Shown here one piece after another: positions 1 through 64,000 of a stretch of DNA of 64,000 bases. The stretch spans positions 154,382-218,381 of the IMG/VR virus record IMGVR_UViG_3300031344_000002; one strand, given 5' to 3'. Under the pieces are notes generated by a model. That model was not told where the DNA came from, made no database searches, and was given only the letters and a program-made list of their open reading frames with translations. Position numbers and translations under genes: made by a program. Position 1 is the first letter of the stretch, and the number at the start of each line of letters is the position of its first letter. This stretch comes from a virus.

Positions 1-330
1 AATACTTATAAAGTAAATCATTGTAATTCTTGTGGTAATGAATGGGAAATGTATAAAACCAAACCAATTTCACGAACTAATATATTAAATGTTGCTTTTA
101 AATATTTGAAAGAAATATTGGAAGACCCAGAAAAAAATAAACAAGATTATAAAATGGAAGCCATACAGGTTTTTGAAAATTCATATGCAGAAACATTGTA
201 TGAACTTAATGTATGGGTGAGAACTGATATTAAATTATCTGTTTTAAGAAAACATTATAAATCAGTATATGACAAATATATATTTCCACAAGTTTCTCAA
301 TCATTTGTTGATAAATATATTAAAGAATGA
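1..330 (+). CDS. 5'-truncated small zinc-ribbon protein
   Basis: The frame is open from the first base of the window, so the true start lies upstream. The first visible residues include CNSCG (bases 22-36), half of a zinc ribbon whose other Cys pair is probably outside the window. The rest (ISRTNILNVAFKYLKEILED...) looks helical. An internal Met at base 49 could start a shorter protein but would drop the Cys pair. No family recognised. Confidence 0.75.
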   Translation, partial: NTYKVNHCNSCGNEWEMYKTKPISRTNILNVAFKYLKEILEDPEKNKQDYKMEAIQVFENSYAETLYELNVWVRTDIKLSVLRKHYKSVYDKYIFPQVSQSFVDKYIKE

Positions 331-366
331 TAATATTGAAATAATAATATTTAAAAATAATTTTTT

Positions 367-780
367 ATGGAAAATAAAGAAATAAAGATTAACGTACCTG
401 ATGGGTTTGAAATTGATAAAGATAATTCTACTTTTGAATTAATTAAATTCAAACCTGTTGTAAATAAAGAAGATAATAAATCCAAAGAAATGTCGGATTT
501 ATTATTCTCAATGTTTAATAACACTGTGTGCAAAATTACTGGTGAAAAAGAAATAACTTATTATAAATTAAATGGATATAATCCAAATTCTGATGATAAT
601 GAGTGGTTATTTCAACAGGATTGGAAAAACGGTAGATTATGGGTAAAATATTCACTTATTTGGAAGGTTTTTGAAGAAAGATTTGGTCTTAACTACGACC
701 AAATCAGAGATTTCATTCAAGATTGGGTGGAAACCAACCTAAATTGGAAGGGTTTAACACCAATTCAAGGCGGATATTGA
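367..780 (+). CDS. Small phage protein whose 3' end is a CRISPR repeat
   Basis: This 137-residue protein begins MENKEIKINVPDGFEIDKDNSTFE, a start I recognise from small hypothetical proteins of Bacteroidetes phages and prophages; its function is unknown. The last part of the frame (DWVETNLNWKGLTP) is the translation of the first CRISPR repeat (726-761), and the stop TGA lies inside spacer 1. The natural C-terminus was therefore probably replaced when the array arose here. A 57-base relic of the same gene start (MENETKTNIPDGFEF) precedes the decayed array at 52.8 kb, so gene start and repeat moved or were copied together. Seen: the frame and the overlap. Inferred: that the upstream gene serves as leader. 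Confidence 0.75.
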   Translation: MENKEIKINVPDGFEIDKDNSTFELIKFKPVVNKEDNKSKEMSDLLFSMFNNTVCKITGEKEITYYKLNGYNPNSDDNEWLFQQDWKNGRLWVKYSLIWKVFEERFGLNYDQIRDFIQDWVETNLNWKGLTPIQGGY

Positions 781-959
781 CGACAGCAAAAGGTGGAAAC
801 CAACCTAAATTGGAAGGGTTTAACACCGTTGCCAGTAATGCCCTTGCGGAACTATATGGTGGAAACCAACCTAAATTGGAAGGGTTTAACACCAGAAAAG
901 GATAACTGGTTTTCCTATTGTTTGGTGGAAACCAACCTAAATTGGAAGGGTTTAACACC
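726..959 (+). CRISPR. CRISPR mini-array: 4 repeats of 36, 3 spacers of 30
   Basis: Four identical 36-base repeats (GGTGGAAACC...GGGTTTAACACC) occupy 726-761, 792-827, 858-893 and 924-959. The spacers at 762-791, 828-857 and 894-923 are all different and each exactly 30 bases. The repeat ends GGTG/CACC are complementary. The 36/30 geometry and the core TTGGAAGGG resemble type VI-B (Cas13b) direct repeats, which typically begin GTTG, end ACAAC and have a TTTTGGAGGG-like core; this is from memory, not a search. No cas gene lies in the window, so the array would need a host or distant effector. Spacers 1 and 2 are clearly GC-richer than the surroundings, as expected for foreign DNA. The array lies just after and partly inside the gene at 367-780. 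Confidence 0.93.
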
Positions 960-986
960 AGATAAATAAATTAATAAGAAAAAATT

Positions 987-1163
987 ATGAATAAAATTAT
1001 ATTAAAAATAATTGATAAAAAAATAGTTGAAAAGGATTTCAGTTTGATAACTAAAAAGTTTGAAACTATTGAAGAACAAATTATAGAAACGAAAAAAATG
1101 TATGAATTTGAGAATGATAAAATTCAAATGAATAAAATTATTAAACAAATAAAAAAAATATAA
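987..1163 (+). CDS. Small charged helical protein
   Basis: A 58-residue frame starting MNKIILKIIDKKIVEK, rich in Lys, Ile and Glu with probable coiled-coil character. It starts 27 bases after the CRISPR array and ends 10 bases before the next gene, in the same direction, so it may share the array transcript. No family recognised. Confidence 0.6.
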   Translation: MNKIILKIIDKKIVEKDFSLITKKFETIEEQIIETKKMYEFENDKIQMNKIIKQIKKI

Positions 1164-1173
1164 AATTAAAACT

Positions 1174-1551
1174 ATGCAATATCCTTTTGAATTTAGAGAA
1201 TTATTATTAACTGATTTACTTCTTAAAGAATTTGGATTTGTTAAATGGACAGATGATTGTGGAGATTCTAATCATTGTTCAATAACACTTGCAGGGGTGA
1301 AAATTGAAATTCATGAGACCGATGAATTAAGTGATGGTGGTGTAGGTAGTTATGCAGAACCTGAATATTCTTCTGCACATTTTACTGATAAAAATTTTTA
1401 TCCAATATATTTTCTTCATGATTTATATGAATATATGATATCATTTAAAAATGAAGATGTTATATCAGAATTTTTAAAATTATGTAAAAAGAATAATATG
1501 TATAATTATATTGAAACATATATTAATTATAAAACAACATCAAAAAAATAA
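1174..1551 (+). CDS. Hypothetical acidic protein, 125 aa
   Basis: Starts MQYPFEFRELLLTDLLLKEF. A stretch near residues 24-35 (KWTDDCGDSNHC) carries two Cys and a His. Conserved-looking but not assigned to a family. The start ATG follows an A-rich leader (AAATTAAAACTATG), the usual pattern of this window. Confidence 0.8.
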   Translation: MQYPFEFRELLLTDLLLKEFGFVKWTDDCGDSNHCSITLAGVKIEIHETDELSDGGVGSYAEPEYSSAHFTDKNFYPIYFLHDLYEYMISFKNEDVISEFLKLCKKNNMYNYIETYINYKTTSKK

Positions 1552-1575
1552 CTTTAAATGTTTAGTTTATGAAAA

Positions 1576-2112
1576 GTGGCTATAAAAAGAAAACCCAAAC
1601 AAAAACTTATATCAACAATTGAAATTGAAGTAGCAATTGCAGAACTTTTTGATGTAAGAAAACACATAATTGTTCCAAATATTTCTTGGGGTTTTAATTC
1701 GCACGAAATGGACATGGCACTAATAGCTAAAACAGGTTTCTTAAAAGAAATTGAAATAAAAATAAGTAAATCTGATTTTATAAAAGATTTTAAAAAAAAT
1801 CATCATCATGTTGATAGATTTCATAGAATTAATCAATTTTATTATGCAATGCCATTATATTTATATGAAAAAGTTAAAGAATTAATACCTGAAGATGCTG
1901 GAATTATAACATGCAATAATATTGAATATAGGTCAGGATTTTATGTACGAACAACAATTTTAAGACAAGCAACAAAAATTAAAGATAGTAGAAAACTTAC
2001 TGTTGAAGAACAATTAAATATAGCTAGATTAGGTACAATGAGGATTTTTAAATTAAAAAGAAAATTAATTGTATTAAATAATGACATAAAAAATTTAAAA
2101 ATAGTCAAATAA
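1576..2112 (+). CDS. PD-(D/E)XK nuclease-like protein (MmcB-like)
   Basis: A 178-residue protein. The order DVRKHIIVPNISWGF, then EMDMALIAKTG, then KEIEIKISKSDFIKDF matches the nuclease core of MmcB-like PD-(D/E)XK proteins: an Asp on one strand, then E-x-K on the next, then a conserved S-x-x-D-F. The likely active residues are the Asp of EMDMAL and the Glu and Lys of EIEIK. The start is GTG at 1576, because a stop lies in frame at 1570 and the only nearby ATG (1569) is in another frame and ends quickly. Role inferred: DNA repair or degradation. Confidence 0.65.
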   Translation: MAIKRKPKQKLISTIEIEVAIAELFDVRKHIIVPNISWGFNSHEMDMALIAKTGFLKEIEIKISKSDFIKDFKKNHHHVDRFHRINQFYYAMPLYLYEKVKELIPEDAGIITCNNIEYRSGFYVRTTILRQATKIKDSRKLTVEEQLNIARLGTMRIFKLKRKLIVLNNDIKNLKIVK

Positions 2113-2127
2113 TTAAAAATAAATAAC

Positions 2128-2135
2128 TATCTTTG
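2128..2135 (+). promoter_or_regulatory. Host-type -7 box TATCTTTG
   Basis: TATCTTTG fits the Bacteroidetes -7 consensus TAnnTTTG and lies 19 bases before the ATG at 2154. No clear -33 TTG is visible at the expected distance, so this is a weaker call. Confidence 0.45.
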
Positions 2136-2153
2136 TGTTTTAAATTTTAAATT

Positions 2154-2720
2154 ATGAATGACAAAACAATTTGGAATTATTTCTATGAATGGATTGATTA
2201 CCCACAAGAAGTAGCACATAACCCAATTCCTTATGGAACTGTTTGGTGTTATATATCTTCAACATTTTTAAATGGATTTATTAATTATGTTACTCCAATT
2301 AAATGTTATTTAATTGATAGATATACACCAAATAATGAAAAAGTTGATGATAATCATACAAAAGGCGAATTAAAACAGAAAATTTTATATGGCGAAAATG
2401 AAATGTTTCATACCGAATTAAATTGTTTTAGAGACGATATTGTTATTCTTGCTGAAATTGATGCAGAAGATTATGATTCTAATAATAATAAATTAAATAA
2501 ATTTATGTTTTTTTATTTTGATGAAGATGTTTCGGATTGTTGTATTGGTAAATTTGAAACTAATGATTCGAAAGAAGAAGTTATACAATCAATAATTAAT
2601 TGGTTGGAAAGAGAAAAATTAAATAATATTGGTAGAACAGTTAAAGAACATACTGAGAGTGGAATTATTAATTATACTGAACTTCCATTATCTTTTATCA
2701 AAGGTTGGGTTAAATTTTAA
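2154..2720 (+). CDS. Hypothetical protein, 188 aa
   Basis: Starts MNDKTIWNYFYEWIDYPQEVAHN. Acidic and rich in aromatics, with no signal peptide or membrane segment. A possible host-type promoter lies 19 bases upstream and the Nudix gene follows after 12 bases, so the two may be co-transcribed. No family recognised. Confidence 0.85.
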   Translation: MNDKTIWNYFYEWIDYPQEVAHNPIPYGTVWCYISSTFLNGFINYVTPIKCYLIDRYTPNNEKVDDNHTKGELKQKILYGENEMFHTELNCFRDDIVILAEIDAEDYDSNNNKLNKFMFFYFDEDVSDCCIGKFETNDSKEEVIQSIINWLEREKLNNIGRTVKEHTESGIINYTELPLSFIKGWVKF

Positions 2721-2732
2721 TGAATATTAAAA

Positions 2733-3326
2733 ATGGAAATAAAAAAATTTAATAATAGACCAAATGACCATATTATGTATGGTTTTGATTCTCAATCATC
2801 AGATGTTAAAATAAGACAGGATTATTGGATAAGCAGGTCTGTTACTACAGTTGGTATTGTATTTGTAATTCCTTCATTTAGTGATATGCAGATTCTTATT
2901 ACTCAAAGGTCAAATAAAATGCGTGACGAAAAAAATAAATATTGTTTACCTTGTGGTTACGTTGATTGGAATGAAACAATTTTTGAATCAATGATAAGAG
3001 AAGTTTACGAAGAAACTAGTTTATATCTTCCAGATTATAAAGATTTGTTAATTACAAATTATAATGAAAAACCAATAGAAATTAGGGATAATCCGGGTAA
3101 TCATCTTCAAAATATATCATTTATATATCTTTCAGTATATGATTTTACTAAAAATAATGAACGTTTTCCAATTGAAATTGAAAAATATTCAGATAAAGAA
3201 ACAAAATTAGTTAAATGGATATCACTTAATAATTTTTATAATAGTTATGATAAAGAACTTAATTGGGCTTTTGGTCATAACGAAACAATAAAAAGAGCAA
3301 TTGAATTTTATAAAATAAATGAATAA
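2733..3326 (+). CDS. Nudix hydrolase
   Basis: A 197-residue Nudix-fold protein. The Nudix box is complete in pattern from about residue 74: G-Y-V-D-W-N-E, seven residues, then REVYEETS (GX5EX7REUXEE). The usual Gly after the EE-x motif is Ser. The REVYEE glutamates would bind the catalytic Mg2+. Substrate unknown; family members cleave NDP-X compounds such as ADP-ribose, NADH or oxidised nucleotides. It is one of two Nudix genes here (the other at 30805-31242). A gap of 3 bases separates it from the next gene. Confidence 0.85.
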   Translation: MEIKKFNNRPNDHIMYGFDSQSSDVKIRQDYWISRSVTTVGIVFVIPSFSDMQILITQRSNKMRDEKNKYCLPCGYVDWNETIFESMIREVYEETSLYLPDYKDLLITNYNEKPIEIRDNPGNHLQNISFIYLSVYDFTKNNERFPIEIEKYSDKETKLVKWISLNNFYNSYDKELNWAFGHNETIKRAIEFYKINE

Positions 3327-3329
3327 AAT

Positions 3330-3983
3330 ATGACTAATTTTAATTCTGATATAGATTGGATTGCTAATAAAATAGCAACAAAACCTATAAATGAAAACAC
3401 AAGAATGGAATTTTTAAATGATGTCAATAATTTAAAATATAGAATTATTTGTTATTTTGAAAATCATATTAATATTGATGATATTAAATTTAATGGATTA
3501 GATGAATATAAGATAAATCCTGCTGATTTATATACTGCTTGTCTAATTAATAAACTTGAACCATTTTCAACTGTTGTAAATAAGAAAGATTATATTGATT
3601 TTATTGGTGGAATTAGAGTTAGAAAAATTGGAGAAATAAATACATATAATTGTGCTAACTTTGATAATTTTTCAATTAAATATTATAATCCATATCAATT
3701 AACTAGATTTGAATATTATTTAATTGAAAATAACAATAGTGATTTTTATGATAATATGGAATATGGACGTTTTTTAAATGAATGGCTTTTTTATTATCGG
3801 TTTCCGTTTACAACAAAATGTAAAGTTTATTTATTATCTGATTATAAAGATATTGGATTTTATTGCAAGGGATTTTGTGATTTAATTGTAATTGATAAAC
3901 TAACCAATGTCGAAAATTTCAAGAAATTTAAAGAAACTTGGGATTATAAAATAATTGAATTTCACGATAATTTGAATTTTTAA
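3330..3983 (+). CDS. Hypothetical protein, 217 aa
   Basis: Starts MTNFNSDIDWIANKIATKP. Rich in Asn, Tyr and Phe, soluble, with no motif I recognise. It follows the Nudix gene with only 3 bases between and is probably co-transcribed with it. Confidence 0.85.
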   Translation: MTNFNSDIDWIANKIATKPINENTRMEFLNDVNNLKYRIICYFENHINIDDIKFNGLDEYKINPADLYTACLINKLEPFSTVVNKKDYIDFIGGIRVRKIGEINTYNCANFDNFSIKYYNPYQLTRFEYYLIENNNSDFYDNMEYGRFLNEWLFYYRFPFTTKCKVYLLSDYKDIGFYCKGFCDLIVIDKLTNVENFKKFKETWDYKIIEFHDNLNF

Positions 3984-3988
3984 AAATT

Positions 3989-4447
3989 ATGTTACAAATT
4001 TTTGATGAAGAATATTCAAATTTACAGCCAGTAATACCGGAAAAAAATGCTGTTGCTGTTTTTAAGATTAAATGTGCAAAAATGGCATTTCAACATCTAC
4101 GTATGGATTTTGTTATAGCATTAAATGAAAAAACTAATAAATTTGCATATTGTTTTAGTGTAAAAGAATGTGAAGATTTTTTTAGTGAATATAATGAAAG
4201 TATTTTTAAAGTAGATGATAGAGTTATGGCTTTTGATGGTGTTGAATGGTCAAAAACTGGTGATTCACCAGAAGGAAATGATAAATTTTATAAACCTGCA
4301 ACAGTAAAATTTATTAGAATTGATAAAATGTCTGGAAGATGGCTTGCTGATATTATTTTCGATTTTGAACAAAAAGATAAAATATTAAGTAGAGGTCATT
4401 TTCAAGATGGATTAAAATTGATTTCTATTGATTATGATAAAATTTAA
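3989..4447 (+). CDS. Hypothetical protein, 152 aa
   Basis: Starts MLQIFDEEYSNLQPVIPEKNAVAVF. The middle (VDDRVMAFDGVEWSKTG and the following beta-rich segment) suggests a small barrel, but I cannot name a family. Five bases separate it from the preceding gene. Confidence 0.8.
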   Translation: MLQIFDEEYSNLQPVIPEKNAVAVFKIKCAKMAFQHLRMDFVIALNEKTNKFAYCFSVKECEDFFSEYNESIFKVDDRVMAFDGVEWSKTGDSPEGNDKFYKPATVKFIRIDKMSGRWLADIIFDFEQKDKILSRGHFQDGLKLISIDYDKI

Positions 4448-4461
4448 ATAAAATTAAAACT

Positions 4462-4980
4462 ATGAAAAACAAAGAATTGTCAATAAGAGAAATGGTTATT
4501 AAAGCAAATATAGCTTATTTAGATGGAAAAACATTTAAAGATAGATGGAACGAAGAAGATATCACCGATGCTGCTTTAATACGTGAAATAATAATTAATA
4601 ATGAAAATAAATATTATGTTGAAAATTTTAAAGGTGGTATTTTATCTCTTAGAACAAAAATAAAAGAATCTCCAATAACCGAAAAAACTTTATTATCTTT
4701 GGGTTTTGAAAGAGAAGATGTTTCTGCAGAAGAATCGGGTGATGAACCATATTTTTACTTTATATATAATTTAAAAAACGAAAGAGCAATACTAATTTCA
4801 TGTGCAAATGATGAATGTAAAGATTATCCTTATAATGATGATAATGCTGATATAGATTATGATAGTAGATGTAATAATTATACGGTTGAATTCTTTAATG
4901 AAGAAGATGCTGGATATATCGATAATGCAAATGTTCTTGAAAGTTTAGTTAATGCTTTAAAATCTTTGAAAAATAACTAA
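4462..4980 (+). CDS. Hypothetical acidic protein upstream of the helicase
   Basis: A 172-residue protein starting MKNKELSIREMVIKANIAYLDG. Two Cys lie in CANDECKDYPYNDD. Its stop TAA (4978-4980) shares one base with the helicase ATG (4980), so the two genes are translationally coupled; a helper role for the helicase is possible but not shown. Confidence 0.85.
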   Translation: MKNKELSIREMVIKANIAYLDGKTFKDRWNEEDITDAALIREIIINNENKYYVENFKGGILSLRTKIKESPITEKTLLSLGFEREDVSAEESGDEPYFYFIYNLKNERAILISCANDECKDYPYNDDNADIDYDSRCNNYTVEFFNEEDAGYIDNANVLESLVNALKSLKNN

Positions 4981-6464
4981 TGAGCGAAGAATTAATAACA
5001 GATGATGATATTTTAAGTTTCTTAGATGAAGAACCTGAAGAAAAAGTAACGGATAATCAATTATTACTTTCTTCAGGTAAACTTATTACTTTCAATGACC
5101 AACAATTCGAAGCAATTAATAAAATTAAGAAATGGCTTAAAGAGAAAGATAAAACGTTCTTTACACTGGAAGGACAGGCTGGCAGTGGAAAATCGACAAT
5201 TATTAAAAAAATTTTGGATGATTATCGATATGGTGTTGTAGTGTCAGCACCCACGCACAAAGCTAGGAAGGTAATTGAGGATTTTACTGGAATACAAAGT
5301 AAAACTATTCATTCTTTGCTTGGATTAAAACCGGATTGTGAAATTGAGGCGTACAATCCTAACGACCCTAAATTTGCACCAATTGCCCCCTCAAGAATTA
5401 CGGAATATAATTGGGTCATTGTCGATGAAGCGTCACAAATAAATAATGAACTTTTTGAACTTATTAAAGAAAAAGTAAATGATAGTAGAACAAAAATATT
5501 ATTTATGGGAGATGCGTGTCAATGTCCGCCTGTTGGTGAAAAGATTTCGGTTATTTTTAATCAATTAGATATTGAAATTTTTACACTTAATAAAATTGAA
5601 AGACAAAATGTTGGAAATCCATTAATTTTATTATTTAATATATTAAGAAATAATTTAAGCTCAATTGATGGTGGATTTGAAAGAAAAACAAATGTAAATA
5701 AGAAAGGGGAGGGCATAATATTTACGGTTGATAAAAAAGAATTTCGTAAAGCAATGCTTGAGAAATTTTGTTCGGAAGAATTTCAAAAAAATGACGATTT
5801 TTGTAAAACGATTGCATGGAAAAATGATACAGTCATGGCATCAAATAAAATAATTAGAACAGCAATTTTTGGTAATAATACTGAAATTATTAATATTAAC
5901 GAATTATTATTTGGTTACAGAACCATAATGGATGAAAAACAAAGATATAATATTATTGAAAATTCTGCTGATTATCGGGTGGTTGAAAAATCAAATTTAG
6001 AAGAAAATGAATATGGTATAAATGGATATCGTGTAAAATTAAAAGAAGACCTTGCCAGAGGAAAATTTAAATTTCAAGATGTTTTTATTATAAATTCAAA
6101 TAATCATGAAAATTTACATCTTTATGCTCAAATGCATGATTTCTTTAGAGATATGGCAAAAAATAATAAAAAATTGTGGAATAAATATTATGAATTTCGT
6201 AGACAAAATTTATTAATGGAAACAATTGATAAACATCAAAATGGTCAACTTAGAAGTTCTAAAGATATTATCGTTAAAGACATTTCATATGGATATGCCA
6301 TTACGGGGCATAAGAGTCAGGGAAGCACATATAACACGGTTTTCGTTTTAGAATCTGACATAAAAGATAATTGGATGATTCGTGAGCGAAATCAAATTTT
6401 TTATGTAGCCGTAAGTCGTCCAACAACTTGTGCTTATGTCCTTTGTAATAGAATTGATAAATAA
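4980..6464 (+). CDS. dda: SF1 DNA helicase, Dda/RecD-like
   Basis: A 494-residue superfamily 1 helicase. Motif I (GQAGSGKS) is at about residues 65-72, motif Ia follows (VVSAPTHKARK), motif II is DEAS near residue 148, motif III is LFMGDACQCPPVGE, and the C-terminal UvrD-like part has the motif V/VI pair GHKSQGSTYNTVFV and YVAVSRPTT. This order and length match phage Dda-type 5'-3' helicases, which act in replication start, fork restart and recombination. The acidic N-terminal 40 residues are outside the usual core. Gene symbol by analogy with T4. The only other replication-like gene nearby is the small nuclease at 1576. Confidence 0.9.
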   Translation: MSEELITDDDILSFLDEEPEEKVTDNQLLLSSGKLITFNDQQFEAINKIKKWLKEKDKTFFTLEGQAGSGKSTIIKKILDDYRYGVVVSAPTHKARKVIEDFTGIQSKTIHSLLGLKPDCEIEAYNPNDPKFAPIAPSRITEYNWVIVDEASQINNELFELIKEKVNDSRTKILFMGDACQCPPVGEKISVIFNQLDIEIFTLNKIERQNVGNPLILLFNILRNNLSSIDGGFERKTNVNKKGEGIIFTVDKKEFRKAMLEKFCSEEFQKNDDFCKTIAWKNDTVMASNKIIRTAIFGNNTEIININELLFGYRTIMDEKQRYNIIENSADYRVVEKSNLEENEYGINGYRVKLKEDLARGKFKFQDVFIINSNNHENLHLYAQMHDFFRDMAKNNKKLWNKYYEFRRQNLLMETIDKHQNGQLRSSKDIIVKDISYGYAITGHKSQGSTYNTVFVLESDIKDNWMIRERNQIFYVAVSRPTTCAYVLCNRIDK

Positions 6465-6492
6465 TTATAATTTTAGAAAAGTATTATAATTA

Positions 6493-6519
6493 TGCAACAA
6501 TTTAAATATTTTTTCGTAA
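6493..6519 (+). promoter_or_regulatory. Phage-type promoter element
   Basis: TGCAACA, 13 bases, TTCGTAA: the window-wide TGTAACA-N13-TTCGTAT element with two changes. It lies 35 bases upstream of the Hint-like gene at 6554. Confidence 0.6.
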
Positions 6520-6553
6520 TATTGCATAATATTTAATCTTAATTTAATGTATT

Positions 6554-6754
6554 ATGGATAAAACAATTGAATTAAATGGTGATATAATATCATCGGATGA
6601 ACATGTTTTTACAACCAATAATGGTTTAGTAAAAGCAAAAGAATTAAAAATTGATGATGAAATCATTGGTTTTGATGGAAACACCATAAAAATCACGAAA
6701 ATCATGAAATGTGGTAAAAGACCTGACGCACCAATTATTGGTAATACGATTTAA
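6554..6754 (+). CDS. Free-standing Hint/intein-like fragment
   Basis: A 66-residue protein that reads like the central part of a Hint (hedgehog/intein) domain: DEHVFTTNNGLVKAKELKIDDEI corresponds to the intein block-B pattern D-x-H-x-x-x-T-x-x-G followed by the A-x-x-L-x-x-G-D-x-I strand. The block-A Cys and the C-terminal HN-C/S splice junction are missing, so it cannot be a complete intein. It has its own phage-type promoter, which argues that it is an expressed gene and not only debris. Function unknown. Confidence 0.6.
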   Translation: MDKTIELNGDIISSDEHVFTTNNGLVKAKELKIDDEIIGFDGNTIKITKIMKCGKRPDAPIIGNTI

Positions 6755-6775
6755 AAACATTAATTTAAAAATATC

Positions 6776-7039
6776 ATGGCAAAGAAAAAAACAAAATCAC
6801 TAGAATTACCCAAATATGTGAGTTTAAAAGGAGTTGCAATGCGTTTAACACCACATGAAGAACAGTATTATAGGCATGCTGGTCAATGGGGAGTTTATTA
6901 TAAAATAGTAGATGGAAAAGTATTTTCGAAATGTCCACACTTACCTTGGATACATAATGTTGAATTAATACCAATAACTGAAGAACAATGGAAAATTGAT
7001 AATCAAGGTTATTTACCTAATGACAAAGAGATTGAATAA
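6776..7039 (+). CDS. Hypothetical protein, 87 aa
   Basis: Starts MAKKKTKSLELPKYVSLKGVAMRL. A basic N-terminus is followed by a compact aromatic-rich domain (HAGQWGVYYKIVDGKVFSKC). Lies 21 bases after the Hint-like gene, same direction. No family recognised. Confidence 0.8.
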   Translation: MAKKKTKSLELPKYVSLKGVAMRLTPHEEQYYRHAGQWGVYYKIVDGKVFSKCPHLPWIHNVELIPITEEQWKIDNQGYLPNDKEIE

Positions 7040-7056
7040 ATAATAACATAATAATT

Positions 7057-7542
7057 ATGGAAAGAATAACTGATAAATATGTATTTTTTTATAAATCAAG
7101 AATATCTAATTGGCACATGTGTCAATTTAAGTATAAAGGAATTACATTTTTTAATACCGAACAAGCATTTATGTGGGAAAAAGCAATTTTCTTTGGTGAT
7201 ATGGAAACAGCAAAGAAAATTGTTGAAACTCCAAATCCTGCTGAAAATAAAAAACTTGGTCGCATGGTTAAAAATTTTAATACGGAAAAATGGGATGATG
7301 CTTGTTTTGATTTTATGGTAGCTGTTAATTATGCTAAATTTAGTCAAAACAAATATTCAAAAGAATTGTTATTATCAACTAATGATAAAATACTAGTTGA
7401 AGCGAGTAAATTCGATAAAATATGGGGTATTGGTTTACACTGGAGTGATGATGATGTACTTGATGAAACTAAGTGGCAAGGTAAAAATTTGCTTGGAAAA
7501 GCGTTGATGGTAGTAAGAGAACAATTAAAACAAGAAAATTAA
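7057..7542 (+). CDS. NADAR-family protein (YbiA-like)
   Basis: A 161-residue protein matching the NADAR (DUF1768) family along its whole length: an SNWHMCQFKYKGITFF start, then the family Glu in NTEQAFMWEKA, NKKLGRMVKNF, KFSQN, the LLSTNDKILVEAS stretch, WGIGLHWSDDD, and WQGKNLLGKALM near the end. Family members act on N-glycosidic bonds of ribosides: YbiA works on riboflavin intermediates, and other NADAR proteins remove ADP-ribose from guanine in DNA, countering DarT-type toxins. In a phage the second role is attractive, particularly with the macro-domain protein at 37504-37986, but it is an inference. The downstream gene has its own promoter. Confidence 0.85.
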   Translation: MERITDKYVFFYKSRISNWHMCQFKYKGITFFNTEQAFMWEKAIFFGDMETAKKIVETPNPAENKKLGRMVKNFNTEKWDDACFDFMVAVNYAKFSQNKYSKELLLSTNDKILVEASKFDKIWGIGLHWSDDDVLDETKWQGKNLLGKALMVVREQLKQEN

Positions 7543-7547
7543 AATTT

Positions 7548-7574
7548 TGTAACAATTTCAATAATTATTCGTAT
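7548..7574 (+). promoter_or_regulatory. Phage-type promoter element
   Basis: TGTAACA, 13 bases, TTCGTAT, extending to TTCGTATAATTGC. It lies 25 bases before the ATG at 7600. Confidence 0.7.
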
Positions 7575-7599
7575 AATTGCAATATTAATTAAAGTAATT

Positions 7600-8028
7600 A
7601 TGAAAAATAAAAATAATATAAAAGAAGACTCTTCAAAATATTTGATTATTTTGAGGGGTCTTCCTTAACTTGGTTCGGGAAAAAGTTCATTTGCAGAATT
7701 GTTAAATACTAAAGCTATTTGTTGTGCTGATGATTATATTACACGTAATGGTGTATATAATTGGAAACCTGAAACTGTAAATGCTTCACATGAATGGTGT
7801 CAGCGTAAATGCCGTAGATTCATGAAAATTGGCGTTGAACGTATTATTATTGCCAATACAAATACAAGAATGAAAGAAATGCAACCATATTTTGATATGG
7901 GAAAACAATTTGGGTATAAAATTTATTCGGTGATTATTGAAAACAGACATAATGGTACTAATAATCATAATGTACCAGAAAAAACAATTGAAAAGATGAT
8001 AAATCGTTTCGAGATGAAATTAAAATAA
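7600..8028 (+). pseudogene. N4BP2L/polynucleotide-kinase-like P-loop protein with a stop in Walker A
   Basis: Read through one TAA (7666-7668), this frame gives a 142-residue P-loop kinase of the N4BP2L type: LIILRGLP-[stop]-LGSGKSSFAELL, then CADDYI, SHEWCQRKCRRFMKIG, IIIANTNTR and the terminal EKMINRFE. The normal Walker A would be GLPGSGKS, so six extra bases (TAACTT, 7666-7671) carry the stop. The stop is preceded directly by a 16-bp inverted repeat (7624-7663). The second part has no usable start that would include the P-loop; an ATG at 7699 gives 109 residues without it. Either the gene is broken or the ribosome gets past the stop (readthrough or bypass). It has a good promoter and the rest of the frame is undamaged. 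Confidence 0.65.
7624..7663 (+). other. 16-bp stem-loop just before an in-frame stop
   Basis: The arms 7624-7639 and 7648-7663 pair fully if two G-U pairs are allowed, around an 8-base loop. The stem ends three bases before the TAA that splits the kinase gene, and lies inside its coding sequence. Confidence 0.75.
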
Positions 8029-8262
8029 TGAATAGAATTGAAATTAAAACAATAATAAAACCTGAAACAGGAATTGAAATTGCAATTATAAATGATGCTG
8101 ATTTTATTATTGGTGCAAATTGGGGAAAAAGCAAATAGTCTTATTAATGGACTTTTAGTTGAAGGTTATTTAGACCTTTACGTAAAGTTTTTTCATTGTG
8201 ATAATGCAACTGGTGATAAATCACAAGAAAATTATGAATGGTTTAAAAATTTAATTAAATAA
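8028..8262 (+). pseudogene. Small hypothetical gene with a +1 frameshift at an A5 run
   Basis: The ATG shares a base with the stop of the kinase frame. Translation gives MNRIEIKTIIKPETGIEIAI...ANWGKSK and stops at 8138. Shifting by one base at the A5 run 8126-8130 opens a second stretch (ANSLINGLLVEGYLDLYVKFF...EWFKNLIK) that runs to 8262. Together they make a sensible protein of about 77 residues. The cause may be a real mutation, a recoding site or a homopolymer error in the assembly. No family recognised. Confidence 0.5.
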
Positions 8263-8268
8263 TTAATT

Positions 8269-8532
8269 ATGAAAACTGTAAAATTTGAAGAACAGAAAAA
8301 AGAAAAGATTTCAATATTAAGAAATGTTGAAGCAGGTAAAATAGTACGATTTGAACATATTTCTTATGAAGAAGCAATAAAAGATGATTTATTTTATTGT
8401 GTTGTTGGAAAACCTAAAGATAATAGGATTAAATTATTTTGCATAAGTAATGCAGAATTAATTGAAAGAGATGATGATTGGAGAGTGATTGAGCATGAAA
8501 GTAAATTATATGTTAAACCAAACATAATATAA
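8269..8532 (+). CDS. Hypothetical protein, 87 aa
   Basis: Starts MKTVKFEEQKKEKISILRNVEAGKI. Short beta-rich protein ending RVIEHESKLYVKPNII; soluble. Six bases from the next gene. Confidence 0.8.
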   Translation: MKTVKFEEQKKEKISILRNVEAGKIVRFEHISYEEAIKDDLFYCVVGKPKDNRIKLFCISNAELIERDDDWRVIEHESKLYVKPNII

Positions 8533-8538
8533 ATAAAA

Positions 8539-8859
8539 ATGAGTGATAACTTAGAAAATAAAACTTTTTTTGAAGAATTAAAACAGCAACATATTAATGA
8601 TGGTGGTAAATGTCCAGAAGCATTTGCTATTACCGAATTAATTGAAAATGCAATTCGTAATAAAAATTATAAAATTTATTGTGGTGGTGGTGGTTACGAA
8701 TATAATACTGAAAACGAAATAAAAAAATTTGATATTGTTGTTTGGTTTAGTTGGGGTGGTGACCCTCATTTTCAGGTGTGCATAGATAATTCAGAAGGTG
8801 ATTCTTGTATTTTAATTAATTTTAATGATAAGGGTGAACTTGTTCAAACAATAAAATAA
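8539..8859 (+). CDS. Hypothetical protein with a Gly-rich turn, 106 aa
   Basis: Contains NYKIYCGGGGYEYNTE and later VVWFSWGGDPHFQVCIDNSEGDSC. Four consecutive Gly and paired Cys are unusual, but I cannot assign a family. Confidence 0.8.
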   Translation: MSDNLENKTFFEELKQQHINDGGKCPEAFAITELIENAIRNKNYKIYCGGGGYEYNTENEIKKFDIVVWFSWGGDPHFQVCIDNSEGDSCILINFNDKGELVQTIK

Positions 8860-8861
8860 TT

Positions 8862-8978
8862 ATGAAAACATTCGTTGATTTTCTTAGAGAGGATGCCCCA
8901 ATTATAACATTTTTGTTTATTATGTTATTACTTCTTATTATTATAGGATTAAATGAATTTTCTTTTAAAAAGAAATAA
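8862..8978 (+). CDS. Single-helix membrane peptide, 38 aa
   Basis: MKTFVDFLREDAP is followed by a hydrophobic helix (ITFLFIMLLLLIIIGL) and a short basic tail (FSFKKK), so the N-terminus is probably outside and the tail in the cytoplasm. Small one-helix proteins are frequent in this window. Confidence 0.65.
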   Translation: MKTFVDFLREDAPIITFLFIMLLLLIIIGLNEFSFKKK

Positions 8979-8980
8979 TT

Positions 8981-9169
8981 ATGAAAACAATAACTATTTC
9001 ATTTGATATTAGTGTCCGCATTAAATGGAAATGTCCTCATTGTGGCGCAGAACAAGAAACATTATTTAGTGCTTCACCATATAGAAGTATTGCTGAAGAC
9101 CCGCCTGATGAAATGTGTAAAAAGTGTGAGGAATTTGTAACACTTAATTTTTATAAAAACGAAGAATAA
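8981..9169 (+). CDS. Small zinc-ribbon protein, 62 aa
   Basis: CPHC (near residue 18) and CKKC (near residue 46) form a four-Cys zinc ribbon. The segment between them is short and acidic. Three bases separate it from the preceding membrane peptide gene. Confidence 0.75.
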   Translation: MKTITISFDISVRIKWKCPHCGAEQETLFSASPYRSIAEDPPDEMCKKCEEFVTLNFYKNEE

Positions 9170-9187
9170 ATTTTAAAAATTAAATAT

Positions 9188-9316
9188 ATGTTCGAACTAT
9201 TATTGGGTCATCTTTGTGGTGATTTTCTTTTTCAGACGGAAAATATGGCTTTAAACAAAAGTAAAAATACTTTTAAGGGTTGGTATTATGCCATAATTCA
9301 TTGCCTAACTTATTAG
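9188..9316 (+). pseudogene. DUF3307 membrane-protein gene, truncated
   Basis: The 42 residues MFELLLGHLCGDFLFQTENMALNKSKN...AIIHCLTY match the start of DUF3307 membrane proteins (pattern L-L-x-H-x-x-G-D-F-x-x-Q-x-x-x-M). The family normally continues with several more membrane helices. Here the frame stops at 9316, inside the relic end of a TnpB-type element that begins at about 9303, and no DUF3307 remainder is seen downstream. Confidence 0.65.
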
Positions 9317-9373
9317 GAGTGATGACTTACGAAGCTCATCCCATCGCCTTTGGCGTGGGTGGGTAGTTCACTT
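9304..9373 (+). mobile_element. Relic right end of a TnpB (IS200/IS605-type) element
   Basis: In frame, 9304-9366 reads PNLLGVMTYEAHPIAFGVGG-stop, matching the end of the TnpB at 60564-61802 (PTLVGVMTYEANKSLACR-stop). At DNA level AGTGATGAC, GAAGC and GTAGTTCACTT are shared and in the same order. Between them is a hairpin (CCCATCGCC / GGCGTGGG here, CAACAAG / CTTGTAG in the other copy): the stems differ in sequence but pair in both. This is the right end plus the TnpB tail without the rest of the gene. In IS605-type elements this region gives the 3' part of the omega RNA, with the guide just beyond it. Confidence 0.75.
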
Positions 9374-9404
9374 TGTAACACATTATGTATAATATAATTA
9401 AATT

Positions 9405-9926
9405 ATGAGAGAAGGTATTTCTAAACACTTAGCATTGATATGTATTAATTATTATGAAATTAGTGATAATTTCATTTATAAATTAAGAGAATCACATCCA
9501 AATCCACAACAAGCATTTGATTATCTTCCCAAGTATACAATTAATACTAACGAAAAAGGTAATAATCAAATTATTGAAGCAGAATATTTTTTACAATTTG
9601 CTGGTTGTTTTGAAAACACAAATGAAAATCCAAAATATTTGATGTTTGATATTGAAACATTGGATGCCACACTTAATCAAGAAATAAGTGATGCAGGTAT
9701 TGATGAGGTTTTTAAAAACATTGATTTTAAAAACATATTATCTGTTTTTAAACCACAAACCGAAGAAGATGAAATGAGTTTTGTATTTCCAAATTCAAAT
9801 TATTTAACTTTTGAAATATCATATGACACTTCATATAATAATGAAAATGGATATGATTGTGAAGTGTATTATAAATTTATAGGTTATCTTGACGATATTA
9901 TGAATGTGGTTTATTTTAAAGAATAA
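9405..9926 (+). CDS. Hypothetical protein, 173 aa
   Basis: Starts MREGISKHLALICINYYEISDNF. Acidic and soluble, with a long Asn-rich C-terminal half. A TTTGTAACA followed by TGTATAATAT (9372-9394) upstream may act as promoter but lacks the standard 13-base spacing. No family recognised. Confidence 0.85.
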   Translation: MREGISKHLALICINYYEISDNFIYKLRESHPNPQQAFDYLPKYTINTNEKGNNQIIEAEYFLQFAGCFENTNENPKYLMFDIETLDATLNQEISDAGIDEVFKNIDFKNILSVFKPQTEEDEMSFVFPNSNYLTFEISYDTSYNNENGYDCEVYYKFIGYLDDIMNVVYFKE

Positions 9927-9939
9927 TTTTTTATTATTC

Positions 9940-9970
9940 TTGCATTTCTTCCGAAAATCAAATATATTTG
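9940..9970 (+). promoter_or_regulatory. Host-type promoter TTG-N20-TATATTTG
   Basis: TTG at 9940-9942, 20 bases, then TATATTTG at 9963-9970, followed 23 bases later by the ATG at 9993. Good match to the Bacteroidetes primary sigma consensus. Confidence 0.7.
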
Positions 9971-9992
9971 TAATTAAATTAAAATAAAAATT

Positions 9993-10289
9993 ATGAAAAA
10001 ATTTGAAGTAGAAGCAACTGGTCTAGTTTCTTTATTTATAGATAATATTGAAGCCGAAAATAAAGAAATCGCCAATGGAAAAGTATTAGAATTACTTGGG
10101 TGTGAACCCAATGAATTGGGTGGTTATTCTGTTACTTTCGAAAATTTAAGACTTCCAAATGGAATTGTTTTAGATGAATTAAGTATGTGTTTTAAAACAT
10201 TTGTAGTCCCAGATGATATCGTTAAAGATTTAAATGAATGTTTTAATACTGACGAAATTGAAGAAAATGATGATGTGTCATATAATTAA
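9993..10289 (+). CDS. Hypothetical acidic protein, 98 aa
   Basis: Starts MKKFEVEATGLVSLFIDNIEAENKE and has a strongly acidic end (DEIEENDDVSYN). It reads like one alpha/beta domain. First gene after a host-type promoter, so probably expressed early. Confidence 0.8.
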   Translation: MKKFEVEATGLVSLFIDNIEAENKEIANGKVLELLGCEPNELGGYSVTFENLRLPNGIVLDELSMCFKTFVVPDDIVKDLNECFNTDEIEENDDVSYN

Positions 10290-10298
10290 AATAATAAT

Positions 10299-10499
10299 AT
10301 GAATTTAGAAATTGGCGATAAATTAAAATGTTTAAATTCAATATATAATATTTTTCAAAAACCATTATTCATTAAGAATTATATTTATGAAGTATTAGGT
10401 GTTGATGGAGATGAAATAACATTGAATCATATATTATATGCTAATGAATATGATAGTTATAATATAAATTTTATTTTAGAAAATTTTGAAAAACAATAA
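10299..10499 (+). CDS. Hypothetical protein, 66 aa
   Basis: MNLEIGDKLKCLNSIYN...YIYEVLGVDGDEITL looks like a small SH3-like barrel of the kind common in phages. Nine bases after the preceding stop. Confidence 0.75.
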   Translation: MNLEIGDKLKCLNSIYNIFQKPLFIKNYIYEVLGVDGDEITLNHILYANEYDSYNINFILENFEKQ

Positions 10500-10522
10500 T
10501 TAATATTAAATAATAAAATAAT

Positions 10523-10720
10523 ATGGAAATCGTAAAAGTTTATTCACCAATTGAAGACAAAAACATTCAAAAGAATCTTCAAGACTCACCAATTTGGAAG
10601 AATGCCCACCACTTTGATGAACTTACAGATACACAAATGAAATATGGAAATATGTTTGAGTATACCATAAAATTTTCTGGATTGCAGCCAGTAATGGTAA
10701 CTAAAGTAAAGAAACTTTAG
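10523..10720 (+). CDS. Hypothetical protein, 65 aa
   Basis: Starts MEIVKVYSPIEDKNIQKNLQDSP. Ends with TAG, a less common stop here, which supports the standard code. No family recognised. Confidence 0.75.
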   Translation: MEIVKVYSPIEDKNIQKNLQDSPIWKNAHHFDELTDTQMKYGNMFEYTIKFSGLQPVMVTKVKKL

Positions 10721-10749
10721 AGTATTTATATATAGTAAAATTAAATACT

Positions 10750-11499
10750 ATGTATAAAGGTGTTATTTATTGTGCAATCTCTCCATCAAATAAAAAATAT
10801 TATGGACTTACTTTAAATTTTTCAAGAAGAAAAAATGGTCATAAAAGATGTGCTGAATTTAAAAAATGTCGTTTTTATATTGCAATTAAAAAATATGGTT
10901 TTGATAATTTTATTTGGAATATAATAGAAACACATGAAAATGAAAGTAAAGGGAATCTTCAAAATATTTTAAATGAAAGAGAAAAATATTGGATTGAAAA
11001 AGATAAAACATATTATTCTGAATTTGGATATAATATGACTCGTGGAGGTAATGGTGGTGATGCATTTACAAACAAATCTAATGAAGACAAGGAAAGAATA
11101 CTTTTATGTAAAAGTAATAGATTTAGTGGTAAGAATAATCCAATGTATGGAAAAAAGGTTTATGATATTTGGTTAGAAAAATATGGAAAAGAAATTGCTG
11201 ATGAAAAATTAATGGAAAGAAAAAAAAGAACAAGTAATTCGCTTAAAGGAAAAAGTCATCCTTGTTCAAATGAAACAAAAGAAAAAATAAGAAAAAAACT
11301 TTTAGGACATAAAATTTCGGAAATTTGTAGACAAAAACGTTTAGGCAAAAAAAATGCTGCTGGAAAAAGAAATGATGAATTTAAATTAAAAATGAGTATA
11401 TCTCATAAGGGATTACCATCACCAAGAAAGGGATGCCATCTTACAATTGAAACAAAAAGAAAAATTAGTGAATCAAAATTAAATAAAAAGATTAATTAG
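10750..11499 (+). CDS. GIY-YIG homing endonuclease with NUMOD3 repeats
   Basis: A 249-residue free-standing homing endonuclease. The N-terminal catalytic domain has the GIY-YIG pair as VIYCAI...KKYYGLT, with the family Arg in FSRRKNGH and the Glu in LNEREKYWI. A GYNMTRGGNGG hinge follows. The C-terminal half carries NUMOD3-type DNA-binding repeats: SGKNNPMYGKK, then LKGKSHPCSNETKEKIRK and HKGLPSPRKGCH. Such enzymes cut a target and spread their own gene; this one sits between two small genes and not inside a visible intron. The sequence AGTATTTATAT occurs at both flanks (10724 and 11501) and may mark the insertion edges. Confidence 0.88.
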   Translation: MYKGVIYCAISPSNKKYYGLTLNFSRRKNGHKRCAEFKKCRFYIAIKKYGFDNFIWNIIETHENESKGNLQNILNEREKYWIEKDKTYYSEFGYNMTRGGNGGDAFTNKSNEDKERILLCKSNRFSGKNNPMYGKKVYDIWLEKYGKEIADEKLMERKKRTSNSLKGKSHPCSNETKEKIRKKLLGHKISEICRQKRLGKKNAAGKRNDEFKLKMSISHKGLPSPRKGCHLTIETKRKISESKLNKKIN

Positions 11500-11539
11500 T
11501 ATTTATATTGAAATAATATGAAAATAATATTCTATATGA

Positions 11540-11728
11540 ATGAGGGTATTGAGAATTGTAATGTTCGCAATGTATTTTCTTATTTATGGATATTCAATGT
11601 CAAAAACCACAATTGAACCAAACCGTCCTGTTTGGGGATACATATGCACATTGGTATTTTCGATATTATCTATATGGGGCGTGGTAATTTTCATGGAAAA
11701 TAATAAAAAAGATGAAAAGAACAAATGA
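11540..11728 (+). CDS. Two-helix membrane protein, 62 aa
   Basis: Two hydrophobic segments (VLRIVMFAMYFLIYGYS and WGYICTLVFSILSIWGVVIF) are separated by a short polar loop, with a basic tail NNKKDEKNK. Both ends are probably cytoplasmic. Function unknown. Confidence 0.65.
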   Translation: MRVLRIVMFAMYFLIYGYSMSKTTIEPNRPVWGYICTLVFSILSIWGVVIFMENNKKDEKNK

Positions 11729-11731
11729 ATT

Positions 11732-11758
11732 TGTAACAATTTTTTCTAATTTTCGTAT
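11732..11758 (+). promoter_or_regulatory. Phage-type promoter element
   Basis: TGTAACA, 13 bases, TTCGTAT, starting six bases after the upstream stop codon and 30 bases before the ATG at 11789. Confidence 0.7.
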
Positions 11759-11788
11759 ATGAACTATTAATTAATTAAATATAATATT

Positions 11789-12010
11789 ATGAAAAATAAT
11801 GAAAAATTTACACCAAGAATTAGCATGAAAGAACGTTGGTCATTAGAAGGTATGGCTAAAACGAACAAAATGACTGTTGAAGAATTCTTAGAAAATATCA
11901 AATTTCGGGAAGAATATAAACAGAAATGTATTAAAAGTTTCATGGATAATGGTATGAATAGAGAAGGTGCTGAACTACAAACTATGAGAATGATGTATAT
12001 TTGTGGATAA
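11789..12010 (+). CDS. Hypothetical helical protein, 73 aa
   Basis: MKNNEKFTPRISMKERWSLEGMAKTNKMTVEEFLENIKF: helical and charged, with a short helix-turn-helix-like stretch (WSLEGMAKTNKMTVEEFLEN). DNA binding is possible but not shown. Confidence 0.75.
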   Translation: MKNNEKFTPRISMKERWSLEGMAKTNKMTVEEFLENIKFREEYKQKCIKSFMDNGMNREGAELQTMRMMYICG

Positions 12011-12025
12011 ATTTATAAAATAATT

Positions 12026-12340
12026 ATGCATAAAAATTTTTTTAAATCTAATTCTGAACGTAATTTATGGATTAAATTAAATGCTGAACGCATTATGTAT
12101 TCAAATCATGTTATCAATCCTGCACTAAATGAAGATATAGGGGGTGTTGATGAAATAGATACACCAATGTATATTTCAAGCAATCAATTGGGATATGATG
12201 AAAATGAACGTAATGTTCCTCGTTTTAGTTTTGAAGAACTTCTTTTACTTTCGCCAAATGATTTATTTAAACTTGCTAATGAAAGACATGGGATTAAAAC
12301 GCAAGAATTCTCTGATATGAATGGACAACAGACCAAGTAA
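12026..12340 (+). CDS. Hypothetical protein, 104 aa
   Basis: Starts MHKNFFKSNSERNLWIKLNAERIMY; later FSFEELLLLSPNDLFKLANERHGIKT, a probable helical pair. No family recognised. Confidence 0.75.
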   Translation: MHKNFFKSNSERNLWIKLNAERIMYSNHVINPALNEDIGGVDEIDTPMYISSNQLGYDENERNVPRFSFEELLLLSPNDLFKLANERHGIKTQEFSDMNGQQTK

Positions 12341-12375
12341 AACCAAAATAATTAAATTAATTAATACTTAATATT

Positions 12376-12615
12376 ATGCTAAAAAATAAAAAGAATATTC
12401 TAAAGAAAATTGAAGAATTAAAGAAAATATATGAAATTAGACATCTATATGCAGGAACTTGTGGTATTAAATTGAATTGCGATTGTTGTGGTGGTGAAAC
12501 ACATAATGTTGAAAATCTTTATAATAAAGATTCTGAAAAGAAAGATGGAATTAATCTTTGTTTTGATTGTTCAATATTATGGAGAAATAATATTCCAATT
12601 AATGTTGTGGTTTAA
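12376..12615 (+). CDS. Small zinc-binding protein, 79 aa
   Basis: A basic helical N-terminus (MLKNKKNILKKIEELKKIYE) is followed by CDCC near residue 37 and CFDC near residue 65, a four-Cys zinc site similar to HNH-associated ribbons but without HNH residues. Confidence 0.75.
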   Translation: MLKNKKNILKKIEELKKIYEIRHLYAGTCGIKLNCDCCGGETHNVENLYNKDSEKKDGINLCFDCSILWRNNIPINVVV

Positions 12616-12634
12616 AATAATATGATTATATTTG
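12605..12634 (+). promoter_or_regulatory. Host-type promoter TTG-N19-TATATTTG
   Basis: TTG at 12605-12607 and TATATTTG at 12627-12634, overlapping the end of the upstream gene; the ATG of the next gene is at 12670. Bacteroidetes-type spacing. Confidence 0.7.
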
Positions 12635-12669
12635 CAGTCTTAATTTTGTTTAACTAAAAACTTGAAGTC

Positions 12670-13611
12670 ATGAAAAAAAATAACTTAGTTCCAAATAAAG
12701 GTTTATCTCTTTCACAAGCACAGTCAATTTCTAATCTTTGTAATCAAAGAGCAAATGAAATTGCTAATCAATTATCTGCTGTAAATAATTACAGTAAATC
12801 TGTAATGGTTGAAGGTAAATCACATGAAACAGTTAAAGGTGTTAAACTTCCTGACGATGTTATTTCATTATTACAAGAAAAAGCAAAACTTCACTCTTGT
12901 CAGGCGTTTCTCATGGAAAACATGAAAGCAAAAGAAAATTTGCTTAGTGTTGCAAAAAAAATTGCATATACTATACCTGATGGTTTAAAAAGTATTGCTC
13001 CTGAAAGACCTAAATTCGTTACTCCTATAATTTTATCACAAGTTAATGAAGAATTTGGTTGGGAACAACTTACTGCAGCCGAATATAATGAATATCTGGA
13101 AGCTGAAGCATATGCTTCACACCTTGGTGAATTTATTCATAAAGGTTCAATTCTTGCAGGTTTACGTAATGAAATAAATAGTATTCCTTCAGTTGAATGG
13201 ATGGTTATTAAAGGCGATGGAACTAAAACTCCTGTTGAAATAAAGGTGCATCACACTCCTGAACAACTTCTTACCATTCACGAAAAACTTGCTACAATAC
13301 ATCGTGCCTTCGAACAAAATGTAAATTATTATAAAGCAAAAGTTAAAAATCTTACTACTGAAGAAAATGCACGTATTGCTAAACTTAATGCTGATGCTCA
13401 AAATGATGCAGAAAAAATTAACAATGACCTGCAACTTACTTACGATACTGCAATGAAAAAAGTGAGCGAAGCAATTAATACTGCTAAAGCTGAATTTGAA
13501 AAAGACCGTCAGGTAAAAATTAAAGAAATTGCCAGTATGCGTATTGAAATCGATTTAAGATTTCAAGAAACAATTGATTTATTTTTAAATCAACTTCCAA
13601 AACAAGAATAA
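12670..13611 (+). CDS. Large coiled-coil protein, 313 aa
   Basis: Starts MKKNNLVPNKGLSLSQAQSISNLC. The first 200 residues are soluble and mixed. The last 100 (ARIAKLNADAQNDAEKINNDL...) form a long heptad-like coiled coil. Its codon use is less AT-rich than that of its neighbours, which suggests strong expression, and a good host-type promoter drives it, so it is probably an abundant early protein. The structured RNA at 13664-13946 follows directly and may be its 3' UTR or a separate gene. Family not recognised. Confidence 0.85.
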   Translation: MKKNNLVPNKGLSLSQAQSISNLCNQRANEIANQLSAVNNYSKSVMVEGKSHETVKGVKLPDDVISLLQEKAKLHSCQAFLMENMKAKENLLSVAKKIAYTIPDGLKSIAPERPKFVTPIILSQVNEEFGWEQLTAAEYNEYLEAEAYASHLGEFIHKGSILAGLRNEINSIPSVEWMVIKGDGTKTPVEIKVHHTPEQLLTIHEKLATIHRAFEQNVNYYKAKVKNLTTEENARIAKLNADAQNDAEKINNDLQLTYDTAMKKVSEAINTAKAEFEKDRQVKIKEIASMRIEIDLRFQETIDLFLNQLPKQE

Positions 13612-13663
13612 AAATTTAAGGTGAAAGACAGATAGAGCACAAGCCGAGTTTGTTTTTCTTTGT

Positions 13664-13946
13664 ATCATATGATGAGTTCTTTAATATATATGAAAAATTA
13701 ACAACGTTAATTAGAAAATGTCCCTTCGGGGGCGTTTCCGACATCTGAAAGTAAAATCGCTTCCTTTGCAAAAAAACAAGTTTTCTATGGGATTTTTACA
13801 AAACCACCATGACTACTAACTAAGTTACCTTCGGGATAATTAGAGTAGGAAAACGACTTCGCTTTTGTCCTTGCCATTGTGCAATGGAAGGTCTGTAACT
13901 TTGGCGTTAACATTGATTTTATCTATATAAATTCATCATATGGTAA
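13664..13946 (+). ncRNA. Candidate structured non-coding RNA, about 280 nt
   Basis: The 367 bases between genes (13612-13978) lack a coding frame and are richer in G and C than their surroundings. A closing helix pairs CATATGATGA (13666-13675) with TCATCATATG (13933-13942). Inside lie a stem ATGTC/GACAT (13718-13744) with an inner CCC-TTCG-GGG hairpin, a stem-loop 13813-13848 with a TTCG loop, an AGGA...TCCT stem (13847-13871) holding CGACTTCG, and the perfect hairpin CCATTGTGCAATGG (13874-13887). AAGTTAC (13822-13828) can also pair with GTAACTT (13895-13901), an alternative fold or pseudoknot. It does not look like a tRNA, tmRNA or RNase P RNA. Strand taken from the neighbouring genes. Confidence 0.7.
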
Positions 13947-13978
13947 CTTATTTTTAAATATTAAATAATAATAATATT

Positions 13979-14293
13979 ATGGGTATTAAACACGTAAGTT
14001 GGATGCCGGGATTTAATGGTGAACCCCCCAAACCAATGTATTATACAATTGGAATTACTGAAGAAATGTCTAATGCTGATTTAATGTGGCAAATTAGATG
14101 TTGTAAAGAACCGGGAAAAGTAGAATTAATAGCAGCATTTAAAGAAAGTAAAGACGCAGTATCTTATATGACATCTGTTATATTTAAAAATAATAAAAAA
14201 GATAATGAAACAATATTAGGCGGAAGTATTGAAGGATGTTCTTATTTTATTGAATATAATTCTTCAACCGAATATATGGTATTAACAACTTAG
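13979..14293 (+). CDS. Hypothetical protein, 104 aa
   Basis: MGIKHVSWMPGFNGEPPKPMYYTIGITEEMSNADLMWQIRCCKEPGKVELIAAF: one alpha/beta domain, soluble. First gene after the structured RNA. Confidence 0.8.
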   Translation: MGIKHVSWMPGFNGEPPKPMYYTIGITEEMSNADLMWQIRCCKEPGKVELIAAFKESKDAVSYMTSVIFKNNKKDNETILGGSIEGCSYFIEYNSSTEYMVLTT

Positions 14294-14304
14294 TGGTAAA
14301 AATT

Positions 14305-14697
14305 ATGGATAGATTAGAACAAATCGAAAAAGAAATTGAAATACTTGAAAATAAAGTAGATGAAAAGAATAAAATTTGGGATGATAAATTCAGAAGTAAA
14401 CTTTCTTGGGATGAATATCAAATGTATATGTTCAAAGAATGGAAAGCAATTGCCAAATTAGATAGAGAAAGACGAATGATAATGCCATATAAACTATCTG
14501 AATTACCAAATTATGGCGATGTAATGTCTTTAAATGATTTTATTAAATGTGTTAAATGTGGCGGATTTATTGATTATGATGGTTTTGGCAATTATGTTAA
14601 AGATGGTAAAGAAACTGACATTGTAATACAGCCAAGTGATGTTAAATATAAAGCAATTAGAAAAGATTTTGATACAATAATTTGGTATAATAGATAA
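14305..14697 (+). CDS. Hypothetical protein with N-terminal coiled coil, 130 aa
   Basis: The N-terminus MDRLEQIEKEIEILENKVDEKNKIWDD is a coiled coil, and the C-terminal half has CVKCGGFIDYDGFGNYV. I chose the ATG at 14305 over a GTG at 14293 that overlaps the upstream stop. No family recognised. Confidence 0.8.
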   Translation: MDRLEQIEKEIEILENKVDEKNKIWDDKFRSKLSWDEYQMYMFKEWKAIAKLDRERRMIMPYKLSELPNYGDVMSLNDFIKCVKCGGFIDYDGFGNYVKDGKETDIVIQPSDVKYKAIRKDFDTIIWYNR

Positions 14698-14701
14698 TAT
14701 T

Positions 14702-15013
14702 ATGATAACAAAAATAAAAGAAATTATTAATAGTGCTAATGATAAAAAATCATTAATTTCTGAAAAATTTGATAATTCTAATAGGACAATTTCTAATATA
14801 GCTGAATACTATATGGATAATTCTAATGCATTTATTGAATTACTTGGAGATTTAAATAAAATATTGGATAAAGATGAATCATATTGTACTTGTGGAAATC
14901 CAAGTAAAGAAGGTAATTGTCATTTTGAAGGTGATGAAAATTTAATATATTGTTGTGCTGATTGTGGTAAACAAGTGAAAGATAACGAAAAATTTAGTGA
15001 TGATGAAAATTAA
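14702..15013 (+). CDS. Small protein with C-terminal zinc ribbon, 103 aa
   Basis: A helical N-terminal half is followed by YCTCGNPSKEGNC and YCCADCGKQVK, giving enough Cys for a zinc ribbon. The next gene overlaps its 3' end by 17 bases. Confidence 0.8.
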   Translation: MITKIKEIINSANDKKSLISEKFDNSNRTISNIAEYYMDNSNAFIELLGDLNKILDKDESYCTCGNPSKEGNCHFEGDENLIYCCADCGKQVKDNEKFSDDEN

Positions 15014-15236
15014 AAAAGGGGATAAATTAAAATTATTTAATTTATTAATTAGTTTTGGTTTTATTAAACATATAACTCAACATTATATAATGTTTATAAA
15101 AGATAAACAACTTTTAATTTATCCTAAAGGTAAATTAAATATTCAACATTTTGAATCAGCAAGACATCAATTAGATATGAATGGTCATATAAATAAAAGA
15201 GAATTTGCTTTAATGTTTAATTTTTTAATTAAATGA
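14997..15236 (+). CDS. Hypothetical basic protein, 79 aa
   Basis: MMMKIKKGDKLKLFNLLISFGFIKHITQHYIMFIKDKQLLIYPKG. Overlaps the preceding gene by 17 bases (starts at 15000 or 15003 are equally possible). The pattern LRxLGFxI and later GKLxxPHYxxxKxQLxxxG resembles the gene at 16036, so the two may be distant paralogs. Confidence 0.75.
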   Translation: MMMKIKKGDKLKLFNLLISFGFIKHITQHYIMFIKDKQLLIYPKGKLNIQHFESARHQLDMNGHINKREFALMFNFLIK

Positions 15237-15240
15237 AATT

Positions 15241-15444
15241 ATGAAAGTAGAAACACAAGTTCACATCTATGTGATAGATGGTAAAGAAACTAAAGTAGGT
15301 GACAACAAAATTCTTAATGTTAGAAATGTTTGGAACAGAAACCAATTAGTAGAAATACAGATTGGTGAGAATGGAGAAAAGGTTGTCGTTCATGAAGTTG
15401 ATTTAATTAAGGCAATTAGTAATGCAACAGGTAATGAACGATAG
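15241..15444 (+). CDS. Hypothetical protein, 67 aa
   Basis: MKVETQVHIYVIDGKETKVGDNKILNVRNVWNRNQLVEI: a beta-rich single domain. Less AT-rich than its neighbours. No family recognised. Confidence 0.8.
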   Translation: MKVETQVHIYVIDGKETKVGDNKILNVRNVWNRNQLVEIQIGENGEKVVVHEVDLIKAISNATGNER

Positions 15445-15469
15445 ATATAAATAATTTAATAAATAAATT

Positions 15470-16024
15470 ATGATATTTGAAATAATTCCAAATCAGCAAA
15501 CTCCATGTATATTCGAACTTGTTCATGATTTCGAAGCCAATAAAGAAATATTTAATACATTTCTCGAATTTGCTTCTAATCATCGCAATGCGGTTGGACT
15601 AGCAGCAAATCAATGTAGTATTGATGGAGAAAGATTTATGCAAAATGTCTTTGCTCTTAGAAATTTAAAAATCAATACTTGGAAATTAATTATTAATCCA
15701 AAAATCGATTTATATTTTGGAATGGTTGAACCCAAACTTGAAGGTTGTCTTACTTGGGTAGGCAAATCTATTCTTGCTGATAGATTGCGTGCGGTTAAAG
15801 TTAGTTATGATGATATTGATGGTAATCATTATACTAATCAAATTTATGGTGGTTTTGAAGCTCAAATCTGGCAACATGAGATTAATCATCTTAATGGTAT
15901 TGAAGAAAATGTTGTCGATTATAATTATAAATTACCACCAATAAAAAAGATTGAAAGAAATGATAAATGTCCTTGTCTTTCAGGTAAAAAATATAAAAAC
16001 TGTTGTTTAATATTTGAAAGTTAA
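15470..16024 (+). CDS. def: Peptide deformylase with C-terminal SEC-C zinc motif
   Basis: A 184-residue enzyme that removes the formyl group from the first Met of new proteins. All three catalytic motifs are present: GLAANQ at 43-48 (GxGxAAxQ), EGCL at 91-94 with the metal-binding Cys, and HEINH at 136-140 (HExxH with catalytic Glu and two metal His). Residues 163-177 add a SEC-C motif (CPCLSGKKYKNCC), a zinc-binding tail seen in SecA and many ribosome- or nucleic-acid-associated proteins. Phage deformylases are known, especially in cyanophages, but the SEC-C fusion is unusual and may tether it to ribosomes. The catalytic residues look intact. Confidence 0.9.
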   Translation: MIFEIIPNQQTPCIFELVHDFEANKEIFNTFLEFASNHRNAVGLAANQCSIDGERFMQNVFALRNLKINTWKLIINPKIDLYFGMVEPKLEGCLTWVGKSILADRLRAVKVSYDDIDGNHYTNQIYGGFEAQIWQHEINHLNGIEENVVDYNYKLPPIKKIERNDKCPCLSGKKYKNCCLIFES

Positions 16025-16035
16025 AACAATTTATA

Positions 16036-16434
16036 ATGAGAAAACATACTATATTGATACAATATTTACGTAAATTGGGATTTATTATTGATATGCAACC
16101 AGATGAAACTGTTTGTACACATGGAAATAATATAATTGTATTTAAACGTGGTAAATTAAGTGAACCGCATTATCAGGTAATTAAAACGCAATTGATGTAT
16201 CAAGGTTATAAAATTCCTGATTATGATTCATTATTTCTTACAGCAAAAAAATATAATAAATTCGTTTATGTTACGGTTGACCCCTTATTAGAAGAAGTGA
16301 TTTGTGTTCATGCTAAACCAAATAAACTATGCTCTATATGTAATGACACATATTTTACCAGAATAAAAGAAGATTCATTTTATCTACTATATGAAAAAAA
16401 AATGTTAATTAGAACAAATTTAATTATATTATGA
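16036..16434 (+). CDS. Hypothetical protein, 132 aa
   Basis: Starts MRKHTILIQYLRKLGFIIDMQPDE. It contains VDPLLEEVICVHAKPNKLCSICNDTYF, a short Cys/His-bearing segment. Overlaps the next gene by four bases. Similar in outline to the gene at 14997. Confidence 0.8.
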   Translation: MRKHTILIQYLRKLGFIIDMQPDETVCTHGNNIIVFKRGKLSEPHYQVIKTQLMYQGYKIPDYDSLFLTAKKYNKFVYVTVDPLLEEVICVHAKPNKLCSICNDTYFTRIKEDSFYLLYEKKMLIRTNLIIL

Positions 16435-16619
16435 TAACAAAATTTGAATTAAACGAAAATGAGGCTAAAGCAGCAGAAGAATTTATTGCTAAATTGCCTA
16501 AGAAATATAAAAAAATGTCACAAGAATTAATTATTACTTCTGGTGGTGGTATTGGTATTGGCGTAACAATTAGAGTTGGAGATAGAGAAAAAGATATAAC
16601 TGATTATAATGCTTGGTAA
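16431..16619 (+). CDS. Hypothetical protein, 62 aa
   Basis: MITKFELNENEAKAAEEFIAKLPKKYK...ELIITSGGGIGIGVTIRVG: a helix followed by a glycine-rich strand, a small domain I have seen in phage genomes without known function. Confidence 0.8.
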   Translation: MITKFELNENEAKAAEEFIAKLPKKYKKMSQELIITSGGGIGIGVTIRVGDREKDITDYNAW

Positions 16620-16620
16620 T

Positions 16621-16860
16621 ATGAAAAAACAAATAACAATTGATTTGGATTTAACTGAAGAACAAATATTAGAATTTATTTCAAATGAGTCAACAAATAA
16701 TTATTCAATGTTTAAGATAGCGGATAAAGCATTGAGTGAAGTTAGTTGGCATAATAATATGCCCAAATCAAGTAAATTATACTATATCGCAATGTTACAA
16801 AAACACATCAATGCATTTTTAAAAGATATTGATTATAATAATGATTTAAATGTGTTATGA
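16621..16860 (+). CDS. Hypothetical helical protein, 79 aa
   Basis: MKKQITIDLDLTEEQILEFISNES. I chose the ATG at 16621, one base after the upstream stop; an ATG at 16609 would overlap the upstream gene and add four residues. No family recognised. Confidence 0.8.
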   Translation: MKKQITIDLDLTEEQILEFISNESTNNYSMFKIADKALSEVSWHNNMPKSSKLYYIAMLQKHINAFLKDIDYNNDLNVL

Positions 16861-16863
16861 TTT

Positions 16864-16890
16864 TGTAACATTTTTCATTAAATTTCGTAT
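16864..16890 (+). promoter_or_regulatory. Phage-type promoter element
   Basis: TGTAACA, 13 bases, TTCGTAT, directly after the upstream TGA. The downstream gene starts within 3-12 bases of the element, so its leader must be very short. Confidence 0.7.
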
Positions 16891-16892
16891 TA

Positions 16893-17510
16893 ATGCTCAT
16901 GATGATACCAAAAGAACATATTGAAAAGCAAAAGGAATTTGTAATGACTCTTCAAGATAGTAAATATCTTCATTATCGAGATATTTACAAAAATATTGAT
17001 AAATACAATTTTCAAATTTGTACTAAAGTGGATTTTAAAGCTGTAGGAAATTCTTGCGGTGATATTTTTGAAACATGGGATAAGCTAAAACAAGCAAGTA
17101 AAATCACATATGAAGCCAATACCAAATCAGGTAGTAGGTATTTTATTGATGAATACAATAATGTATATCGACTTTCAAATCATTGGGGTGCAGTTGCAAC
17201 TTGTGAATGGACACGAGAAGGTAAAGGTCAATTAAGTATGTCTATTTTTGAAACAGGTGAATGGGAAATTGGTGTTGCTAATCTTAAAGATTTTAAAATA
17301 TTTAGAAGAAAACAAGATAGAAATATAGATTTTATAATTAATCCTAAGTGGCTTAATCAAATGAAAGAAGTAATTCAACTAAAAAAGGAATTATTTAAAT
17401 TAAAATCTTTACCAGAATTTAAAGAACTTCCTGTTGAAGATAAAATATTAATTGGAACTTCTTATCATTTTTTTAATAAAGAATTGGGTGGAATTGAAAA
17501 AAGAAAATGA
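16893..17510 (+). CDS. Hypothetical protein, about 205 aa
   Basis: Reads M(LM)MIPKEHIEKQKEFVMTLQDSKY...; the ATGs at 16893, 16899 and 16902 all fit. Because a promoter ends at 16890, the later ATGs are more likely. The middle (HWGAVATCEWTREG, ETGEWEIGVANLKDFK) is beta-rich. Overlaps the next gene by four bases. Family unknown. Confidence 0.8.
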   Translation: MLMMIPKEHIEKQKEFVMTLQDSKYLHYRDIYKNIDKYNFQICTKVDFKAVGNSCGDIFETWDKLKQASKITYEANTKSGSRYFIDEYNNVYRLSNHWGAVATCEWTREGKGQLSMSIFETGEWEIGVANLKDFKIFRRKQDRNIDFIINPKWLNQMKEVIQLKKELFKLKSLPEFKELPVEDKILIGTSYHFFNKELGGIEKRK

Positions 17511-17788
17511 TAAAACAAAAAGAATTTATATTGTGTGCAGCTATTGATTATAATGGAACAATTATTTGTGGGCATAGACATAGTGATTGTTATTTTGTTT
17601 TAAAAGAATTAATAACGAATCCAGTCTTACCACCTAGAGAAAAACAAGGTTTTCTTACTTCGAAAAATCGTTTTGTCAATAGAAGTGAAGCATGGAAAAT
17701 AGCTAAAGAAAATAATCAAATAAAATATGGTTATGATGCAAGTGAAAATGATGAAGATTCAATACTTATTTCTGAAAATTTATACTAA
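17507..17788 (+). CDS. Conserved phage protein (CGHRH...QGFLTS...SENLY family)
   Basis: A 93-residue protein with the order ILCAAI, ICGHRHSDC, QGFLTSKNRFVNR, AWKIAKENNQI and the end ISENLY. I recognise this as a conserved small phage family of unknown function, with Cys/His residues suited to metal binding. A paralog lies on the other strand at 58844-59113 and shares every one of these blocks. Confidence 0.85.
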   Translation: MIKQKEFILCAAIDYNGTIICGHRHSDCYFVLKELITNPVLPPREKQGFLTSKNRFVNRSEAWKIAKENNQIKYGYDASENDEDSILISENLY

Positions 17789-17798
17789 AATTTAATGT

Positions 17799-18158
17799 AT
17801 GGGATGGCGACTTGAAATAAAAGATGAAAAATATCGTATCTATAGTACAGTAGTTGACGATTATATTTCTAATTATATGAATAAGAATGAATTAATTAGA
17901 TTTTTATTTTGGCATAGATTTGAAGAATTAATGAGAAAAATGTTAGAAGATATAATCATTTTTCCAAACAATTGGATAGATAAAGAAACTGAAAAATATT
18001 TAAATTGTGATGAAGAAAAACGTAATGAATTCTTTACGATGCTAAATGATAGAAAAAAGGTATTTGAACAGTTTTTCACTAAAATAAAAGACGTGGGAAT
18101 TGATATTTCGTTAAGTGATATTGATGGCGTTGATATACATACTAAAAAGTTAATATAA
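17799..18158 (+). CDS. Hypothetical helical protein, 119 aa
   Basis: MGWRLEIKDEKYRIYSTVVDDYISNYMNKNELIRFLFW: a mainly helical, charged protein ending in a phage-type promoter for the next gene. No family recognised. Confidence 0.8.
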   Translation: MGWRLEIKDEKYRIYSTVVDDYISNYMNKNELIRFLFWHRFEELMRKMLEDIIIFPNNWIDKETEKYLNCDEEKRNEFFTMLNDRKKVFEQFFTKIKDVGIDISLSDIDGVDIHTKKLI

Positions 18159-18167
18159 CTTAATTGT

Positions 18168-18194
18168 TGTAACATTTTTAATTAATATTCGTAT
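18168..18194 (+). promoter_or_regulatory. Phage-type promoter element
   Basis: TGTAACA, 13 bases, TTCGTAT (extended to TATAAT), 38 bases before the ATG at 18233. Confidence 0.72.
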
Positions 18195-18232
18195 AATCAT
18201 TTGTTATTAGTATTCACTAAAAAAGAAAGAAG

Positions 18233-18424
18233 ATGAAAAAATTATTTAAAATCACAGTCTTATTAGTTGTTTTAGGAATTTTTGCATTCAGTTCAAATCC
18301 TATAATTACTAAGGTTAGAACCTTTACTATTGAAAATGGCAAGAAAGCCTATGATTATTGCACTGGTTCGTTGAAAGAAAGTAAGAACGAAACTGTTAAG
18401 AAATACAGTTCAATAATTCTTTAA
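18233..18424 (+). CDS. Small membrane-anchored or exported protein, 63 aa
   Basis: MKKLFKITVLLVVLGIFAFSSNP has a basic start, a hydrophobic core and a polar stretch like a signal peptide or N-terminal anchor. The remaining 40 residues are polar and helical. No lipobox Cys. Confidence 0.75.
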   Translation: MKKLFKITVLLVVLGIFAFSSNPIITKVRTFTIENGKKAYDYCTGSLKESKNETVKKYSSIIL

Positions 18425-18434
18425 TCTCAGAAAT

Positions 18435-18599
18435 ATGGTAAGAACTATAGAACAAATTAATGAGCAACTTGATAGAGTTGCAGAAGCCGAAAAGAATGGC
18501 GGAAAATATCATGGAATGACCTATGAAGGAGGCGTAAAATACGCACTTGATTGGATATTAGGTAACAGTGAAGATGAACCAATGCCAAATGAAGAATAA
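18435..18599 (+). CDS. Hypothetical protein, 54 aa
   Basis: MVRTIEQINEQLDRVAEAEKNGGKYHGMTYEGGVKYALDW: a helical small protein with an acidic tail. Its composition is less AT-rich than its neighbours. Ends two bases before the next start. Confidence 0.7.
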   Translation: MVRTIEQINEQLDRVAEAEKNGGKYHGMTYEGGVKYALDWILGNSEDEPMPNEE

Positions 18600-18601
18600 T
18601 T

Positions 18602-19042
18602 ATGAAAAATTTAGCAGGAGATAAAGATGCAGACAAAATCGTAAGAGAAGAACTCTGGCTTGCTGACATACCAATGGAAAAAGAAATATCAAAAGGTGAA
18701 GTACCTTATAATACTATTGGTAAAATTGCTAATTGGACTTTTAGACGTGCATGGTATTATTGGATAGTCAATATACCTGATGGCGAAAAAGGTCTACCTT
18801 TAGCAATTGCAATGGAATTGCATCTGAGAAAAAATCCAACTGATGGCAATAAAATCATGGGTAATTCAATTAGATGTGGTGGTCATGCAGGTGCTCCTTC
18901 TCCTATAGAATATGGTTCTTATCCATTTTATGATGAAAAAGGTGAACCAACTATTGAACGTTATGTCAGTTCTTATCATGTTGATGACCAAATTGGTTTG
19001 AATATGTTAGCGGACGTGCTGAAAAAATATTATCATTTATAA
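18602..19042 (+). CDS. Conserved phage protein (WTFRRAWYYW...GGHAGAPSP family)
   Basis: A 146-residue protein with the blocks NWTFRRAWYYWIV, LPLAIAMELHL, IRCGGHAGAPSPIE and YHVDDQIGLNMLADV. I recognise this arrangement from widespread small phage proteins of unknown function. The conserved Cys and His in RCGGHAG suggest an active or metal site. Confidence 0.8.
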   Translation: MKNLAGDKDADKIVREELWLADIPMEKEISKGEVPYNTIGKIANWTFRRAWYYWIVNIPDGEKGLPLAIAMELHLRKNPTDGNKIMGNSIRCGGHAGAPSPIEYGSYPFYDEKGEPTIERYVSSYHVDDQIGLNMLADVLKKYYHL

Positions 19043-19053
19043 ATTGAAATATT

Positions 19054-19329
19054 ATGTTAATGAATTCAGAAATACAAATAAGTAATCCAAGTGTAAATCA
19101 AATAGTATTTTTTAAACCTTGGCAGGATAAATATGATAAAAGAAGAAAAGCATATCCTGTCATAATTAATTCCGGTCATTATGAAATTGACGGTAGACTT
19201 TCAAATTTCTGGTATTGGCAAAGAATATCTCCATCAGGTAAAATTAACCCAATTGTTGAACATGGTTATGGTAATTTTACTGAAGCTACTGGATATGAAG
19301 TTAAAAGAAAAATAATAGTTATAAAATGA
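19054..19329 (+). CDS. Hypothetical protein, 91 aa
   Basis: M(LM)NSEIQISNPSVNQIVFFKPWQDKYD; an ATG at 19060 is an equally good start. It contains GRLSNFWYWQRISPSGK, a motif common in small phage proteins. Overlaps the next gene by four bases. Confidence 0.78.
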   Translation: MLMNSEIQISNPSVNQIVFFKPWQDKYDKRRKAYPVIINSGHYEIDGRLSNFWYWQRISPSGKINPIVEHGYGNFTEATGYEVKRKIIVIK

Positions 19330-19781
19330 GCATATATTCTGATAAAAAGATGGATATTTGGTATAATGGCGATATAATACAAATACCAATAGCCAGAATA
19401 CAAATACGCAGTAAAAAAGCAAAAAAAATTCTTAAAGACCCAACTAAACATTATCCAAATAAGAATGAAATGCGTTTATTGCGTAAAATAAAAGCAGAAA
19501 CCGGGTTAAGTGAAGAAGAAATACGTGCAGATAAGAAGTATCGTAAAATGCTTTCAGAAGCACAAAAACAAGGTCAAAAAGGTAAAAAAACTGAACTTGA
19601 AAAGTTTTATCGGAATCTTATTAAAGAAGCGTGTAAAAAAACTGGTTTAGTACCACAACATCCAGATACATTAGCTGCTCTCGATGAAATAATAAAAGAA
19701 AGAGGTGGTCAGGATTTTTTTAAGTATTATCATGCTTCTCTGACTACTGCAAAAAGTATTGTTAAATATTACTCAAAATGA
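19326..19781 (+). CDS. Basic helical protein, 151 aa
   Basis: MSIYSDKKMDIWYNGDIIQIPIARIQIRSKKAKKILKD: a short beta start, then a long Lys-rich helical part (KAETGLSEEEIRADKKYRKMLSEAQKQ). Net positive and possibly nucleic-acid binding. Followed by an intrinsic terminator. Confidence 0.8.
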   Translation: MSIYSDKKMDIWYNGDIIQIPIARIQIRSKKAKKILKDPTKHYPNKNEMRLLRKIKAETGLSEEEIRADKKYRKMLSEAQKQGQKGKKTELEKFYRNLIKEACKKTGLVPQHPDTLAALDEIIKERGGQDFFKYYHASLTTAKSIVKYYSK

Positions 19782-19803
19782 AATATTCACAACTTATAAT
19801 ACA

Positions 19804-19835
19804 AACCCTGTAATTAATCATTGCAGGGTTTTTTA
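19804..19835 (+). terminator. Intrinsic terminator
   Basis: AACCCTG (19804-19810) pairs with CAGGGTT (19824-19830), followed by a T run. It ends the operon that closes with the gene at 19326-19781. Confidence 0.85.
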
Positions 19836-19865
19836 TTGTCATTAAGTATTTATATTAAAATACTC

Positions 19866-20057
19866 ATGGTAGATATTAAACAAATTGTTAAAGAAGAATC
19901 TCAAAAGTTTTTAAATGAGGTTGATGTTGCTAATTTTCCTTCTTTTGGTGACCATTTACCTAGTATAAGTGAAGAAGATGAAGAACAAAATCAAGAATTA
20001 ATAACAACAGTATTAAAAGAAATAAATAATTTTATTAAAAAATATAAGAAAAAATAA
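19866..20057 (+). CDS. Small acidic/basic helical protein, 63 aa
   Basis: MVDIKQIVKEESQKFLNEVDVANFPSFGDHLPSISEEDEEQ..., ending in KKYKKK. The start at 19866 is preferred because upstream frame extensions run into the terminator. It resembles short helical phage peptides of unknown role. Confidence 0.7.
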   Translation: MVDIKQIVKEESQKFLNEVDVANFPSFGDHLPSISEEDEEQNQELITTVLKEINNFIKKYKKK

Positions 20058-20087
20058 TTGTTATTAAATAAATTATTAGTATATTTG
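20058..20087 (+). promoter_or_regulatory. Host-type promoter abutting a terminator
   Basis: TTG at 20058-20060, 19 bases, then TATATTTG at 20080-20087. The hairpin of the next feature begins at once, so a transcript from here would start in or just before a terminator. Confidence 0.5.
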
Positions 20088-20113
20088 CCCTTGTAATAAT
20101 ACAAGGGTTTTTT
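20088..20113 (+). terminator. Intrinsic terminator
   Basis: CCCTTGT pairs with ACAAGGG around a short loop (20088-20107) and is followed by six T. It ends the short gene at 19866-20057 or attenuates the promoter just upstream. Confidence 0.8.
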
Positions 20114-20145
20114 ATTTAAAATAATAAACATTAAAATTCACTAAT

Positions 20146-20430
20146 ATGAGTATGTCAACTTACATTAAAGCATTCACTCCAGATACTGACCCTGAATATC
20201 AGAAACATAAAAAACTTTGGGATATTTGTGAAGAAATGGGAGTAAGTCTTCCAAAAGAAACTGAGGAGTATTTTAAAAATTGTGATACACCCGAAGATAA
20301 ACTTGAAATCGATTTAGAAAAAGATGTTCATTTTGAAGAATATGAAGATGATTCAAGTCAAGGTGTTGAAGTCGATATTACAAAACTTCCAAAAGGTGTA
20401 ACAAAACTCAGATTTTATAATAGCTGGTAA
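20146..20430 (+). CDS. Conserved acidic phage protein, 94 aa
   Basis: MSMSTYIKAFTPDTDPEYQKHKKLWDICEEMGVSLPKETEEYF, an acidic middle, then a short end LPKGVTKLRFYNSW. The opening resembles small proteins I have seen in many phages; function unknown. Confidence 0.8.
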   Translation: MSMSTYIKAFTPDTDPEYQKHKKLWDICEEMGVSLPKETEEYFKNCDTPEDKLEIDLEKDVHFEEYEDDSSQGVEVDITKLPKGVTKLRFYNSW

Positions 20431-20463
20431 AAAAATAACTTTATATATAATCAATAAAAAATA

Positions 20464-20907
20464 ATGTCAAAAAAAGTAATTTATTTAATAGGTAGTTTAA
20501 AAAATGAACAAATACCTCATATTGCCAATAAAATCAGAGAATTAGGATTTGAAGTTTTTGATGATTGGTTCAGTCCCGGTCCTGAAGCAGATGATTTTTG
20601 GCGTAATTTTGAAAAAGTTAGAGGCACTACACATAAACAAGCACTTAGCAATTATGCTGCGAAACATATTTATGAATTTGATAAGTTTCATATAGACAGA
20701 AGTAATATGGGTGTTTTAGTTATGCCAGCAGGAAAATCTGGTCATTTGGAATTGGGTTATATGATAGGGCAAGGTAAACCTTGTTTTATTTTATTTGATG
20801 AAGAGCCTGAAAAATGGGACATAATGCATGCTTTCACTAAGGAAAATGGTGGTGACATTTGTTATTCTTTTGAAGAATTACAAGAAGGATTAGAAAAATT
20901 AAAATAA
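20464..20907 (+). CDS. Nucleoside 2-deoxyribosyltransferase-like protein
   Basis: A 147-residue protein opening with VIYLIGSLKNEQIPHIANKIRELGFEVFDDW, then GPEADDFW, and later MPAGKSGHLELGYMIGQGKPCFIL. This order matches the nucleoside deoxyribosyltransferase fold, with the likely catalytic Glu in GHLELGY. The enzymes exchange or hydrolyse the base of deoxynucleosides or deoxynucleotides. In phages they may supply or destroy particular nucleotides; the substrate here is unknown. All expected core residues appear present. Confidence 0.75.
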   Translation: MSKKVIYLIGSLKNEQIPHIANKIRELGFEVFDDWFSPGPEADDFWRNFEKVRGTTHKQALSNYAAKHIYEFDKFHIDRSNMGVLVMPAGKSGHLELGYMIGQGKPCFILFDEEPEKWDIMHAFTKENGGDICYSFEELQEGLEKLK

Positions 20908-20934
20908 TTGAATTTATTTAAAAAATTAAAACAT

Positions 20935-21153
20935 ATGAATTTTATCACATCACATATTATATTAACACTAATTTTAATATTATATTTAATTGGTGTTATT
21001 TATTCGTATTATTACTTCAATAAAGAAGTTAGGAAAGAAATAATACTTTTATCAACACGAAATTATTTTGGTTTAATAATTATTTCATTATTAAGTTGGT
21101 TTTCATTAATTATTGAAAAATATAGTAAATATAAAACAAATGAATATGATTAA
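20935..21153 (+). CDS. Two-helix membrane protein, 72 aa
   Basis: MNFITSHIILTLILILYLIGVIYSYYYF and NYFGLIIISLLSWFSLIIEKY are two membrane helices. A TTG at 20908, directly after the upstream stop, could add nine residues; the ATG is preferred. Overlaps the next gene by 14 bases. Confidence 0.65.
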   Translation: MNFITSHIILTLILILYLIGVIYSYYYFNKEVRKEIILLSTRNYFGLIIISLLSWFSLIIEKYSKYKTNEYD

Positions 21154-21379
21154 ACAAAGTAATTCAGGTATGGTAAATTATAATACTGATTTAAGTACTG
21201 CAATTAATACACCAATAATAACCATTGAAGAAGTGTTACAACAACAATCCAAACCCGATGGTTGGATTTGCCTTGATTGTATTCATCATGATGGTAATTT
21301 AAAGTGTGAGAAAAATATGTTTATATCCTTTGTTGGTTGTTATACAAAGGATTGTCAAACTTTTAAAGAAAAAATTTAA
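21140..21379 (+). CDS. Small Cys-rich protein, 79 aa
   Basis: The start overlaps the upstream gene. The C-terminal half reads GWICLDCIHHDGNLKCEKNMFISFVGCYTKDC, with five Cys and two His, very likely a structural zinc site. ATG 21146 is an alternative start. Confidence 0.75.
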   Translation: MNMIKQSNSGMVNYNTDLSTAINTPIITIEEVLQQQSKPDGWICLDCIHHDGNLKCEKNMFISFVGCYTKDCQTFKEKI

Positions 21380-21390
21380 TATTTAAAATA

Positions 21391-21579
21391 ATGGAAGAAG
21401 TAAAAAATGAAATCGATGCTCTAATTCAACAGAAAGAAAAAGAAATTAAGATTTGGCAAGATATGTTGAACGAAACCAAATTTGAAGGACTTACAGTAAT
21501 GTATAAAATTATGTACGAATTACATATATCTCAAACTAAAGATATAATTGAAATTCTTAAAATTTTAAAAGAAAAGTAA
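21391..21579 (+). CDS. Small coiled-coil protein, 62 aa
   Basis: MEEVKNEIDALIQQKEKEIKIWQDML: continuous amphipathic helix. Its stop TAA shares its last base with the ATG of the next gene, so the two are coupled. Confidence 0.75.
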   Translation: MEEVKNEIDALIQQKEKEIKIWQDMLNETKFEGLTVMYKIMYELHISQTKDIIEILKILKEK

Positions 21580-21800
21580 TGAAAAAACAAAAATTAGAAG
21601 CATCTAATTCGATTATTATTGATGCTGGAATAGATGTATGGAAACCAACAAATAATCTTAGATTTGTGTATAAGGATATGAAATATCCAAAAGAACATTG
21701 GGTAGATGTTATAAGAGAAAAAACATTACAACAAATGTGGATTTCAAATTTAGGAAAAGTAGATTGGAGAGATATTGAACTTGTAAATATAGTTATTTAA
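21579..21800 (+). CDS. Hypothetical protein, 73 aa
   Basis: MKKQKLEASNSIIIDAGIDVWKPTNNLRFVYK: a small mixed domain with no recognised motif, coupled to the coiled-coil gene upstream by a one-base overlap. Confidence 0.75.
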   Translation: MKKQKLEASNSIIIDAGIDVWKPTNNLRFVYKDMKYPKEHWVDVIREKTLQQMWISNLGKVDWRDIELVNIVI

Positions 21801-21825
21801 TGATATCATAAAATTTTAAAAGCAA

Positions 21826-22200
21826 ATGAAAAACAGCGAAATTCATCATGGTTTAGAAAAAAGTGAAATAAGAGATTTCCTTTCAATTGGATTGTTAAAA
21901 TTAAATAAAGAAGAAAGTGAAAATCAAAAAGAAAATGTATTATTGAAACACAATATTCTTCTTGATAGAGATGACTCATTTGAATGGTGCATAAATGATG
22001 CGAAAGCACAAATTATCTTCTTAGAAAAATATATTAGAATTAATAGAAGTAGACAAGCAATCATAACATTAATTAAAATGAATGGTTGGGAAGAATTTGA
22101 TGTAAGTGATTTAACAACTGAAACTGATACAATGTGTTTCATTGGTACTGCAGAAGAATATAATAAATTATTAAGTAAAATCGAAGATTTATATTCATAA
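21826..22200 (+). CDS. Hypothetical helical protein, 124 aa
   Basis: MKNSEIHHGLEKSEIRDFLSIGLLKLNKEE...DDSFEWCINDAKAQIIFLEKYIRINRSRQ. Mainly helical and soluble. Three bases from the next gene. No family recognised. Confidence 0.8.
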   Translation: MKNSEIHHGLEKSEIRDFLSIGLLKLNKEESENQKENVLLKHNILLDRDDSFEWCINDAKAQIIFLEKYIRINRSRQAIITLIKMNGWEEFDVSDLTTETDTMCFIGTAEEYNKLLSKIEDLYS

Positions 22201-22203
22201 ATA

Positions 22204-22452
22204 ATGAAGAAAGTTTTATTAAATGGTAAGTTTGTTGATGCAACAATAATTGATGCAAATAAACATAAATTTATTGGTTTGTTTAGAACACCAACACAAC
22301 CCGATACATCATTTTTAAATGAAAATAATATAAAAGAATCTGCAGATATTTATGCTTGCCCATGTGGACAAATGCTATGGACAATTAATGGAATATTTAA
22401 CCATTGGAGAGATGGACATATGGATATACCGCAATATATTGATATTATATAA
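22204..22452 (+). CDS. Small zinc-finger protein, 82 aa
   Basis: The C-terminal part YACPCGQMLWTINGIFNHWRDGHMD has a C-x-C...H-x4-H arrangement like a single C2H2-type finger. The N-terminal part is beta-rich. DNA or RNA binding is possible. Confidence 0.75.
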   Translation: MKKVLLNGKFVDATIIDANKHKFIGLFRTPTQPDTSFLNENNIKESADIYACPCGQMLWTINGIFNHWRDGHMDIPQYIDII

Positions 22453-22467
22453 ATTAAATAATAAATA

Positions 22468-22869
22468 ATGCTACCTACGCCTATAATAAAAGAAATAATA
22501 TTTTCGGGAATTAAATTTTCTTACGAAAGTTATAATTATAAAAAAGCAAAAGCTGAAGTTGAAGCACTTAATACTATACAACCATCAACTCCATTTCCAC
22601 AAAATTTTTTTAAAATGGCTGGCATTCATGGTAATGGTATTCCTAATGAAATAAAGAAAAATCACGTGGTTTGGCGTACAGGTAAATTATGGGAAGTAAA
22701 ATTTAATCATACTGGTGATATTACTTCATTAAAAATTGGAAGATACTATGGTTATTTTAAAACTTTTTTTATATCTGAATTTGGTGTTAAATTTAAACCA
22801 TTATTATTTAAATCCGAGGATAAATATGATTTAATTAAACAAGGTCTAGCAATTGAAGAAACAATATAA
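22468..22869 (+). CDS. Hypothetical protein, 133 aa
   Basis: MLPTPIIKEIIFSGIKFSYESYNYKKAKAEVEALN; later KNHVVWRTGKLWEVKFNHTGDITSLKIGRYYG. Mixed alpha/beta, soluble, unknown. Confidence 0.8.
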   Translation: MLPTPIIKEIIFSGIKFSYESYNYKKAKAEVEALNTIQPSTPFPQNFFKMAGIHGNGIPNEIKKNHVVWRTGKLWEVKFNHTGDITSLKIGRYYGYFKTFFISEFGVKFKPLLFKSEDKYDLIKQGLAIEETI

Positions 22870-22887
22870 ATTAAAAATAATAAATAT

Positions 22888-23061
22888 ATGAAAAGAATGT
22901 TTAAATTTTCACTTAAATGGTTAATTATTCTTATAATGACATTTGGATTCTTAGCTATGTGTAACTGGTCATATCATCTGGCAAGTTGGAATGGTTTTTC
23001 AAGATTTATTCTTGGAACAGAAGGAATTTTATTTCTTCTTGATTTATTTCATGAACTATAA
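22888..23061 (+). CDS. Two-helix membrane protein, 57 aa
   Basis: MKRMFKFSLKWLIILIMTFGFLAMC is a basic start plus membrane helix; a second hydrophobic stretch lies near the end (FILGTEGILFLLDLF). Lies between two soluble-protein genes in the same direction. Confidence 0.65.
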   Translation: MKRMFKFSLKWLIILIMTFGFLAMCNWSYHLASWNGFSRFILGTEGILFLLDLFHEL

Positions 23062-23074
23062 AAAATAAAATATT

Positions 23075-23641
23075 ATGAACATATCTTATTTCAGCAAGTA
23101 TGAAGGTGAAGTAAAAACACTAATACTTAAAAAAAATCCATTATATTATGGATTAGGAAACTATACTGATATTAATGGAATTGTTTGGGATGTTATGTGT
23201 GTTTTTGGTGCAGGTGTATTTAATGATTGTAATAAACCAGTGATAAATGCACGACCAGTAACTGATATTCCATATTATTCTACAGCTACTAATGCAAATT
23301 CATATGGAATTCATGAATGGCTACCATATTATTTCGAAGTACAAGAAATTGGAGCAAAAGAACAAAAACCAACTATTTTTATTGGAGTTATTGCAAAAAA
23401 TATTAAAGATTTTATTAACTGGAAAGAAGAAAATCTTCATGTTGCAACACATAAAGATACACAAAGAATATATACTGTCGATAATACAACATATGTTTGT
23501 TTATCTTCTCCAAATCATTGTAAAGGTTATAGTTTTGATGAACTCAAGGAAACAAGTGCAGCATACCTTAATCCAAACTATCAAAAGATATTGGAATGTG
23601 TGAAACATAATCTTAAACCATCAAATGAATTTAAAATTTAA
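23075..23641 (+). CDS. Hypothetical protein, 188 aa
   Basis: MNISYFSKYEGEVKTLILKKNPLYYGLGNYTDINGIVWDVM. A mixed soluble protein with YVCLSSPNHCKGYSFDELK near residue 145. No family recognised. Confidence 0.85.
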   Translation: MNISYFSKYEGEVKTLILKKNPLYYGLGNYTDINGIVWDVMCVFGAGVFNDCNKPVINARPVTDIPYYSTATNANSYGIHEWLPYYFEVQEIGAKEQKPTIFIGVIAKNIKDFINWKEENLHVATHKDTQRIYTVDNTTYVCLSSPNHCKGYSFDELKETSAAYLNPNYQKILECVKHNLKPSNEFKI

Positions 23642-23643
23642 TT

Positions 23644-23904
23644 ATGGAAATAATTAAACAAACTAAATTTCTCATCTTTGTTCAACTAACACGTGATAAA
23701 GATAGAAAAACTGAAGTTGTTACAGTTAATAACAAACACCACAACATGACTATTGGTGTCATTAAATGGTATGGGAGTTGGCGACAATATTGTTTCTTTC
23801 CAAATGGTGAAACAATTTGGAATAAGGATTGTCTTGATGATATTAATTCAGTTATTCGGGATTTAATGAATTTAAAAAATAAGAAAAAATTAGAAAAATT
23901 ATGA
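23644..23904 (+). CDS. Conserved small phage protein, 86 aa
   Basis: MEIIKQTKFLIFVQLTRDKDRKTEVVTVNNKHHNMTIGVIKWYGSWRQYCFFPNGETIWN, a beta-rich single domain (IGxIKWYGxWRQYCFFP) that I have seen in phage genomes, function unknown. Overlaps the next start by four bases. Confidence 0.8.
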   Translation: MEIIKQTKFLIFVQLTRDKDRKTEVVTVNNKHHNMTIGVIKWYGSWRQYCFFPNGETIWNKDCLDDINSVIRDLMNLKNKKKLEKL

Positions 23905-24047
23905 GATATATATTTAGTGTTCTGGTATTATTAATTTACTTAATTATTATAGGAATTGGTATGTTTTTCTACATTATTTGGTATTTAAAATTACCAAAAC
24001 ATAAATATCGTGCAAAAATTATAAAAGAAGTAAAAAACTGGTTTTGA
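23901..24047 (+). CDS. Single-helix membrane protein, 48 aa
   Basis: MRYIFSVLVLLIYLIIIGIGMFFYIIWYL is one long hydrophobic helix, followed by a basic tail (PKHKYRAKIIKEVKNW) expected in the cytoplasm. Starts by ATGA overlap with the gene upstream. Confidence 0.65.
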   Translation: MRYIFSVLVLLIYLIIIGIGMFFYIIWYLKLPKHKYRAKIIKEVKNWF

Positions 24048-24074
24048 TAATTTTAATTGAAATTAGATATTTTT

Positions 24075-24101
24075 TGTAACATATTTAAATATTTTTCGTA
24101 T
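24075..24101 (+). promoter_or_regulatory. Phage-type promoter element
   Basis: TGTAACA, 13 bases, TTCGTAT; the ATG of the next gene is 39 bases further at 24141. Confidence 0.72.
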
Positions 24102-24140
24102 TATTGCATAATATTTAATTTAAAATAAAAATATATTATA

Positions 24141-24401
24141 ATGAAAAAACTTGATATTCAATACGATTTAAAGCCAAATGGTGCTGTTATTCGAATAAAT
24201 AATTACAGTGGTTGCATATTTAGAATATGTAGAATACCTAAAGAACTTGTCTTTGATGAAAATGGTAATGTTAAAGAATTTATTGATTTAGCTTATCCAC
24301 AATCAAAAGTTATTAAAGAAGATTTAGAAAATAACATTTCTAAGTGTAAAGAAAATGACTCATATCAAACTGATAGTGGTATATATTTGTTTTATATATG
24401 A
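24141..24401 (+). CDS. Hypothetical protein, 86 aa
   Basis: MKKLDIQYDLKPNGAVIRINNYSGCIFRICRIPKELVFDENGNVKEFIDLAYP: a conserved-looking small domain whose wording (GCIFRICxIP) recurs in phage proteins. Overlaps the next start by four bases. Confidence 0.8.
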   Translation: MKKLDIQYDLKPNGAVIRINNYSGCIFRICRIPKELVFDENGNVKEFIDLAYPQSKVIKEDLENNISKCKENDSYQTDSGIYLFYI

Positions 24402-24594
24402 CAATAAAACATAAATGTGAGGATAAGACTATTTCAAATAAAGCAACATTTGAAACAGTTAGAACCAGTCATATCATGAAAATTTTAATTATGATGGTGA
24501 TGGCTGGTCATATTGGGATGAAACAACGTTTTATGTAAAAAATTGTAAAAATTGTGGTGAATCACATACAATAGAGGAAGAAGAATTATTATGA
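24398..24594 (+). pseudogene. Small zinc-ribbon gene with a frameshift
   Basis: From the ATG at 24398 the frame reads MTIKHKCEDKTISNKATFETVRTSHI, then loses sense and stops at about 24537. The -1 frame from about 24475 continues sensibly as HENFNYDGDGWSYWDETTFYVKNCKNCGESHTIEEEELL and ends at 24594, one base pair set before the next gene. CKNC and the earlier Cys make a zinc site. The short repeat CATATCAT at 24470-24477 marks the break, consistent with a 5-base duplication. It is either a real mutation or an assembly error. Confidence 0.55.
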
Positions 24595-24752
24595 AAATAG
24601 AACGCAAAGGATTTGTTCAAGCCATGAATGGTGAAGAACTTTGGGTGAATACTGAACAAGATGAAATGGTTAAATTTGTTGTAAAAGATAATAATCTGAG
24701 GTGGAAATTATATTGTGCTCATGTAAAAGTAACTATAGAAATTATTGATTAA
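24591..24752 (+). CDS. Hypothetical protein, 53 aa
   Basis: MKIERKGFVQAMNGEELWVNTEQDEMVKFVVKDNNLRW: small beta-rich domain, overlapping the zinc-ribbon frame by four bases and touching the next ATG. Confidence 0.65.
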   Translation: MKIERKGFVQAMNGEELWVNTEQDEMVKFVVKDNNLRWKLYCAHVKVTIEIID

Positions 24753-25007
24753 ATGGAAAAACCAGTAGTTAATGAAGTTTTTACAGATAATGGAGAACAT
24801 AGTCATTGGAATTTGATTGATGCTGAAACAGGTGAAAATCTGTGGTCTGAATTTCCAGAAGAAGATTTAGCAAGAGGTCATCCAGTAAAATCATTCGAAT
24901 ATGGTGATGAAAAATTAAAAATAAATAACACTAGTATTGAAAAAAAACTTGGACGTAGATATTATAGAGATTGGATTCAAAAACTAGCATGGGAAGAAGA
25001 AGATTAA
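24753..25007 (+). CDS. Hypothetical protein, 84 aa
   Basis: MEKPVVNEVFTDNGEHSHWNLIDAETGENLWSEFPEED. The first half is a short strand-rich domain, and the rest is charged. Starts directly after the preceding stop. Confidence 0.8.
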   Translation: MEKPVVNEVFTDNGEHSHWNLIDAETGENLWSEFPEEDLARGHPVKSFEYGDEKLKINNTSIEKKLGRRYYRDWIQKLAWEEED

Positions 25008-25022
25008 TAATTAAAATATAAA

Positions 25023-25175
25023 ATGATGAAAACTGTAGTTCAATTAATACTTATGATAGTTATTATAATTATCTTATCAATACTTGTTAATATATTTAAG
25101 TTTGAAACTATTGTAATTGGTGCTTTAGGAGTAATAATTTCAAAAATGATTGTAAATGAAATCTGGAAACAATAA
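25023..25175 (+). CDS. Two-helix membrane protein, 50 aa
   Basis: MMKTVVQLILMIVIIIILSILVNIF and IVIGALGVIISKMIV are two hydrophobic stretches with few polar residues between. Overlaps the following gene by 20 bases. Confidence 0.6.
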   Translation: MMKTVVQLILMIVIIIILSILVNIFKFETIVIGALGVIISKMIVNEIWKQ

Positions 25176-25647
25176 AGTTGTAAAAAAATACTTACTTAAT
25201 TTAATTGATTATGATTTACGTAAGTTACGTACTGCAATAAATTTTCTTTTGTTAAAAATAAAAGAAAATCCTGATGATACTTATTGGATAAAAAGAAAAG
25301 ATACTACAACAAAAAAATTACAAACAAGAGAAAAATATTATCAGAAAATATTAAATGAAAAATATTTTGCGCAAAATATGAAGAAAGCAAAGACTTCAAT
25401 AAGGATTGATAAAACAATTGAACAATTAGAAAAAGAAATTGATGATTTATCCACTAAGTTAATTGATTTAACCTTTGAATTAAATTATAATAAAGAAAAG
25501 GAATTACTTGAATTGGTAAGAGAAATTTATAAAAGCATAAATGAAGAACTTGTTTGTAAAGAAAGTAGACTAACAAAAAAACAAATTCTAATGAATATTA
25601 AAAGATATTTGGAAGAATTTGCAAAAAATACTAAACTAAAATTATGA
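25156..25647 (+). CDS. Coiled-coil protein, 163 aa
   Basis: MKSGNNKVVKKYLLNLIDYDLRKLRTAINFLLLKIKENPDD; residues 85-125 (IRIDKTIEQLEKEIDDLSTKL...) form a coiled coil. Lys-rich. No family recognised. Confidence 0.78.
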   Translation: MKSGNNKVVKKYLLNLIDYDLRKLRTAINFLLLKIKENPDDTYWIKRKDTTTKKLQTREKYYQKILNEKYFAQNMKKAKTSIRIDKTIEQLEKEIDDLSTKLIDLTFELNYNKEKELLELVREIYKSINEELVCKESRLTKKQILMNIKRYLEEFAKNTKLKL

Positions 25648-25952
25648 AAATTTTAATTACAAATTGTAGCGGTGAATATTATTGGTATGGAAATGATATT
25701 GGAAAAACATTTGAACTTGTCTCAAATCAAATTTGTTTTAAAGGTGTAAAACATCAAGTAATTAAATCAGGTTTTTTAGAATATTTCGTTGATTATAACG
25801 ATGCTAAAGTTATAGATGAAGTTGATATGAATCATGAAGTATTGCTTGATTCAAATTTTATGTATTGGCTAATGACAAATAAAAACTCGACTTGGATTAG
25901 TTTAATCGAAGATATAAAATTATACAAATTAATTAATAATTTAAAATCATGA
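25644..25952 (+). CDS. Hypothetical protein, 102 aa
   Basis: MKILITNCSGEYYWYGNDIGKTFELVSNQICFKGVKHQVIKSGFLEYFVDYNDA: SH3-like small barrel pattern (GKTFELV...VDYNDA) seen in several phage proteins. Four-base overlaps with both neighbours. Confidence 0.78.
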   Translation: MKILITNCSGEYYWYGNDIGKTFELVSNQICFKGVKHQVIKSGFLEYFVDYNDAKVIDEVDMNHEVLLDSNFMYWLMTNKNSTWISLIEDIKLYKLINNLKS

Positions 25953-27079
25953 AAACATTAAAAATTGAAATTGGCGATAGGATTAGAATAAATAGTAATC
26001 CTAATATATGGTCTGGTTCTGCTGGCGGTCAATATCCGGGAAATTTAAAGTACCCCGTAGAGGGTGTTGTTAAAAATAAAAAACAGTGTTCCGAACCTAA
26101 TTTTATTGCTATTTGTATAACAATAGATGGTGTAGATTATGGTTTTAGTGATGATGAACTTTTTCCAGTTTGTGAATTACTACCTAAATTCGACAAACTC
26201 CCAGAAGAATACATAGTTGAATGTAAGAATCAGGAAGAAACAAGAAAGATAGTGAATGAATTAAACTATGAATATCGTTGGAGTTATTGGAGTTATGTTA
26301 TAAAATCTAATAAATTTGATGGGGATGATAATGTTGCTCTTCAAAATTCAATTGGTTCGAAATTTATTCATCTTCCAGTTTTAACATTCCAAGAATGGGA
26401 AGAATTATATTATACTACCTCGGTAAATCCTGCCAATAAAAATGTTGATTTGGATTGTGACCCAAATTCTGCTAATAAAATAGCTGATTTGTATTGTAAA
26501 CCAAATACTGCCAATAAAATAAAAGAAGCTGATTATTATAAATTAAAAGAAAATCTTGAGCTTGCGCTTAGTAAGGTTAACGAAACTTTAAAAAATATAA
26601 AACCTAAATATGAAGTAAATGATATTGTTACTTGTTTACCAAAATTTCAAAATGGTAATTATTCTTATGATAAAGATATGGGAGGGTGCGGATATGAAAA
26701 GGGTTTAACATTTAAAATTGGTAAAATAACTGAAACAAATAAAGATTATAATGTTTTATGGTTTGGTCATAATAATAATGGTGTTTATGATTATGCTGTT
26801 CGCTATGCTACATTAGAAGAAATAGAAACATTTAATAAACAAAATATTACTATTTCTGGTTATAATGCCGATATATATAGAGACAAAAAATTTGTTAAAT
26901 TCGGTTGTAAATCAATAACATTAAAAGAACTAGAAGCGGTTTTAACTGTGATAGAATTAAACAAAAAATTTGAATTTGCTTTTTTGGTTGGTTCACATAA
27001 TATCAAACCCTCAACAGGGAATGAATTTGAACAAGTTTCAAAGGAAACCATTGAAAAACTCATTAATTTAATTAAATAA
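25949..27079 (+). CDS. Modular multi-domain protein, 376 aa
   Basis: Three parts can be told apart. Residues 1-80 are a Gly/Pro-rich barrel (GDRIRINSNPNIWSGSAGG). Residues 80-165 read YIVECKNQEETRKIVNELN...LTFQEWEEL. After a low-complexity stretch that repeats P-N-(S/T)-A-N-K three times and a helix, another barrel follows, and the last 80 residues are ITISGYNADIYRDKKFVKFGCKSITLKELEAV...TIEKLINLIK. The second and last parts match the minus-strand protein at 48990-50066, so the two are mosaic relatives. Function unknown. Confidence 0.8.
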   Translation: MKTLKIEIGDRIRINSNPNIWSGSAGGQYPGNLKYPVEGVVKNKKQCSEPNFIAICITIDGVDYGFSDDELFPVCELLPKFDKLPEEYIVECKNQEETRKIVNELNYEYRWSYWSYVIKSNKFDGDDNVALQNSIGSKFIHLPVLTFQEWEELYYTTSVNPANKNVDLDCDPNSANKIADLYCKPNTANKIKEADYYKLKENLELALSKVNETLKNIKPKYEVNDIVTCLPKFQNGNYSYDKDMGGCGYEKGLTFKIGKITETNKDYNVLWFGHNNNGVYDYAVRYATLEEIETFNKQNITISGYNADIYRDKKFVKFGCKSITLKELEAVLTVIELNKKFEFAFLVGSHNIKPSTGNEFEQVSKETIEKLINLIK

Positions 27080-27083
27080 TATT

Positions 27084-27608
27084 ATGAAATACTATAATGG
27101 TGACATGGATGAAAAAATGTTCTTAAGATATGTTGAATCACATAGCGAATCAGAACGAGCATTATTTTCTAAAGCAATGGTTGCGGAAATATGTGAACTT
27201 AATGATGACCACGAAACAGCCGAAGCAGTTTCAAACGGAATTAAAGAATGGTTTAGTATTGATATGAGGGAAGATGTAAAAGAAATTCGTGCAAAGAAAA
27301 AAGTTATTGAAAAACAATGTGATGTAAAGGAAGAAATGAAAGAAGAAATGAAAGAAGAAATGTATTATATCCAAAATGGATATGTGGGCAATGCAATACT
27401 TTGGTGGGCAATAAATTCTAAAGGCTATACAACTGATTTAACTAATGCAGGTAAATATACTAAAGAACAAGCCGAAAAAATCATTGAAAGACCACAAGAT
27501 ATTGCATGGAAATGTTCTTATGTTGATAATTGTATAGATGCCCAGAAATTAATTATTGATGGGCAGTATCTTGATGGCAAATATAAACTTGTTGGTAAAA
27601 TTAAATAA
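27084..27608 (+). CDS. Conserved phage protein with EEMK repeat, 174 aa
   Basis: The C-terminal part YYIQNGYVGNAILWWAINSKGYTTDLTNAGKYTKEQAEKII is a conserved phage domain of unknown function. Before it, KEEMKEEMKEEM comes from a 12-base tandem triplication near 27331-27362. The N-terminal part is helical and acidic. Confidence 0.82.
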   Translation: MKYYNGDMDEKMFLRYVESHSESERALFSKAMVAEICELNDDHETAEAVSNGIKEWFSIDMREDVKEIRAKKKVIEKQCDVKEEMKEEMKEEMYYIQNGYVGNAILWWAINSKGYTTDLTNAGKYTKEQAEKIIERPQDIAWKCSYVDNCIDAQKLIIDGQYLDGKYKLVGKIK

Positions 27609-27615
27609 TTATAAA

Positions 27616-28113
27616 ATGAAAAATCAGGTAATTGAAGTGTTAAATTTAGAACACGGACAGAAAGTAATCAAATACTGGAAAAGTAAGGGTGTGAAGAATG
27701 CATCAGCATTTTTGGGTACTTATACTAAAGAAGCTGGGGAATCTCATCGTTATTATGGTATAATTAATAATCATTTTAGTAATTATTCAGAAAACACAGT
27801 AAGACAATATAATGCTGAAATTATAACATTACTAACATTTCCTAGAAAAATGTTAGTGTGGGATTATCATGAAAAGAATGCAATAGAAAAAATTGTAATA
27901 CGTGATTTAGGTGTAAAAGTTAAGAATCGTTATATAGCTGTTAATACTTTTAATGTTGAGGATTACGAAGAAGGGAATAAATTTTCAGTTACTACTTGGA
28001 ATTATGCTAAAGAACTTTCCAAAATAAATAGTAAAAAACAAGAATTATTAAATAAAGCTGACGAATTAATCCAAAATGCAAAAGAGTTAAAAGAACAAGC
28101 TGAGGAATTATGA
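27616..28113 (+). CDS. Hypothetical protein, 165 aa
   Basis: MKNQVIEVLNLEHGQKVIKYWKSKGVKNASAFLGTYTKEAGESHRYYGIINNHFS, then a helical end with a short coiled coil (ELLNKADELIQNAKELKEQAEEL). Resembles conserved phage proteins opening VLNxEHGxxVIxYWKxxG. The ATG at 27616 avoids overlap with the upstream gene. Confidence 0.8.
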   Translation: MKNQVIEVLNLEHGQKVIKYWKSKGVKNASAFLGTYTKEAGESHRYYGIINNHFSNYSENTVRQYNAEIITLLTFPRKMLVWDYHEKNAIEKIVIRDLGVKVKNRYIAVNTFNVEDYEEGNKFSVTTWNYAKELSKINSKKQELLNKADELIQNAKELKEQAEEL

Positions 28114-28137
28114 ACTATTTTCAAAAAATAAATGATT

Positions 28138-28392
28138 ATGAAAATAAATTTTGAATATAAAGAAACTAAAATGATATTAGATTATGATAACGAAGGTTAT
28201 TTAAATCATATCACAAATTCTGAAACTGGTAAGAAAATGATGGTTGAATATACTCAATATGGGAGTGGTTATGAATTTACTCATAATAATGGATATGTTG
28301 CTATGGATATGTGTCATGCAGTTTATGTAAGAATAATGGAATTAGATTTATTCATTCCAAAATTCATTTTCATACCAAACAAAAAAGAATAA
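28138..28392 (+). CDS. Hypothetical protein, 84 aa
   Basis: MKINFEYKETKMILDYDNEGYLNHITNSETGKKMMVEYTQYGSG: a beta-rich small domain. The ATG at 28132 (two residues longer) is an alternative. Confidence 0.78.
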   Translation: MKINFEYKETKMILDYDNEGYLNHITNSETGKKMMVEYTQYGSGYEFTHNNGYVAMDMCHAVYVRIMELDLFIPKFIFIPNKKE

Positions 28393-28393
28393 T

Positions 28394-28678
28394 ATGGACA
28401 GTATGTGCTTCAATTTAAGGATATTTAATATTCACATTCAAGTTTTTCGTAATTTTAAAATTAAACCAATATGTAAATGGTATGATTTGTGGATAGGGGT
28501 ATTCATAGACACTAATAAATGTTGTACATACATATTTTTATTACCAACATTAGGAATACAACTAATTGGTTTTAGATTGGTTGTTAATCAAAAATATTCA
28601 TTTAAGAAAGATTCAATAATACGATTGATTCAATGTGGTAACAACTATTATCCAATGCAAGATTATAATAATATATAA
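28394..28678 (+). CDS. Conserved phage protein, 94 aa
   Basis: MDSMCFNLRIFNIHIQVFRNFKIKPICKWYDLWIGVFIDTNKCCTYIFLLPTLGIQLI. The block WYDLWIGVFID followed by a hydrophobic LPTLGI stretch recurs in many phage proteins; function unknown. No typical membrane helix. Confidence 0.82.
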   Translation: MDSMCFNLRIFNIHIQVFRNFKIKPICKWYDLWIGVFIDTNKCCTYIFLLPTLGIQLIGFRLVVNQKYSFKKDSIIRLIQCGNNYYPMQDYNNI

Positions 28679-28698
28679 AAATAAAAATTATTAATATA

Positions 28699-28857
28699 AT
28701 GAGAAAAGTTAAGATTTTTTTTATTAAATTTGCATATTATTATGCTAAGAAAAATTATGAACACCATGAAGTTTTTCATTCTGAAAGAGAATGGATATTA
28801 TTTAAATGGTATTTGTTGAGAAAAATAATTAAAATTAATGAAAAAAATTTAATATGA
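28699..28857 (+). CDS. Small basic protein, 52 aa
   Basis: MRKVKIFFIKFAYYYAKKNYEHHEVFHSEREWILFKWYLL: Lys/Tyr/His-rich helical peptide, overlapping the ATPase start by four bases and so probably coupled to it. Confidence 0.6.
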   Translation: MRKVKIFFIKFAYYYAKKNYEHHEVFHSEREWILFKWYLLRKIIKINEKNLI

Positions 28858-29885
28858 AAAGAAAAGAATGGCGGGAAAATTCCGAAGTAAGAGAAGAAAA
28901 ACCAGCAATTATATTTGAAGAAGATGCAGAAAGAAAATCAACTACATCTGATAATTATTGCGAATGGATTGAATCAAAAAATAATAATTATATTCCAACA
29001 TCTCCATTAATAATTAGAAAAAAATTACCTGCAGGAATTTATGATATTAGTTGGGATGGTGAGAGACATGTTTATATTTTCAACAAACAAAAACTTGAAT
29101 TGGATGAATTATTAAATCTACCAAATCCATTATTTAAACAAATTTTAAATGATATGGAATATTTCTGGGACAATGAAGATAAATTCAAGAAATATAAATT
29201 TGCATATAAAAGAGGCATTTTACTTCACGGTCCAGCAGGAAATGGTAAAACATGTTTAAGTGCATTATTAACTCAAATGATAATAGATACTAAACAAGGT
29301 GTTGTTTTTTCCATTAAATCAACAAGAGACTTAGAAAATTACTTTGATGCAGTTACTAAATTTTTTAGAATAATAGAAGAACATACACCAATCTTAACAA
29401 TTATTGAAGACCTTGATGGATTACTCGAATATCAAGAAAATGAAACGAGGCTGTTAAACATACTTGATGGGTTTTATCAATCACAAAACATTGTTTATCT
29501 CGGTTGCACAAATTATCCTGAAAAATTAAAAGATAGAATATTAAATCGACCCTCAAGATTTGATAAACGATATTATATCGGTAATCCTGAAGCAAGTGTT
29601 AGAAAATTTTATTTTGAACATAAAATAAAGGGTGATGATTTAAAAAAAATTAATATTCAAGAAATGGTCGATAATACTGAAGGTCTATCATTATCACATT
29701 TGGGTGAATTAATTAAGTCTGTTTTTATTTTTGGTAAAAATATAGATGAATCAATTCAAGAATTAAAAAATATGGGCAAGTTTATTTCTAGTACAAAATA
29801 TAATGATAAACCCACAGGATTTACAGCAGGTATTTCAAAAGCAGCAAGTATTTCAAAAGCAGTAGATAAAATAAATGATAAATAA
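28854..29885 (+). CDS. AAA-family ATPase (FtsH/Bcs1-like fold)
   Basis: A 343-residue AAA ATPase. Walker A GPAGNGKT is at 126-133, Walker B TIIEDLDG near 180-187, sensor 1 YLGCTNYPEKL near 215 and the Arg-finger region LNRPSRFDKRY near 231-241. The layout is that of classical AAA proteins such as Bcs1, FtsH and Vps4, which form rings and remodel or unfold protein complexes. The first 100 residues are specific to this protein and probably bind the substrate. The end is a low-complexity tail with two copies of GISKAxS-like sequence. No protease domain is attached. Role in the phage unknown. Confidence 0.88.
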   Translation: MKRKEWRENSEVREEKPAIIFEEDAERKSTTSDNYCEWIESKNNNYIPTSPLIIRKKLPAGIYDISWDGERHVYIFNKQKLELDELLNLPNPLFKQILNDMEYFWDNEDKFKKYKFAYKRGILLHGPAGNGKTCLSALLTQMIIDTKQGVVFSIKSTRDLENYFDAVTKFFRIIEEHTPILTIIEDLDGLLEYQENETRLLNILDGFYQSQNIVYLGCTNYPEKLKDRILNRPSRFDKRYYIGNPEASVRKFYFEHKIKGDDLKKINIQEMVDNTEGLSLSHLGELIKSVFIFGKNIDESIQELKNMGKFISSTKYNDKPTGFTAGISKAASISKAVDKINDK

Positions 29886-29891
29886 ATAGAA

Positions 29892-30107
29892 ATGAGAAAT
29901 ATTATAATTGAAAAAATAAGTGAATTAATTAACTTGACTAATGAAAACGATGAAGTTAGTGTTAAATTGATATTGTGTTCATTAAAAGGTGCAATATTGG
30001 CAAATGACGATGAATTACTTGCTAATATGGTTGGTGAATTTACTAAAAATGTATTATTGCCAAGGCTAGTTCAAAAACAAAATGAACATTTAAGTAGAAA
30101 TAATTAA
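29892..30107 (+). CDS. Small helical protein, 71 aa
   Basis: MRNIIIEKISELINLTNENDEVSVKLILCSLKGAILANDDELLANMVGEF: helical, acidic. Follows the AAA ATPase by six bases and could be a partner. Confidence 0.75.
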   Translation: MRNIIIEKISELINLTNENDEVSVKLILCSLKGAILANDDELLANMVGEFTKNVLLPRLVQKQNEHLSRNN

Positions 30108-30121
30108 TTAAAATTAATGTT

Positions 30122-30607
30122 ATGTTAAAATACGCATATTTATACAAAGAAAAAATACAAAAATTATTAACAATGAATGTTGTTACTGATAGATGTAAAT
30201 ATTATCAATTAGGGGGATATGTTAGATTTGAGACCGAAATTGATGATAATAATTACTATAAAGACCAATATGTATCTATTGATGCAAATAATAACATTAT
30301 GGGTTATTTATGTGCTTATATAGATAGACCAATAAATAATGTTAGTCAAATTGCTGCAATGTCATTTCCTGATTGGAATAATTGTAATAAAAGTATTTGG
30401 ATAGAAGATAAACACGAGTTTTTTCGTCTAATGTTAGAAAAACACAACAAAATTAAATTTTCAACATTGGTTGGAAGTAATGGCGAAAAAATGTGGGATG
30501 CATTGGTTGAAAAAATGAATGGCAGAATCGTGGGAATATTTAAAAATGATGAAATGAATACTGAAGGCAAGATTTTCGACCAAAAATGGTATGAAATATT
30601 AAAATAA
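30122..30607 (+). CDS. GNAT-fold-like phage protein, 161 aa
   Basis: MLKYAYLYKEKIQKLL...YQLGGYVRFETEIDD...MGYLCAYIDRPINNVSQIAAMSF...FFRLMLEKHNKIKFSTLVGSNGEKMWDALVEKMNGRIVGIF. The order (central strands, then a K-I-x-F-x-x-x-x-G-x-x-x-E-K-M-x-D block) recalls GNAT-like proteins found in phages, but I see no clear acetyl-CoA loop. Low certainty on family. Confidence 0.72.
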   Translation: MLKYAYLYKEKIQKLLTMNVVTDRCKYYQLGGYVRFETEIDDNNYYKDQYVSIDANNNIMGYLCAYIDRPINNVSQIAAMSFPDWNNCNKSIWIEDKHEFFRLMLEKHNKIKFSTLVGSNGEKMWDALVEKMNGRIVGIFKNDEMNTEGKIFDQKWYEILK

Positions 30608-30617
30608 ATATAATATA

Positions 30618-30803
30618 ATGAAAACATTTTGGATTATTTATGGAATAATTGCTTTAATAAATGGAATATGGGCAATTAAAATGCAAAAGAAATATCATCC
30701 ATTATCTATGGAATGGTGGCGAATAACATTAGTATTTGTATTAAATAGCATTGGATTTCCAATTACTATTCCATTGGCAATTTATTTTAAAAAACTTTGG
30801 TAA
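30618..30803 (+). CDS. Two-helix membrane protein, 61 aa
   Basis: MKTFWIIYGIIALINGIWAI and ITLVFVLNSIGFPITIPLAIYF are membrane helices separated by a basic loop (KMQKKYHPLSMEWWR) that should be cytoplasmic. Confidence 0.65.
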   Translation: MKTFWIIYGIIALINGIWAIKMQKKYHPLSMEWWRITLVFVLNSIGFPITIPLAIYFKKLW

Positions 30804-30804
30804 T

Positions 30805-31242
30805 ATGAGAAATAGATACACAATTGGAATATATTTTGATTCTTCTTTAAAGAAAGTGGCATTAATTCTTAAAAGAAGACCAGAATGGCAAGTAGGTAAT
30901 TATAATTTTCCCGGTGGACATATAGAAGAAAACGAAAATGGTTATGCCTGTGTAATTCGTGAGTTTAAAGAAGAGTGTGATATTAATACAATTACTTCTG
31001 ATTGGCGTTATATTGGTATTATTAAAGGTGATGATTATACTGTTGAAATTTTTACTGCGCTTCATGGTTTAAAACACGGTAATTTAACCACAATAACAGA
31101 TGAACTTGTAACTTGGGTTAATATTAATGAAATACCTAATAATATAGTACCAAATGTATCATGGTTATTACCATTTGCAATTAATTATTGGAATGATAAA
31201 AATTTAAAATTTGGAACTTTTGAATATAATGAACTATTATAA
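30805..31242 (+). CDS. Nudix hydrolase
   Basis: A 145-residue Nudix protein with a complete box: GGHIEENENGYACVIREFKEECDI (G-x5-E-x7-REFKEE). The preceding strand YNFPGGH and the following IGIIKGDDYTVEIF fit the fold. It has no large extra domain, as in small MutT-type or ADP-ribose pyrophosphatase-type enzymes; the substrate cannot be read. The ATG at 30805 is chosen because it starts one base after the upstream stop. Second Nudix gene of the window. Confidence 0.87.
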   Translation: MRNRYTIGIYFDSSLKKVALILKRRPEWQVGNYNFPGGHIEENENGYACVIREFKEECDINTITSDWRYIGIIKGDDYTVEIFTALHGLKHGNLTTITDELVTWVNINEIPNNIVPNVSWLLPFAINYWNDKNLKFGTFEYNELL

Positions 31243-31254
31243 ATAATTAAAACT

Positions 31255-31524
31255 ATGAAATTAAAAGAAGCAATGTCGATTATCAATGAAAAAGAAAAAG
31301 GTTTTATGGTAAGTTTTGAAAAAAGAAATGGCGGTATTTTATCGAATGACCATTTTCCAGATAAGCATGCTGGTGAAGGTTTAATAACAACTGAAAAATA
31401 TGCGTGGGAATTAGCAGAAAGATTTGCAAAAGCTACTGATGATACTTATGTGAATATTTATGTTATTGATAATAATTTTTCGCCTGTAATAGGATATGAA
31501 GGAAGATTATTGAAAAAATATTAA
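31255..31524 (+). CDS. Conserved phage protein, 89 aa
   Basis: MKLKEAMSIINEKEKGFMVSFEKRNGGILSNDHFPDKHAGEGLITTEKYAWELAERFAK. The blocks GFMVSFE, SNDHFPDK and EYAWxLAxxFA are those of a conserved phage family of unknown function. Confidence 0.85.
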   Translation: MKLKEAMSIINEKEKGFMVSFEKRNGGILSNDHFPDKHAGEGLITTEKYAWELAERFAKATDDTYVNIYVIDNNFSPVIGYEGRLLKKY

Positions 31525-31548
31525 TAATTGACCTAAAGAAAATTTATA

Positions 31549-31755
31549 ATGAAAATCGAATATAATAAAGCAATTGAAGTAAACAAGGAACAATATGATT
31601 TCTTGGTTAGAGAATTTTCTGGCATTATTGCACATAGTAGAAAGCATGATGGAAAAGATGGTTATTTTATTTTTGTGTGGATAATGAAATATGCTTCAAT
31701 AATTGAGCAATTTATCGAAAAAACTGCAAGAGGCATCCATATCACAACTCAATAA
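31549..31755 (+). CDS. Conserved small phage protein, 68 aa
   Basis: MKIEYNKAIEVNKEQYDFLVREFSGIIAHSRKHDGKDGYFIFVWIMKYASI: helix then strand pair; similar proteins (EQYxxLxxxFxGIxAHR) occur in other phages. Function unknown. Confidence 0.78.
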   Translation: MKIEYNKAIEVNKEQYDFLVREFSGIIAHSRKHDGKDGYFIFVWIMKYASIIEQFIEKTARGIHITTQ

Positions 31756-31770
31756 AATGATATAATTGTC

Positions 31771-31998
31771 ATGAAAAAGAATATACAATATCATGTATCA
31801 TATAATTTCGATGCCCCAACATTAAAATTTGAATGTAATAATTGTGGTGAAAAATTGGAAATCAAATTTCCTGAAACAATGAAAGAATTATCTGAAATTG
31901 GTATAAGCAATCCTACTAAAGAATGCATTTCTTTCATAGAAAAACATGATAAATGTAAAAAGAAAAATAATGTTAAATTATTAAATAAAAGGAAATAA
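31771..31998 (+). CDS. Small zinc-binding protein, 75 aa
   Basis: ECNNCGEKLEI near residue 21 and two later Cys (EC near 50, KC near 62 with a His) form a likely zinc site. Basic C-terminus (KKKNNVKLLNKRK). Confidence 0.75.
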   Translation: MKKNIQYHVSYNFDAPTLKFECNNCGEKLEIKFPETMKELSEIGISNPTKECISFIEKHDKCKKKNNVKLLNKRK

Positions 31999-32003
31999 AA
32001 ATC

Positions 32004-32204
32004 ATGTGGCGTTCATTAAAAAATAGTAGACCTCATGAAGGAATAAGAGTTAAGTTAAAACATATAATAACTGGAACTGGAGCACCTGAACGTGAAGGAT
32101 GGGAAAGTACCGGAATATATAAAAATGGAAACTGGATTATTAAACAAAATGAAACAGTAAAAATTGAACTCAAACCAACTCATTGGGACTGGATACCAAA
32201 ATAA
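32004..32204 (+). CDS. DUF551-like small protein, 66 aa
   Basis: MWRSLKNSRPHEGIRVKLKHIITG...GWESTGIYKNGNWIIK...LKPTHWDWIPK. The opening W-x-S-L-x-x-x-x-P and the closing T-H-W-x-x-x-P are the marks of DUF551-type phage proteins of unknown role. Confidence 0.75.
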   Translation: MWRSLKNSRPHEGIRVKLKHIITGTGAPEREGWESTGIYKNGNWIIKQNETVKIELKPTHWDWIPK

Positions 32205-32207
32205 ATC

Positions 32208-32588
32208 ATGAAATTAATGTTTGTTGGAATGCATAATAAGATTGGTAAAATGCCTTTATGTAGTAGTACAAGGTCAGGGAAACTTATTGATAAAATTATC
32301 GATAAATTAAAACCAATTGAATGTATAAAAACAAATTTATATGATGTTGATTATCTTCCTAAAACTAATGAAGAAAAGTTTAGTTTAGCTGCTGAATGGC
32401 ATAATAGAATTGAACCAAAATTAAATGATATAATTGTTTTACTTGGTGCTGAAGTTCATAAAAACTATATTTTAATTTCAAGTAATAAAATTATAAAAAT
32501 TGCACATCCTAGTAGCAATAGAAGTCATGAAGCAATGAATAAATATGTTTCAAATACTGTCGAAAAAATAAATAAAATTTTATTATGA
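32208..32588 (+). CDS. Uracil-DNA-glycosylase-superfamily-like protein
   Basis: A 126-residue protein. FVGMHNKIGKMPLCSSTRSGKLID resembles the N-terminal G-x-N-P-G loop region of UDG-superfamily enzymes, NDIIVLLGAEVHKNY the central strand, and IAHPSSNRSHEAMNKY the C-terminal HPS motif. Related phage proteins of this length exist, but the catalytic Asp or Asn of motif 1 is not obvious (MHNK). It may bind or excise a modified base, or be a non-catalytic relative. Confidence 0.62.
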   Translation: MKLMFVGMHNKIGKMPLCSSTRSGKLIDKIIDKLKPIECIKTNLYDVDYLPKTNEEKFSLAAEWHNRIEPKLNDIIVLLGAEVHKNYILISSNKIIKIAHPSSNRSHEAMNKYVSNTVEKINKILL

Positions 32589-32767
32589 AGGAAGAACAAA
32601 TACATTATCACAAACTAACTAATGGTGATATGGGAAGATTTTATTTTTATTCTCTGTGTAGAAAAAAACTAACATTACCTATCTATTACCCTAATTCCAC
32701 TAGTGTTCCAGAATATGTTACTTGCGAGAAATGTTTAAAAATGCTCAAACAAAAACATTTAATATGA
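32585..32767 (+). CDS. Small zinc-finger-like protein, 60 aa
   Basis: MKEEQIHYHKLTNGDMGRFYFYSLCRKKLTLP...YVTCEKCLKMLKQKHL: Cys, then CxxC near the end, and His near the start. This type (V-T-C-x-x-C-L) is common in phages. Starts by a four-base overlap. Confidence 0.75.
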   Translation: MKEEQIHYHKLTNGDMGRFYFYSLCRKKLTLPIYYPNSTSVPEYVTCEKCLKMLKQKHLI

Positions 32768-32806
32768 AATTAATCAATGATAACAATAAAAAATAGTCAT
32801 AATTTA

Positions 32807-32837
32807 TTGTTTATTATTGAAATTATTATTATATTTG
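32807..32837 (+). promoter_or_regulatory. Host-type promoter TTG-N20-TATATTTG
   Basis: TTG at 32807-32809, 20 bases, TATATTTG at 32830-32837; the ATG of the ParB-fold gene is 43 bases further. The interval 32768-32880 holds nothing else. Confidence 0.72.
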
Positions 32838-32880
32838 CCGTTGAAATTGTTTATTATTAATTAACTAAATAAATTTTATT

Positions 32881-33798
32881 ATGAAAACACCTAAGTATGA
32901 CAATAATGTTTATAAAAAGAAACTTATTGAATGTCAATCACAACAATCAGCAACATTAGAAACTATAACTCCTGCAGTTGCTGCTCGTTATCTTGCTTCA
33001 AATTATATTGATAAAGAAAATCGAGTTAAAAACAGGGAATTGGATGATAAAACCATTGCTAGATACATGAATGATATTAAAAACGGTAGATGGGAAGTTG
33101 CAGAACCTATATTATTTGATAATCAAAATCGTTTAATTGATGGTCAGGGCAGATGTACTGCCGTAATAAAAACCCAAACACCTATTATTTCTTGGGTAAT
33201 AAGAGGATTATCACCAAATGCATTTGCTGTAATTGACTGTGGTAAAAAAAGAAGTCTTAAAGATAGTCTTACTACATTAATGATAGAAAATTCAGAAGGT
33301 CATTCACTATCACTTAGTAGTCCTGCACGTGTTGGAACTGCCATTAATATTATGCATAATATGAATAACAATTCTCCAAATATAGATAAAGATAGATATC
33401 TTACTACACCAGAAATTACTGAAATGGTAAGAAATGATTTTGATTTCTATGAAGAACCATTTCAATTTGGTGGTAAATCCAAAATTAAATTCTGGCAAAA
33501 AAGAATTAAATATTCAATTCCTGCAAGTTATTTTGCTGCATTTTATTATATGTATAAAAGAACTTATGGCGATACTACCGATGAATTTTTAAATGTTTTA
33601 ACTTCTAATGATAATACTACTCCAGTTATTGTCAGAAAATTCAGGGATGATGTTCTTGAAAATAAAAACAGAAATTCATTCGATAGAAAATATTTAAAAG
33701 CCAATGCAATTATGAAAAGAATCGAAGTACTCTTTTCATATTATGTGCAAGGTACTCTAAATCGAAAAAAAGAATTCACAAAGAAAGATTTAGAATAA
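32881..33798 (+). CDS. ParB/Srx-fold phage protein, 305 aa
   Basis: Residues 33-115 read TPAVAARYLASNYIDKENRVKNRELDDKTIARYMNDIKNGRWEVAEPILFD, then RLIDGQGRCTAVIKTQTPIISWVIRGL and FAVIDCGKKRSLKDSL. The D-G-Q-x-R block after a strand is the core of the ParB/sulfiredoxin fold (normally DGQHR), which in phages often belongs to nucleases or NTP-binding proteins; here Gly replaces the His. The remaining 190 residues are helical. It has its own host-type promoter and terminator, so it is a single-gene unit, probably early. Confidence 0.8.
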   Translation: MKTPKYDNNVYKKKLIECQSQQSATLETITPAVAARYLASNYIDKENRVKNRELDDKTIARYMNDIKNGRWEVAEPILFDNQNRLIDGQGRCTAVIKTQTPIISWVIRGLSPNAFAVIDCGKKRSLKDSLTTLMIENSEGHSLSLSSPARVGTAINIMHNMNNNSPNIDKDRYLTTPEITEMVRNDFDFYEEPFQFGGKSKIKFWQKRIKYSIPASYFAAFYYMYKRTYGDTTDEFLNVLTSNDNTTPVIVRKFRDDVLENKNRNSFDRKYLKANAIMKRIEVLFSYYVQGTLNRKKEFTKKDLE

Positions 33799-33810
33799 AA
33801 TGAAATTATT

Positions 33811-33843
33811 AAAGGCATTATTTAATTATAATGCCTTTAATTT
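33811..33843 (+). terminator. Intrinsic terminator
   Basis: AAAGGCATTAT (33811-33821) pairs fully with ATAATGCCTTT (33828-33838) and is followed by a short A/T tail. It closes the ParB-fold gene. Confidence 0.8.
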
Positions 33844-33867
33844 ATAAATAAATTAATCTTAAAAGTT

Positions 33868-34743
33868 ATGAATGTTAATGAAATAATTAATGAACTTCTT
33901 ATAAAAGAAACGGAATTAATTGAAAAATGTCATTCACTTGAATTAGAAAATATTAAATTAAAAACAGAAAATGATGACATGAATAAATTTTGCGAACATC
34001 TGTTTTCTGAAATAGATTTTTTAAAAACAACAACAACAAAAATCCCTGTTCCACAAACTGTTTCAAATGAATTAGTTGTTCCTCACCCTCAAATAATTAT
34101 TAAAAATAATGAATATAATCAATTGCTTAATGATTATGGTGAAAATAAAAAAGAAGAAGTACTTATTGAATTATTTGATAAATTTCCTAATAAATATAAT
34201 TATATTTTAGATGAAATAAGAGATATCCTTCCTGAAAATATTAATGAATTAGCTCAAAAATATAATTTTGAAAAGGATTTGGAATTACTACTTAAATCAA
34301 ACAAATTAATTAATAAAAATGATAAATTTGAAATAAATACGCCAGATGAATTAGTAAAAAAATATGTTCATGGTTTTAATAAAAATAATAAAAAGACTGC
34401 ATATCGTTATTTAAAACAAGCATTATTATTTTTTCCTTTAACATATAAAGAACAATTTTTAGATAAAATTCAAGTATTCGAAGATTACGATAAAAAATTT
34501 GAAGAAATATTTAATGAATTATATGGGGAAAATAATGACGCAAAAATTCAAACAATTAATAAGTTTCATATTGACTATACCAAAGAAACAATCGTTAATT
34601 TAATTAATATAACAAAAGACAAAGCCAATCCAAGACAACGTGCATTATTGGTCGTTGAAATGTTAAGAAAAAAATTAAGACCAGAATCCGATATCAATCA
34701 ATTTAAAGAAGGAATAAATAATGAATTAACCAAAAAAATTTAA
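33868..34743 (+). CDS. Large helical/coiled-coil protein, 291 aa
   Basis: The N-terminal 60 residues (MNVNEIINELLIKETELIEKCHSLELENIKLKTEND) are a coiled coil, then a Pro-rich linker (KIPVPQTVSNELVVPHPQ) and a helical C-terminal domain. It is followed after three bases by another large protein; the two may form a complex. No family recognised. Confidence 0.82.
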   Translation: MNVNEIINELLIKETELIEKCHSLELENIKLKTENDDMNKFCEHLFSEIDFLKTTTTKIPVPQTVSNELVVPHPQIIIKNNEYNQLLNDYGENKKEEVLIELFDKFPNKYNYILDEIRDILPENINELAQKYNFEKDLELLLKSNKLINKNDKFEINTPDELVKKYVHGFNKNNKKTAYRYLKQALLFFPLTYKEQFLDKIQVFEDYDKKFEEIFNELYGENNDAKIQTINKFHIDYTKETIVNLINITKDKANPRQRALLVVEMLRKKLRPESDINQFKEGINNELTKKI

Positions 34744-34746
34744 AAC

Positions 34747-35895
34747 ATGAAAACTAAAACCATCGATGTGGTTATAACCACCTATAATTTTTTAAATGAG
34801 TTATTTTTATTAACAAATACTTGCCCTATTTTATTAACAGATTATAAATTAAAACCATATAAAGCTAAAATATTAAAATATTCATTAGAATTAAAAAATC
34901 TTAATATTCTTGAAAATATAAATGAAAAGGAAATTCTATGGATTGGTAATAATATTCCGCCTACAATTGAATTGGCGTATAATTTCCATTGTGCTATTAT
35001 GAAAAATTCAAAAACTTTTTCGGATATAAAAAATGTTATAGAAAATCCAGAAAATTATAGTATTTCAGAATTAAGAGAAGCTATTGAACTTAATAGCTTA
35101 TATGAAAATGAAACAAATAAAGGATTTGTTAATAATCAAGAAGAAGGTGATTTAGCTGATAACATATCTTTAACAGAGGAAAATAAAGAAATTATTAATT
35201 TAATTAATAATTCTGATTATACTATAGCACAAATGTTGCGGAATAAATATGCTCCAGATGTTGAATTGGACACATATAAAGCAAGAATTAAAAAAAGAGT
35301 TCAAAGACTAAGAAAAAAAAGTTTAGATTTATTGGAAAACGTTCAAGAAACCAAAGAAATTGAATTTCCATTTACAGAAGAACCGATAACAATAACAATG
35401 TTTTCAAAAGAATATAAAGAACTTAATGAAAAGTTTTTAAAATTAGAAAAAGAACATCAAGAACTTAATACAAAATATCTTTTTTCTGTAGAAGAAAAAA
35501 AGTTATTAGAAAAATCGATTGAAAAGAATAAAAACATTACTGATAATAGTGGTGGTAATAATAATGAAATGTTTGAATCTATGGGTATAATTGTTAAACT
35601 TTTAGATTTAATAACTAAAGATACGTGTAAACTTGATAAACTTGAACCATTACAAGGGTCGTTTCGTAAGGTTATTGGTATGCTTACTACAATTCAAATG
35701 AATAGTGTACAACAATCAAGGATTCTTTATTCAATCCTTATGGATATGCAATTAGATTTTAATGGTACTAATATTCATGAAGGAATTTCTAATCGTAAAC
35801 AGAATATTGAAAATGCGCTTCGAATTTCAGATGAATTAATTAAACATAATGATAGTGTCGCTCATTATCTATATAATGGGAAAAACAATAATTAA
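34747..35895 (+). CDS. Large helical protein with HTH-like segment, 382 aa
   Basis: MKTKTIDVVITTYNFLNELFLLTN. Around residues 158-195 (DYTIAQMLRNKYAPDVELDTYKARIKKRVQRLRKK) there is a helix-turn-helix-like stretch with a basic end, followed by a coiled coil (YKELNEKFLKLEKEHQELNTKY). DNA binding is plausible but unproved. Partner of the preceding gene by position. Confidence 0.8.
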   Translation: MKTKTIDVVITTYNFLNELFLLTNTCPILLTDYKLKPYKAKILKYSLELKNLNILENINEKEILWIGNNIPPTIELAYNFHCAIMKNSKTFSDIKNVIENPENYSISELREAIELNSLYENETNKGFVNNQEEGDLADNISLTEENKEIINLINNSDYTIAQMLRNKYAPDVELDTYKARIKKRVQRLRKKSLDLLENVQETKEIEFPFTEEPITITMFSKEYKELNEKFLKLEKEHQELNTKYLFSVEEKKLLEKSIEKNKNITDNSGGNNNEMFESMGIIVKLLDLITKDTCKLDKLEPLQGSFRKVIGMLTTIQMNSVQQSRILYSILMDMQLDFNGTNIHEGISNRKQNIENALRISDELIKHNDSVAHYLYNGKNNN

Positions 35896-35898
35896 AAT

Positions 35899-36807
35899 AT
35901 GGAAAAGAATGATGCATTAATATATGGTGTAAAATCAAATAATAAATTTCATTATATTGGTAAAACCATCAAGAAAATAAAAAATGATAATGGTACTATA
36001 AACAATTCTAAAATTAATGTACAGTATCATAATTTATCTTTACGTGATATATTTAAAAATTATAAAAATGTTAGTGTCGAACCTATAATTCTTGTTCCAG
36101 AAAACAAATGGTATTCAGAAAAACTTAGAGAAGTGGTTGAACATAATGAACATCCACTTGTAAATGCTAAATGGATGCTTGAAGGCAAAAATGGGTATTG
36201 GCAGGGCAAAAAAAGAGATGCCAATACATTATTAATGCTATCACAAAGTAAATTTAAACAATTCGTAGAATACGATAAAAATGGACAATTAAAGAAGATA
36301 TGGAAAAGTGGGAAGGAAATTGGAATAAAAATCTTTAAAGATTATGAAATTGTTAATGGAAGTGGTTCAACAAAATTATATCAAATTACTTTAAATCCTT
36401 CAATAAAAAAAAGATTTAAATTTAATTCATATTGGTTTAAATTGGATGAACTTATTATACATTTTAATGGAATTCCGGAAAAACTTAATATACAAAGTAT
36501 AATTAAAAAAGAAAACGAAAATCGAAGATTAAAAAGAGAAAATGAAAAGGAAAGTAGAAAGCAAATGGGAATTTATAATGCTAAAAGATATTCTGTTGTA
36601 CGTTGCGAAATAACCACTGGAGATGTAATTACAATATATAAAAATGTAAATGAAGCAGCATATAAACTTAAATTATGTATTCAAACCATAAGACGTTTAT
36701 GTACTGGTAAAAAAATCAAACCAGTTGGTTTTATATTAAAATATGGTGAAAAAATATCACAACCAAAAAATATTTCCTATCCTAAATCAATACATAGTTC
36801 AAGTTGA
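35899..36807 (+). CDS. GIY-YIG-like protein with NUMOD domains, 302 aa
   Basis: The N-terminus LIYGVKSNNKFHYIGKT fits the GIY-YIG pair. Later come FVEYDKNGQLKKIWKSGKEIGIKIF and RCEITTGDVITIYKNVNEAAYKLKLCIQTIRRLCTGK, both NUMOD1/4-like DNA-binding modules usual in homing endonucleases. The typical catalytic Arg and Glu after the GIY-YIG core are less clear (KWYSEKLREVVEHNEH could supply the Glu). Probably a homing endonuclease or a relative. It is the last gene of the plus-strand block. Confidence 0.7.
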   Translation: MEKNDALIYGVKSNNKFHYIGKTIKKIKNDNGTINNSKINVQYHNLSLRDIFKNYKNVSVEPIILVPENKWYSEKLREVVEHNEHPLVNAKWMLEGKNGYWQGKKRDANTLLMLSQSKFKQFVEYDKNGQLKKIWKSGKEIGIKIFKDYEIVNGSGSTKLYQITLNPSIKKRFKFNSYWFKLDELIIHFNGIPEKLNIQSIIKKENENRRLKRENEKESRKQMGIYNAKRYSVVRCEITTGDVITIYKNVNEAAYKLKLCIQTIRRLCTGKKIKPVGFILKYGEKISQPKNISYPKSIHSSS

Positions 36808-36823
36808 ATTAAAAACTCTTTAC

Positions 36824-36856
36824 TGTTTATTATACTAATACGCAAGGTAATTACAA
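36824..36856. repeat. 33-base element at convergent junction, copy A
   Basis: TGTTTATTATACTAATACGC and the following AAGGTAATTACAA recur in reverse complement at 55449-55481 with one change (T to C at the seventh base). Both copies lie where plus-strand and minus-strand blocks converge. Confidence 0.8.
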
Positions 36857-36877
36857 TGAATATTATCAGGACAATAA

Positions 36878-36908
36878 TCTGGACATTTAATGTCCGGATT
36901 TATTTTTT
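36878..36908 (+). terminator. Intrinsic terminator of the plus-strand block
   Basis: GGACATT (36881-36887) pairs with AATGTCC (36889-36895); after GGATTTA a run of six T follows. It overlaps the last bases of the converging minus-strand gene. Confidence 0.75.
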
Positions 36909-37338
36909 AATACTTCCAATTTGGTGGTTGTTTCTTAAACTTTTTAAAATACATTTCATCCAATTTATCAAGTAAGCCAAAACACCTATTCTTTAATAAA
37001 TTATAAGGATGATGAATTTTTTCATAGTGGTCTAACCATAGTTGTCTGGCTAATTGTGGCGAATGTCTGTATTGTTTGAAATACATTTCTTTCATCCTAT
37101 CTTCAATCTCAAATGCTGGCATAGATAATCTTCCCACATAATCCAACGCCCTTATTATTTCTTCATATACAGTGGTGTGGATATTACCATCAATTGATTT
37201 TTCTGTTTTTAATTTTTCGATTTTTTGTTTTAAATTTTCAATAAAATCCGTTGCTTTGCTTAATTCATTACTATGATTTGGTAGGTTAAAATCATATGTT
37301 ATAAATTCTTCTTCTTTTAATTCTTTTAGTTCTTGCAT
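36907..37338 (-). CDS. Hypothetical helical protein, 143 aa
   Basis: MQELKELKEEEFITYDFNLPNHSNELSKATDFIENLKQKIEKLKTEK, then HTTVYEEIIRALDYVGRLSMPAFEIEDRMKEMYFKQYRHSPQLARQLWLDHYEKIHHPYN. Two similar blocks (D-x-M-K-E-M-Y-F-K and L-D-E-M-Y-F-K-K) may be an internal duplication. Driven by a host-type promoter with a hairpin at the transcript start. Confidence 0.82.
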   Translation of the reverse strand: MQELKELKEEEFITYDFNLPNHSNELSKATDFIENLKQKIEKLKTEKSIDGNIHTTVYEEIIRALDYVGRLSMPAFEIEDRMKEMYFKQYRHSPQLARQLWLDHYEKIHHPYNLLKNRCFGLLDKLDEMYFKKFKKQPPNWKY

Positions 37339-37373
37339 GTTCTATAATTGCTAAACACTTCCAGTTATTTTTT

Positions 37374-37406
37374 GCAATTTAATATACATGTTTTATATTA
37401 AATTGC
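37374..37406 (-). other. Hairpin at the 5' end of the mRNA
   Basis: GCAATTTAATAT (37374-37385) and ATATTAAATTGC (37395-37406) form a perfect 12-bp stem. It begins about where transcription from the minus promoter at 37411-37418 should start, so it may cap and stabilise the messenger. Confidence 0.7.
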
Positions 37407-37410
37407 TATA

Positions 37411-37418
37411 CAAATATA
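37411..37418 (-). promoter_or_regulatory. Host-type -7 box TATATTTG
   Basis: CAAATATA on the plus strand is TATATTTG on the minus strand, about 75 bases upstream of the start at 37338. The -33 part is not clear. Confidence 0.5.
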
Positions 37419-37443
37419 TGAAATAAATGCGAAATTAAAAAAG

Positions 37444-37470
37444 AAAACCTCATAAATATTATGAGGTTTT
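37444..37470 (-). terminator. Intrinsic terminator (both directions possible)
   Basis: AAAACCTCAT pairs with ATGAGGTTTT; T runs flank it on both strands. It closes the minus-strand operon that ends with the macro-domain gene. Confidence 0.8.
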
Positions 37471-37503
37471 TATTATTACATTTAAAGATTGAATTTCACT
37501 AGT

Positions 37504-37986
37504 TTATTGGTTCACATTCTTTTCTGGTAAATCTTTTTCACTTAAAACATATACTGTTACTGGCACAGTAATAATTTCTTCAATTATTTTCTCAATTACA
37601 TTCCAATCTCCCCCGGCAAGACCTGCCCCGATTTTCGGCATATGTATTGTTGCACCAGTACGATATGCCATGTCATTAACGATATTTAAACAAGTACGTA
37701 CTGCATTATAATTTATTGGTGAATTATTTTCTGCAGAACGAATACCATGTTGTGCAATCATATTTGCAACAACAATATCGTTTTCTACACGAACAAAATC
37801 AACAAAACCAAGAATATATTTCTTTTTTAATCTATATGCAACTTCAGGCATTTTCCATTTTTCACTAAGGGCAACCACGAAACCCAATCCCCAAAACCCT
37901 AAATCATTGCAAATATGTGGGATAAGTTTATTACCATCACCTTGTGGTTGTGTTGCATCGCCTACTATATAAGTTATCTTTGTCAT
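37504..37986 (-). CDS. Macro-domain protein (ADP-ribose hydrolase-like)
   Basis: A 160-residue macro domain. Visible family blocks: TYIVGDATQPQGDG, IPHICNDLGFWGLGFVVALSEKW, YILGFVDFV and MPKIGAGLAGGDWNVIEKII. The Asn/Asp of ICNDLG and the loop GAGLAGGDW are the usual ADP-ribose-binding and phosphate loops. The short Poa1p/ALC1-like form acts on ADP-ribose 1''-phosphate or removes ADP-ribose from macromolecules; DarG macrodomains clear ADP-ribose from thymidine in DNA. Which reaction applies here cannot be read. Together with the NADAR gene at 7057-7542 it points to reversal of ADP-ribosylation. It follows a 76-residue gene after one base and is closed by a terminator. Confidence 0.88.
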   Translation of the reverse strand: MTKITYIVGDATQPQGDGNKLIPHICNDLGFWGLGFVVALSEKWKMPEVAYRLKKKYILGFVDFVRVENDIVVANMIAQHGIRSAENNSPINYNAVRTCLNIVNDMAYRTGATIHMPKIGAGLAGGDWNVIEKIIEEIITVPVTVYVLSEKDLPEKNVNQ

Positions 37987-37987
37987 A

Positions 37988-38218
37988 TTATTTTTTTCCT
38001 AAATCGCCTAATATTCTTATTTTTCCTTCAGGTATTTTTTCATCTGGTTGTTTAGAAAACATAATATCATCAATATGTTTCCAAATATTCCACTGATTTT
38101 CAAATTTAAAATAAAATTCATTAAATTTTTCGGTTAGTGTATAATCACTAATGTTTCTTTCACCATCTGAATTTGGTGATTCAATGAGATAACGATGATT
38201 CAATTTTAAAGTATCCAT
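37988..38218 (-). CDS. Hypothetical protein, 76 aa
   Basis: MDTLKLNHRYLIESPNSDGERNISDYTLTEKFNEFYFKFENQWNIWKHID: small mixed domain, one base from the macro-domain gene and thus co-transcribed with it. Confidence 0.78.
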   Translation of the reverse strand: MDTLKLNHRYLIESPNSDGERNISDYTLTEKFNEFYFKFENQWNIWKHIDDIMFSKQPDEKIPEGKIRILGDLGKK

Positions 38219-38293
38219 AATTAATTAAATTAAATTTTTTGAATGTAAAACTAATAAATATTATTGAAATAAACTAATTTTTCATTATGTTTA

Positions 38294-38467
38294 TTATGTT
38301 TTATTATTTAAGAACCTAACAATCTTTTCTAATAATTCATCACCTTCTTTTTTAGACAAGAAAGAGCATAAGACAAGTCTTTCATTTTCCTTGCCATTAT
38401 CATCAATAACTATCTTTGCTATTGGTGTACTACTCCATTTACGCTTATCTCTGGATATTCTGTACAT
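38294..38467 (-). CDS. Hypothetical basic protein, 57 aa
   Basis: MYRISRDKRKWSSTPIAKIVIDDNGKENERLVLCSFLSKKEGDELLEKIVRFLNNK: strand-strand-helix small protein. Starts two bases after the gene at 38470-38799 stops. Confidence 0.68.
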   Translation of the reverse strand: MYRISRDKRKWSSTPIAKIVIDDNGKENERLVLCSFLSKKEGDELLEKIVRFLNNKT

Positions 38468-38469
38468 TA

Positions 38470-38799
38470 TTATTTATTTAAATTATACCACTTAATAAAT
38501 TCAACAACTGATTTCCATGCAGGGATAATTTCAACTATAATGCTCATATTTCTTACTCCGCTAGTTTGTTCGGGATAGGCAAGACTATATTTAGCAATTT
38601 CATCGATGACAGGTTTTAACCAATCCCATGATGAATGAAATTTAAAATCATCTACTGTACATTTGTTGCTATATCCTTGATGCCAAAAAGGAGGTAATGG
38701 ATTTGATTTTGATTTGTTAATATAAATATCACCAGCCTTAACAAAACCCATGAATTCAGCTATTAATTTATTATTTTCAATTATTATTTGATTATCCAT
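38470..38799 (-). CDS. Conserved phage protein, 109 aa
   Basis: MDNQIIIENNKLIAEFMGFVKAGDIYIN...FHSSWDWLKPVIDEIAKY...MSIIVEIIPAWKSVVEFIKWYN. The order LIAEFMG, DWLxPVxxxI, then V-x-F-I-x-W-Y-N is that of a frequent phage family of unknown function. Confidence 0.85.
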   Translation of the reverse strand: MDNQIIIENNKLIAEFMGFVKAGDIYINKSKSNPLPPFWHQGYSNKCTVDDFKFHSSWDWLKPVIDEIAKYSLAYPEQTSGVRNMSIIVEIIPAWKSVVEFIKWYNLNK

Positions 38800-38808
38800 G
38801 TTTAGTTA

Positions 38809-38928
38809 TTATTTAGATTGATTTATATAATTTTCAATACAATTAATTATTTTTTCGGCAATAAAACCTAAAGCACAAATTAAAACAATTAATGTCAGTA
38901 CTTTTAATGTTGCTATTATTGTTATCAT
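38809..38928 (-). CDS. Single-helix membrane peptide, 39 aa
   Basis: MITIIATLKVLTLIVLICALGFIAEKIINCIENYINQSK: one hydrophobic helix then an amphipathic tail. Upstream of the 38470-38799 gene by nine bases. Confidence 0.6.
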   Translation of the reverse strand: MITIIATLKVLTLIVLICALGFIAEKIINCIENYINQSK

Positions 38929-38937
38929 AATATAATA

Positions 38938-39234
38938 TTAATTGTTAAATTCAATTGTTGCTTGTTTATATGGTTGTTGTTCTTCCAGATATTTTTCAAT
39001 TGCTTCAATATATTTAAGTTGAACATCAATAGTGATACCTATAATATAATTCTTATAACCAATTGAACTGGCTTTAATAATTGTACCATCATCTGCATGA
39101 CGTGTTACCGATGCTTCTGGATTTTGTTTACAGAGTTCTAAAAGCCTATCAGATATGCGCATATTTAATGCTTTAACTTTATTCTGCAAGTCTTGATATT
39201 CTTTACGATATTCTTTTACTGTTTTACGTTCCAT
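38938..39234 (-). CDS. Hypothetical protein with N-terminal coiled coil, 98 aa
   Basis: MERKTVKEYRKEYQDLQNKVKALNMRISDRLLELCKQNPEASVTRHADDGTIIKASSIGYKNYI. First gene of a minus-strand unit with its own phage-type promoter. Confidence 0.8.
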   Translation of the reverse strand: MERKTVKEYRKEYQDLQNKVKALNMRISDRLLELCKQNPEASVTRHADDGTIIKASSIGYKNYIIGITIDVQLKYIEAIEKYLEEQQPYKQATIEFNN

Positions 39235-39255
39235 TATATTATGTTTTTATTTATT

Positions 39256-39282
39256 ATACGAAAATAAAATAAATATGTTACA
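39256..39282 (-). promoter_or_regulatory. Phage-type promoter element
   Basis: On the minus strand TGTAACA, 13 bases, TTCGTAT (TTCGTATAAT). Lies 22 bases before the start at 39234 and runs straight on from the T run of a terminator. Confidence 0.75.
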
Positions 39283-39312
39283 AAAAACCCTGTATATTAT
39301 TGTACAGGGTTT
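39282..39312 (-). terminator. Intrinsic terminator of rIIB
   Basis: ACCCTGTA and TACAGGGT form the stem; on the minus strand it is followed by six T, which are also the first bases of the next promoter (TTTTTTGTAACA). Confidence 0.82.
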
Positions 39313-39332
39313 AAAATCAGAGAAACACAATA

Positions 39333-40589
39333 TTAATCTTTAATCATATTAATACCATCTAAGTCCACAATTCTTGACTCAATCATTTTCATTAATTCAG
39401 TCATTGGTCTTGTTTCTTCTTCTGCATTAATTGCGGTTTCGATTGGTAATTCATTGGCTTTGATAAGAGCAATTTGCTTTTCTAATTCTTCAATTTCGTA
39501 GGCACAATAATCGTCTTCATAGTAAGGCAACTCAATAATATCAATTTTTCCGTCAGTATATGTAGCCATTCCATAAGGAAAATAGGAATTTACCCTCATT
39601 TTAGTACACTCACTTTTTGGTACTGAAATTACATTTGCCGGATTAACAAGACAAACTAGAATTACTGAACCACTATCTGCGTAACTACTTACATATGAGG
39701 TACATCCAACATGTAACCCAAAAGAACAGTCTTCATCTGGACTGCCATTACATTCTTTTCTTTCCATATGAACTGGTACACCAAGTTCAATATTCATTGT
39801 TTGACTATACATATCAGTATACTTTGCAGTAGCTTCAGTGCTTTCTTTATCTTCACTATTAACGATAGCAGAGAATAATTCACCGAGTTTACCAAGTATT
39901 TCAACACCCTTTTCTTTTTCATTCCAATTTTCAGCAGTTTCAATTTTGGTTATTTGATAAGTGAAATCTTCAAAATCCATATCATCAATTTCACCATCTT
40001 CAGCATAAGTTTTCTGAAAATCTTTATATACTACATATTTATTCGGAGAGCATTTCCAATCTTTCTTAACGTGTAACGCTTGATTGGTAACAAATTCTTC
40101 AAATGTATTGTCTTTTTCTTCACCATTCTTACGATAAACTGCTTTGTAAACGACCATGTAACCTTTGTCGGTTAAAACGAAGTCATGGGCGGTGATAAAA
40201 TCAAAAAGACTTGTACGAACTCTCACATCGGGATTAATCATTAATAATTTCCAGAAATTAATGATTGCATCTAAAGGATATCCATTTTCATGGTATTCTT
40301 TAATGGTATCAATGAGAACCATTGGTAAGGGTGTATTAAACCCTGCAAGATATACTTCACCACTTTCGCTATCAGCTTCCAAACCAGCCATCATTGCAAT
40401 TCTTGTTTTTTCATTAAGGTATGAACGAACCTTTTTAATATTTTCATCAGTGGGATTTTCTTTTGCTATTAGAACTAATTTAAATAGTTCATTTGCTTCT
40501 TCAGGACTACCACAATTCTTTTTATGAAGTTTTCCATCTATTGATAGATTTACTACATTCCCGGTCTTGATAGCATTAATGTTTTTCAT
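39333..40589 (-). CDS. rIIB: rIIB-like protein
   Basis: A 418-residue homolog of the T4 rIIB family. After an N-terminal HTH-like and helical part, the marks are SLFDFITAHDFVLTDKGYMVVYKAVYR, GVPVHMERKECN, the CSFGLHVGCTSYVSSYADSGSVILVCLVNPANVISVPKSECTKMRVNSYFP block and an acidic tail. In T4, rIIA and rIIB act together at the membrane in lysis control and in excluding other phages (RexAB response); the mechanism is not settled. The partner rIIA lies at 43647-45965 on the same strand, separated by small genes. The gene has its own phage-type promoter (40640-40666) and terminator. Confidence 0.87.
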   Translation of the reverse strand: MKNINAIKTGNVVNLSIDGKLHKKNCGSPEEANELFKLVLIAKENPTDENIKKVRSYLNEKTRIAMMAGLEADSESGEVYLAGFNTPLPMVLIDTIKEYHENGYPLDAIINFWKLLMINPDVRVRTSLFDFITAHDFVLTDKGYMVVYKAVYRKNGEEKDNTFEEFVTNQALHVKKDWKCSPNKYVVYKDFQKTYAEDGEIDDMDFEDFTYQITKIETAENWNEKEKGVEILGKLGELFSAIVNSEDKESTEATAKYTDMYSQTMNIELGVPVHMERKECNGSPDEDCSFGLHVGCTSYVSSYADSGSVILVCLVNPANVISVPKSECTKMRVNSYFPYGMATYTDGKIDIIELPYYEDDYCAYEIEELEKQIALIKANELPIETAINAEEETRPMTELMKMIESRIVDLDGINMIKD

Positions 40590-40639
40590 TTTAATTTTTT
40601 TATGTTAATAAATTATGTTTCTCTAAATTCTATGTAATA

Positions 40640-40666
40640 ATACGGAATAAATTTAGTAATGTTACA
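40640..40666 (-). promoter_or_regulatory. Phage-type promoter element
   Basis: Minus strand: TGTAACA, 13 bases, TCCGTAT (one change). About 50 bases upstream of the rIIB start. Confidence 0.65.
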
Positions 40667-40705
40667 AAATTACTTAATTATTTTATTCTATATTAGTAAC
40701 TAATA

Positions 40706-41040
40706 TTAATAACCTTTACAATGTCTTAAAAAAGAATACAATTCCGGGTCTTCAATTTTTGCATCATTAAAATTTGCAAAACTTTGTCTTATCACAGCTT
40801 CAATTGCTTTTTATCAATATCTGTTGTAGCTTGTGTCCATTCATAATGAAACTTTACCAGTTCCTGACGTTTACCTTCAACATAGCTTTGTGTTTGTTCA
40901 AATACAGTTCTGTTCGCATTCTGTTGTGCTTTACCAACTGTTTTGGTATAACCAACACCTAAATATCCCAATCCAAAAGCTATTCCAATCATTATTGCTG
41001 TTCCTAGAACAACAAATAATATCCATTTAATTATACTCAT
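40706..41040 (-). pseudogene. Conserved phage membrane protein with a -1 frameshift
   Basis: The frame from 41040 reads MSIIKWILFVVLGTAIMIGIAFGLGYLGV (membrane helix), then GKAQQNANRTVFEQTQSYVEGKRQELVKFHYEWTQA and stops at 40792. In the -1 frame from the A5 run (plus-strand 40808-40812) it goes on as KAIEAVIRQSFANFNDAKIEDPELYSFLRHCKGY to 40706. The joined protein matches a conserved phage family in which both halves are one chain, so the shift is real damage, recoding or a homopolymer error. Its helix resembles that of the next gene (GLGYLGV). Confidence 0.75.
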
Positions 41041-41044
41041 ATAT

Positions 41045-41584
41045 TTATTCTTTTACGTTTATGGTGCAAATATTATCCGGTAATGGAAATGGTACAACAG
41101 TAATTTTAGGTTCTATATACAGAGGACATGGATTACCCGTTTTAGGATTTACTAGTAAAACCCAAGTACCTTCTGCACTAGCAGGAGAAAATAATCCATT
41201 TGGGTCGGCTTGTGGTAAGGTAATATAACCTTGTGCATAAAGTCTTTCTATTTTTTGCGGATTAGTAAATTGTGTTGCATAAGGTATTGGGAAACCAATA
41301 CATTTACCAATATAAGAAAACTTACCAGTTACTTCAGAAAAAACATAGGCATAATTTAAAATCTTGTTGTTATCTCTGAGTTCATAAATCCATTTAAGAG
41401 TTTGTTTTTCTTGAAAATTTACAATAGCTGGCATTCCAATTTGACGTGTTCCTTCTTGCAAAATCTTTTCTTGTTGTTCTTTTTGAATTTGGTCAGAATT
41501 TGGTGATTCATCACAACTAACACCTAAATATCCTAAACCCAAAATAATTCCAATCATTGTTAAAAAATAAAATAATTTTTTCAT
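41045..41584 (-). CDS. Conserved phage envelope-associated protein, 179 aa
   Basis: MKKLFYFLTMIGIILGLGYLGVSCDES is a signal peptide or anchor; GVSC could be a weak lipobox. The rest (QEGTRQIGMPAIVNFQEKQTLKWIYELRDNN, YAYVFSEVTGKFSYIGKCIGFPIPYATQFTNPQKI, PQADPNGLFSPASAEGTWVLL) is a conserved phage family of unknown function. I chose the ATG at 41584 because an upstream ATG would add 14 residues before the signal peptide. It shares the GLGYLGV helix with the frameshifted gene downstream, so the two may work together in the envelope. Confidence 0.85.
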   Translation of the reverse strand: MKKLFYFLTMIGIILGLGYLGVSCDESPNSDQIQKEQQEKILQEGTRQIGMPAIVNFQEKQTLKWIYELRDNNKILNYAYVFSEVTGKFSYIGKCIGFPIPYATQFTNPQKIERLYAQGYITLPQADPNGLFSPASAEGTWVLLVNPKTGNPCPLYIEPKITVVPFPLPDNICTINVKE

Positions 41585-41628
41585 AATTTTTAATATTTTA
41601 ATTGTTAATAATATATTTATGTGCAATA

Positions 41629-41655
41629 TTACGAATAATATTTAATAATGTTACA
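41629..41655 (-). promoter_or_regulatory. Phage-type promoter element
   Basis: Minus strand: TGTAACA, 13 bases, TTCGTAA, followed by TATTGCAC. About 44 bases before the start at 41584. Confidence 0.7.
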
Positions 41656-41666
41656 AAATTACTTAA

Positions 41667-42020
41667 TTATTTTTTAATTAATAATAGTCCTTGATATAAA
41701 CCTTCTTCTAATGCTTCTTCATGAGTATCAAAATACGTATCATCTTCACTCTCTTCTAATATCTTATCAGAAATTAAAGTATAATCGTATGTATCATCAC
41801 TATAAAGTTTTACACATAAATGTATGTCATGTACTTCTCTTAACCATTTTTGTAACAATGCCTGTGTAGGTGCTAATACATAGTTTTCATAAATTCCTGA
41901 TATTGAACACCATCTTTCTAATTCGTTATTATGATAACAAAGTTCACAACCATTAAATTCTTTAAAACCTAATTCATGTGCTAATACAGCTATTTTCTCT
42001 GAAATTAATTCTTCCCTCAT
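41667..42020 (-). CDS. Tandem paralog family member 4 (REVHDIH type), 117 aa
   Basis: MREELISEKIAVLAHELGFKEFNGCELCY, then APTQALLQKWLREVHDIHLCVKL and HEEALEEGLYQGLLLIKK. This is the last of four head-to-tail paralogs. The shared core is an N-terminal helix (I-S-x-x-I-A-x-L-A), the block (P/C)TQ-x-LLQK-(W/Y)-LRE-x-H, and the end (Y/H)EEALE-x-GL-x-x-AL-x-LIK. The family is frequent in Bacteroidetes phages and has no known function. Overlaps its neighbour by four bases. Confidence 0.85.
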   Translation of the reverse strand: MREELISEKIAVLAHELGFKEFNGCELCYHNNELERWCSISGIYENYVLAPTQALLQKWLREVHDIHLCVKLYSDDTYDYTLISDKILEESEDDTYFDTHEEALEEGLYQGLLLIKK

Positions 42021-42400
42021 AATTCTTTAATTAAAGTAAGTGCCTGATATAAACCTTCTTCTAATGCTTCTTCGTAACTTTTATATCCAGCAAAACTTCC
42101 TGTTAAATGATTATATTCTTCATTACATTGGGTTAAATCAAATAATTGATAATTCCAATTTAAATCATCATTATTTAATGCTATATGAATATTATGTTTC
42201 TCTCGTAACCAACGTTGTAATAAATTTTGGGTTGGACAAGCTAAAGTGGTTTTATTATTATATACACCCTCTGGTTCATACCATAAATTATCCTTTTTAT
42301 TGTTAGCAAAAGATTTACCATAATAATTGGTACATTCTTCTCCAAATTTTATCTTTTTTGCAAGTATGGCTGTTTTAAATGTTACTGATTCGTCCCTCAT
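42017..42400 (-). CDS. Tandem paralog family member 3, 127 aa
   Basis: MRDESVTFKTAILAKKIKFGEECTNYYG, then CPTQNLLQRWLREKHNIHIALNND and YEEALEEGLYQALTLIKEL. All three blocks of the family are present. Differs from its neighbours mainly in the variable middle, as expected after duplication and divergence. Confidence 0.85.
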   Translation of the reverse strand: MRDESVTFKTAILAKKIKFGEECTNYYGKSFANNKKDNLWYEPEGVYNNKTTLACPTQNLLQRWLREKHNIHIALNNDDLNWNYQLFDLTQCNEEYNHLTGSFAGYKSYEEALEEGLYQALTLIKEL

Positions 42401-42403
42401 AAG

Positions 42404-42772
42404 TTATTTAATTAAATTAAGTGCAGCTTGTAAACCTAATTCTAAAACTTCTTCATAACTTCTTTCAATATCATCATCAAAATTACTTTCTATATATCCC
42501 ATTACATTTTCCACAACCCAATTCCATTGACCACAAGAATTTTCAACATAAACCAATTGTTTTTTATTTGTTGGTAATTCTCTTAAATATTTTTGAAGTA
42601 AACTCTGGGAAGGTGCATAATATTCGATTAATGTAGATTCTTCTTTTGCAGTAATATTACAATTACTAAGAGTTAATTCTCCATTTTGATAAGACATTAC
42701 ACAATATTCATTAAACCCTATTTTTTCTTTAGCAAGTTTAGCAGTTTCCAGTGAAATTATTTGTTCTTCCAT
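42404..42772 (-). CDS. Tandem paralog family member 2, 122 aa
   Basis: MEEQIISLETAKLAKEKIGFNEYCVMSYQNGELTL, then APSQSLLQKYLRELPTNKKQLVYVE and YEEVLELGLQAALNLIK. The family His after LRE is lost (LRELPTNKK), so this copy may have changed function. Three-base gaps to both sides. Confidence 0.85.
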   Translation of the reverse strand: MEEQIISLETAKLAKEKIGFNEYCVMSYQNGELTLSNCNITAKEESTLIEYYAPSQSLLQKYLRELPTNKKQLVYVENSCGQWNWVVENVMGYIESNFDDDIERSYEEVLELGLQAALNLIK

Positions 42773-42774
42773 AA

Positions 42775-43179
42775 TTATTTAATTAAATTAAGAGCTAATT
42801 CTAACCCAAATTCGAGTGCTTCTTCATATGTGGGATATTCGCCATTATCACCATACATAGAAGTGCATTTATCATGATTTTCACAATCTTCTAATTCGGG
42901 TGCATAACAAAGAACTTGAACACAATAATTAATTCCTGTTGTGTAAAATTCTGGTTGAATTATAACATGAAGATTATGCACTTCTCTTAAATATTTTTGT
43001 AAAAAACTCTGAGTACAAGCTGCATAATATTCTCCATCATAATTAAAATCTATTCTACGTGTTCCATCTTCTAAATATGGTAAAATAGAATTAAAACTAT
43101 CTGAATAACCATCGTTATATTTTATTCCTACCGCTTTTGCAAGTTTGGCAATCTTAAACGAAATTAATTGTTCTTTCAT
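42775..43179 (-). CDS. Tandem paralog family member 1, 134 aa
   Basis: MKEQLISFKIAKLAKAVGIKYNDGYSD, then ACTQSFLQKYLREVHNLHVIIQPE and YEEALEFGLELALNLIK. First and longest of the four copies. A decayed promoter-like sequence lies upstream, but in the wrong orientation; transcription probably comes from the small membrane gene at 43231-43386 or further. Confidence 0.85.
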   Translation of the reverse strand: MKEQLISFKIAKLAKAVGIKYNDGYSDSFNSILPYLEDGTRRIDFNYDGEYYAACTQSFLQKYLREVHNLHVIIQPEFYTTGINYCVQVLCYAPELEDCENHDKCTSMYGDNGEYPTYEEALEFGLELALNLIK

Positions 43180-43230
43180 AACTAATTATATTTTTTACAA
43201 ATTTAAATAAATTTTCGTTCATCTGCAATA

Positions 43231-43386
43231 TTAATCTGAATTTAATTCCTCTTTAAATTCCTCAATATTTTCTAAAAAATCTTTATATGTAAAAAATTTA
43301 AAACACCAAATAAATGTTAATATTGCACAAAACAAATATAATAGGTCTTTTAAAAAAAGTAAAATAAACAAAAATATGTATTTCAT
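43231..43386 (-). CDS. Single-helix membrane protein, 51 aa
   Basis: MKYIFLFILLFLKDLLYLFCAILTFIWCFKFF is strongly hydrophobic, and the tail (KDFLENIEEFKEELNSD) is acidic and probably cytoplasmic. Confidence 0.62.
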   Translation of the reverse strand: MKYIFLFILLFLKDLLYLFCAILTFIWCFKFFTYKDFLENIEEFKEELNSD

Positions 43387-43407
43387 AGTATTAATTTTTA
43401 ATTAGAA

Positions 43408-43638
43408 TTATTTGTTAATTTTATGTCCGCACATTTCACATCCGCTATTTCCTATTGGAAATATACTGCACTTTTCTGGCATTCTTCTTAATCTACATTT
43501 ATTTATTATATCTACGTTAACTGGTTCAGATATTTCAATAATATAATCTTTTTTTAAATCTCTAAGTTTAGTTAAAACCAAATGATGATTTTCTTTTAAC
43601 CATGCTTCAAAATCATTATCAATGAAAAGATTTTCCAT
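43408..43638 (-). CDS. Small zinc-binding protein, 76 aa
   Basis: MENLFIDNDFEAWLKENHHLVLTKLRDLKKDYIIEISEPVNVDIINKCRLRRMPEKCSIFPIGNSGCEMCGHKINK. The four C-terminal Cys (with CEMC) form a likely zinc site. It begins after the rIIA stop and is probably read with rIIA. Confidence 0.75.
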   Translation of the reverse strand: MENLFIDNDFEAWLKENHHLVLTKLRDLKKDYIIEISEPVNVDIINKCRLRRMPEKCSIFPIGNSGCEMCGHKINK

Positions 43639-43646
43639 AATCAATT

Positions 43647-45965
43647 TTAAAATTCCATAACCACTTGTAAGATAGTAATTAACTTATCATCAAAATTTTC
43701 CATTCTATAAGGTAAATTAATATACTGTAAAACTTTTTCATTCTTTGCTTGTAATGCCAAAACTTCATCAATTTGTTTTTCCAATTTCTTTTGTGCTGCA
43801 GTTATTTTTATATTTGACAGGTCAAAATATGTAGATAAATATGGTTGAATATTAGCAATCTTATTTTCTCTACTTTTTGCAGGAATTGCAACAATACCAG
43901 CTTTAACATCATTGATTTTCTTACCCCATTTAGCATTTATCATAACAAATGATTTGTTGGTATATAATTCATGAATCTGATTGTATTTCTCAATAATCAT
44001 ATTGGTCTGAAAATACTGCATAATAGTATCAGATTTCCTATATAGTATCTTATTGAAGAAATCATCAACTTTATATGCTTTCTTGCAATATTGCATATAT
44101 TTAAGGTTATTTTCAGCCAATATAATGAACATTATACTTTTCTTACTTGCACCAGACCTTCTGTTTGAAAACTGATGGTCATAATCACTGTAATAAGTTA
44201 CCGGAATATCTTCACCAAATAATGTTGTGAATATTCTATATATTTCATGCAATTTGCTTTCATCAGCTTGATTACCATAGAAAATTGGACAATTATAATC
44301 AAAAAGACTTTCAAGTATAATTCTATATTTTGAATATCCACCTACGAACTTAACTGGAATGGTTGTATTGCGTAAGTCTTTGGACATTGAGTTTTTCTTC
44401 CTGTCAATCACAAAATCTTCTGGCACTTCCAATGTATCATAATTTTGTGCATGCTTACGTATAATCTCAAAATATTCTTCTTGCATTTCAAGTAATGATT
44501 GCATATAAGTTGTTGGTTTGCCTTTATCATCACATGTACTAGTAATTTGTGTATGAAAAAGGTCAGCAACATCATTTTGAATAAGTGAAGATGAATTACT
44601 AATGATATTGTTTTTTTCAATAATATGATATGTTTCGTACAAAGACTTTAAATATGCTTGCTTAACAATCTTGCGTACAAACATATCTTCAATATATAAT
44701 AAGTTTTTATTGTTATGTAATTCATCATAACCACCATCAAATCCATTACTAGTGCTGCTCCAACGACTTTTACGAGGTTTCTTACCATAAATACGAGATT
44801 TAAAAAAGAACTTGAATAAATGCTTATCAGAAGGCATTTTCATAAAACCATATTTGAAATTTGGAAAATCAACATCAGATTGTTTAATAAGTTTGCCAGT
44901 ATTAATACTACTACCATTACTAAAATTCAATACTCCAAAATTTTGTTTTACACTAAAGTATTCTTCTAATGTCTGGACATTCTGATATTGTTTTGAAATT
45001 AAAGCAATAATTTCTTTCTTAGCTGCTTCAAGTTTTTTCTTTAATATTTTAATCGTGTTCTCATCGTAATCCAGAGTTTCACGACTTATATTTACACCTA
45101 CTTCACCAACTTCAAGTTTTAATGCAATTGGAAGTTGATAATCACTTGAACTTAAATTAAGTATATTATAATCTATAGGATATGCAACTTTACCTAAACA
45201 TACATGCATGATAGTACCATAATCATCACCTCTGAATAAGAAAGATTTTCCACGAATGATTTGATATTTATTTGTCAGGGTTTTATCATAGCGAGTACTA
45301 TTATCATCATCTTCGTCAAATCCTTCGAAAACAACATTTTCAAAATAATAGAGTTGACGTACCATTTCTTTTGTAAATGTCTGCAGGTCTTTTTCTAATA
45401 CAGGTATACGAACTTCTGTGCCATTGTGTTCGTCAGTTTTCTCGCTGTGAAGTAATGATATTATAGGAGATTTTTTACTTTCATATATTTGATATGTATA
45501 TTTGATATTATCAAATATTGTAATAATAAAATAAGAATTATCATATTCACCTTCTCCAAAACCTGTGCTACGCTTGTAAGCCAGAGGACTCTTACTGCCT
45601 AACCCCCATTGACCGATTTGTTGAATATCTTCACGTTTTGTACTACTGAACATAACTGAAAATACATTATCAATTCTTTCTGTAGACATACCTACGCCAT
45701 AATCAATAAAAGAAACATAATAATTATTTGCTTGTTTATCAAAAATTTTCTTAATTATAACCGGAGTTTTAACACCAGCTTCAACATGACTATCAAAACA
45801 ATTTGAAGTTATTTCACGTACAACACTACCAATAGGATTGGTGTAAATGTTTTTTGAAAACATTTGAAAAATAATTGTTGCAGAATCTTTTGCTAATGTA
45901 ATATTCTTTTCTACTGTAGTTGTTTGTGTTTCAACATCTGAATAACTATTAACATTTAATTTCAT
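43647..45965 (-). CDS. rIIA: rIIA-like protein with GHKL ATPase domain
   Basis: A 772-residue homolog of the T4 rIIA family. The N-terminal GHKL (Hsp90/MutL-type) ATPase domain is clear: motif N1 in VVREITSNCFDSHVEAG, motif G1 DYGVGMS, motif G2 IGQWGLGSKSPLAY, and NGTEVRIPV. The remaining 550 residues are family-specific. In T4, rIIA works with rIIB in lysis control and protection against superinfection or exclusion. The start at 45965 follows a phage-type promoter at 46011-46037. Codon use is less AT-rich than in the small neighbouring genes, suggesting good expression. Confidence 0.9.
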   Translation of the reverse strand: MKLNVNSYSDVETQTTTVEKNITLAKDSATIIFQMFSKNIYTNPIGSVVREITSNCFDSHVEAGVKTPVIIKKIFDKQANNYYVSFIDYGVGMSTERIDNVFSVMFSSTKREDIQQIGQWGLGSKSPLAYKRSTGFGEGEYDNSYFIITIFDNIKYTYQIYESKKSPIISLLHSEKTDEHNGTEVRIPVLEKDLQTFTKEMVRQLYYFENVVFEGFDEDDDNSTRYDKTLTNKYQIIRGKSFLFRGDDYGTIMHVCLGKVAYPIDYNILNLSSSDYQLPIALKLEVGEVGVNISRETLDYDENTIKILKKKLEAAKKEIIALISKQYQNVQTLEEYFSVKQNFGVLNFSNGSSINTGKLIKQSDVDFPNFKYGFMKMPSDKHLFKFFFKSRIYGKKPRKSRWSSTSNGFDGGYDELHNNKNLLYIEDMFVRKIVKQAYLKSLYETYHIIEKNNIISNSSSLIQNDVADLFHTQITSTCDDKGKPTTYMQSLLEMQEEYFEIIRKHAQNYDTLEVPEDFVIDRKKNSMSKDLRNTTIPVKFVGGYSKYRIILESLFDYNCPIFYGNQADESKLHEIYRIFTTLFGEDIPVTYYSDYDHQFSNRRSGASKKSIMFIILAENNLKYMQYCKKAYKVDDFFNKILYRKSDTIMQYFQTNMIIEKYNQIHELYTNKSFVMINAKWGKKINDVKAGIVAIPAKSRENKIANIQPYLSTYFDLSNIKITAAQKKLEKQIDEVLALQAKNEKVLQYINLPYRMENFDDKLITILQVVMEF

Positions 45966-46010
45966 TTTATTTGTGTTTTTGGTTTATACTAAGTTTCTCT
46001 TTGATATATG

Positions 46011-46037
46011 ATACGAATAATATCAAAAAATGTTACA
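46011..46037 (-). promoter_or_regulatory. Phage-type promoter element of rIIA
   Basis: Minus strand: TGTAACA, 13 bases, TTCGTAT, followed by CATATATC; 46 bases before the rIIA start. Confidence 0.75.
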
Positions 46038-46061
46038 AAAACATTATAATTTTATTAATTT

Positions 46062-46097
46062 AAAAAAGGAAAGGTTACAAAAATGCAACCCTTCCTT
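46062..46097 (-). terminator. Intrinsic terminator
   Basis: On the minus strand AAGGAAGGGTT pairs with AACCTTTCCTT (one mismatch) and a T run follows. It ends transcripts from the genes at 46205-47814 before the rIIA promoter. Confidence 0.75.
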
Positions 46098-46204
46098 GGG
46101 CAGTCCGGCACAAATAGTCCACGAAACTTCATCCACCAATCAATTTATCTTACGATAAATGATATTTTTATATTTTCGATTAATTTTTTCATTATAATAA
46201 TTTT
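46098..46204 (-). other. GC-richer 3' UTR-like stretch
   Basis: Between the stop at 46205 and the terminator lie about 100 bases without a frame; 46101-46135 is richer in G and C than its surroundings, and ATTTATC/GATAAAT (46143-46160) form a second hairpin. It may be a 3' UTR or the end of a small RNA. Confidence 0.4.
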
Positions 46205-46588
46205 TTATATATTACAAAAAAATTTAAATAATTCATTATATGTATTAAAAGAGAATTTGTAATTTCCCTGAAACAAATTATAAATTAGTGCTGCTCTATC
46301 ATTAGGATTAAAAATTCTTTCTTCTATAGATGAAGTACTTTTATAATCTTGTACCAGTTTATATAACAATTTTTCAACTTCTGTTTTAACATTTATAATT
46401 TTTTTATTTGCTTTCTTCTTATCTATTACTTTATTGATTATAGAATTGTTTTTAGGTTTTTTATGCGATTTAAAATCATATGTTACAACACTTTTGTTAT
46501 TATTTATAATAGTAGTTTTTCGAGGACTTTTAACAGTTTTGACACCCTCAACACTATAATCATATATTTTTTTGGTTTTGCTTGACAT
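46205..46588 (-). CDS. Hypothetical basic protein, 127 aa
   Basis: A Lys-rich, probably disordered N-terminal half (MSSKTKKIYDYSVEGVKTVKSPRKTTIINNN) and a helical C-terminal half (VEKLLYKLVQDYKSTSSIEERIF). Possible nucleic-acid binding; unknown. Confidence 0.75.
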   Translation of the reverse strand: MSSKTKKIYDYSVEGVKTVKSPRKTTIINNNKSVVTYDFKSHKKPKNNSIINKVIDKKKANKKIINVKTEVEKLLYKLVQDYKSTSSIEERIFNPNDRAALIYNLFQGNYKFSFNTYNELFKFFCNI

Positions 46589-46595
46589 TTTATTA

Positions 46596-46766
46596 TTAAT
46601 TTATTAATTCATCTTGCACTTTTCCACATCTTAAGCATTGTCTTTGCTGCCTATAATCATAATATCTTTGTCCATTATCACGAGAAATCATTGTTTGTGA
46701 ATATTGTATCCATTTGCCCCATTTATGTTTCCAGAAGCAACTACCTGAAGAATTATCATTTTCCAT
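46596..46766 (-). CDS. Small conserved zinc-ribbon protein, 56 aa
   Basis: MENDNSSGSCFWKHKWGKWIQYSQTMI...DYRQQRQCLRCGKVQDELIN: C-x-W-K-H-K-W-G-x-W near the start and R-x-C-x-x-C-G near the end, an order common in small phage proteins. Eight bases before the next gene. Confidence 0.75.
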   Translation of the reverse strand: MENDNSSGSCFWKHKWGKWIQYSQTMISRDNGQRYYDYRQQRQCLRCGKVQDELIN

Positions 46767-46783
46767 AATAAATTTTTTAATGT

Positions 46784-47098
46784 TTATAATATGTTAAATG
46801 CGAATAAATAATTAAAAATTGTAAGAACGATAAGCACTACAATTATATAATAGACACTTGGATGTCTTTTATACATACCAATAGTATTTTTTATCGGATG
46901 TTTAGTGAAAATAACATCGAGTATACATCTATGAGCAATAATATATGGTAGAATTGAAAGAATTATTATTATGGCACTAATAAATCCAACAATATACGGA
47001 TTTGATTTGGTTTCTGCAATAATAATCGGAATCCAACACGTAATTGCCATAGCAAAATAATCTTTACCTCGTTTTAAATATTCAATTTTTTCTTCCAT
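46784..47098 (-). CDS. Four-helix membrane protein, 104 aa
   Basis: Hydrophobic stretches at about residues 14-28 (YFAMAITCWIPIIIA), 35-55 (IVGFISAIIIILSILPYIIA), and 81-101 (YYIIVVLIVLTIFNYLFAF). A basic loop (KHPIKNTIGMYKRHPS) lies between the last two. Unknown function. Confidence 0.75.
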   Translation of the reverse strand: MEEKIEYLKRGKDYFAMAITCWIPIIIAETKSNPYIVGFISAIIIILSILPYIIAHRCILDVIFTKHPIKNTIGMYKRHPSVYYIIVVLIVLTIFNYLFAFNIL

Positions 47099-47103
47099 AT
47101 TAA

Positions 47104-47250
47104 CTATTTATTTAATTTACTAACTAGTTCTCCATTGTTTCCCCATAAAACTAAGAATAATATTAAAACTAATTTCCAGTCATAAAATATCCAAGCTAAA
47201 GCCAATCCTATAAAAAGAATTAACGTTCCAAAAATTTGTAATTTTTTCAT
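47104..47250 (-). CDS. Membrane protein, 48 aa
   Basis: MKKLQIFGTLILFIGLALAWIFYDWKLVLILFLVLWGNNGELVSKLNK: two short hydrophobic stretches in a hairpin arrangement. In series with the membrane gene downstream. Confidence 0.65.
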   Translation of the reverse strand: MKKLQIFGTLILFIGLALAWIFYDWKLVLILFLVLWGNNGELVSKLNK

Positions 47251-47259
47251 AAATAATAT

Positions 47260-47814
47260 TTATTTATTTTTCAATTTATTTAAATGTTCGATATCTTGTG
47301 GTGTTCCACTGAAATTAATCATTTCAAACCATGCTATTTTTAGGTCATCAGAAATTAAATCATCATCATATTCATAAGCCACATCAGCTTTAACCCATTT
47401 AGTAAATAATAATTCATTTTGCCCCCAATCATCTAAATCTTTGAAATAATATTCATTGCCTTTCCAGATGATAGGAAATTCATTACGACAAAAACCAATC
47501 CAAGCCGATAATCTTTGTTTACCATCAATTACTTGAAATGTTTTATGTTCGTGATGAATAAATGACATCATAGAGATGTTTAGATTTTTTAAAATTGATA
47601 ATATTAATTCTTGTTTCTGAAATAATGTCCAGACAAAAGGACGTTGTAAGTTCATTTTCTTTGTTGGTAAGTATACATCGAAATCTAAATCATATGGAAA
47701 ACTATCATTTTTCTTTTTTTCTATTATATCTTTTATATTAAATGCAACCAATCCATAGTTAATATGAAAAGGTAACTTTATTCTTACATCAGTTAATTTA
47801 AGTTCTTTTTTCAT
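47260..47814 (-). CDS. DUF262 (GmrSD/ParB-like) protein, 184 aa
   Basis: NLQRPFVWTLFQKQELILSILKN, then FQVIDGKQRLSAWIGFCRNEFPI and finally FEMINFSGTPQDIEHLNKLKNK. These are the marks of DUF262: the Q-R-P-(F/Y)-x-W opening, the D-G-(K/Q)-Q-R catalytic strand and the N-x-x-G-x-x-x-x-x-x-H closing. DUF262 is the GTPase/nuclease-like half of GmrSD, a type IV restriction system, but stand-alone short forms are common in phages, where the job is not known. The C-terminal DUF1524 HNH nuclease is absent. Overlaps the next gene by four bases. Confidence 0.85.
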   Translation of the reverse strand: MKKELKLTDVRIKLPFHINYGLVAFNIKDIIEKKKNDSFPYDLDFDVYLPTKKMNLQRPFVWTLFQKQELILSILKNLNISMMSFIHHEHKTFQVIDGKQRLSAWIGFCRNEFPIIWKGNEYYFKDLDDWGQNELLFTKWVKADVAYEYDDDLISDDLKIAWFEMINFSGTPQDIEHLNKLKNK

Positions 47815-48251
47815 GATTTTGATTTTTCAATTAGACTTTTTACCCAATTCATATAGTCTTTAAACTCTTTATCTGAATAATGCCATACCATTTCAATATA
47901 AAGTCCTGACACTATTCCTTTATATCCAAATTCGGCAGTCATAACTTCTTCCATTCCACATTCAGCAATTTCAGTAAGTCGTTTTCTAGTTCTTTCTTTT
48001 AATTCAGGCTTTCTATATTCGTAAAAATGATTGCTATCAATATCAAAGCTAAAGCAACTACAATTTAATTTTCGTTTCCACGTAATTCTATAGTCTTGAT
48101 ATTCATATTTAATACCATCACCCCTTTGAATATAATAGCAATCATTTTTTTCATCATATCTTCCAAGTAAAATGGTTGTAAAATCTTTTACTTTAAAAAG
48201 ATATATATTATCTAAATTGCCATTGCTATCAATATCTAATAAATTTTCCAT
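47811..48251 (-). CDS. Hypothetical protein, 146 aa
   Basis: MENLLDIDSNGNLDNIYLFKVKDFTTILLGRYDEKNDCYYIQRGDGIKYEYQDYRI. The ATG at 48251 is preferred over one at 48281, which lies inside the upstream gene. It overlaps the DUF262 gene by four bases, so the two may act together. Confidence 0.8.
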   Translation of the reverse strand: MENLLDIDSNGNLDNIYLFKVKDFTTILLGRYDEKNDCYYIQRGDGIKYEYQDYRITWKRKLNCSCFSFDIDSNHFYEYRKPELKERTRKRLTEIAECGMEEVMTAEFGYKGIVSGLYIEMVWHYSDKEFKDYMNWVKSLIEKSKS

Positions 48252-48264
48252 AATTTTAATTAAA

Positions 48265-48474
48265 TTAATTGTTTCCTTCAATAATACCTAACCATTTTTG
48301 AATTATTTCGTCTTGAATATCTCCATCAATATTTTCCCATTCTTGTCTTAAACCTCGTCTATCCGATAAATCACTAATAATATCATAGACTTTAGCTATA
48401 TTACCTTTTGCTCGTTTTCCATCTAAAACTTGCTTGTAATATGCTTTGTAATGTTTTGAAGTAGGATTTAACAT
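48265..48474 (-). CDS. Conserved small phage protein, 69 aa
   Basis: MLNPTSKHYKAYYKQVLDGKRAKGNIAKVYDIISDLSDRRGLRQEWENIDGDIQDEIIQKW: basic N-terminus, helical, with an R-x-x-L-R-Q-E-W-E-x-I-D block that recurs in phages. First gene after a phage-type promoter. Confidence 0.8.
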   Translation of the reverse strand: MLNPTSKHYKAYYKQVLDGKRAKGNIAKVYDIISDLSDRRGLRQEWENIDGDIQDEIIQKWLGIIEGNN

Positions 48475-48495
48475 GGTTTTTATTTTTTATTAATT

Positions 48496-48522
48496 ATACG
48501 AAAATAAAATCAAAATGTTACA
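48496..48522 (-). promoter_or_regulatory. Phage-type promoter element
   Basis: Minus strand: TGTAACA, 13 bases, TTCGTAT(AAT); 22 bases before the start at 48474 and overlapping the end of the upstream gene by none. Confidence 0.75.
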
Positions 48523-48523
48523 A

Positions 48524-48811
48524 TCAGCTAATTCCTATTTGATTTTTTTCTTTTTTAGTCATTTTATCATATTCTGCAAGCGAATAATAATGATTACAAT
48601 GATGACATTCAATACCTTTATTTTCACATTCCCTATGCCAAAAAGAATGACAATTTTTTGTTGTATATGATTTTTCATATCTTTCTTTATGTTCAGAAAG
48701 ACTAATTAGATAATGAGTTTTTATAAATTCTTCAACCGAAATTTTATCTTCTTTGGCAAGTTTGATAATTTTATTTAAATGCTTTTTATAATAATCTTCA
48801 AAAGTTTTCAT
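48524..48811 (-). CDS. Small zinc-finger-like protein, 95 aa
   Basis: MKTFEDYYKKHLNKIIKLAKEDKISVEEFIKTHYLIS, then CHSFWHRECENKGIECHHCNHYYSL: four Cys and several His make a zinc-binding end. Confidence 0.78.
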   Translation of the reverse strand: MKTFEDYYKKHLNKIIKLAKEDKISVEEFIKTHYLISLSEHKERYEKSYTTKNCHSFWHRECENKGIECHHCNHYYSLAEYDKMTKKEKNQIGIS

Positions 48812-48814
48812 ATT

Positions 48815-48988
48815 TTAAGAACAATGAATTAAAACCATTAAATTATAATCATCTTGAAGCATAGCACCAATCATTGCAGTCGCCTTTGCTTGTTTATTGG
48901 TCAATATTCCATCAACAAGTTTTTCTTTTTCATTTGATGTTAATTGGTCTTTTCTTTTAACTAATTTTTCAATTTGTTTTGTTGTCAT
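48815..48988 (-). CDS. Small helical protein, 57 aa
   Basis: MTTKQIEKLVKRKDQLTSNEKEKLVDGILTNKQAKATAMIGAMLQDDYNLMVLIHCS: charged helices, one gap of one base to the next upstream gene. Confidence 0.65.
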   Translation of the reverse strand: MTTKQIEKLVKRKDQLTSNEKEKLVDGILTNKQAKATAMIGAMLQDDYNLMVLIHCS

Positions 48989-48989
48989 A

Positions 48990-50066
48990 TTATTTAAATA
49001 ATTTCATTAATTCGTCAATATTTTTTCTAGTTAGTTTTTGATTTTGATATTCTGAAATTACAATTTGTTCATTGGAAATAATAATATTACCATTATATTC
49101 TTTATTCAAATTCATTAATTGAATCATGGCTTTAAAATCTCCTAATGAAAATTCTTTACAACCAATTTTTACTCTATCATTTTCTTTATCATATATTGCT
49201 TTATATCCTTCAATAATAATTTCTGGTTCTTTTACGATTTCCGCCCATTTACCATTTAAATATATTGCAGGATTAGAACAAGAATCTTCCCATTCACTTT
49301 GTGGTACTTTCGTTCTTAAGACATTTTTAGAATAATAATAATCATAATAATCAAAATCACTATATTCTCCAATGGTATTAATAAAATCATGCCCATCAAT
49401 GTTTTTAAATCTAGTTCCTACTTTAAATCCTTTGTGCTTTGCTACAATAATTAGAAATTCTTCTACTTGTTTAGGTGTTGCTTTAACTATAGAACCAAAA
49501 TAATCATCATTTTCTAAAACATGGTCATATTGGTCATCTATAACATCACCATCTTTTATTTGATATAATTCAGAATAATGATAGTGATTATTTTCAAATT
49601 TTTTGAATTTAAACAAGACTTTATTAACATTATCACCTTTCCAACTACAGTATAACCATTCTCCGAGTTGATATTGATGTGCTGTTTCACTTTTTTTATT
49701 AATTTTGTAATCAAATTCGTTTAATTTTTTAAGAAGTTCGACTTTTAAATTTTCAAATTCTTGTTTAATGTTATTGTTTTTCATATCAATTTTATTAGTT
49801 TTTATGACAATATTTCTCGATTCTTCTTTTAAAAATTCATTAAATGATAAAATAATACAACGAGTATAATCAGTTATATCATAACTACGAGAAAATCTAT
49901 CGGAATATTCGACATAAATATCTCTATCATCACACCAATATTCTTCCAATAAATTGGTGGGTTTATCGCCACTGTACCATTTCCAACCTTTCTTTTCAAA
50001 TATTTCCAAAACTTTATTAAATTCTTCTCGTGTTTTACAACATATTACTTTTCTTTTATTTTCCAT
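48990..50066 (-). CDS. Modular protein related to 25949-27079, 358 aa
   Basis: The N-terminal part (MENKRKVICCKTREEFNKVLEIFEKKGWKWYSG) and the C-terminal part (IIIEGYKAIYDKENDRVKIGCKEFSLGDFKAMIQLMNLNKEYNG...RKNIDELMKLFK) each match a part of the plus-strand protein at 25949-27079. Between them are two barrel-like stretches (YQLGEWLYCSWKGD, KGFKVGTRFKNIDGHDF). Function unknown. Confidence 0.8.
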   Translation of the reverse strand: MENKRKVICCKTREEFNKVLEIFEKKGWKWYSGDKPTNLLEEYWCDDRDIYVEYSDRFSRSYDITDYTRCIILSFNEFLKEESRNIVIKTNKIDMKNNNIKQEFENLKVELLKKLNEFDYKINKKSETAHQYQLGEWLYCSWKGDNVNKVLFKFKKFENNHYHYSELYQIKDGDVIDDQYDHVLENDDYFGSIVKATPKQVEEFLIIVAKHKGFKVGTRFKNIDGHDFINTIGEYSDFDYYDYYYSKNVLRTKVPQSEWEDSCSNPAIYLNGKWAEIVKEPEIIIEGYKAIYDKENDRVKIGCKEFSLGDFKAMIQLMNLNKEYNGNIIISNEQIVISEYQNQKLTRKNIDELMKLFK

Positions 50067-50090
50067 GACGTTATTTATTGTTGTTAATTA

Positions 50091-50117
50091 ATACGAATAT
50101 TAATTAAATTTGTTACA
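50091..50117 (-). promoter_or_regulatory. Phage-type promoter element
   Basis: Minus strand: TGTAACA, 13 bases, TTCGTAT, 25 bases before the start at 50066. Confidence 0.75.
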
Positions 50118-50118
50118 C

Positions 50119-50454
50119 TTAATTGCTTATTTTTTCTTTAATCTTTATTTCTTTACCATCTAGTTTTTCAATAGCAATATTTTTTAATAGTTCATCATGA
50201 CAATTATTATATTCTAAAGGACGAAATCGTTCACTTTTAAAAGAATAATGTGTTGGTGGTGAAATATTGGAAAAACAAAATCTACAAATAGCAATATCGC
50301 TTGTAAATTTTTTACTGATTGAATAAAATATAAGTCCGGTTACACCACAACTGGAACAAGCATACATTTCATCAATAACATATATTTCATTTAATTTTAA
50401 TTCCGGTACACCTGAATTATCAATACATACAACTTTTTGCCCAATTTTAAACAT
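50119..50454 (-). CDS. Conserved phage protein with zinc site, 111 aa
   Basis: MFKIGQKVVCIDNSGVPELKLNEIYVIDEMYACSSCGVTGLIFYSISK, then CRFCFSNI and FKSERFRPLEYNN. The opening F-K-I-G-Q-K-V-V-C-I and the ending E-R-F-R-P-L are a conserved SH3-like phage family; CSSC and CRFC add a zinc site. Confidence 0.82.
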   Translation of the reverse strand: MFKIGQKVVCIDNSGVPELKLNEIYVIDEMYACSSCGVTGLIFYSISKKFTSDIAICRFCFSNISPPTHYSFKSERFRPLEYNNCHDELLKNIAIEKLDGKEIKIKEKISN

Positions 50455-50499
50455 AACTATTTATTTTTTTATTAATATTAAAATCTAAAAAATAGATTA

Positions 50500-50507
50500 C
50501 AAAGATA
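50500..50507 (-). promoter_or_regulatory. Host-type -7 box TATCTTTG
   Basis: CAAAGATA on the plus strand is TATCTTTG on the minus strand. A possible -33 TTGG lies about 20 bases further upstream, inside the GGDEF gene. It would drive the gene at 50119-50454. Confidence 0.5.
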
Positions 50508-50512
50508 ATGCA

Positions 50513-50935
50513 TTATTTATCACTTTTCCAAAATAATTTAGATTTAAGCATATTCATATCTGCAATATTTATTGCTTCTGTTATGTTATTATTTATATAA
50601 GCTACTCCAACACATACTTTTTCATTAAGACAAATCATATTAAATTCATTCGAAAAGAGTATAAATTCATCACCAGCATATCTTACAAAAATATCATTTT
50701 CTCCTAATTGAACTGAATTAACAATATTTTTTATATATTCATCACCAGCAGTATGACCGTTCTCATTTATTTTACGTAAATCATTAATATCTATGAAATA
50801 GACATAATTGGTTTTAATTTGGTCAATATTTTTATATAACCAATTTCTATTTAATAAACCAGTTAAAGAATCGTGATACGCTAAGTATTTTAATTCTCTA
50901 TATTCTTTTACTATTTTTCTAATTCTGGAAAACAT
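50513..50935 (-). CDS. GGDEF-domain protein (diguanylate cyclase-like)
   Basis: A 140-residue GGDEF domain with a short helical lead. LAYHDSLTGLLNRNWL is the family opening, YFIDINDLRKINENGHTAGDEYI the metal- and nucleotide-binding strand and helix, and VRYAGDEFILF (residues 85-94) the signature loop. The first Gly is Ala; AGDEF variants of this family are known to be active. C-di-GMP (or a related cyclic dinucleotide) is the likely product. The domain is slightly shorter than usual after the signature. The short N-terminal helix is where a sensor or dimerisation segment normally sits. Overlaps the gene upstream by 25 bases, so it is in one operon with the radical SAM gene. Confidence 0.82.
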   Translation of the reverse strand: MFSRIRKIVKEYRELKYLAYHDSLTGLLNRNWLYKNIDQIKTNYVYFIDINDLRKINENGHTAGDEYIKNIVNSVQLGENDIFVRYAGDEFILFSNEFNMICLNEKVCVGVAYINNNITEAINIADMNMLKSKLFWKSDK

Positions 50936-51201
50936 AATTTAAATTCTTTAATTGTTAAATGAGTCCACCAATTATTAATATTATCATTATTAAACATCAC
51001 TGCAATATGGTTTACTTTTGGTCGGCATGGTATATTATCCGCTTTACACCAACCAATAGCATATTTTCTTATAATATTTTTATTTAAAACAATTAATTCA
51101 GTTCTGTGTGGTATTCTTAAATTATTAATAATACTTCCACTTCTCCAAGTCAACCAATCAAAAGATTGCTCATTAAAATGTTCAATATAAATATTATTCA
51201 T
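50911..51201 (-). CDS. Hypothetical protein between GGDEF and radical SAM genes, 96 aa
   Basis: MNNIYIEHFNEQSFDWLTWRSGSIINNLRIPHRTELIVLNKNIIRKYAIGWCKADNIPCRPKVNHIAVMF. The ATG at 51201 overlaps the radical SAM gene by eight bases, and the 3' end overlaps the GGDEF gene. Cys and His are present, but no family is recognised. The overlaps suggest translation coupling of all three. Confidence 0.72.
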   Translation of the reverse strand: MNNIYIEHFNEQSFDWLTWRSGSIINNLRIPHRTELIVLNKNIIRKYAIGWCKADNIPCRPKVNHIAVMFNNDNINNWWTHLTIKEFKLCFPELEK

Positions 51202-52180
51202 GTAATTCACGATATTTATTATTATGTGAAATGCAAACATCAAGGCAATTTTTACGGCATATATCATCTTTATAGCAATCATGGTTTTTAAACCATTCTA
51301 AGCGTTCTAGTCTCATATTTTCTGAAATCCTACCGATTGGCTCACCCTTTTCTCTCATGTAAATAACACAAGGAAAATGATAATCTCCGGCAATAACAGA
51401 ATCATCTAAAACTATTGCACATTTATTATAATCACTTTCACACATTCCTCTCACATTTTTGCCATTAGCAAAATTATTTATTCTATATTTCAAAATAGGA
51501 TGCGCATTAATTATTCCTTCTTCAACTTCATTAAGTCTTGGTATTGGTATATTCCACTGAGCAGCAGAAATAATACGAATATCTGCCACACCCAATTTAT
51601 GGGCAAATCTTATCGTTTCAATAGTTTTATCAATATTTTCTGGAGTTAATACAACACCAACAGTAACATAAGTTAATTTGGATATTGCTTTAATATTATC
51701 AACTACTTTAAACCAAGAATCCTTAATACCACCAGCCATTTTATCGCCATCATCAGCACAACAAGCATCTAATGATATTGAGAAATCATTACAACCAGCA
51801 TTAATAAGTGCCATATATAATTCAATTTTATTTGAACCATTAGTTGATATTGCAATTCTATTTATACCTTTATATTTAGCATAAGTAATTATTTCCACAA
51901 TATTTTTATGTAATGTTGGTTCACCGCCAGAAAATCTTATATTTTCTAATGGAATATCTTTACACCACAAATCAATATTATGTTTAATTTCTTCTAATGA
52001 AAGTTCTTTAATTTTTCTCTGTCCATATATTTCAGCTTTTAAACCTCTACAATAATTACAACGAAAATTACAATATTCGGTTATAATCATTTCACATCTT
52101 TTCATTTGAGATGTTATTGATACATTTCTCACTCTTTCATCAGATAATGTATAAAACCCAATTTCTTTTAAATTCATCAT
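51194..52180 (-). CDS. Radical SAM enzyme with SPASM-like Cys tail
   Basis: A 328-residue radical SAM protein. CNFRCNYC (about 37-44) binds the 4Fe-4S cluster that cleaves S-adenosylmethionine, and RFSGGEPTLH is the SAM-binding GGE motif. Later come ISTNGSNKIELY, FSISLDA and VGVVLTPENI strands typical of the TIM barrel. The C-terminal DDICRKNCLDVCISHNNKYRE has the Cys pattern of SPASM/twitch domains that hold an extra cluster. Such enzymes modify peptides, nucleotides or RNA; the substrate is not readable. The next genes downstream are the 96-residue protein and the GGDEF protein. Confidence 0.87.
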   Translation of the reverse strand: MMNLKEIGFYTLSDERVRNVSITSQMKRCEMIITEYCNFRCNYCRGLKAEIYGQRKIKELSLEEIKHNIDLWCKDIPLENIRFSGGEPTLHKNIVEIITYAKYKGINRIAISTNGSNKIELYMALINAGCNDFSISLDACCADDGDKMAGGIKDSWFKVVDNIKAISKLTYVTVGVVLTPENIDKTIETIRFAHKLGVADIRIISAAQWNIPIPRLNEVEEGIINAHPILKYRINNFANGKNVRGMCESDYNKCAIVLDDSVIAGDYHFPCVIYMREKGEPIGRISENMRLERLEWFKNHDCYKDDICRKNCLDVCISHNNKYRELHE

Positions 52181-52485
52181 AATATATTTAAAGTTTCAAT
52201 AATTCCTTCAGTTAAAGCTGATTCAAAAGTATAATGTAAACCAACTTTATCATCTAATTCTGGGTATTCAATTACACCCCAGATGTACCCATTACCTATC
52301 TTTTCGTTTGTAGTGTACATACAATTAAGATGAATATTTTTATCATTCCTTAACCAACGTTTAATGAACGATAATGCCAGTAAATTTAAATCATCGTCAT
52401 TACAAAAATCAAATACAGGTAATTTCATTCCCTTGCTAGAAGCAAGATTGAGTAAATCATGAGAAAGTTTAATAAGATTTTCCAT
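52177..52485 (-). CDS. Divergent fifth member of the REVHDIH paralog family, 102 aa
   Basis: MENLIKLSHDLLNLASSKGMKLPVFDFC, then LALSFIKRWLRNDKNIHLNCMYTTNE, and TFESALTEGIIETLNIL. The layout is that of the four tandem genes at 41667-43179 (helix, L-x-x-(K/R)-W-L-R-x-x-x-N-I-H, E-x-A-L-x-x-G-I-x-x-x-L-x-x-L). It overlaps the radical SAM gene by four bases. Confidence 0.78.
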   Translation of the reverse strand: MENLIKLSHDLLNLASSKGMKLPVFDFCNDDDLNLLALSFIKRWLRNDKNIHLNCMYTTNEKIGNGYIWGVIEYPELDDKVGLHYTFESALTEGIIETLNIL

Positions 52486-52512
52486 GTGTAATGATTATAT
52501 GTTTTAATTATA

Positions 52513-52539
52513 ATACGAAAATTATTAAATTTTGTTGCA
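52513..52539 (-). promoter_or_regulatory. Phage-type promoter element
   Basis: Minus strand: TGCAACA, 13 bases, TTCGTAT, 28 bases before the start at 52485. It drives the radical SAM/GGDEF operon. Confidence 0.7.
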
Positions 52540-52589
52540 AATATATAAAAATAATTTAAATAATAGTGGTTAAATCTAAATATTTATAT

Positions 52590-52597
52590 TATATTTG
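52590..52597 (+). promoter_or_regulatory. Host-type -7 box TATATTTG
   Basis: TATATTTGCAG 19 bases before the ATG at 52616. No good -33 TTG, but the box and position match the other host-type promoters. It is divergent from the minus-strand promoter at 52513-52539. Confidence 0.5.
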
Positions 52598-52615
52598 CAG
52601 AAGAAAATAAAAACT

Positions 52616-52795
52616 ATGAAAACGAATAACGAAATTGTTACTATTAAACTAAATGATACGGTAAAAACAAAACATGGTATTGGTCTTGTTGTAGATGTTA
52701 TAGAATGGAACGATGGTATTACAAATCATATTGAATATGATGTTGAAACTCAGATTGGTAGTTATAGATTAATGAGAAGCGAAATTGAAAAATAA
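52616..52795 (+). CDS. Small protein, 59 aa
   Basis: MKTNNEIVTIKLNDTVKTKHGIGLVVDVIEWNDGITNHIEYDVETQIGSYRLMRSEIEK: small barrel-type domain. First gene of the plus-strand island at 52.6-55.3 kb. Confidence 0.75.
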   Translation: MKTNNEIVTIKLNDTVKTKHGIGLVVDVIEWNDGITNHIEYDVETQIGSYRLMRSEIEK

Positions 52796-52817
52796 ATTAA
52801 AATAATAAAATTAAATT

Positions 52818-52874
52818 ATGGAAAATGAAACAAAAACTAACATACCTGATGGGTTTGAATTTGTTAACCCATGA
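52818..52874 (+). pseudogene. Relic of the CRISPR-leader gene (MEN...PDGFEF)
   Basis: MENETKTNIPDGFEFVNP-stop repeats the first 15 residues of the gene at 367-780 (MENKEIKINVPDGFEI) and, at DNA level, keeps ATGGAAAATGAAACAAA... and CATACCTGATGGGTTTGAA. The rest of that gene is gone, and the stop is followed after three bases by a decayed CRISPR repeat. Confidence 0.7.
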
Positions 52875-52877
52875 CCC

Positions 52878-52957
52878 TGTGGAAACTAATCTAAATTTGA
52901 AGTGTTTAATACCACAAATTTGTTCGGTTATACTTCCTAAATCCGTGGAACTAAAAT
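52878..52957 (+). CRISPR. Decayed CRISPR array: one full degenerate and one truncated repeat
   Basis: 52878-52913 matches the 36-base repeat of the array at 726-959 at 30 of 36 positions (TGTGGAAACT...AGTGTTTAATACC). The next repeat would begin after a 30-base spacer at 52944, and CGTGGAACTAAAAT is found exactly there, a repeat start with an internal deletion. The 36/30 periodicity is therefore kept. Probably no longer active; it shows that the array and leader were duplicated or acquired twice. Confidence 0.7.
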
Positions 52958-52976
52958 AATTAAAAATAAATTATAT

Positions 52977-53264
52977 ATGGAAAAAGAAGATTTAATACTA
53001 TGTGAATGTGGTTCTCCTGAACATCAAATTATTATTCAAAAGGACGAAGAATTTAAAGACAGAATGATTTATTTGCAAATTCATTTAAGAACTTACAACA
53101 ATTTCTTTAAAAGAATTTGGATTGCAACTAAATACATCTTTGGTTATAAGTGTAGATATGGAAATTGGGATGAATTTATTCTCACAACAAATAATTATCA
53201 ACCAATGAAAAATGCTATTGAATTTTTAGAAAACGATATAAACAAAAATGAAAACGATATTTAA
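52977..53264 (+). CDS. Conserved Bacteroidetes-phage protein, 95 aa
   Basis: MEKEDLILCECGSPEHQIIIQKDEEFKDRMIYLQIHLRTYNNFFKRIWIATKYIFGYKCRYGNWDEFILTTNN. The blocks C-x-C-x-S-x-E-H-Q, Y-L-Q-I-H-L and K-Y-I-F-G-Y-K-C-R-Y-G-x-x-D-E are a family I know from many Bacteroidetes phages; function unknown. Confidence 0.87.
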   Translation: MEKEDLILCECGSPEHQIIIQKDEEFKDRMIYLQIHLRTYNNFFKRIWIATKYIFGYKCRYGNWDEFILTTNNYQPMKNAIEFLENDINKNENDI

Positions 53265-53460
53265 AACAATCATAAAAAATGCACTATTAATAATTATGGC
53301 TATCGTAACAACAATAGGACTGTTATCAACAGGATATTTTTTAATTTTTATTGAGTGTAAAATATATACCCTAATAAGTTTTATTATTACTTGTGCTGCC
53401 ATATCAGTAATGGAATACATTAATTTCGATAATAAAGAAAAAATCTTTAAAAAATTTTAA
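53248..53460 (+). CDS. Two-helix membrane protein, 70 aa
   Basis: NALLIIMAIVTTIGLLSTGYFLIF and YTLISFIITCAAISVMEYI are membrane helices; the tail NFDNKEKIFKKF is charged. Overlaps the upstream gene by 17 bases. Confidence 0.65.
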   Translation: MKTIFKTIIKNALLIIMAIVTTIGLLSTGYFLIFIECKIYTLISFIITCAAISVMEYINFDNKEKIFKKF

Positions 53461-53463
53461 ATT

Positions 53464-53919
53464 ATGAAAGCAGAAGATATATTAAAAATTGACTGGAAAA
53501 CCACATCGTTAATAGCTATTGATGAATGTAGAATGGGATGTGATGGAAGACCAACATTAACCATTGGTCGTTCTTATCATCCAACTCATTATAATACAAG
53601 CTGGATAAGAATTTTTGATGATTATAATGAAGAACATCATTTCGAATATGATACACTTCAAAATTATTTTAAAATTGTGGCTAATGAAAATTTAGAAAAC
53701 ATATGTACGGCAAGTAAAATTAATGTATTAGAAAACCTAAAATGTGCTGTAGGATTTGATGCAAACAATACTTATCCCGCATTATTTCAACACTTAGGTT
53801 ATAGAAAATTAATTGCCGAACAACTATTAAGAGGTGGTGAAACAAATAAAATGAAAGAACTTGAAGAATTGTATGAACAAGTCAATATTAAAATAAAATT
53901 AATACTAGGACTACTATAA
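53464..53919 (+). CDS. Hypothetical protein, 151 aa
   Basis: MKAEDILKIDWKTTSLIAIDECRMGCDGRPTLTIGRSYHPTHYNTSWIRIFDDYNEEHHFEYD: Cys, His and acidic residues in the first half; the last third is helical (NKMKELEELYEQVNIKIKLI). No family recognised. Confidence 0.82.
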   Translation: MKAEDILKIDWKTTSLIAIDECRMGCDGRPTLTIGRSYHPTHYNTSWIRIFDDYNEEHHFEYDTLQNYFKIVANENLENICTASKINVLENLKCAVGFDANNTYPALFQHLGYRKLIAEQLLRGGETNKMKELEELYEQVNIKIKLILGLL

Positions 53920-53920
53920 T

Positions 53921-54265
53921 ATGAATGTTGATAAAGTAAATATAAAAGATTGCCATCAGAATGCTTGCGCAAATTTCTTAATTGAAGAACATACGATTGG
54001 TGATTTAAGAGATGAAGCAGATTTTGATAATGTAGTTTATCATGCAAAAAAATCATTAATGTTTGCAAAAGACTTAATATTAAATATTGATGGAACTAAT
54101 GAGGAAAAGGCAAAATTTATTGATGATGTAATTCTGGATTATGATAAGTTTAAAGTAAATGGGCAAAGTAAAGAAGAAGTTTGTCCTAACTGTGGTTCAA
54201 AATTAAAACCTTCAATGTATGCATATATAAACGTTCAGTGTACAAAATGCGATTATAAAAGATAA
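53921..54265 (+). CDS. Protein with C-terminal zinc ribbon, 114 aa
   Basis: The helical first 80 residues are followed by VCPNCGSKLKPSMYAYINVQCTKCDYKR, a complete zinc ribbon. Gene spacing on both sides is 1-4 bases. Confidence 0.8.
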   Translation: MNVDKVNIKDCHQNACANFLIEEHTIGDLRDEADFDNVVYHAKKSLMFAKDLILNIDGTNEEKAKFIDDVILDYDKFKVNGQSKEEVCPNCGSKLKPSMYAYINVQCTKCDYKR

Positions 54266-54269
54266 AATT

Positions 54270-54623
54270 ATGAAAGTAAATATAAATGAAATAATTGAAT
54301 GTGGTCATAAATTATATTATGACATCAATCCAAATAGTGAAATGGATGTGCCTTCTATGTTCTATGAACGATTAGAAAAAGAATGGGTAAAATGGAAAGA
54401 AAGTGGAAGCGAATTATCATTCTATGAATATTGTAAGCACAGCATATCTGATGTTGATGATTCATTACCTACTGATATTGAAATGGACGAACAAATTTTA
54501 AAAATAATGAATGAAAATTTGGTTGCTGGTACTGTTGCTGAAAATACAGAAGGAATTATTTGTAATAAATTTGCTACATCATTAAAAATTGTTCATTACA
54601 TAAAAGAATTAATGAAAAAATAA
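54270..54623 (+). CDS. Hypothetical acidic helical protein, 117 aa
   Basis: MKVNINEIIECGHKLYYDINPNSEMDVPSMFYERLEKEWVKWKESGSELSFYEYCKHSISDVDDSLP. Acidic and helical. Unknown. Confidence 0.8.
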   Translation: MKVNINEIIECGHKLYYDINPNSEMDVPSMFYERLEKEWVKWKESGSELSFYEYCKHSISDVDDSLPTDIEMDEQILKIMNENLVAGTVAENTEGIICNKFATSLKIVHYIKELMKK

Positions 54624-54713
54624 ATAATAATAATATGGATATTAAAGAACCAGATTTAACGGCTGGCGGTATGGCATAGTTATTTTTTCTATCACAAAAC
54701 TAAATTAAAAGAT

Positions 54714-55040
54714 ATGGCTTACGATATTTATGGACAAAACTTAGCGAGCGGACACTGTGAGGTACATCCGTGGGTTGCGGAAAGTTATCCGTGCAGTTTA
54801 TGTTATGCAGAAAGCAAACCTAAACACGACCCAAGACAAAAGGAGTATGAACGTGCGGAGGCAGAACACTACGCTGAAATGGAGCGAGCGCACTACGAAG
54901 AACTGGCAAGAAAAAATAATTTGCTATACCGCTTGTTATGCTATGTGGCACTTGCAGTAAGTAAATTAAACGAGCGAGTTCAAAAATATAAGGAAAAAAT
55001 GTTAAGCAGAACGGTTGGTAGATTAATTCATAAACAATGA
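54714..55040 (+). CDS. Zinc-binding phage protein of higher GC, 108 aa
   Basis: MAYDIYGQNLASGHCEVHPWVAESYPCSLCYAES: H-C...H and C-x-x-C give a zinc site; the rest is a charged helix (EYERAEAEHYAEMERAHYEELARKN) and a basic end. Its DNA is visibly richer in G and C than the neighbours, which suggests recent transfer. Upstream, 54651-54713 would extend the frame (HSYFFYHKTKLKD) behind a shifted MDIKEPDLTAGGM start at 54635, so the true N-terminus may be damaged. Confidence 0.78.
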   Translation: MAYDIYGQNLASGHCEVHPWVAESYPCSLCYAESKPKHDPRQKEYERAEAEHYAEMERAHYEELARKNNLLYRLLCYVALAVSKLNERVQKYKEKMLSRTVGRLIHKQ

Positions 55041-55339
55041 TAAAAGAAGAAAAATCAACACAAGAAATAACAATTCATCACAAATATTGTGATGATTGCG
55101 GAGTGGAAATAAAGCGTGGTATGGCTTGTTCTGCTGCAAAGTGTGAGATGTGTGGTAAGGACTTGTGTGATAAGTGTGTTGAACATGAAGATAATGGCTC
55201 TGGTGATTACAGAATCGTTTATTGTTCTAGGTGTTGGCGTATTGGTCTCGAATATTTTGAAAAAATAAAAATATATGTAGATGAAATAGAAAATTTAAAT
55301 ACTGAATGGTTAAGAAAATGCCTTGATAAACAAGTGTAA
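55037..55339 (+). CDS. Cys-rich zinc protein, 100 aa
   Basis: HHKYCDDCGVEIKRGMACSAAKCEMCGKDLCDKCVEHEDNGSGDYRIVYCSRCW: four C-x-x-C pairs as in a LIM- or RING-like double zinc finger. Starts by a four-base overlap with the upstream gene. Last gene of the plus-strand island. Confidence 0.82.
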   Translation: MIKEEKSTQEITIHHKYCDDCGVEIKRGMACSAAKCEMCGKDLCDKCVEHEDNGSGDYRIVYCSRCWRIGLEYFEKIKIYVDEIENLNTEWLRKCLDKQV

Positions 55340-55383
55340 TAAAGAAACTTTTCCTGATTGGAAAGCAAAAACAGAATGTTTAT

Positions 55384-55417
55384 AAAAAAACCCTACAGAG
55401 TCACAACTTCTGCAGGG
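55384..55417 (-). terminator. Intrinsic terminator of the minus-strand block
   Basis: CCCTACAGA (55391-55399) pairs with TCTGCAGGG (55409-55417, one G-U); on the minus strand seven T follow. It lies past the converging plus-strand gene end. Confidence 0.8.
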
Positions 55418-55448
55418 CAACAGTATAAACCAATATATTGTCCCTCTT

Positions 55449-55481
55449 GTAATTACCTTGCGTATTAGTATAGTAAACAAA
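55449..55481. repeat. 33-base element at convergent junction, copy B
   Basis: TTGTAATTACCTTGCG and the following TATTAGTATAGTAAACA are the reverse complement of 36824-36856 with one change. The stretch 55340-55504 has no gene, and holds only this element, the terminator and A/T-rich linker. Confidence 0.8.
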
Positions 55482-55504
55482 AGAACGGGACTGAGAAAAA
55501 TCCT

Positions 55505-55693
55505 TTATTTTCTTTTATATTCTTTTAATTGTGCAGCCAAACTTAAATTCTCATGGCAAAATCCAGCTATTTCCCAAGCAGTTCTCTTATCTATGGTTAT
55601 AGTTAAAAAATCCTCACAACTTGGATAAACGCAAAATGTTATTTCAACATTCCCATCTTTTGTTTTCCGTATATCAGATATTCCAGTTTCCAT
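55505..55693 (-). CDS. Hypothetical protein, 62 aa
   Basis: METGISDIRKTKDGNVEITFCVYPSCEDFLTITIDKRTAWEIAGFCHENLSLAAQLKEYKRK: strand-rich then helical. Last gene of the block, with its own phage-type promoter. Confidence 0.78.
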   Translation of the reverse strand: METGISDIRKTKDGNVEITFCVYPSCEDFLTITIDKRTAWEIAGFCHENLSLAAQLKEYKRK

Positions 55694-55719
55694 AGTTTTT
55701 ATTATTTTATTTCAATTAT

Positions 55720-55746
55720 ATACGAATATTAATTAATAATGTTACA
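55720..55746 (-). promoter_or_regulatory. Phage-type promoter element
   Basis: Minus strand: TGTAACA, 13 bases, TTCGTAT, 27 bases before the start at 55693; it overlaps the last codons of the upstream gene. Confidence 0.75.
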
Positions 55747-55987
55747 ACATTTCCTCAATTTCAGCTAAAGTCTTTTTGTCTTTCTCTGGTAAATGAAAAT
55801 GTTTCATACCATTCTTAAATTTTTTACTGTTTATAATTTCTTTTAAATAAGAAACCATAAAACCATTAACAGTATCAACAGCACATATTGAATGTTGACC
55901 AGTACCAAAACAATTTATGATTGAGCATATAACTTTTTTTTGCTCATCATTTAATTGTAAGAAATGTAATGTTGGTAATTTTTCCAT
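55742..55987 (-). CDS. Hypothetical protein, 81 aa
   Basis: MEKLPTLHFLQLNDEQKKVICSIINCFGTGQHSICAVDTVNGFMVSYLKEIINSKKFKNGMKHFHLPEKDKKTLAEIEEML. Helical, with three Cys and several His. Unknown. Confidence 0.78.
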   Translation of the reverse strand: MEKLPTLHFLQLNDEQKKVICSIINCFGTGQHSICAVDTVNGFMVSYLKEIINSKKFKNGMKHFHLPEKDKKTLAEIEEML

Positions 55988-56010
55988 AATATTTATGTTT
56001 TTTATTATAT

Positions 56011-56037
56011 ATACGAATCTTATTTTAAAATGTTACA
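56011..56037 (-). promoter_or_regulatory. Phage-type promoter element
   Basis: Minus strand: TGTAACA, 13 bases, TTCGTAT, 24 bases before the start at 55987. Confidence 0.75.
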
Positions 56038-56054
56038 ACAATATTAATAAAAAA

Positions 56055-56116
56055 GTAACCACCTGCAAATTACTGTTAATTAATTATGAGTAGATTAAAC
56101 AGATGCAAGTGGTTAC
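56055..56116 (-). terminator. Long-stemmed terminator
   Basis: GTAACCACCTGCA (56055-56067) pairs with TGCAAGTGGTTAC (56104-56116) at 12 of 13 positions, with further pairing inside (CTGTT/AACAG). On the minus strand the stem is followed by six T. It closes the RNA-like region at 56117-56398. Confidence 0.82.
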
Positions 56117-56398
56117 AACACTAAAAATAAAAAGCTGCTCAATGACTTTCGTAAAGATACAACAACTTTTTAGATTTACCTAACATTTTAAAATGAAAAA
56201 CCCCTGCAATTCTTTTCGTATCTGTACAACGTACAGTTTCAGGAATAACAAGGGTTTTTCTACTTGGCTCATCATGGACAGATGAATGTCCTCCAAATAA
56301 CCATTGCCGTGAGGATATCATCCTGTATACCATCCGCTTACTTGACAACCTAGCTATGGTAAATCATTTTCAGCAGACTTTCGGTTGGTTTTCGTATC
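56117..56398 (-). ncRNA. Candidate structured RNA, or a small protein gene
   Basis: This 280-base stretch is richer in G and C than its neighbours and full of inverted repeats: AAAAACCC/GGGTTTTT (56196-56259) enclosing TGTAC/GTACA (56223-56235), AGGAT/ATCCT (56312-56324) and an outer AAGATAC/GTATCTT pairing. A strong minus-strand terminator follows. Against a pure RNA, the minus strand also holds a frame 56139-56333 (65 residues from an ATG, MVYRMISSRQWLFGG...) whose end, RIAGVFHFKMLGKSKKLLYLYES, looks protein-like. Both readings are possible, including a structured mRNA. Confidence 0.4.
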
Positions 56399-56626
56399 TT
56401 AAATATCTTTAGAACGTTTTGGTTTTTCAAATAAAATCTTTGTTACAATATCAGCAATATAAGTTGTGATTTTAATAATAATCATTATTGGAAATATTAT
56501 CGTTACAAATCCAATTAAAAAATCATCATCTTCAATCATTTCAAATTTTACTAAAATATTGGTAAATATTCTTCCCAAAATTAAGTAAATGATGATGCCT
56601 ATAATTATATGAAATGCTATTGTCAT
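56399..56626 (-). CDS. Two-helix membrane protein, 75 aa
   Basis: MTIAFHIIIGIIIYLILGRIFTNIL and FLIGFVTIIFPIMIIIKITTYIADIV are hydrophobic segments; the tail FEKPKRSKDI is basic and cytoplasmic. Has its own phage-type promoter. Confidence 0.72.
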   Translation of the reverse strand: MTIAFHIIIGIIIYLILGRIFTNILVKFEMIEDDDFLIGFVTIIFPIMIIIKITTYIADIVTKILFEKPKRSKDI

Positions 56627-56646
56627 AATTTTTTGTTTTCTTTATT

Positions 56647-56673
56647 ATACGAATTTGAATTAAAAATGTTACA
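56647..56673 (-). promoter_or_regulatory. Phage-type promoter element
   Basis: Minus strand: TGTAACA, 13 bases, TTCGTAT, 21 bases before the start at 56626, just after the stop of the upstream gene. Confidence 0.75.
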
Positions 56674-56675
56674 AA

Positions 56676-56945
56676 TTATGGCTTAATTATTATTTCACCT
56701 TCCCAAACTCCCCAACTAGACTTTTCACGAAAATACTTATAATGCGTAACAGTATCTTCAGTCAATACCCACATGTCACTTTCTTTCCAAGTAATATTAA
56801 TTAATTTCTCATTTGCTTTTAATTCAATTTCCATTGTTCCACCAAAAGTTTTCGTTCTAATATTTTCAGTACAAGAAGAAAATATTATTATTGCTGAAAT
56901 CAATAATGTTAGGAACAACCACCAATAAAAATCATTTTTTTTCAT
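56676..56945 (-). CDS. Conserved phage lipoprotein, 89 aa
   Basis: The signal MKKNDFYWWLFLTLLISAIIIFSSC ends in a lipobox-like FSSC, so the mature protein is probably lipid-anchored in the cell envelope. The rest (TKTFGGTMEIELKANEKLINITWKESDMWVLTEDTV...KSSWGVWEGEIIIKP) matches a phage family I recognise from the blocks F-G-G-T-M, K-L-x-N-x-T-W-K and L-T-x-D-T. Role unknown; superinfection exclusion is one idea. Confidence 0.85.
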   Translation of the reverse strand: MKKNDFYWWLFLTLLISAIIIFSSCTENIRTKTFGGTMEIELKANEKLINITWKESDMWVLTEDTVTHYKYFREKSSWGVWEGEIIIKP

Positions 56946-56949
56946 AAAT

Positions 56950-57087
56950 TTATTTTTTATTTAATTTTTTTAAAATTTCATATAATAAAACTTCTGTAGG
57001 TGTTGCTTCTCTCATAGACCCATTTGGAAAAATAATTTCAGAAGTTCCAAACATATCTTTTTTGTTTCTAATCTTAAATGGTAACAT
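56950..57087 (-). CDS. Small protein, 45 aa
   Basis: MLPFKIRNKKDMFGTSEIIFPNGSMREATPTEVLLYEILKKLNKK: strand pair and helix, four bases from the lipoprotein gene. A decayed promoter-like sequence (57111-57137) lies upstream. Confidence 0.65.
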   Translation of the reverse strand: MLPFKIRNKKDMFGTSEIIFPNGSMREATPTEVLLYEILKKLNKK

Positions 57088-57144
57088 AAAAAATGAATTA
57101 TTATGCAATATTACAAATAATTTTCTAATTAATTACTATTTTTT

Positions 57145-57498
57145 CTAATTATTTTTTGGTTTATAAATAAATCTACCATCAATATTCTTTCTGGTTAATA
57201 CAAATCCATGTTTACGATAGAAAGCATATAACCTTCTTTTATTTGCTCCATAGATAGTTGTAGCGTATAGTTGTATTTGAATATTATATTTATTAGCTAA
57301 TGTTATTATCTCAGACATTATTATTGAACCCCAACCTTTATTTTGTTGAGATTTTTTGATATTAATTAATGCGAGATAGATATATGGGCATTCATTCAGT
57401 TCTTTATATTCTAATTTAAGGTTTTGAATAATATTCTTATATTTAACTTTCTTTAAATTAAATATTAAATCATCAAGTATATCCTGATTTAATAACAT
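57145..57498 (-). CDS. GNAT-family N-acetyltransferase
   Basis: A 117-residue short GNAT protein. IYLALINIKKSQQNKGWGSIIMSEIITLANKYNI holds motif A, with the acetyl-CoA loop Q-x-x-x-G-W-G, and IQLYATTIYGANKRRLYAFYRKHGFVLTRK is motif B ending with the usual FYxKxGF. The substrate (protein, amine or small molecule) cannot be read. Preceded by a hairpin that reaches to its start codon, which may limit or pace translation. Confidence 0.82.
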   Translation of the reverse strand: MLLNQDILDDLIFNLKKVKYKNIIQNLKLEYKELNECPYIYLALINIKKSQQNKGWGSIIMSEIITLANKYNIQIQLYATTIYGANKRRLYAFYRKHGFVLTRKNIDGRFIYKPKNN

Positions 57499-57500
57499 AA

Positions 57501-57534
57501 AACCTTCTAGTATTTTTTATAAATACAGAAGGTT
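57501..57534 (-). other. Hairpin at the ribosome-binding region
   Basis: AACCTTCT (57501-57508) pairs with AGAAGGTT (57527-57534), extended by GTATTT/AAATAC. On the minus strand it lies between the stop of a 30-residue gene and the ATG of the GNAT gene three bases later; it may be a weak terminator or a translation control. Confidence 0.6.
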
Positions 57535-57625
57535 AGTTTTTCTTTTTATATTTTAGATATAGTTCGTGAATAATACAAAACAAGATTAATAAACTAATGC
57601 TAATTGTGCAGTAAGGAAATTGCAT
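57533..57625 (-). CDS. Single-helix membrane peptide, 30 aa
   Basis: MQFPYCTISISLLILFCIIHELYLKYKKKN: one hydrophobic helix and a basic tail. Very short, so only moderately sure. Confidence 0.45.
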   Translation of the reverse strand: MQFPYCTISISLLILFCIIHELYLKYKKKN

Positions 57626-57640
57626 ATTGTTATATCATAA

Positions 57641-58327
57641 TTATTGTTTAATTGTTAAAACCGCAGGATTTACTACTCCATCACCTTCATGTCCATATTC
57701 CTTATTGTGCCATTTCCGGAGTTCTTCACCATGTTTCCAGCATTGAGAAAGAAGATTAACAGCACAACCGTACATAAATCCAGTTATACCCATAAATCCA
57801 AGTTCATGCGAAGTTTTTTCGGCAATATCAACAAGTTTATTTCCTTTAGCTATTTCAACTTGCATAAGTTTTGCCCATCCTTCTGCATAATCCAAAGCAG
57901 CTTTTCCGTATGGGTCTGTATTTGCTTCACGGCTTTTATTCCATCCCTCGGTGTCTTTTAGTTCTAATTCAATACCATTAATTTTAGTATCAAATACGGC
58001 TTTTTCAGCAGCTTCTTTTTTACGGTATTCTTCAGCTTCATAAGCTGCTTTTTCTTCTTTAATTTTTGTAAGCCGTTTAAACTCTGCCTGTGTTTCTTTA
58101 TCGTATTTAGCAACGCAATTAGTACCAACAGTTTTCCATCCCATTGTCCACGAATTTGAGTAATCACGGTATAAATATTTTAATTTGGTATTTTTATCAA
58201 CCAAACATTTTACACCATTGAAATCAAATTCAACCACTATGTTTTTTTCTGTGGCTATTTCTTTAGCTTTTAATGCTACATTGTCAAATGTATTTCCGCA
58301 ACTTGCTTCTAATTTATAAGTTTTCAT
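57641..58327 (-). CDS. Hypothetical protein with helical hairpin, 228 aa
   Basis: MKTYKLEASCGNTFDNVALKAKEIATEKNIVVEFDFNGVKCLVDKNTKLKYLYRDYSNS, then a coiled coil (EFKRLTKIKEEK AAYEAEEYRKKEAA), then LDYAEGWAKLMQVEIAKG and FMGITGFMYGCAVNLLSQCWKHGEELRKWHN. Well composed and less AT-rich than the neighbours; the end recurs in several Bacteroidetes phages. Function unknown. Confidence 0.83.
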   Translation of the reverse strand: MKTYKLEASCGNTFDNVALKAKEIATEKNIVVEFDFNGVKCLVDKNTKLKYLYRDYSNSWTMGWKTVGTNCVAKYDKETQAEFKRLTKIKEEKAAYEAEEYRKKEAAEKAVFDTKINGIELELKDTEGWNKSREANTDPYGKAALDYAEGWAKLMQVEIAKGNKLVDIAEKTSHELGFMGITGFMYGCAVNLLSQCWKHGEELRKWHNKEYGHEGDGVVNPAVLTIKQ

Positions 58328-58347
58328 AATATATGTTTTAAATTATT

Positions 58348-58374
58348 ATACGCAAAAATATGATAAATGTTTCA
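58348..58374 (-). promoter_or_regulatory. Phage-type promoter element (variant)
   Basis: Minus strand: TGAAACA, 13 bases, TTGCGTAT-like (TGCGTAT): one change in each half but exact spacing, 21 bases before the start at 58327. Confidence 0.65.
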
Positions 58375-58731
58375 TTTATTCACAAGATTTTTCTCATATT
58401 GTTTTACGTGACCTGAATTAACTCTATATAATTGATTTGTTTTTGGATTAGCGATAACTAAATCCTGAATATATGTTTTAAGAACAGATTTATATTCATA
58501 TTTTTGCCGAGTTTCGGCAACAATAAAATAATCAACATCCAATACGTGGTCATTATCAACATCATTGATAATACCAATAATATATAATTCACTTCCATCA
58601 AATCTCGTAACACTTGAACAATCAATTATTATAACTCTATCACCAATTTCCTTTTTGGTTTTATCATGTTCACAAACATCATGTTCATTAAGAAAATCTT
58701 CAATATCGGAAAAATTAATTTTATCTCTCAT
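58372..58731 (-). CDS. Hypothetical protein, 119 aa
   Basis: MRDKINFSDIEDFLNEHDVCEHDKTKKEIGDRVIIIDCSSVTRFDGSELYIIGIINDVDNDHVLDVDYFIVAET: acidic lead and a small barrel-like domain. Has its own promoter 80 bases upstream. Confidence 0.8.
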   Translation of the reverse strand: MRDKINFSDIEDFLNEHDVCEHDKTKKEIGDRVIIIDCSSVTRFDGSELYIIGIINDVDNDHVLDVDYFIVAETRQKYEYKSVLKTYIQDLVIANPKTNQLYRVNSGHVKQYEKNLVNK

Positions 58732-58812
58732 TGCTAAATATATTTAATTTTGATTTAATTCTTTATATACACTGGTATTGGCGTATGTTTTTCACTTTTT
58801 GTTTTATTTATT

Positions 58813-58839
58813 ATACGAATTTTAATGAAAAATGTTGCA
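58813..58839 (-). promoter_or_regulatory. Phage-type promoter element
   Basis: Minus strand: TGCAACA, 13 bases, TTCGTAT. The leader to 58731 is about 80 bases and holds no clear gene. Confidence 0.7.
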
Positions 58840-58843
58840 AAAA

Positions 58844-59113
58844 CTAATATAAATTTTCACTGTATAAGTTATCACCAAATATTTGCTTCATATCAATTAT
58901 CTGATTATTTTCTAATGCAATTTTTAAACCTTCTTTACGGTCAACAAATCTTCCAGTACTGGTTAAAAATCCTTGATGGTATGGATTTCTTGAAACCTTT
59001 TCTGATTGCCATAAACAATTACAGTGTCTTAGACCACAATATATTAATGGTTTACCTGCCATATCTTTTTCATCAGGATTGTGAATTGCTGCACAAATTA
59101 TTTTTTCTTTCAT
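58844..59113 (-). CDS. Paralog of the 17507-17788 phage protein, 89 aa
   Basis: MKEKIICAAIHNPDEKDMAG...IYCGLRHCNCLWQ...HQGFLTSTGRFVDRKEGLKIALENNQII...LYSENLY. All family blocks (ICAAI, CG-x-RH, QGFLTS-x-x-RFV-x-R, KIA-x-ENNQI, SENLY) are shared with the plus-strand copy. Its start overlaps the stop of the upstream gene. Confidence 0.85.
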   Translation of the reverse strand: MKEKIICAAIHNPDEKDMAGKPLIYCGLRHCNCLWQSEKVSRNPYHQGFLTSTGRFVDRKEGLKIALENNQIIDMKQIFGDNLYSENLY

Positions 59114-59256
59114 TAATTTTTATATAATTTATAAATAATGTTCGTGTTTCTTACCTTAATATATTTTGGTTTTTTATAATAGTCTAGCATATTAAGCGAT
59201 AAATCAGATTTTTCAATTGATATTGGATATTCTAATAATCTTGTAGTAAATTTCAT
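59113..59256 (-). CDS. Small protein, 47 aa
   Basis: MKFTTRLLEYPISIEKSDLSLNMLDYYKKPKYIKVRNTNIIYKLYKN. Four-base overlap with the upstream gene and a one-base overlap with the downstream gene point to a coupled operon. Confidence 0.65.
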   Translation of the reverse strand: MKFTTRLLEYPISIEKSDLSLNMLDYYKKPKYIKVRNTNIIYKLYKN

Positions 59257-59516
59257 AAACAATTATTTTTTGCTTGTAATTTACACATACCATCAAAACC
59301 AAATATTTGCTTGGTTGCTATTTCAGAATCTTTTTCATCTGACTCTATTCCAAGTGTAAATGATTCACCAAAACAATTAACTTCTTCTTCACTAATATAA
59401 CAAAACCCTGCAGAAACAGGTTTTCTACTTTTAAATAATGAATGGTCGATTATCATAGGAAATATGATTATACTATCATCTTCCAATTTAACATACTTTT
59501 GTTTATTGTCAAACAT
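59253..59516 (-). CDS. Hypothetical protein, 87 aa
   Basis: MFDNKQKYVKLEDDSIIIFPMIIDHSLFKSRKPVSAGFCYISEEEVNCFGESFTLGIESDEKDSEIATKQIFGF: conserved-looking (I-I-F-P-x-x-I-x-H-x-x-F). It ends with IFGF-type residues resembling the small paralog family downstream. Unknown. Confidence 0.8.
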   Translation of the reverse strand: MFDNKQKYVKLEDDSIIIFPMIIDHSLFKSRKPVSAGFCYISEEEVNCFGESFTLGIESDEKDSEIATKQIFGFDGMCKLQAKNNCL

Positions 59517-59525
59517 ATAATTATT

Positions 59526-60029
59526 TTAATTAAATTTTAAAATCCAACCTTTTTCAAATATTTTATTGAAAACTTCATTAGCTTTATCTTTTACTAATTT
59601 TTGTGAATAAAAACCTCTATGATGGTCTCCTGCTTTATAATATTCATAATGAGAAGGATATTTATCAATTTCCCATTGTTCTAAAACATTAGTTAATTGA
59701 ATTTTATATGTACTAAACATTGGAATACTATGATTTCCCACTGAATAATTATGATTAGAATCTTTCATTAAATCAGGATAACCAATTTCCAAATTACCAT
59801 AATAATGAATAGCATCTGGACTAGTACCTCTCCAAGTATTGATATTACATTTTACGATATGTCTGTTTTTATAAAATCTTGTTGTATATGCTTCACCACT
59901 ATAAAGTAATTTAATTCCTTCACCATAATTTAAAGAAATTGTGTGTCCAATACATTGATAATCATATTCGGGAATTACTTTTTCTAAATCCCAACCATTA
60001 TTATTTAATATTTTAAAATCCGAGTTCAT
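59526..60029 (-). CDS. Hypothetical protein, 167 aa
   Basis: MNSDFKILNNNGWDLEKVIPEYDYQCIGHTISLNYGEGIKLLYSGEAYTTRFYKNRHIVKCN; beta-rich with many Tyr and His. Two bases from the next gene upstream. No family recognised. Confidence 0.82.
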   Translation of the reverse strand: MNSDFKILNNNGWDLEKVIPEYDYQCIGHTISLNYGEGIKLLYSGEAYTTRFYKNRHIVKCNINTWRGTSPDAIHYYGNLEIGYPDLMKDSNHNYSVGNHSIPMFSTYKIQLTNVLEQWEIDKYPSHYEYYKAGDHHRGFYSQKLVKDKANEVFNKIFEKGWILKFN

Positions 60030-60031
60030 AA

Positions 60032-60346
60032 TTAAGGTGCTATACCAATTTCATATAAATATTCGCCATCGTTTTCATATGATTTAACCAAATCAATATA
60101 TTCCTGAGAAGGTTCATCTAAACTAATTCGATATTCTTTTTCACCATCTTCCCATTTAGCTTCCTTAATAATAACTTTAGTTCCTTTAAGGATTCTCACT
60201 ACTTGGTCAAGTACCCAAGTTTTATGATGGTCACCATCAATTCCACCATATTGGAAAATAAAATATAATACCCAATCAGCAGGTTTATAATATTTAAATA
60301 TGGTGTCATTAACATCAATAATTGTTTCTCCTAAATATCCGTTCAT
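60032..60346 (-). CDS. Conserved phage protein (YGGIDGDHHKTWVLDQV family), 104 aa
   Basis: MNGYLGETIIDVNDTIFKYYKPADWVLYFIFQYGGIDGDHHKTWVLDQVVRILKGTKVIIKEAKWEDGEKEYRISLDEPSQEYIDLV. The Y-G-G-I-D-G-D-H-H-K-x-W-V-L-D-Q block is typical of a widespread phage family of unknown function. Has its own promoter 109 bases upstream. Confidence 0.86.
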   Translation of the reverse strand: MNGYLGETIIDVNDTIFKYYKPADWVLYFIFQYGGIDGDHHKTWVLDQVVRILKGTKVIIKEAKWEDGEKEYRISLDEPSQEYIDLVKSYENDGEYLYEIGIAP

Positions 60347-60454
60347 AGTTTTATTTATTAATTATTAATATTCAAAATATTTTTTGTATAATGCTAAAAT
60401 GTAATGTTTTTGTTGCCATTATTTTTGTGTTTTAATTGGTTTATATATGTGATT

Positions 60455-60481
60455 ATACGAAATTTAATGAAAAATGTTACA
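60455..60481 (-). promoter_or_regulatory. Phage-type promoter element
   Basis: Minus strand: TGTAACA, 13 bases, TTCGTAT. The interval 60347-60563 holds this element and otherwise only A/T-rich sequence, including the probable left end of the TnpB element. Confidence 0.72.
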
Positions 60482-60563
60482 AATATAATAAATTTATAAT
60501 AATAATTAAATTATTTTAAAGAAAAATGTTTTTTCTCTAAAATTTTAGTATTTATATGAAATT

Positions 60564-61802
60564 ATGATTAAAGCATATAAATATCGAATCATGCCAACTA
60601 AGGCACAACAAACACTAATCAATAAACATATTGGTAGTTGTCGATTTGTATATAATCTTGCTTTAGAAACCAAACAAATTGCTTATGCGGGTAATAAAAT
60701 TAATTTATCTTGTTTTGACCTAATTAAACAACTTCCTGCTTTAAAAAAAGAATGTGAATGGTTAAAAGAAATTAATGCACAATCATTGCAACAATCAATA
60801 ACACATTTAGATAATGCTTTTACTCGATTCTTCAAAGGACAATCAGATTTTCCTAATTTTAAAAAGAAATGTGCTAAACAATCATTTAATATACCACAAA
60901 GTGTAATTCTTGATTTTGATAATAATAAACTTATCATACCCAAATTTAGAAAAGGAATTAAAATAATTTTACATAGAACTTTTAAAGGTACTATCAGACA
61001 AGCAACTATAAGCAAAACTCCAACAGGTAAATATTTTGTAAGTATATTAGTTGAAAATAATGTTGTGATACCAAATAAAGTAAATATTGAAAGTAATAAT
61101 AGTATTGGTATTGATTTAGGTCTTAAATCATTCTTAATAACTTCTGAAGGTGAGACATTTAATAATCCCAAATATTTAAGAAAATCACAATCTAAATTAA
61201 AATATATACAAAGTAAATATTCAAAATATAAAGGCAAAAAAACAAAACATAAATTAGCTCTTTTGCATGAAAGTGTTGCTAATCAAAGAAAAGATTTTTT
61301 AAATAAAATATCAATTAAACTTATTAGTGAGAACCAAACAATATGTTTAGAAGACTTGAATATTAAAGGTATGTCAGCAAGATGTAAACCAAAACAAGAC
61401 GAAAATGGTAGATATTTACCTAACAGTCAAAGTGCAAAATCAGGACTTAATAAGTCTATAACTGATGCTGGTTGGGGTATGTTTGTTGATATGCTTAAAT
61501 ATAAAGCAGAATGGCAAGGTAAAAACATATTACAAATTGGTAGATTTGAACCATCAAGTAAAACTTGTAATGTTTGTGGCAATATTAATAAAGAGTTAAC
61601 TCTTGATAATAGAGTTTGGACTTGTAGTAATTGTAATACTGTTCTTGATAGAGATGTTAATGCAGCAATTAATATTAAAAATTTTGCTTTAAGAAATTAC
61701 ATTAAATTGTGTAAGGAACTTACACTTGAAAATCATAGCGAACTGCCTACATTAGTGGGAGTGATGACCTATGAAGCCAACAAGTCTTTAGCTTGTAGGT
61801 AG
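60564..61802 (+). CDS. tnpB: TnpB RNA-guided nuclease (IS200/IS605-type)
   Basis: A complete 412-residue TnpB. The start MIKAYKYRIMPTKAQ and the HTH-like lead are standard. The RuvC residues are visible: Asp184 in IGIDLGLKSF, Glu263 in CLEDLNIKGM and Asp364 in LDRDVNAAIN. The zinc ribbon is CNVCG near 335 and CSNC near 354. TnpB is guided by an omega RNA made from the element's right end, overlapping the 3' end of this gene; the conserved end AGTGATGAC...GAAGC, a hairpin and GTAGTTCACTT lie at 61760-61810. No TnpA transposase is nearby, so it is an IS1341-like solo element or a domesticated gene. AGTATTTATAT precedes the start. Confidence 0.93.
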   Translation: MIKAYKYRIMPTKAQQTLINKHIGSCRFVYNLALETKQIAYAGNKINLSCFDLIKQLPALKKECEWLKEINAQSLQQSITHLDNAFTRFFKGQSDFPNFKKKCAKQSFNIPQSVILDFDNNKLIIPKFRKGIKIILHRTFKGTIRQATISKTPTGKYFVSILVENNVVIPNKVNIESNNSIGIDLGLKSFLITSEGETFNNPKYLRKSQSKLKYIQSKYSKYKGKKTKHKLALLHESVANQRKDFLNKISIKLISENQTICLEDLNIKGMSARCKPKQDENGRYLPNSQSAKSGLNKSITDAGWGMFVDMLKYKAEWQGKNILQIGRFEPSSKTCNVCGNINKELTLDNRVWTCSNCNTVLDRDVNAAINIKNFALRNYIKLCKELTLENHSELPTLVGVMTYEANKSLACR

Positions 61803-61812
61803 TTCACTTGAC
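61760..61812 (+). ncRNA. Probable 3' part of the TnpB omega RNA / right end
   Basis: From AGTGATGAC to GTAGTTCACTT the sequence is shared with the relic at 9319-9373, including a hairpin with different but pairing stems (CAACAAG / CTTGTAG). In IS605-type elements the omega RNA ends here and continues into the guide taken from the flanking DNA, which would begin at about 61811 with TTGACCCATATT. Exact ends cannot be fixed by eye. Confidence 0.55.
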
Positions 61813-61849
61813 CCATATTATTTATTTTTTAATAGAATTATTTTCCTTG

Positions 61850-61880
61850 CAAATATAAATCATATTTAATTAATATGCAA
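61850..61880 (-). promoter_or_regulatory. Host-type promoter pointing into the end of tnpB
   Basis: Minus strand: TTG (61878-61880), 20 bases, TATATTTG (61850-61857), perfect in both boxes and spacing. It lies after the stop of the gene at 61891-62115 and points at the tnpB 3' end. It may make antisense RNA over the omega RNA region or be the old promoter of the 60346 gene, cut off by the insertion. Confidence 0.65.
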
Positions 61881-61890
61881 GCAAATTAAT

Positions 61891-62115
61891 TTAACTTCCA
61901 AACTTTCTTATTTTAGCATCACTTGTTAAAAACCAACTTCTTAAATCCTTATCCCAAACGTAATCTTGATTATCACCTTCAAAATAAAAATCCAATACTT
62001 TTATTGCACCAGCACTATAACCTGCTTTAGTAAATGCATCAGCAATACCATCATCAACATCGGCATTGATAACTTCTCTTTTGCCAGTCATCCAAAATAA
62101 TGTAAAATTTTTCAT
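61891..62115 (-). CDS. Conserved small phage protein, 74 aa
   Basis: MKNFTLFWMTGKREVINADVDDGIADAFTKAGYSAGAIKVLDFYFEGDNQDYVWDKDLRSWFL: the blocks F-T-L-x-W-x-x-G-K-R-E, A-F-x-x-A-G-Y-x-x-G-A-x-x-x-x-D-F and the W-x end recur in phage proteins of unknown role. Confidence 0.83.
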   Translation of the reverse strand: MKNFTLFWMTGKREVINADVDDGIADAFTKAGYSAGAIKVLDFYFEGDNQDYVWDKDLRSWFLTSDAKIRKFGS

Positions 62116-62137
62116 TTACTTCATGTTTTTATTATTA

Positions 62138-62164
62138 ATACGAAATAAAATAATAATTGTTACA
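62138..62164 (-). promoter_or_regulatory. Phage-type promoter element
   Basis: Minus strand: TGTAACA, 13 bases, TTCGTAT, 23 bases before the start at 62115. Confidence 0.75.
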
Positions 62165-62173
62165 TTAATTATT

Positions 62174-62213
62174 AAAAATAAAAACCTTCATTATAATTAA
62201 TATAACGAAGGTT
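62174..62213 (-). terminator. Intrinsic terminator
   Basis: AAACCTTC (62182-62189) pairs with GAAGGTTT (62207-62214) with inner A/T pairing; on the minus strand a T run follows. It ends the transcript of the gene at 62230-62619 just before the next promoter. Confidence 0.8.
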
Positions 62214-62229
62214 TAAATAATAATCAAAT

Positions 62230-62619
62230 TCAATCTTTAACTTTTTCCCATAATTTTGAGAAATGTTTTTTTCTTTTCTGTATTCCAATAAAATATAATC
62301 CCTTTTCAAGAATTGTTGGTCTATGGTCTGCTATTTCAGTTACTTGATTCTTATTCCAGTATTCAGGAACTAGATTTTCAAATCTGGTATGATTTAAAGT
62401 ACAACCATCTGTTCCAACTTCAATTACAAAACTATTATCTTTTTCTAATTCGTATAAATCATAATCACCACACATTGCATGACAATGACCAGACTTTTCT
62501 GATTTTGCAATAAATGTCTTTCCAATTTTCTTACATCCTTCGGGAAGTTTACTTATTGAAAATATCTGAACGTCACCTTGCATTCCAGCAAATTTGTTGT
62601 TAAAATTTAAATTTTTCAT
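62230..62619 (-). CDS. Hypothetical protein, 129 aa
   Basis: MKNLNFNNKFAGMQGDVQIFSISKLPEGCKKIGKTFIAKSEKSGHCHAMCGDYDLYE...RPTILEKGLYFIGIQKRKKHF. The SGHxHxxxG stretch with three Cys/His recurs in phage proteins. It forms a single-gene unit with a host-type promoter and a terminator. Confidence 0.82.
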   Translation of the reverse strand: MKNLNFNNKFAGMQGDVQIFSISKLPEGCKKIGKTFIAKSEKSGHCHAMCGDYDLYELEKDNSFVIEVGTDGCTLNHTRFENLVPEYWNKNQVTEIADHRPTILEKGLYFIGIQKRKKHFSKLWEKVKD

Positions 62620-62658
62620 AATTAATTATTATTAAGTATTATTTTTAATTTTCTTTTG

Positions 62659-62688
62659 CAAATATAGATAATTTTATTTAAATATCAA
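62659..62688 (-). promoter_or_regulatory. Host-type promoter TTG-N19-TATATTTG
   Basis: Minus strand: TTG (62686-62688), 19 bases, TATATTTG (62659-62666), 40 bases before the start at 62619. Confidence 0.72.
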
Positions 62689-62703
62689 TCCCTTTTATTA
62701 TTT

Positions 62704-64000
62704 TTAATTTCTACTATTCCAAAAATAATCCAATTCTTTTGGTATTTCATTTGGTCTATGATATTTAGCTGCTTCTATACAATCATTAAAACTACTGTCA
62801 GTTGGTATTAAATAATTTTGTCCAGTTGAAGGACATGTCATCTTTAACCAAGCTAATGCTGCAGGACTATTACCATTTAAATCCTCTTCTTCATTAAATA
62901 CTTCTTTAGTCTTATATAATATAAATTCTTCATCACCATGTGCATGTTTAATAGTTTTCCTATCTACTTCAACAGCATCAAGAAATTTCATCATTTCTCC
63001 CTCACCTTTGCTTTCAATTATTTCATAAATACCACCCCTAACGTCTTCATTGGTTTCATTTATAAAATCTGTTTTAATTAATGAATTGTTATTTGCTTTT
63101 TCAAATATCAATTTCGGCATTTGTCTTCCATGAATATAATAACAATCAAACTTTGTTTCTTCAATTGTACATCCCCATTCAACAGCTAAACCATTTGTAT
63201 TATGTAAATTATTGTTATTATCTCTATATATTTTCTTTGGATATTTTGAAACAACACATAATAATTCAGAAAAAATTGCTGAATACACACCAGAATCTAA
63301 ATATAAATCATTCCAAGAATTTAATGTAATTCCAATTTCTCCACAATCAATTTTAAATTCATCTTTAATAAATTTCCACCAAGCCAATGAAACATTAGAA
63401 TAAACATTTGCAGTAAATAAATATGAATTATTATAATTCTTTAGTGTATTGTTTAGTGTATTCTTTAGTGTATTGCGTAGTGTATTGCCTAGTGTATTGC
63501 CTAGTGTATTGCTTAGTGTATTGCGTAGTGTATTGTGTAGTGTATTGTCTAGTGTATTGTCTAGTGTATTGTCTAGTGTATTGCGTAGTGTATTGTATAG
63601 TGTATTGCGTAGTGTATTGAGTAGTGTATTGTATAGTGTATTGAGTAGTGTATTGTATAGTGTATTGCCTAGTGTATTGCCTAGTGTATTGTCTAGTGTA
63701 TTGAGTAGTGTATTGTCTAGTGTATTGCCTAGTGTATTGCCTAGTGTATTGTCTAGTGTATTGTGTAGTGTATTGTCTAGTGTATTGTCTAGTGTATTGA
63801 GTAGTGTATTGTATAGTGTATTGTCTAGTGTATTGAGTAGTGTATTGCGTAGTGTATTGTATAGTGTATTGTCTAGTGTATTGAGTAGTGTATTGTATAG
63901 TGTATTGAGTAGTGTATTGTATAGTGTATTGCCTAGTGTATTGCCTAGTGTATTGTCTAGTGTATTGAGTAGTGTATTGTCTAGTGTATTGCCTAGTGTA
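62704..64000 (-). CDS. Large protein with NTLx repeats and a DUF6745-like domain, partial
   Basis: The frame is open on the minus strand from the window edge (64000) to the stop at 62704, so at least 432 residues are visible and the start lies outside. Upstream of about 63440 it is a tandem tetrapeptide repeat N-T-L-x (x = G, D, R, Y, L, H, S, N or K), about 46 copies. Then comes NYNNSYLFTANVYSNVSLAWWKFIKDEF and a globular part: LHNTNGLAVEWGCTIEETKFDCYYIHG, VRGGIYEIIE, FLDAVEVDRKTIKHAHGDEEFILYK, WLKMTCPSTGQNYLIPTDSSFNDCIEAAKYHRPNEIP. This order is that of DUF6745-like domains, which often follow such short repeats. Function unknown. Confidence 0.85.
   Translation of the reverse strand, partial: TLGNTLDNTLLNTLDNTLGNTLGNTLYNTLLNTLYNTLLNTLDNTLYNTLRNTLLNTLDNTLYNTLLNTLDNTLDNTLHNTLDNTLGNTLGNTLDNTLLNTLDNTLGNTLGNTLYNTLLNTLYNTLLNTLRNTLYNTLRNTLDNTLDNTLDNTLHNTLRNTLSNTLGNTLGNTLRNTLKNTLNNTLKNYNNSYLFTANVYSNVSLAWWKFIKDEFKIDCGEIGITLNSWNDLYLDSGVYSAIFSELLCVVSKYPKKIYRDNNNNLHNTNGLAVEWGCTIEETKFDCYYIHGRQMPKLIFEKANNNSLIKTDFINETNEDVRGGIYEIIESKGEGEMMKFLDAVEVDRKTIKHAHGDEEFILYKTKEVFNEEEDLNGNSPAALAWLKMTCPSTGQNYLIPTDSSFNDCIEAAKYHRPNEIPKELDYFWNSRN
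63443..64000. repeat. 12-base tandem repeat, about 46 copies, open to the window edge
   Basis: The unit TAGTGTATTGnn repeats without a gap; only the last two bases (plus rarely the base before) vary. On the minus strand each unit codes for Asn-Thr-Leu and one variable residue. All variants seen keep the frame open and none makes a stop. Confidence 0.95.

Follow-up and report, generated by a model that had tools for sequence, protein, structure and literature searches.

A CRISPR-type mini-array that begins within the 3′-terminal part of a multi-copy phage gene and probably serves as a guide-RNA cassette

The window, which is the whole stretch of 64,000 nucleotides analysed here, corresponds to C1:154382-218381 and so forms the right-hand end of a virus record (C1) of 218,381 bp. 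It carries, at 726-959, four identical copies of a 36-nt repeat, GGTGGAAACCAACCTAAATTGGAAGGGTTTAACACC (726-761, 792-827, 858-893 and 924-959). Three unrelated 30-nt spacers lie between them, which gives a period of 66. When up to 3 mismatches were allowed, the repeat was found four times in the window, with none expected from 100 shuffles. A preliminary description of this DNA reported four 36-base repeats and three 30-base spacers, and these figures are exact. It missed that the array is fused to a gene and is part of a multi-copy module. Here, repeat 1 is the in-frame 3′ end of the ORF at 367-780, the last codons of which (VETNLNWKGLTP) are repeat 1 itself, and the stop codon lies within spacer 1. 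The features of the module and of its copies in C1 are as follows:

367-780, plus strand: module gene C, 137 aa; its paralogues precede arrays A and B, and homologues precede arrays in other phages
682-725, plus strand: stretch FGLNY...QDW in the 3′ part of the gene, leader-like and with atypical codons for the phage
726-761, plus strand: repeat 1, CRISPR-type and coding
762-791, plus strand: spacer 1, 30 nt, without a target among phages or plasmids
792-827, plus strand: repeat 2
828-857, plus strand: spacer 2, 30 nt
858-893, plus strand: repeat 3
894-923, plus strand: spacer 3, 30 nt
924-959, plus strand: repeat 4, the last, at the trailer end and intact
52818-52979, plus strand: decayed fourth module, in which a gene start (MENETKTNIPDGFEFVNP*) runs into the remains of a repeat at 52878-52913
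C1:2902-3269, minus strand: array A, 6 repeats, 5 of them with the CTAATC variant
C1:153690-154055, plus strand: array B, 6 repeats, the last with a decayed 3′ end; 327 bp to the left of the window

In total, C1 contains three arrays that share one repeat, plus the decayed fourth, in which the relic repeat (52878-52913) has 6 mismatches and is probably followed by a degraded second repeat from 52944, as read by eye. Each of the three arrays begins inside the 3′ end of its own paralogous gene of ~135 aa, with repeat 1 specifying the last residues of the protein. The paralogues of arrays A and B are ~86% identical and the junction is the same in both. Among the spacers of arrays A, B and C, no two are alike. 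An ordinary tandem repeat or an assembly artefact might be considered here, as repeats cause assembly breaks and one contig (L036) does end inside the gene. Such an origin can be given almost no weight: array A is identical in L001, an independent record that is a second assembly from the same population (100% over 7.6 kb), and other phages carry the module too, with repeats and spacers of their own. Elsewhere in the window, ~46 copies of a 12-nt tandem repeat (TAGTGTATTGTC) occupy 63442-64000 at the contig end, which is perhaps an assembly end or a repeat-rich terminus.

Relatives of the module were retrieved in two ways. The protein motif FGLNY..I, and not the repeat, led to one distant relative, the 69.8-kb contig L069 (g69), where the module gene likewise runs into an array. 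Its repeat is different and the register is the same. Three modules follow one another on this contig, and a fourth is on the opposite strand; one of the contig's module genes forms the C-terminal extension of a protein that is otherwise conserved in jumbo phages and whose tblastn matches in named phages stop near residue 310. Tail sheath, DNA polymerase and other proteins of the L069 phage have distant counterparts in the window phage. The second route, a DNA pattern shaped like an array, retrieved L083, which has one module and whose array is also present in L085 and L100. It also retrieved the 122.6-kb contig G1053, where seven modules lie; some of these are fused to other genes, one of them to a 562-aa ORF. 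Two further hits to this pattern, L092 and L090, were chance matches. The junction between gene tail and repeat is at the same place in 14 of the 14 modules compared. The independent repeat lineages number two (the window phage, and L069/G1053/L083), and the contigs are incomplete.

The arrays have the character of CRISPR arrays. Their direct repeats are near-identical and 36 nt long, the spacers are uniform in length (28-32 nt) and all different, and several of the last repeats are degenerate at their 3′ ends. In addition, module e of G1053 and module 1 of L069 have a trailer-end spacer in common (29/30), and module e has two extra spacers on the gene side. This could reflect gain in G1053 or loss in the relative by recombination. 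In this one informative pair of phages, change is located at the leader end, with the old spacers and the decayed repeat at the far end. As spacers differ between modules and related phages gain or lose them on the gene side, the array is not an ordinary tandem repeat; the preliminary description had named a tandem repeat that matches no CRISPR family, with identical spacers in relatives, as the outcome that would overturn it, and that outcome is contradicted.

Further support for a CRISPR nature came from spacer composition and from the repeat itself. The GC content of the spacers is 0.355 against 0.263 for the genome of the window phage (6 of 20,000 random draws were as high), and 0.456 against 0.296 in G1053, which suggests that the spacers are of foreign origin. 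The window repeat folds into a stem with internal loops, and the terminal stem co-varies between GGTG/CACC, GCTG/CAGC and GTTG/CAAC. Here, the pair 2/35 is U-A, C-G or G-C, and the paired changes exceed those of all 500 shuffles. The targets of the spacers did not emerge: none of the 63 spacers (13 from the window phage and 50 from the other arrays) has a convincing protospacer in public phages, the 13 window-phage spacers have no target among plasmids, and the best match in the phage's own genome and the other phages fetched, the arrays themselves excepted, has 8/30 mismatches.

The dual role of repeat 1 raises the alternative that the device works at the level of the protein, in which case the repeat would be a C-terminal motif of the coding sequence, and the array would be a side effect of duplication that diversifies the protein tail. 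The tail encoded by repeat 1 is conserved in all modules, with E..K.LT kept; some ORFs continue through the spacers; and the predicted last helix of the product extends into the repeat-coded residues, in structure predictions of low confidence (pLDDT 56 and 62). The two changes between repeat variants are both synonymous, which fits a coding function, but they also preserve G-U pairs in the predicted fold. Most of the ORFs, however, end in spacer 1, and spacers of 31 and 32 nt break the frame; the co-variation of the repeat ends as a stem also speaks for a nucleic acid. Codon use points the same way. From FGLNY onward the codons are atypical, with only 0.4-0.7% of windows as unusual in the window phage and 0.15% in the L069 phage; the leader and repeat use rare codons in both phages, and the upstream rest of the gene has normal codon use. 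This is expected if the stretch is kept as nucleic acid or is foreign in origin. A purely protein-level role is consequently regarded as distinctly improbable.

The product of the module gene matched no family in family searches and no fold in predicted-structure comparison. An approximate peptide query for homologues gave no match in viral contigs and, in enterobacterial phages, only weak ones (E of ~1 or above). The N-terminal motif, KI.VP.GYEIDK..STFE.I.FK, is also carried by unrelated proteins from Bacteroidota and from phages that infect them, for example at L021 2501-2598 (crAss-like phage cr116_1) and in L067, and behaves as a swappable N-terminal tag. From the relatives of this motif, we infer that the host may be a member of the Bacteroidota.

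The preliminary description also held that this is a phage-borne CRISPR mini-array lacking cas genes, and the searches agree. A Cas13b profile gave no match in C1 and did ring in a control genome, a home-made Cas13b HMM was negative, and Cas13b is absent from C1 and 21 related virus records (22 searched). No effector, cas1 or cas2 was found at the locus, and no recognisable cas operon. In a PADLOC scan of 141 proteins, the only Cas-like match was a TnpB at 60564-61802 (plus strand), ~59 kb from the array in the window. This protein has IS605-type Pfam domains (HTH_OrfB_IS605, OrfB_IS605 and TNB), and its three acidic RuvC-like motifs look intact when read by eye. PADLOC labels it Cas12u4/Cas12f and even Csx1. 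Since all of these calls fall on the same ORF, the corresponding models evidently ring on TnpB, and the Csx1 match was rejected. Other genes of mobile or anti-defence type are also present in the phage: a GIY-YIG/NUMOD3 homing-type endonuclease ORF (10750-11499, plus strand), several further HNH and homing endonucleases in the genome, and an anti-defence gene (57641-58327, minus strand) that matches Tad4, an inhibitor of type I Thoeris (Pfam PF25186, E 4e-36).

Phage CRISPR of all six types was reportedly found in a 2022 survey. Mini-arrays are known from viruses, namely archaeal portogloboviruses and huge phages; these are likewise short and without cas genes, and presumably act on rival viruses through the Cas proteins of the host (PMC11656645, PMC7162821). 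The arrays of huge phages have a median of six repeats (PMC7162821). In known mini-arrays, the repeats are identical to those of the host and the spacers have targets in related viruses, whereas neither was found for the window phage. The window phage differs also in that a multi-copy gene of its own contains the leader and the first repeat. Phage arrays without cas genes are already known, and an array with its leader and first repeat as the 3′ end of a multi-copy phage gene was not found described.

Which effector would use such guides was approached by typing the repeat. One candidate is type VI-B acting in trans, in which crRNAs from the array would load a host Cas13b and the transcripts of rival phages would be cut. 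The shared features with type VI-B of Bacteroidota are a 36-nt repeat, a ~30-nt spacer, G-TG...ACA-C ends, a GAAGG-like core and the leader-to-array orientation; the geometry fits all fetched VI-B loci except one. A profile was built from 13 reference VI-B repeats, which were taken from Cas13b loci and from pattern matches in genomes. The window repeat scores 9.7 against it, a value matched by 1 of 100,000 mononucleotide shuffles and 71 of 50,000 dinucleotide shuffles, and the repeats of L069 modules 1 and 2 and of L083 score 20.4-25.3, within the range of genuine VI-B repeats left out in turn (19.4-42.2). The window repeat is nevertheless an outlier, as it falls below every VI-B repeat tested. 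The repeat had been called VI-B-like in the preliminary description, and this stands insofar as the resemblance beats shuffles; as an assignment to VI-B it is supported in part at most, because the score is below those of all 13 real VI-B repeats and the same class of repeat is also found beside Cas12f/TnpB-like genes. GCTG...CAGC ends are seen next to a Cas13b gene in L055 (G408; 9092-9260), an exception to the usual VI-B GTTG...CAAC.

Genome searches did not supply a host. When 84,980 genomes were screened with a pattern common to the window repeat and the Bergeyella VI-B repeat, four clear loci with VI-B-type repeats came up, among them those of Bergeyella and of an Aquimarina with Cas13b next to the array. 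The window repeat itself, which this pattern includes, was in none of the 84,980 genomes, and it was also absent, at up to 3 mismatches, from 396 Bacteroidota genomes. The cas13b host with the same repeat that the preliminary description proposed to look for was therefore not found. In favour of VI-B, spacer capture in trans by the Cas1-Cas2 of another system is established for VI-B in Flavobacterium, and VI-B loci are transcribed from the leader (PMC8092290). In published surveys, few or no type VI components are found in mobile elements (PMC10651486, PMC11656645, PMC12607003): plasmids are without type VI (PMC11656645), and a recent landfill survey left it out as uncommon in viruses (PMC12607003). 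The lack of Cas13b in the 22 virus records counts against VI-B, and a host Cas13b is a possible, tentatively held effector.

The second candidate is type V-F/V-U acting in trans, in which the effector would be a compact Cas12f/TnpB-like protein encoded by phage or host and could be the TnpB of the window. The same repeat class and geometry occur in other large virus contigs (up to 365 kb), where arrays of five types (L086/L097/L094, L081/L101/L102, L082, L095 and L098) adjoin Cas12f/Cas12u/TnpB-like ORFs, so that the repeat does not single out Cas13b. The array of L098, which has a TnpB/Cas12f-like ORF beside it, was left out of the VI-B count. The contigs of the other four types, of 64-365 kb, have 36-nt GTTG...ACAAC arrays, and their repeats are up to 31/36 identical to VI-B repeats. 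Typing by repeat may for this reason assign arrays of either class wrongly. The module repeats resemble those of the phage type V arrays (means of 20-23.5 of 36, with 28 as the best) a little more than they do VI-B repeats (means of 17-21, with 25 as the best), a comparison biased by the fact that the type V set was fetched with a pattern from the module repeats. V-U/V-F effectors accompanied by arrays are known from huge phages (PMC7162821), and the apparently intact RuvC-like motifs of the window TnpB fit this candidate. In contrast to phage V-F/V-U loci, the modules have no adjacent effector, the TnpB is distant and IS605-like, and no Cas12-like ORF was found in the module-carrying fragments L069 and G1053 (70 and 123 kb). 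No tracrRNA anti-repeat above chance was found, by a test that likewise detected none at loci with an array-adjacent Cas12f. A compact type V effector is thus again no more than a tentative choice, and the two classes carry about equal weight. They differ in how the guide is built: a crRNA made by Cas13b has its repeat at the 3′ end, and one made by a Cas12 enzyme has it at the 5′ end.

The repeats might instead act as an RNA anti-CRISPR, that is, as decoys that titrate or mis-assemble a host effector, with the spacers mattering little. Such Racrs, or solitary repeat units, are also phage-encoded CRISPR repeat mimics without cas genes, and a survey established them for every type but type VI, for which none was reported (PMC10651486). 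Many of the arrays have just 2-4 repeats, and several copies per genome would boost dosage. Racrs, however, are solitary repeats, whereas the modules have multiple repeats with regular, unique spacers of 28-32 nt. A decoy would also have no need for spacers higher in GC than the phage, or for gene-side differences between relatives. For these reasons, a decoy function is considered unlikely.

The feature is probably a phage-borne guide-RNA cassette, that is, a CRISPR mini-array whose leader and first repeat form part of the 3′ end of a small phage gene, and it is most likely used in trans. This explanation draws on the fixed register in 14 modules, the duplication, the distinct spacers, the co-varying repeat ends and the gene-side spacer difference, all of which are read from the sequences themselves. 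The array would be transcribed together with its gene and the RNA would be cut at the repeats, giving crRNAs of a 36-nt repeat plus a ~30-nt spacer. The effector would be encoded away from the array and could be a Cas13b or Cas12f-like nuclease of the host, or the phage's own distant TnpB/Cas12f-like protein. By analogy with archaeal virus mini-arrays and some huge-phage arrays, the effector and its crRNA may be turned on competing phages or plasmids. New spacers would presumably be inserted at the gene-repeat junction by host Cas1-Cas2. Because repeat 1 is copied on such insertion, the coding sequence of the gene would survive, a few tail residues aside, and this is how an array could live inside the end of a gene. 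The arrays, of 2-6 repeats, could also be decaying.

The gene-plus-array unit is duplicated in the genome and appears, from sequence comparison, to be an old association in related large myovirus-type phages. A more far-reaching idea, which is speculative though worth naming, is that of a phage element specialised for this role and able to multiply: a gene family with a 3′ end that codes for protein and at the same time forms a CRISPR leader plus first repeat. Such an element would hitch onto other phage genes and capture spacers via host Cas1-Cas2, and its protein may aid guide handling or the choice of effector.

Phage mini-arrays have usually been viewed as stray copies of host arrays. The array described here belongs to a family of phage genes that reaches seven copies on one contig and whose repeats serve both as coding sequence and as guide, so phages may maintain arrays as standing equipment. 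The gene domain provides a search handle for arrays that repeat-based tools have overlooked. The guide-RNA cassette also makes it testable whether a phage can renew its guides through adaptation machinery that it borrows, and whether the effectors exploited target RNA or are compact DNA-targeting enzymes. Since no fewer than two further phage lineages have the gene-plus-array unit, it seems that phages keep guide-RNA cassettes in stock for a CRISPR enzyme whose gene does not lie next to them.

Follow-up and report, generated by a model that had tools for sequence, protein, structure and literature searches.

A probable dead copy of a Cas-less, gene-anchored mini-CRISPR cassette in a phage genome

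What is a single imperfect CRISPR-like repeat, preceded by the start of a gene, doing on its own in a phage genome? The repeat lies at 52.8 kb of a 64,000-nucleotide stretch of DNA (hereafter the window), which covers positions 154382-218381 of G000, a 218381-base IMG/VR virus record. A sequence-only reading had taken it for a second, decayed CRISPR array with the same leader gene as the array at the beginning of the window. We found that the site is best read as a dead copy of a phage gene-array cassette, and the features of this relic (cassette B) and of the intact cassettes A, C, and D in the same record are collected in Table 1.

Table 1. Features of the relic and the intact cassettes in record G000 (window coordinates unless G000 is given)
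Feature	Position	Strand	Details and evidence
Cassette B (relic), gene start	52818..52874	+	ORF MENETKTNIPDGFEFVNP and stop, 18 codons; alignment with starts of cassettes A and C
Cassette B, decayed 36-nt repeat	52878..52913	+	TGTGGAAACTAATCTAAATTTGAAGTGTTTAATACC, reads VETNLNLKCLIP; own-genome BLAST, shuffle test, predicted fold lost
Cassette B, relic spacer	52914..52943	+	30 nt, ACAAATTTGTTCGGTTATACTTCCTAAATC; position and length in register with intact arrays
Cassette B, truncated second repeat, array end	52944..52959	+	CGTGGAACTAAAATAA; sequence, relatives also end in truncated repeats
Cassette A, whole	367-959		4 repeats
Cassette A, gene	367..780	+	137 aa; C-terminus VETNLNWKGLTP encoded by repeat 1
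Cassette A, array	726..959	+	Repeats 726-761, 792-827, 858-893, 924-959; spacers 762-791, 828-857, 894-923
Cassette D	G000 about 153337-154056		6 repeats; one gene upstream of A
Cassette C	G000 about 3653-2898	-	6 repeats

To the first array repeat of the window (the A/D type), the relic repeat is identical at 30 of 36 positions, versus a maximum of 24/36 across 100 dinucleotide shuffles of the window; the second-best plus-strand site in the window for the array repeat reached 20/36. The relic repeat was closest to the repeats of cassette C (32/36), with which it has two diagnostic Ts in common. We performed BLAST of the site against its own genome, and the relic gene start matched two other loci (E value 1e-12, 80% identity) while the relic repeat gave an E value of about 1e-8. 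Beginning 30 nt past the relic repeat, the sequence from 52944 onward has the register of a repeat start with one base deleted. The decayed repeat, the gene start before it, and the truncated repeat start after it, all proposed from the letters of the sequence, were thus borne out.

What survives is one repeat, one spacer, and one truncated repeat, preceded by approximately 46 nt from the start of the gene. About 300 nt of the intact gene are gone between PDGFE and the repeat, and the deletion takes in the stretch directly before the array, in which A, C, and D are almost identical. The proposed relic of the preceding gene therefore holds for the gene start, but the array-adjacent 3′ part of the gene has been deleted. 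The relic repeat differs from the intact repeats at both ends and at non-synonymous sites; its changes TGG to TTG, GGT to TGT, and ACA to ATA are all non-synonymous, so coding constraint has been lost. Its predicted fold is lost as well (−1.8 kcal/mol, z about +0.6, versus −10.9 kcal/mol, z about −3.4, for the intact A/D repeat). The internal deletion, the repeat changes, and the loss of the fold agree with the claim that this copy is decayed. The truncated second repeat, which had been read as part of that decay, is present, but arrays in the relatives L127, L129, and L132 normally finish with a repeat of this kind, and it is not by itself a sign of decay. At this site, a deletion of approximately 300 nt would have taken the gene body and the array-adjacent sequence, and the repeat would have drifted afterwards. 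The relic had no match in Rfam, and a match to its spacer, which the sequence-only reading had suggested looking for, did not turn up in the collections searched. Among 44 loci related to the gene downstream of the relic, none had such a cassette.

Two readings of the site would remove it from the cassettes altogether or make it a working element. Chance similarity in AT-rich sequence would be easiest to picture in a genome such as this one, which has 26% G+C, and in a window with many weak repeats; it is refuted by the margin of the repeat match over the best shuffle together with the independent gene-start match and the in-register repeat start, and we consider its probability negligible. 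The single repeat could instead be a functional solitary repeat unit, comparable to the RNA anti-CRISPRs (Racrs) of other phages, given that one near-complete repeat is kept just 3′ of a gene and may be transcribed. The loss of the predicted fold, the changes at both repeat ends and at non-synonymous sites, and the presence of a truncated second repeat all speak against such a unit, and we regard it as very improbable compared with a dead copy of a cassette.

We performed a pattern search across the whole of record G000 and found 17 repeats at four places. The supposed second array is actually the fourth cassette in this 218-kb record. The record holds three intact cassettes and the relic, on both strands and at distant loci of one genome, and this agrees with the earlier proposal that leader gene and array form a unit present in multiple copies. 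As for independent mobility of the cassette, the copies would be explained equally well by duplication or by shuffling within phage genomes. The relic is informative mainly because it indicates that, within one genome, cassettes both multiply and die. The spacers of A, C, and D are 30-31 nt in length and all unique. In metagenome 3300028653, two contigs carried stretches 99.9-100% identical to this phage, with an identical array C; this is the only strain copy of the G000 cassettes.

The window holds other recurring sequences. An element of approximately 46 nt (TTGTAACA...TTCGTATAAT) occurs in more than a dozen copies in both orientations, for example at 39239-39284, 48479-48524, 56630-56675, and 58796-58841, and on the other strand at 7539-7580, 16855-16896, and 24066-24107; it is possibly a class of phage promoter. 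A tandem repeat with a 12-nt period occupies 63322-64000 and reaches the end of the record, and the contig end may therefore be an assembly break within the repeat.

In the intact cassettes, the first repeat is also the coding end of the gene. The genes of A, C, and D (135-166 aa) end in DWVETNLNWKGLTP plus a short tail, and this motif is encoded exactly by the first repeat; the stop codon lies inside spacer 1 in A and D and just after spacer 2, at the start of repeat 3, in C. Repeat 1 falls inside the ORF in all intact cassettes that we identified (G000, L082-L084, L126-L130, L132, and L134-L136), whose genes are about 98-166 aa with a C-terminal motif of [WL]xExxLNWKGLTP or LEExYNLKGVTP. Among the first repeats of A, C, D, and the two L084 cassettes, all codon differences were synonymous (0 non-synonymous), and codon differences in the gene bodies of the same cassettes were mostly non-synonymous. 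Downstream repeats follow the version of their own gene's repeat 1, with the exception of one cassette C repeat of the A/D type. Searches of the cassette gene against Pfam and PHROG yielded no informative match, with only weak sub-threshold ones (e.g., Ntox23), and an AF2 model of the cassette A protein (pLDDT 66.6) yielded no usable fold match. A frameshifted or unannotated start in the crAss-like phage cr116_1 (NC_055882, 9319-9416) resembles the N-terminus of the cassette gene (67.6% over 33 aa). Given this likeness, the start of PDGFE type may represent a more general N-terminal motif that is independent of arrays.

We then consider how widely the cassette occurs. We scanned viral contigs with degenerate codons for the C-terminal motif, without requiring an array, and obtained L082, L083, L084, and the known strain. 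Relatives that keep the gene start and lack the repeats would have spoken against the sequence-only reading; all four phages from this motif-only scan carry arrays (4/4). When we searched for two repeat halves separated by the array spacing, we also recovered L126, L127/L130 (which are identical), L128, L129, L132, L134, L135, and L136, and in these real cases the first repeat again supplies the C-terminus codons of a related small gene. As had been expected of a family of cassettes at variable places, the IMG/VR scans together placed the gene-array architecture in at least 11 further distinct phage records, at different loci and with diverged genes and repeats. Two records carry two cassettes, among them L084 (364.7 kb). 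At positions 2008-2945 of L127, two cassettes stand in direct tandem, and the truncated last repeat of the first array enters the start region of the second gene. Near-identical direct repeats with unique spacers were found in the three intact G000 arrays and in the 11 further records; arrays of the family have 2-6 repeats and about 30-nt spacers, and their repeat sequences include GGTGGAAACCAACCTAAATTGGAAGGGTTTAACACC and GTTGGAAGAGACCTATAATTTGAAGGGTCTAACACC. Two other results of the spacing scan (L131 and L133) were unrelated ordinary coding repeats, and seven extra viral matches from a second, relaxed motif scan were judged to be chance. The relatives are all uncultured contigs. The repeat itself served as the template of the spacing scan, and its encoded sequence as that of the motif scans; gene copies that lack arrays or have a different C-terminus are therefore under-sampled, and the size of the family is a lower bound.

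Next, we characterized the spacers. Five related phages (L126, L128, L134, L135, and L136) share the same gene, locus, and trailer, with roughly 86-98% identity over much of the flanks (L136 being more divergent), and carry 1-3 spacers each with none in common. Wholly different spacers at a shared locus show that the arrays turn over. Spacers of the family measure 29-32 nt, except for two in L132 that are shorter. A secure source could be assigned to 1 of 42 spacers, and this source is a host gene and not a phage: read antisense, spacer C1 encodes PEGEYLKGLV, the conserved 3′ end of an RlmI-like 23S rRNA methyltransferase gene of Bacteroidota, with matches of 26/29 to 26/27 in six to seven Bacteroidota genomes. 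A crRNA transcribed in the direction of the cassette gene would pair with the mRNA of this methyltransferase, which hints that the guides may act on the host and not on rival phages only. Spacer 2 of L082 is imperfectly antisense to an ORF on its own contig (about 26/30). We found no convincing spacer match in cultured phages, where matches were weak, or in 42 viral records, and single-genome matches for D1, D3, C4, E1, H1, and H2 look like chance. Stops in the frame of the repeat occur in 13 of 42 spacers, with 13 and 17 in the other two frames; counts are alike in all three, and selection for reading through the spacers was not apparent.

To which CRISPR type might these arrays belong? Cas13b-associated repeats of Bacteroidota (L092, L094, L095, and L099) are 35-36 nt in length, with a period of 65-66 nt in three, which the phage repeats share, and the phage arrays combine a 36-nt repeat with an approximately 30-nt spacer, as in type VI-B. 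The phage repeats resemble these repeats with z scores of 4-6, as measured against shuffled sequences, and except in L132 the sense orientation gave the closer likeness. The A/D repeat is predicted to fold like Cas13b-associated repeats, the repeats of L127, L129, and L132 are predicted to fold poorly, and both pairing and covariation of the hairpin across the family were at shuffle level. The leader-repeat hairpin of type VI-B was absent from the intact cassettes (0.13-0.66 of shuffled leaders reached the observed value). We found no Cas13b in G000, G001, or G002, and ten large ORFs tested gave no convincing cas match except TnpB, in a record that is linear and may be a fragment. A search of 396 Bacteroidota genomes, which may not include the host of the phage, found one unrelated coding repeat and no host array with matching repeats. 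A pattern scan of genome contigs for the repeat gave two matches that we judged to be chance, of which the Bacteroidales one lies in a panC-like gene without an array. With neither a phage Cas13b, a host array, covariation, nor a leader-repeat hairpin, type VI-B is our best guess from repeat sequence and spacing and does not amount to membership.

Several nucleases were recorded in the course of these searches. The phage encodes a TnpB/IS605 OrfB-like protein of 412 aa (window 60564-61799), a member of a Cas12f-related nuclease family. Full-length Cas13b is present in the Bacteroidota genomes G003 (L092), G035 (L094), G233 (L095), G362 (L093 and L099), and G572 (L122), with an array on the same contig stretch in four and none found beside the gene in G572. 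In G076 (L125/L097), a 1126-aa ORF that matches Cas13b only weakly lies close to an array of about 32 repeats (GCTGTAGTTACTCTATAAATCAAGAGCATTCCCAGC) and is possibly a distant Cas13.

Taken as a whole, the cassettes are, in our judgment, rather likely to be Cas-less phage mini-CRISPR arrays that are anchored on a coding gene and probably use Cas13b-type machinery of the host, with the site at 52.8 kb as a dead copy. The array would be transcribed together with the gene, host adaptation proteins would insert spacers beside the gene's 3′ end and copy the repeat as they do so, and a Cas13b-type effector of the host would use the resulting crRNAs against competitor or host transcripts. There is a precedent for borrowed adaptation, as type VI-B arrays of F. 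columnare use the Cas1 of a II-C system in trans (PMC8092290). A more specific and more tentative proposal, for which we hold something short of even confidence, is that in Bacteroidota phages the conserved small gene serves as leader and first repeat, and that the host adaptation machinery writes spacers into the 3′ end of a translated gene. If this is true, one 36-nt stretch would experience selection on protein and on RNA simultaneously, and the tail of the protein would be altered with every acquisition.

The main rival to a guide-holding cassette is an RNA anti-CRISPR decoy, in which the array floods the Cas13b of the host with crRNAs carrying irrelevant guides and displaces the anti-phage crRNAs, so that spacer content matters little. 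Most spacers lack a phage target in our searches, an over-expressed extra crRNA cuts phage defence by Cas13b about 1000-fold (PMC13187072), and Racrs occur widely among phages (PMC10651486). A Racr, however, is typically a solitary repeat, whereas the arrays here have up to 6, and spacer turnover at constant length, together with the exact antisense encoding of a conserved host peptide by C1, argues for the capture of meaningful sequence; we consider a decoy role unlikely. The cassette might also not be CRISPR at all but a protein tail of 12-aa repeats and approximately 10-aa variable linkers, diversified by recombination. The peptide encoded by the repeat is indeed conserved, a single ORF extends through several repeats in L136 and in L132, and amino acids are better conserved than the RNA fold. 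Such a tail is nevertheless difficult to reconcile with a spacing of 65-68 nt in most arrays, which is often out of frame, with the stops in the repeat's frame, or with the origin of C1 from the rRNA methyltransferase gene of a host in antisense, and it seems to us distinctly improbable. We therefore retain the gene-anchored mini-array as the preferred reading.

Virus-borne mini-arrays are already known (PMC6858448, PMC7162821, PMC11656645), and in the literature that we searched we found no account of a conserved phage gene whose coding end doubles as a first repeat. The cassette appears to let phages carry CRISPR guides in the absence of Cas genes, in a manner that has received little notice. 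The dual-coded repeat raises the question of whether host machinery inserts spacers into a phage coding gene and host Cas13 uses them. A close parallel may be drawn with SPV1 and SPV2 of Saccharolobus, which also carry viral Cas-less arrays with leader-like upstream sequence and spacers that differ at the same position between related viruses (PMC6858448). The SPV arrays are intergenic, with 1-2 spacers and host-like repeats (PMC6858448); in the phage cassettes, repeat 1 forms the 3′ end of a coding gene, as many as 5 spacers are present, and our searches found no host repeat. Compact arrays of huge phages, with a median of six repeats, likewise come without interference and adaptation genes, use of host Cas proteins was proposed there, and some of their spacers are directed against host genes (PMC7162821). 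The portions of that report considered here note no gene-anchored first repeat (PMC7162821), and the cassette repeats differ in resembling those of type VI-B.

The arrays of type VI-B Cas13b systems in Bacteroidota have 36-nt repeats, approximately 30-nt spacers, and a similar sequence (PMC8092290, PMC13187072; L092, L094, L095, and L099), and the VI-B locus of F. columnare has no adaptation genes of its own (PMC8092290, PMC13187072). Unlike these arrays, those of the phage come without cas13b and without a leader-repeat hairpin, and the repeat hairpin is not conserved across the phage family. Finally, RNA anti-CRISPRs and solitary repeat units are also phage copies of CRISPR repeats without cas genes (PMC10651486). 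Unlike the cassettes, they are solitary, and they were found for every type except VI (PMC10651486). The SRUFinder search behind that survey masked predicted ORFs (PMC10651486), and a repeat inside a gene would thus be skipped. We suggest that, where surveys mask ORFs in this manner, phage-borne CRISPR guides, and type VI-like ones especially, are undercounted.
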